A stretch of 7,409 bases of DNA, from assembly GCA_003661385.1 (NCBI GenBank), contig QMWA01000087.1, positions 1-7,409 on the forward strand. Direction: 5' to 3'. This document shows, in pieces, positions 1 through 7,409 of the stretch. Every line of letters begins with the position of its first letter. The first letter of the stretch is position 1. The stretch is from Thermoproteota archaeon. Lineage in GTDB: Archaea > Korarchaeota > Korarchaeia > B14-G2. Position numbers and translations under genes: made by a program. The notes beneath the pieces are model-generated. The model searched no databases. It had not been told where the DNA came from and was given only the letters and a program-made list of their open reading frames with translations.

Positions 1-20
1 CTAAGTAGGTGGTACAGGGG

Positions 21-725
21 ATGGTGCCTCCGATACTCACACAGATATGGCAGATGCTGGTGAGCTGGGTTCCAAAGCTGATAGCAGTCGTCATCATACT
101 ACTGGTAGGCTGGATCGTAGGAAGGCTGCTGGGCAAGGGCGTGTCAAAGATACTTGACAAAGTAGGCCTAGACGACGCCCTCAGGAAGACTGTGATAGGG
201 AAGGCCATAGAGAAGTCTGGAGTGACCACAGTAGGCTTCTTCGACGTGGTGGTGAGGCTCTTCGTGTACCTCATAGCCATATTCGCTGCAGTAGACTACC
301 TTGGCATAGAAGTTCTGAGCGAGTACATGAAGGCTGTAGTAGAGTACCTGCCGAGCCTACTGGCTGGGATATTCGTCATCATAGTGGGCTTCATCATCTC
401 GGACTTCATAGGAGACGCCTTGGCTGCAGTAGGCAGGGAAGCAAGGGTAGAGTACGCATCGCTGTTCGCTACAGGCCTGAAGTTCTTCCTCTACTTCATA
501 GTGCTGGTCATAGGCCTCCAGATGATGAAGATCGATGTGAGCATAATCTACCTGTTTGCTCAAGCTATGGCTTGGGGTGCTGCACTAGGCATCGGAGCAG
601 GCCTAGGGATAGCAGTGGGGTGGGGCTTCAAAGACTACGTTGCTAAGAAGGCAGAGGAGTGGAGTAAGTCCCTCTCAGAGGCAGCAAAGAAAGCAGAGGA
701 GGGGGTTGCCAAGGAGTCTACTTGA
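21..725 (+). CDS. MscS-like / conserved TM-helix membrane protein
   Basis: The product is a small integral membrane protein of about 234 residues that resembles the transmembrane part of small-conductance mechanosensitive (MscS-type) channels. Counting from the upstream GTG at 9, hydrophobic segments lie near residues 20-41, 79-98, 113-132 and 152-172. A last one at about 184-206 is rich in Gly and Ala (motif [17 protein letters not shown]), like the pore-lining helix of MscS. It is followed by FKDY and a charged Lys/Glu tail. The soluble beta and alpha/beta domains that follow the pore helix in full MscS proteins are missing, so this is a minimal version. I prefer ATG at 21 because AGGTGG at 7-12 sits eight bases before it; GTG at 9 is the alternative. 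The stop overlaps that of hutU on the other strand by eight bases. Channel activity is inferred; the membrane topology is visible. The promoter lies outside the window. Confidence 0.8.
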
Positions 726-2439
726 GCATAGGCGTCTTGATTCCCTTTTCTTTTGCAACCTGGATAGCCCTCTCATACCCTGCATCAGCATGCCTCACTA
801 TGCCTATCCCTGGGTCTACTGTGAAGACCCTGAGTGCTCTCTCCTCAGACTTCTCTGTCCCATCTAGGACCAGGCTGAAGCCTGCATGTATGCTGTAGCC
901 TATGCCCACACCTCCGCCATGGTGGACTGCAACCCATGTTGCGCCTGCTGCTGTGTTCAGCAGGGCATTGAGTATGGGCCAGTCTGCCACAGCATCTGAG
1001 CCGTCCTTCATGCCCTCAGTCTCCCTCATCGGTGAGGCTACGCTGCCAGAGTCGAGGTGGTCTCTGCCGACCCATATCGGCCCAGCTAGCTCTCCTCTCC
1101 TGACCATGTCATTGATTATCTTGCCGAACTTGGCTCTCTCGCCGAATCCAAGCCAGCATACCCTAGCTGGGAGCCCCTGAAACCTCACGTGCTTCCTGGC
1201 CTTCTCAATCCACCTGCAGAGCCTCTTGTTGTAGCTGAACTCGCTGAGTATCGTGTCGTCCAGGGTGTATATGTCCTTTGGCTCGCCTACCAGGCTAGTC
1301 CACCTGAATGGCCCCCTACCCTCCTCGAACATAGGCCTTATGAAGGCCTGGACGAACCCTGGGAACGCGAAGGCCTCTGCGTACCCTGCCTCGTAGGCCA
1401 TCCTCCTGATGTTGTTCCCGTACTCGAATACGATGCTGCCCTTCTTAGCGAACCCAACCATGGCCTCCACGTGCTTCTTCATCGACGCCAGAGCCCTCCT
1501 GATGTACTCCTGTGGGTCGCTTTGCCTCAGCTTAGCAGCTTCCTCGACTGAGAGCCCCTCTGGGATGTACCCGTTGAGTGGGTCATGGGCTGCAGTCTGG
1601 TCTGTCACGACATCTGGTATCACACCTCTCCTGAGGAGCTCAGGGAACACTGTGGCAGCGTTGCCGAGGAGCCCTATGCTCAAGGGCTTCCTCTTCTCCT
1701 TCGCGTCCAATGCCATGTCTATGGCCTTATCCAGGTCGTCTGTCCACGTGTCTAGGAAGCCATGCCTGAGCCTCCTCTCAATCATCTTCCTGTCTACCTC
1801 AACTATCAGCCCAACACCACCGTTCATCGTTATCGCCAGGGGCTGAGCCCCTCCCATCTCACCTAGGCCAGCTGTCAGCACGAGCTTGCCCTCGAGGCTG
1901 CCACCAAAGTACATGTCAGCAGCATACCCGAATGTCTCGTAGGTTCCCTGGAGGATCCCCTGTGTCCCAATGTAGTTCCAGCAGCCAGCTGTCATCTGCC
2001 CGAACATTATCAGCCCCTTCTTCTCAAGCTCCCAGAAGTGCTCCCAGGTAGCCCACTTGGGCACAAGCAGGGCGTTAGCGAAGAGTATCCTGGGCGCCAT
2101 CTCATGGGTTCTGAACACGGCTACAGGCTTCCCACTCTGGATCAGCAGGGTCTCGTCAGGCTCCATAGTCAGCAGCGTGTCGACTATGGCCTCAAAGCAC
2201 TCCCAGTTCCTAGCTGCCTTCCCAGTCCCACCATATACGATGAGGTTCTTGGGATCCTTAGCAACCTCAGGGTCAAGCACGTTAAAGAGCATTCGCAGGG
2301 CTCCCTCAATCTGCCAGCTCTTGCAGTGGAGCTCAGCTCCCTTAATCACATGGACCTCCTTCGTCTCAGGGTTGTAGTAGCCCTCGTCAACCAGAACCTT
2401 AAGAGGCCTTGCCTCGACAGCTAAAGCCCGCTCACCCAA
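718..2439 (-). CDS. hutU: Urocanate hydratase (urocanase)
   Basis: HutU catalyses the second step of histidine degradation in the cytoplasm: urocanate plus water to 4-imidazolone-5-propionate, using tightly bound NAD+. Numbering is from the longest frame (GTG at 2469, 583 residues). The family signature [16 protein letters not shown] is at 430-445, with C438 matching the active-site Cys410 of the Pseudomonas enzyme. [16 protein letters not shown] is at 157-172, the Gly-rich NAD-site block [12 protein letters not shown] at 201-212, and [20 protein letters not shown] at 467-486. The protein is complete and close to the usual 550-560 residues. I place the start at TTG 2439 (573 residues) because GGAGGGGTG at 2453-2445 lies five bases before it and a TATA-like element sits 34 bases upstream; starting at 2469 would leave no room for a leader. 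It lies downstream of hutH on the same strand, but about 720 bases away and behind its own promoter. Function is near certain; the start is less so. Confidence 0.97.
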
Positions 2440-2468
2440 GCTTACACCCCTCCACAACCCCGCCAGCA

Positions 2469-2477
2469 CTTAAAAAC
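2469..2477 (-). promoter_or_regulatory. hutU: Probable TATA box of hutU
   Basis: On the minus strand this reads TGTTTTTAAG, an AT-rich archaeal TATA-like element in otherwise GC-rich DNA. Transcription would be expected to start near 2445-2450, just ahead of the TTG at 2439. Its spacing to the start (about 34 bases) is the same as for hutH. Confidence 0.5.
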
Positions 2478-2498
2478 ATAGCTGACAGAGCTACAAAG

Positions 2499-2506
2499 CT
2501 TAAAAC
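2499..2506 (+). promoter_or_regulatory. Probable TATA box of the methyltransferase pseudogene
   Basis: CTTAAAAC is centred about 25 bases before the ATG at 2527. This is the distance expected for a leaderless archaeal transcript, and no ribosome-binding site precedes that ATG. The element is divergent from, and about 30 bases away from, the hutU TATA box, so a regulator binding here could affect both directions. Confidence 0.4.
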
Positions 2507-2526
2507 AAGCCTCCTCTACAGCTGTC

Positions 2527-3100
2527 ATGCTCAGAGCCGCAGATGAGAAGCTTCTTAACCTCATGAAGAAGGTGTTTGTGGAGAGTGAAGCTGAGGGGCC
2601 ACCCGTCTCCTCTGCTTGCGGGAGGCTTCTCTACACCCTAGCTCACCTAGCCTCTCGATCGTCAGCTAGCCCTGCCATCCTAGAGGTTGGAGATGGCTAC
2701 GGCTTCTCAACACTATGGCTTGCACCAGCTTTAGCAGATGAGGGAGTAGATGGGAATGTTTACTCCATGGAAGCCGGTGAGAGGAGCAGAGAAGGCGCTT
2801 GAGAACCTGAAGCAGGCCTAGCAGGCTACATGGAGGTAGTACCAAGGGCTGCTATAAGAGGCCTCCGCCTGCTACTTGACTTAGCTTTCATAGACGGGAG
2901 AAAAGAGGAGTACAGCGCCTACCTAAAGCTCCCATCAGCGAAGCTCAAGAGGGGGGAGTGCTGCTGGCTCATAGCGTGATAGCACCACACCCACATGAGC
3001 TAGCAGGCTTCCTCAGGGAGGTAACGGAAACACGCAGCTGGATAATGGTAATGCTGCCAGTTGACCCAGGGGTATAAGCCTGTCAATTAAAGTCTACTGA
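2527..3100 (+). pseudogene. Broken class I SAM-dependent O-methyltransferase
   Basis: Joining several frames reads as one small SAM-dependent methyltransferase of the O-methyltransferase type. Frame one (2527 to about 2785) gives AILEVGDGYGFSTLWLA, the Rossmann SAM-binding motif. Frame two (about 2786-2811) gives AEKALENLK. Back in frame one (2812 to about 2955) come AGLAGYMEVV and DLAFIDGRKEEY. Frame three (about 2956-3070) gives VLLAHSVIAPHPHELAGFL and VMLPVDPG. Frame two (3071-3100) ends in GISLSIKVY before TGA. The pieces are in the right order, with no large gap, so about four single- or double-base indels have accumulated; the longest intact reading frame ends at 2802 after 91 residues. 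No frame can make a full protein. The former substrate is unknown. It lies divergently between hutU and hutH, but nothing ties it to histidine metabolism. Sequencing error is unlikely because the genes on both sides are intact. Confidence 0.85.
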
Positions 3101-3139
3101 GCTAGAAGAGCTGATGCCATTTAGCAGCTTACCAGAGGG

Positions 3140-3156
3140 CTGAGCCACGTGCTCAG
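3140..3156 (-). repeat. Short inverted repeat just beyond hutH
   Basis: CTGAGC and GCTCAG form a perfect six-base stem around a five-base loop, a few bases after the hutH stop codon. It could protect or help end the hutH transcript. No T-run follows on the minus strand, so a terminator call is not supported. Confidence 0.25.
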
Positions 3157-3161
3157 GAGCC

Positions 3162-4961
3162 TTAGTCAGCTAGCTTTCCTCTTGCTGCATCTAGGATCTC
3201 AGGGAGTGTCTCCCTTACTCTAATGATGTCCCTGCTGTAGGGGCGGTCTTCTCTTATCGGGAGGCCTAGCAGCTCCCCTATGTAGCTGTACGCTGCCTTA
3301 GTGCCTGCTCCAAGGCAGCTTTCGCTCAGCCCTGCTGCCTCTAGCCTCAGCGATATAGCCTGGGATGCGTTTAGCAGCTCTATTGCCAGCACTGTCTTCG
3401 TGTTCTCTAGGATCTTCCTGGCTTTCAAGGCTGCCGTCATGCTCATGCTCACGTGGTCCTCCTGGTTGGCTGACGTTGGTATCGTGTCTGCTGAGGCAGG
3501 GTGTGCTAGCACCTTGCTCTCTGAGGCCAAGGCTGCTGCAGTGTACTGCGTTATCATGAGGCCAGTCTTCAGGCCGCTGCCCTCTATGAGGAATGGCGGC
3601 AGACCCCTGTTTAAGGCTGGATCCAACAGCCTGAACACTCTCCTCTCTGATATCAAGCTCACGTATGTCAGGGCTATTGCCAGGGTGTCCAAGGCCAAAG
3701 CTAAGGGCTGTCCATGGAAGTTTGCTCCAGAAAGAACCTCCCTGCTATCTGGCATGATCACCGGGTTGTCGCTCACAGAGTTTATCTCAACCTCGACTAT
3801 CCTCCTAGCAAAGGATAAGGCTTCTCTCAGCGCTCCATGCACAACAGGAGCACACCTTATCGAGTAAGCATCCTGCACCCTGCCTAGCTCAGCTCTTGTG
3901 AAGTCCATCTCTGAGAGAAGCTCTCTGGCCTCGCTTACAGGGCACACGAGCCCTAGGCTGTACTTTCCTTCAGCATGCGCCCTGATGCCGGTCTTTAGGG
4001 TGATGGCTTCAGCTAGCTGAGCTGAGCTCACACCTAAAGCTGAGAGTAGCCTCGAGCTCAACCTCACCCTGGTGCCTTCAGGTGAGCCTTCAAGCTCAAC
4101 GAGCTCAGCTAGGCTAAGCCCCATTTCCCTCAACATGGGCTTTGAGCTTGAGCCTACAAGGCAGCTTCCCGCCAAGAAGGCTCTAGCCAGCTTAGCGCTC
4201 TCAGCCTGCCCCCTATGTGGCCTCAGCTCGTGAAGCCTGCTGTTAAGTGGGTCAGTTGAGCAGAGGAGGGCCTCCATGGTCATCGCCAGCGCCAGGTCAG
4301 CTAGCTCAGCTACAGCCTGCCCTTCATGGATCAGAAGGCAAGCTAGCCCTGCTGTAGCTGGCGTCCCATTGTTTAGTGCAAGCCCCTCCTTGTAGCTGAG
4401 CTCGAGAGGCCCACCCAGTTCCCTTAAAGCCTTCTTGAGCTCCTCTCCCCTGACTCTCCTCCCCCTCCAGTAGGCTTCCCCCTCACCCATGAGCGCCAGC
4501 GCCATGTGAGATAAGGGAGCCAGGTCTCCGCTTGCCCCAACAGACCCCTTCTCAGGGACAACTGGAACCAAGTCCCTGTTGAGGGCCTCAGCCAAAAGCT
4601 CTAGCACACGGTACCTCACACCAGAGTACCCTTTAGCCAGAGTGTTCAGCCTCACTAGCATCATAGCTCGAACAGCTTCCTTAGGAAGCTCCCGTCCCAC
4701 GCCAGTAGAGTGGCTGAGAATCAGATTCCTCTGCAGCAGGCAAGCCTCCCTAGGGCTTACTCTATGTGATGCCAGCGCCCCAAACCCAGTAGTAACCCCA
4801 TAGACTACAGCACCGCTTTCAGTAAGCTCGACAATAGCCCTCCTAGCTTCCTCCACCCTCTCCTGGACTCCAATAGCGATCTCAACCCTAGCTTTCCCAA
4901 AAGCAACCTCAGCAACATCATCAACAGTCAAGCTTGAGCCATCCACAAGCACAGCCCTCAA
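3162..4961 (-). CDS. hutH: Histidine ammonia-lyase (histidase) with an extra internal segment
   Basis: HutH removes ammonia from L-histidine to give urocanate, opening the Hut pathway. Numbering is from the longest frame (GTG at 4988, 608 residues). The Ala-Ser-Gly triplet that cyclises to the MIO electrophile is A152-S153-G154 within GSVGASGDLAPLSHM. Other active-site positions are Y63 (VVYGVTTGFG), N207 (LALNNGT), Q372, Y375 and R378 (VQDAYSIRC), F424 (NFHGQP) and E510 (SANQEDHVSM). All expected catalytic residues are present. Histidases are usually about 500-510 residues; here about 85 extra residues (roughly 283-368) separate LAGS from VQDAYS. I prefer the TTG at 4961 (599 residues) because GGTGGT lies three bases before it and TTATAA lies 34 bases upstream; the GTG at 4988 would sit almost on the TATA box. 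It shares strand and pathway with hutU. Because of the insertion, phenylalanine or tyrosine lyase or aminomutase activity is an outside alternative. Confidence 0.95.
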   Translation of the reverse strand: MRAVLVDGSSLTVDDVAEVAFGKARVEIAIGVQERVEEARRAIVELTESGAVVYGVTTGFGALASHRVSPREACLLQRNLILSHSTGVGRELPKEAVRAMMLVRLNTLAKGYSGVRYRVLELLAEALNRDLVPVVPEKGSVGASGDLAPLSHMALALMGEGEAYWRGRRVRGEELKKALRELGGPLELSYKEGLALNNGTPATAGLACLLIHEGQAVAELADLALAMTMEALLCSTDPLNSRLHELRPHRGQAESAKLARAFLAGSCLVGSSSKPMLREMGLSLAELVELEGSPEGTRVRLSSRLLSALGVSSAQLAEAITLKTGIRAHAEGKYSLGLVCPVSEARELLSEMDFTRAELGRVQDAYSIRCAPVVHGALREALSFARRIVEVEINSVSDNPVIMPDSREVLSGANFHGQPLALALDTLAIALTYVSLISERRVFRLLDPALNRGLPPFLIEGSGLKTGLMITQYTAAALASESKVLAHPASADTIPTSANQEDHVSMSMTAALKARKILENTKTVLAIELLNASQAISLRLEAAGLSESCLGAGTKAAYSYIGELLGLPIREDRPYSRDIIRVRETLPEILDAARGKLAD

Positions 4962-4991
4962 AACACCACCAGAAGCCGCTGATAGCACACC

Positions 4992-4997
4992 TTATAA
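4992..4997 (-). promoter_or_regulatory. hutH: Probable TATA box of hutH
   Basis: TTATAA is palindromic, so it reads the same on both strands. For hutH it predicts a transcript start near 4969, giving a leader of about eight bases before the TTG at 4961. This argues against the GTG at 4988 as the start. Confidence 0.55.
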
Positions 4998-5360
4998 CTT
5001 CAATCCAAGCTCACTTAACCCCCAACCTACAGCACCCCAGCTAGATGACAGAGCCCAAGATGCCATGGAAGCTTCTATGGCTGCTGCGGAGCCAGCTACA
5101 GCCTGCTGAGAGCCCTAAACCCACCTACACAAGGATTAAGCAGCTTGAAACCGTAGATAGGTGAGAAAGCTCAGCTAAGTGAGCCCACTCCCACTTCTGC
5201 ATCCTGCACATAGAGCCCTCAGGGATTGAGATGCCACTACCATGTAACATCACTTCTGTCACTCCAGCTCTCTGAGAGAGCTTGCAGCTACCATCTGCAC
5301 CTAGATGCATAATAGGCTTAAGGCTAACAGACATAGGCAGGTGGCTACAGCCTCATCAAG
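4998..5360. other. Stretch with no convincing gene
   Basis: Only weak short frames occur here. One is a plus-strand ATG frame at 5045-5164 (39 residues, beginning MTEPKMPWKLLWLLRSQ). The other is a minus-strand frame at 5334-5125 (69 residues, beginning MSVSLKPIMHLGADGS). Neither has a good ribosome site, a recognisable motif or clear coding character, and they overlap each other. The stretch may be the remains of a decayed gene, as seen at 2527-3100 and 6368-6521, but I cannot name one. Confidence 0.4.
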
Positions 5361-5363
5361 TTT

Positions 5364-5380
5364 AGAAAACATTTTAATTT
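5364..5380 (+). promoter_or_regulatory. Probable promoter (BRE/TATA) of tRNA-His
   Basis: AGAAAACATTTTAATTT is the most AT-rich block for hundreds of bases. A purine-rich BRE-like part comes first, then a TATA-like part centred near 5375, about 29 bases before the first tRNA base. Confidence 0.5.
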
Positions 5381-5403
5381 GTAGCTGAGTTTAGGCTTAT
5401 GGT

Positions 5404-5491
5404 GGCCGGGGTGAGGTAGCCTGGTTAGCCTGGGGGCCTGTGGAGCCCCAAGCCCGGGTTCAAGACAGTGGAGGAAGTCCCGGCCCCGGCC
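5404..5491 (+). tRNA. tRNA-His (anticodon GTG) with a 13-base intron in the T loop
   Basis: This is the histidine tRNA. The acceptor stem GCCGGGG (5405-5411) pairs fully with CCCCGGC (5484-5490). An encoded G at 5404 pairs with C at 5491, the G-1:C73 identity pair of tRNA-His. The D stem is AGGT/GCCT with loop AGCCTGGTTA. The anticodon stem GGGGC/GCCCC (5433-5437/5445-5449) encloses loop CTGTGGA with GTG at 5440-5442. The variable loop is AAGC. The T stem CCGGG (5454-5458) is followed by TTCAAG, then 13 extra bases (5465-5477), then T and CCCGG. Removing the 13 bases restores a perfect seven-base T loop, TTCAAGT. CCA is not encoded. All stems pair, so the gene looks functional provided the insert is spliced out. 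Confidence 0.95.
5465..5477 (+). other. Non-canonical tRNA intron (about position 59/60)
   Basis: The sequence ACAGTGGAGGAAG interrupts the T loop. AAG occurs on both sides, so the cut could be placed up to three bases earlier with the same product. The 59/60 register best fits a relaxed bulge-helix-bulge. The outer helix is the T stem. The bulges AG|A and AG|T are each cut after the second base. Between them T54-A and C56-G pair, T55-G is a wobble and A57 faces A. The intron's own inner helix is minimal. Archaeal splicing endonucleases of the broad-specificity heteromeric type process such sites; that enzyme is not in this window. Confidence 0.8.
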
Positions 5492-5677
5492 TTACCTCCC
5501 TTGCTCATGTTGGTGGGCCAGACATTAGGTGGAGGAAGCCTTGTATCCAGCTTCTTCACCAATGATGAGAGCAGCGAGGCTATAGCCAGCTGCATGCAGG
5601 TTGCTTAAGGCAATGCCTGTGGAGAGCAAAGCCAGCTAGAATAAAGCTGAAGTCCACCAGGTGTTGTAGTCCTAACC
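5492..5677. other. Spacer after tRNA-His with no supported gene
   Basis: The only candidate is an ATG frame at 5507-5608 encoding 33 residues (beginning MLVGQTLGGGSLVSS), without a ribosome site, promoter or known motif. I see no T-rich terminator after the tRNA. I read the stretch as non-coding or decayed sequence. Confidence 0.4.
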
Positions 5678-5685
5678 CTTATATA
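5678..5685 (+). promoter_or_regulatory. TATA box for the small ORF / retropepsin-like gene
   Basis: CTTATATA is a strong archaeal TATA match. It predicts a transcript start near 5706-5710, shortly before the GTG at 5714 and GGGGTGG at 5711-5717. It would serve the small basic ORF and the retropepsin-like gene together. Confidence 0.6.
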
Positions 5686-5713
5686 CCATGTATGTGCTCT
5701 TAGCTAGCTAGGG

Positions 5714-5818
5714 GTGGTTTTGAGGATCATTAAGGGAGGGAGAATAGGTAAGATGAGAAGCCGCAAGGTGTATAGAGTTGGTCGTAAGGGTAAAGCTGAA
5801 GATCAAGGCAGGAGATAA
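5714..5818 (+). CDS. Possible small basic protein, 34 residues
   Basis: This frame opens directly behind the TATA box. It starts at GTG 5714, or at TTG 5720 with GGGGTGG just ahead, and stops at TAA 5816-5818. It encodes a strongly basic peptide whose central part reads IIKGGRIGKMRSRKVYRV, which could bind nucleic acid. It overlaps the retropepsin-like frame by 41 bases. I do not recognise a family. It could be a leader peptide, a small partner of the next gene, or a chance frame within that gene's leader. The promoter placement is the main evidence for it; there is no conserved motif. Confidence 0.3.
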   Translation: MVLRIIKGGRIGKMRSRKVYRVGRKGKAEDQGRR

Positions 5819-6200
5819 GGGTGCTATCACATCTGCCCTAGTTAACAGCGGATTTGAGGCTATGGAGCCTCAGCTAATCATCCCACTTAGGCTAGCTGAG
5901 CGCCTGAACTTCACCTCAATGGAAGCTGACATCGAGGACTTCGATGTTGCTGGTGGAAGCAGGGCATCAGGGTACAGAGTCAAGGGGAAGTTTGAGGTTG
6001 AGCTTGTTCTCAGAGACCGGCCACCTGTCAGGTCTCTGGCTTCCATCACAATACTACCTGGAGAAAGAGAGGTCATAATCAGCGACTACCTCGCTTCAGC
6101 TCTCCAGATAGTGATATTAGATCCACAGGCTGGAGTTTGGTGCCTAAGAGACGAACTAGGGGCAGCGCAGAGGCCTAGTGTCTCAGCTGAGGAGTGGTAG
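5778..6200 (+). CDS. Retropepsin-like (clan AA) domain protein, catalytic Asp replaced
   Basis: The 140-residue product looks like one retropepsin-type beta-barrel, about the size of a half aspartic protease. After a short first strand, ALVNSGFEA (residues 20-28) stands where active proteases have D-[ST]-G, so the catalytic Asp is Asn (N23). Then follow a LRLAERL helix, a flap-like VAGGSRASGYRV near 57-68, and near the C-terminus a block like the second conserved hydrophobic-Gly region: REVIISDYLASALQIVILD, then GVWCLRDE. No signal peptide or membrane segment is seen, so it is probably cytoplasmic. The TTG start is supported by AAGGTG at 5765-5770, seven bases ahead. It probably shares a transcript with the small basic ORF upstream. 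With Asn at the key position it may be inactive as a protease, or belong to a family with another role. The fold assignment is by motif pattern only. Confidence 0.7.
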   Translation: MVVRVKLKIKAGDKGAITSALVNSGFEAMEPQLIIPLRLAERLNFTSMEADIEDFDVAGGSRASGYRVKGKFEVELVLRDRPPVRSLASITILPGEREVIISDYLASALQIVILDPQAGVWCLRDELGAAQRPSVSAEEW

Positions 6201-6206
6201 CTGAGA
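6181..6206 (+). repeat. Inverted repeat over the stop of the retropepsin-like gene
   Basis: TCTCAGCT and AGCTGAGA form a perfect eight-base stem with a ten-base loop that contains the start of the TAG stop codon. It may stabilise the mRNA 3' end. No T-run follows, so it is not called a terminator. Confidence 0.35.
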
Positions 6207-6276
6207 GACCCGAGGCCTAATACTGATGTAAGTTGCCCTAGCTATAAACCAGTGCTTAGCTGCTCTGGTGCCATCC

Positions 6277-6290
6277 TGCTGCTAGCAGCA
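6277..6290. repeat. Perfect 14-base palindrome TGCTGCTAGCAGCA
   Basis: A perfect palindrome in the space before hisS. With the nearby CCAGC-TTAGC-GCTGG inverted repeat at 6309-6323, directly upstream of a TATA box, it could be a regulator site. GCTAGC-type words are common in this window, so chance is a fair explanation. Confidence 0.25.
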
Positions 6291-6328
6291 TGTGGTAATG
6301 CAGCTTGTCCAGCTTAGCGCTGGCAACC

Positions 6329-6336
6329 TTTAAATA
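6329..6336 (+). promoter_or_regulatory. TATA box upstream of hisS
   Basis: TTTAAATA, preceded by AACC, is a strong archaeal TATA element. It predicts a transcript start near 6356-6360, shortly before the ATG at 6368 of the decayed frame. No better promoter is seen closer to hisS, so hisS is probably transcribed from here with a leader of about 145 bases. Confidence 0.55.
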
Positions 6337-6367
6337 AGCTGCTCTAAGGGCTCTAGATGGGGTTGAT

Positions 6368-6521
6368 ATGCTATCAGCTTCCATGAAGAGGCTTCTCCTG
6401 GCTGCAGCTGCTGTCTGTTCAGGAGGTTTTCGCGTTCATAGCTGGTAGAGGATGCCAGAAGCGTCTCCTGATCATGGAAGCATTACCTTCTGGAGGTGTA
6501 TGCTTTGAGCAGGAGGTTTAG
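6368..6521 (+). pseudogene. Decayed reading frame ahead of hisS, possibly a JAMM/MPN-domain remnant
   Basis: Two overlapping frames join into a plausible protein start. From ATG 6368 (or 6383) the first frame gives MKRLLLAAAAV and then runs to a TAG at 6446-6448. A shift near 6411-6420 continues as LSVQEVFAFIAGRG, CQKRLLIMEALPSGG and stops at TAG 6519-6521, inside the hisS start region. A helix with LLxAA, then P/xE-hydrophobic-hydrophobic-G-x-G and a strand ending in a conserved Pro, resembles the first part of archaeal JAMM (Mov34/MPN) proteins. The metal-binding HxH...D part is absent, so no active enzyme could be made. The family call is a weak inference; the broken and truncated state is clear only if that call is right. 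Otherwise this is simply the hisS leader. Confidence 0.3.
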
Positions 6522-7409
6522 GCTTCCACGTGGGACTAGAGACTTTGCTCCAGAGGAGATGGCTAAGCGCAGCTACGCTGAAAGGCTGATCAGAAGGGTC
6601 TTTGAGAGGTACGGCTTCCAGCAGGTTCAGACTCCGATCTTCGAGACCTTCGCGCTGTTCGCCTTGAGGTCTGGTGAGGAGATAAGGAGCAAGATGTTCG
6701 TCTTCACAGTAGACGGGGAGGAGATGGTATTGAGGCCGGAGGTCACGGCAGCAGTATGCAGGATGATCTCCATGGGCGAGCTCGACTTGTCCAAGAAGCC
6801 TCTCCGCCTCTACTACGTAGGGCAGTGCTACCGCTATGAGGAGCCTCAGGCAGGCAGGTACAGGGAGTTCTGGCAGGCTGGAGTAGAGCTGATGGGCTCA
6901 CCTAACCCTGAGGCTGACGCTGAGGTCATAGCGCTTGCTGTAGACGTGATAAGGGAGCTTGGCATAAAGGGCTTTGAGCTCAGGGTTGGTGACATGCGTG
7001 TGATAAGAGGGCTCCTCAGCGACTCAGGTGTCCCAGAGGAGGCTCAGAACAGGGTGATAGGCCCCCTGGATGTGCTGGGCAGCAGCGTAGACAAGCTCAC
7101 GCTCTACGTTGACAGGCTCAAGAGCGGCGGGGAGCTTACTGAAGAGGAGCTAGCTGACCTCAGCAGGAGGCTTGACGACCTCAGGCTCTGGAAGGAGGAG
7201 GAGTATAGGAGGATGGCCTCTGGAGAGAGCAAGCTGCCACCTAGCCTAGAGCCTCTCCTGGAGGTCGACCCCAGGGTTTACACGGTGAAGGAGCTCTACA
7301 AAAGCGGCAGGAGAGGAGAGCTAGCTGAGCTCGTCGAGAACTCAATCAGAGACCTCAAGGAGGCCCAGAAGGCAAGGTGGGTCTACTACGGCATAGAGTA
7401 CGAGGAGAA
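6505..7409 (+). CDS. hisS: Histidyl-tRNA synthetase, 3' end beyond the window
   Basis: HisRS is a class II synthetase that charges tRNA-His with histidine using ATP in the cytoplasm. The 301 residues seen contain the N-terminal LPRGTRDFAPEEM (7-19), the motif 1 helix and YGFQQVQTPIFE (36-47), LRPEVTAAVCRM (76-87), and motif 2 as CYRYEEPQAGRYREFWQAG (108-126). The second half of the visible part is the archaeal-type insertion region. The RGLDYYTG histidine-binding motif, motif 3 and the anticodon-binding domain must lie past 7409. I chose TTG at 6505 because GGAGG at 6492-6496 is eight bases ahead and the protein then begins a few residues before the conserved LPRGTRDF. An ATG at 6500 is out of frame and meets a stop at once, and GTG at 6496 overlaps the ribosome site. 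The intact RYEEPQAGRYREF motif argues against the HisZ paralogue. It is partial only because the window ends. Confidence 0.95.
   Translation, partial: MSRRFRLPRGTRDFAPEEMAKRSYAERLIRRVFERYGFQQVQTPIFETFALFALRSGEEIRSKMFVFTVDGEEMVLRPEVTAAVCRMISMGELDLSKKPLRLYYVGQCYRYEEPQAGRYREFWQAGVELMGSPNPEADAEVIALAVDVIRELGIKGFELRVGDMRVIRGLLSDSGVPEEAQNRVIGPLDVLGSSVDKLTLYVDRLKSGGELTEEELADLSRRLDDLRLWKEEEYRRMASGESKLPPSLEPLLEVDPRVYTVKELYKSGRRGELAELVENSIRDLKEAQKARWVYYGIEYEE

Follow-up and report, generated by a model that had tools for sequence, protein, structure and literature searches.

A putative tRNA-His gene with a 13-nt T-loop intron at position 59/60 in a korarchaeal genome

The window analysed here (the whole stretch of DNA, 7,409 nt) contains, at positions 5404-5491, a tRNA-His-like locus with an insert in its T loop, which raises the question of whether this is a functional gene carrying an intron and, if so, where the intron would be cut and by which enzyme. 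The reading that we favour, and hold with high confidence, takes the locus for a functional tRNA-His(GUG) gene whose short bulge-helix-bulge intron lies at position 59/60 and would be cut by a fused splicing endonuclease encoded in the same genome.

Structure of the tRNA-His locus

The predicted elements of the locus and the basis for each are as follows.

5373..5380 (+): TATA-box-like TTTAATTT, ending 24 bases upstream of G-1
5404..5491 (+): tRNA-His(GUG) precursor gene, G-1 to C73 (sequence; top hit of the tRNA-His model genome-wide, 91.9 bits)
5404..5464 (+): 5' exon (pairing in the sequence, alignment with relatives, cut register from eight introns)
5404 (+): G-1 (sequence)
5405-5411 with 5484-5490 (+): acceptor stem (base pairing in the sequence)
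5414-5417 with 5428-5431 (+): D stem (base pairing in the sequence)
5433-5437 with 5445-5449 (+): anticodon stem (base pairing in the sequence)
5440..5442 (+): anticodon GTG (sequence)
5454-5458 with 5479-5483 (+): T stem (base pairing in the sequence)
up to 5464 (+): T54-G59, the end of the 5' exon (sequence, cut register)
5465..5477 (+): 13-nt intron ACAGTGGAGGAAG at position 59/60 (bulge-helix-bulge register also seen in seven further T-loop introns of this genome)
5478..5491 (+): 3' exon, comprising T60, the T-stem 3' strand (5479-5483), the acceptor 3' strand (5484-5490) and C73 (sequence)
5491 (+): C73 (sequence)

As it stands, the T loop is 20 nt long (TTCAAGACAGTGGAGGAAGT) compared to the standard 7. 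Removal of 13 nt leaves the loop TTCAAGT on a 5-bp T stem (T arm CCGGGTTCAARTCCCGG), and the resulting 75-nt tRNA aligns column by column with the intact tRNA-His of relatives, a return to standard form that is the hallmark of an archaeal bulge-helix-bulge intron. Both marks of tRNA-His identity, the GUG anticodon and the G-1:C73 pair, are present in the gene. A preliminary description had proposed this 13-base intron, the restoration of an intact T arm by its excision, the pairing of all other stems and the encoded G-1:C73; each of these agrees with the base pairing read at 5404-5491 and with the relatives' genes. Judged from its sequence, we identify the locus as a predicted tRNA-His(GUG) gene with a noncanonical archaeal intron in the T loop. 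The tRNA elbow needs a 7-nt T loop with a UUCRA core, and we give next to no credence to a tRNA-His that retains the insert and functions with a 20-nt T loop, given that the spliced sequence agrees with relatives and that a splicing endonuclease is encoded in the genome.

Upstream, TTTAATTT may act as the promoter of tRNA-His; nowhere else does the window match TTTAAWTT exactly, while matches with ≤1 mismatch are no commoner than chance. Scans for bacterial-type promoters and terminators found none, as expected for an archaeal host. The host genome also encodes a Thg1 homologue, though G-1 is already gene-encoded here; G at -1 is not encoded in the tRNA-His genes of several relatives.

Detection of tRNA-His in the host genome

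A tRNA-His covariance model was built from six sequences (the spliced window gene and five relatives) and searched against the whole genome. The best match was 5404-5491 (91.9 bits, E = 2.6e-13), a score that is partly by construction since the spliced form is in the model, and for which the relatives' intact genes provide the independent support; the runner-up was a tRNA-Asp(GTC) at 83.9 bits. A second tRNA-His, which the preliminary description had suggested looking for, was not found by covariance-model and DNA searches of the host assembly (206 contigs, about 91% complete). The locus is thus apparently the only tRNA-His of the genome, a conclusion that is strong but, at this completeness, not final.

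General-purpose tools passed over the gene, as the preliminary description had anticipated: ARAGORN reported no tRNA in the window, and none at the locus with its intron option either; cmscan against Rfam listed no tRNA at E values up to 1; and a genome search with the Rfam tRNA model returned 28 matches that did not include 5404-5491. Common gene finders would call tRNA-His missing in such genomes, biasing tRNA counts and completeness estimates.

A common splice register in eight tRNA genes

Individual reading of the tRNA loci of the genome revealed T-loop inserts of 12-29 nt at one site in at least eight genes, namely tRNA-His and the following seven.

tRNA-Thr(GGT), contig C25: T-loop insert
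tRNA-Asn, contig C179: T-loop insert
tRNA-Ala(TGC), contig C126: T-loop insert
elongator tRNA-Met, contig C25: T-loop insert
initiator tRNA-Met, contig C20: T-loop insert
tRNA-Phe, contig C2: T-loop insert
tRNA-Trp, contig C49: T-loop insert

With a cut at 59/60, all eight follow one rule: UUCR (54-57) pairs with four bases near the intron 3' end, and the 3-nt bulges consist of 58-59 plus the first intron base on one side and the last two intron bases plus U60 on the other. UUC pairs in 8/8 introns and the total reaches 30 of 32 pairs, compared to a mean of 14.6 for shuffled introns, of which 0 in 50,000 reached 30. The 4-bp central helix is complete in six of the eight. The same register was found in another family of the phylum (f4), where three T-loop introns in the Lys and Thr tRNAs of two genomes form 12/12 pairs. 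Across five aligned precursors, from two of which other introns were removed by hand, 98.4% of named cells pair, versus ≤51% when the partners are slid. Single-sequence folding of the tRNA-His precursor gave a different minimum that was no better than shuffled sequence (z = -0.42).

The tRNA-His motif itself is relaxed, as the preliminary description had noted in calling its bulge-helix-bulge imperfect: an A x A mismatch at the fourth central position leaves three of four pairs, and a proper inner helix is lacking, so the arrangement of two 3-nt bulges around a 4-bp helix is found in relaxed form only. Because the register is common to eight introns of the genome, we place the predicted splice sites at 5464/5465 and 5477/5478, corresponding to position 59/60, a known site of archaeal tRNA introns (PMC4090602). 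The preliminary description had regarded the cut as ambiguous owing to an AAG direct repeat, and it is true that four cuts give the same mature RNA; only 59/60, however, fits the register of all eight introns. A cut one to three bases leftward (56/57, 57/58 or 58/59) would leave the mature RNA unchanged, and at 58/59 tRNA-His also gets three pairs, but we consider such a shift improbable: among six introns tested, 57/58 and 58/59 gave fewer pairs than 59/60 except for the 58/59 tie in tRNA-His, with 58/59 giving just 1-2 pairs in the five sister introns, and the alternative also has to contend with 59/60 being an established archaeal site (PMC4090602).

The shared register also bears on whether the locus could be a decayed pseudogene hit by a chance insertion, while an intact tRNA-His lies outside the assembly. 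Such decay would suit both the completeness of about 91% and the lack of a T-loop insert in tRNA-His of the main korarchaeal family. Against this, the stems, G-1:C73 and anticodon are all intact, no other tRNA-His emerged from any search, and the insert is not a chance event, since seven more tRNA genes of the genome carry one at exactly this site and follow the same rule of exon-intron pairing. We therefore regard a pseudogene as very improbable, and retain the intron-bearing functional gene as the preferred reading.

Several of these genes appear to be interrupted more than once. The initiator tRNA-Met (G000:C20:4315-4463) seems to have three introns, one in the anticodon loop, one within the T stem and one of 29 nt in the T loop that contains a 9-bp hairpin, and tRNA-Phe(GAA) (G000:C2:11175-11300) has a seeming intron at about 30/31 besides that at 59/60. 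In archaeal tRNA-Trp, 37/38 is commonly the site of a box C/D intron; tRNA-Trp(CCA) of this genome (G000:C49:6360-6500) has D-arm and T-loop inserts and nothing at 37/38.

A fused splicing endonuclease

The preliminary description had suggested looking for a heteromeric splicing endonuclease. Instead, the host genome has one fused two-domain protein and no separate alpha and beta subunits: matches to PF01974 are confined to a single 367-aa protein in which the domain occurs twice. Two matches per genome within one open frame were likewise found in all 24 genomes searched of the main korarchaeal family and in families f4 and f5 of the phylum. The host enzyme is 37-44% identical to ten other korarchaeal members, and its most similar records include Candidatus Methanodesulfokora washburnensis and other assemblies, all of which we take to be Korarchaeota.

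Over residues 187-366, a profile of the family is closest to 3p1z_B, the catalytic subunit of the Aeropyrum pernix endonuclease (E = 7e-50), which outscores any fused euryarchaeal enzyme. In the C-terminal half, K222-P223-K224 aligns with K44-P45-R46 of Aeropyrum pernix, which are Crenarchaea-specific loop residues important for activity (PMC12397907), and the invariant Y306, H314 and K345 would fit the catalytic triad. Two endonuclease units in one chain and a loop lysine in the catalytic half, the defining features of the korarchaeal fused type, are thus both found, and the enzyme, presumably a homodimer, appears to be of a kind that can cleave relaxed motifs. The present case fits a homodimeric alpha2 enzyme with a specific loop, which Fujishima 2011, as cited in PMC4033280, proposed for Korarchaeota; Korarchaeum cryptofilum is there recorded as the only archaeon to combine an alpha2 enzyme with non-canonical tRNA introns (PMC4033280).

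With this proposed korarchaeal alpha2 endonuclease the host protein shares a single fused two-domain chain, a K-P-K/R motif in the catalytic half and non-canonical introns in the genome; it differs in that its 367-aa chain comes from a separate family-level lineage. The Archaeoglobus-type alpha'2 enzyme also has two units in one chain and is a presumed homodimer; however, it has no specific loop and is regarded as mostly confined to canonical motifs (PMC12397907, PMC6379350), whereas the host enzyme has the loop motif.

Under the preferred reading, the tRNA-His gene would be transcribed and its precursor cleaved and ligated. The T stem (CCGGG/CCCGG) would form the outer helix, with UUC of the T loop (54-56) paired to GGA near the intron 3' end. 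The 3-nt bulges AGA and AGU would each be cut after the second nucleotide by the fused, presumably homodimeric endonuclease, whose Crenarchaea-specific-type loop should enable it to handle this relaxed motif. Cuts at 59/60 would release ACAGUGGAGGAAG, and exon joining would give the T loop UUCAAGU.

Origin of the T-loop intron

A genome search placed the host in class Korarchaeia, as the sole member of its family among the genomes searched. In the main korarchaeal family, tRNA-His is uninterrupted in G002, which we take to be Korarchaeum cryptofilum, and in the other genomes where it was found (genera g2, g3, g4 and g6); it is also uninterrupted in G026, from another family of the phylum. Searching the relatives for the His anticodon-arm pattern gave noisy results, yet led to two genomes of genus g5 in which tRNA-His has an insert in the anticodon loop and none in the T loop (L226, G014:C31:22200-22600; L261, G017:C162:3300-3600). 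Because the relatives' tRNA-His lacks a T-loop intron, the window's lineage probably gained this intron itself.

Intron load of the host tRNA set

Overall, 36 of 41 readable host tRNA loci (about 88%) are at least 9 nt above the length expected for their class, a length criterion rather than a formal intron census, with the Ser/Leu class assigned by eye. Introns occur on average in about 15% of archaeal tRNA genes and about 48% of those in Crenarchaeota (PMC4090602), with 0.84 introns per tRNA gene in Thermoproteales (PMC8450103). Archaeal tRNA introns span 11-129 nt with medians mostly of 12-25 (PMC4090602), so the 13-nt length given in the preliminary description holds, and its placement near the short end is refined to a size within the common range. 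Judged on tRNA lengths, introns look far more abundant in the host than in the main korarchaeal family, for which the tRNA matches listed, a selection favouring short, high-scoring loci, measure 72-76 nt.

The introns resemble the 59/60 introns of Crenarchaeota, notably Thermoproteales, in site, size class and bulge-helix-bulge or relaxed motif, and in often lying alongside other introns in one tRNA (PMC4090602); they differ in that the host is korarchaeal, tRNA-His is among the genes affected and the site recurs within a single genome, in eight or more of its tRNA genes. Introns at 59/60 have been published, as has this type of korarchaeal enzyme, so the tRNA-His intron adds one more case of a known type, and the intron-saturated tRNA set is of more interest than this single intron. 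We lean towards the view that the tRNA set of this lineage is among the most interrupted known, with about 88% of loci carrying extra sequence, at least eight T-loop introns at 59/60, a three-intron initiator tRNA-Met, a tRNA-Trp interrupted in its D arm and T loop rather than at 37/38, and one fused endonuclease with a crenarchaeal-type loop serving all. Such a set offers a natural test, outside Thermoproteales and with a fused enzyme, of whether endonuclease loop and intron spread evolve together.

Neighbouring genes

Elsewhere in the window, a seemingly broken methyltransferase-type gene lies at 2527-3080 (+), where a 91-aa ORF without a Pfam match is followed by related-looking sequence in other frames, and a 140-aa ORF without a Pfam match (5778-6200, +) lies between tRNA-His and the histidyl-tRNA synthetase. 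The window also holds a cluster of histidine-related genes, comprising urocanase (718-2469, -), a histidine ammonia-lyase-type aromatic amino acid lyase (3162-4988, -), tRNA-His (5404-5491, +) and the start of histidyl-tRNA synthetase (6496-7409, +).
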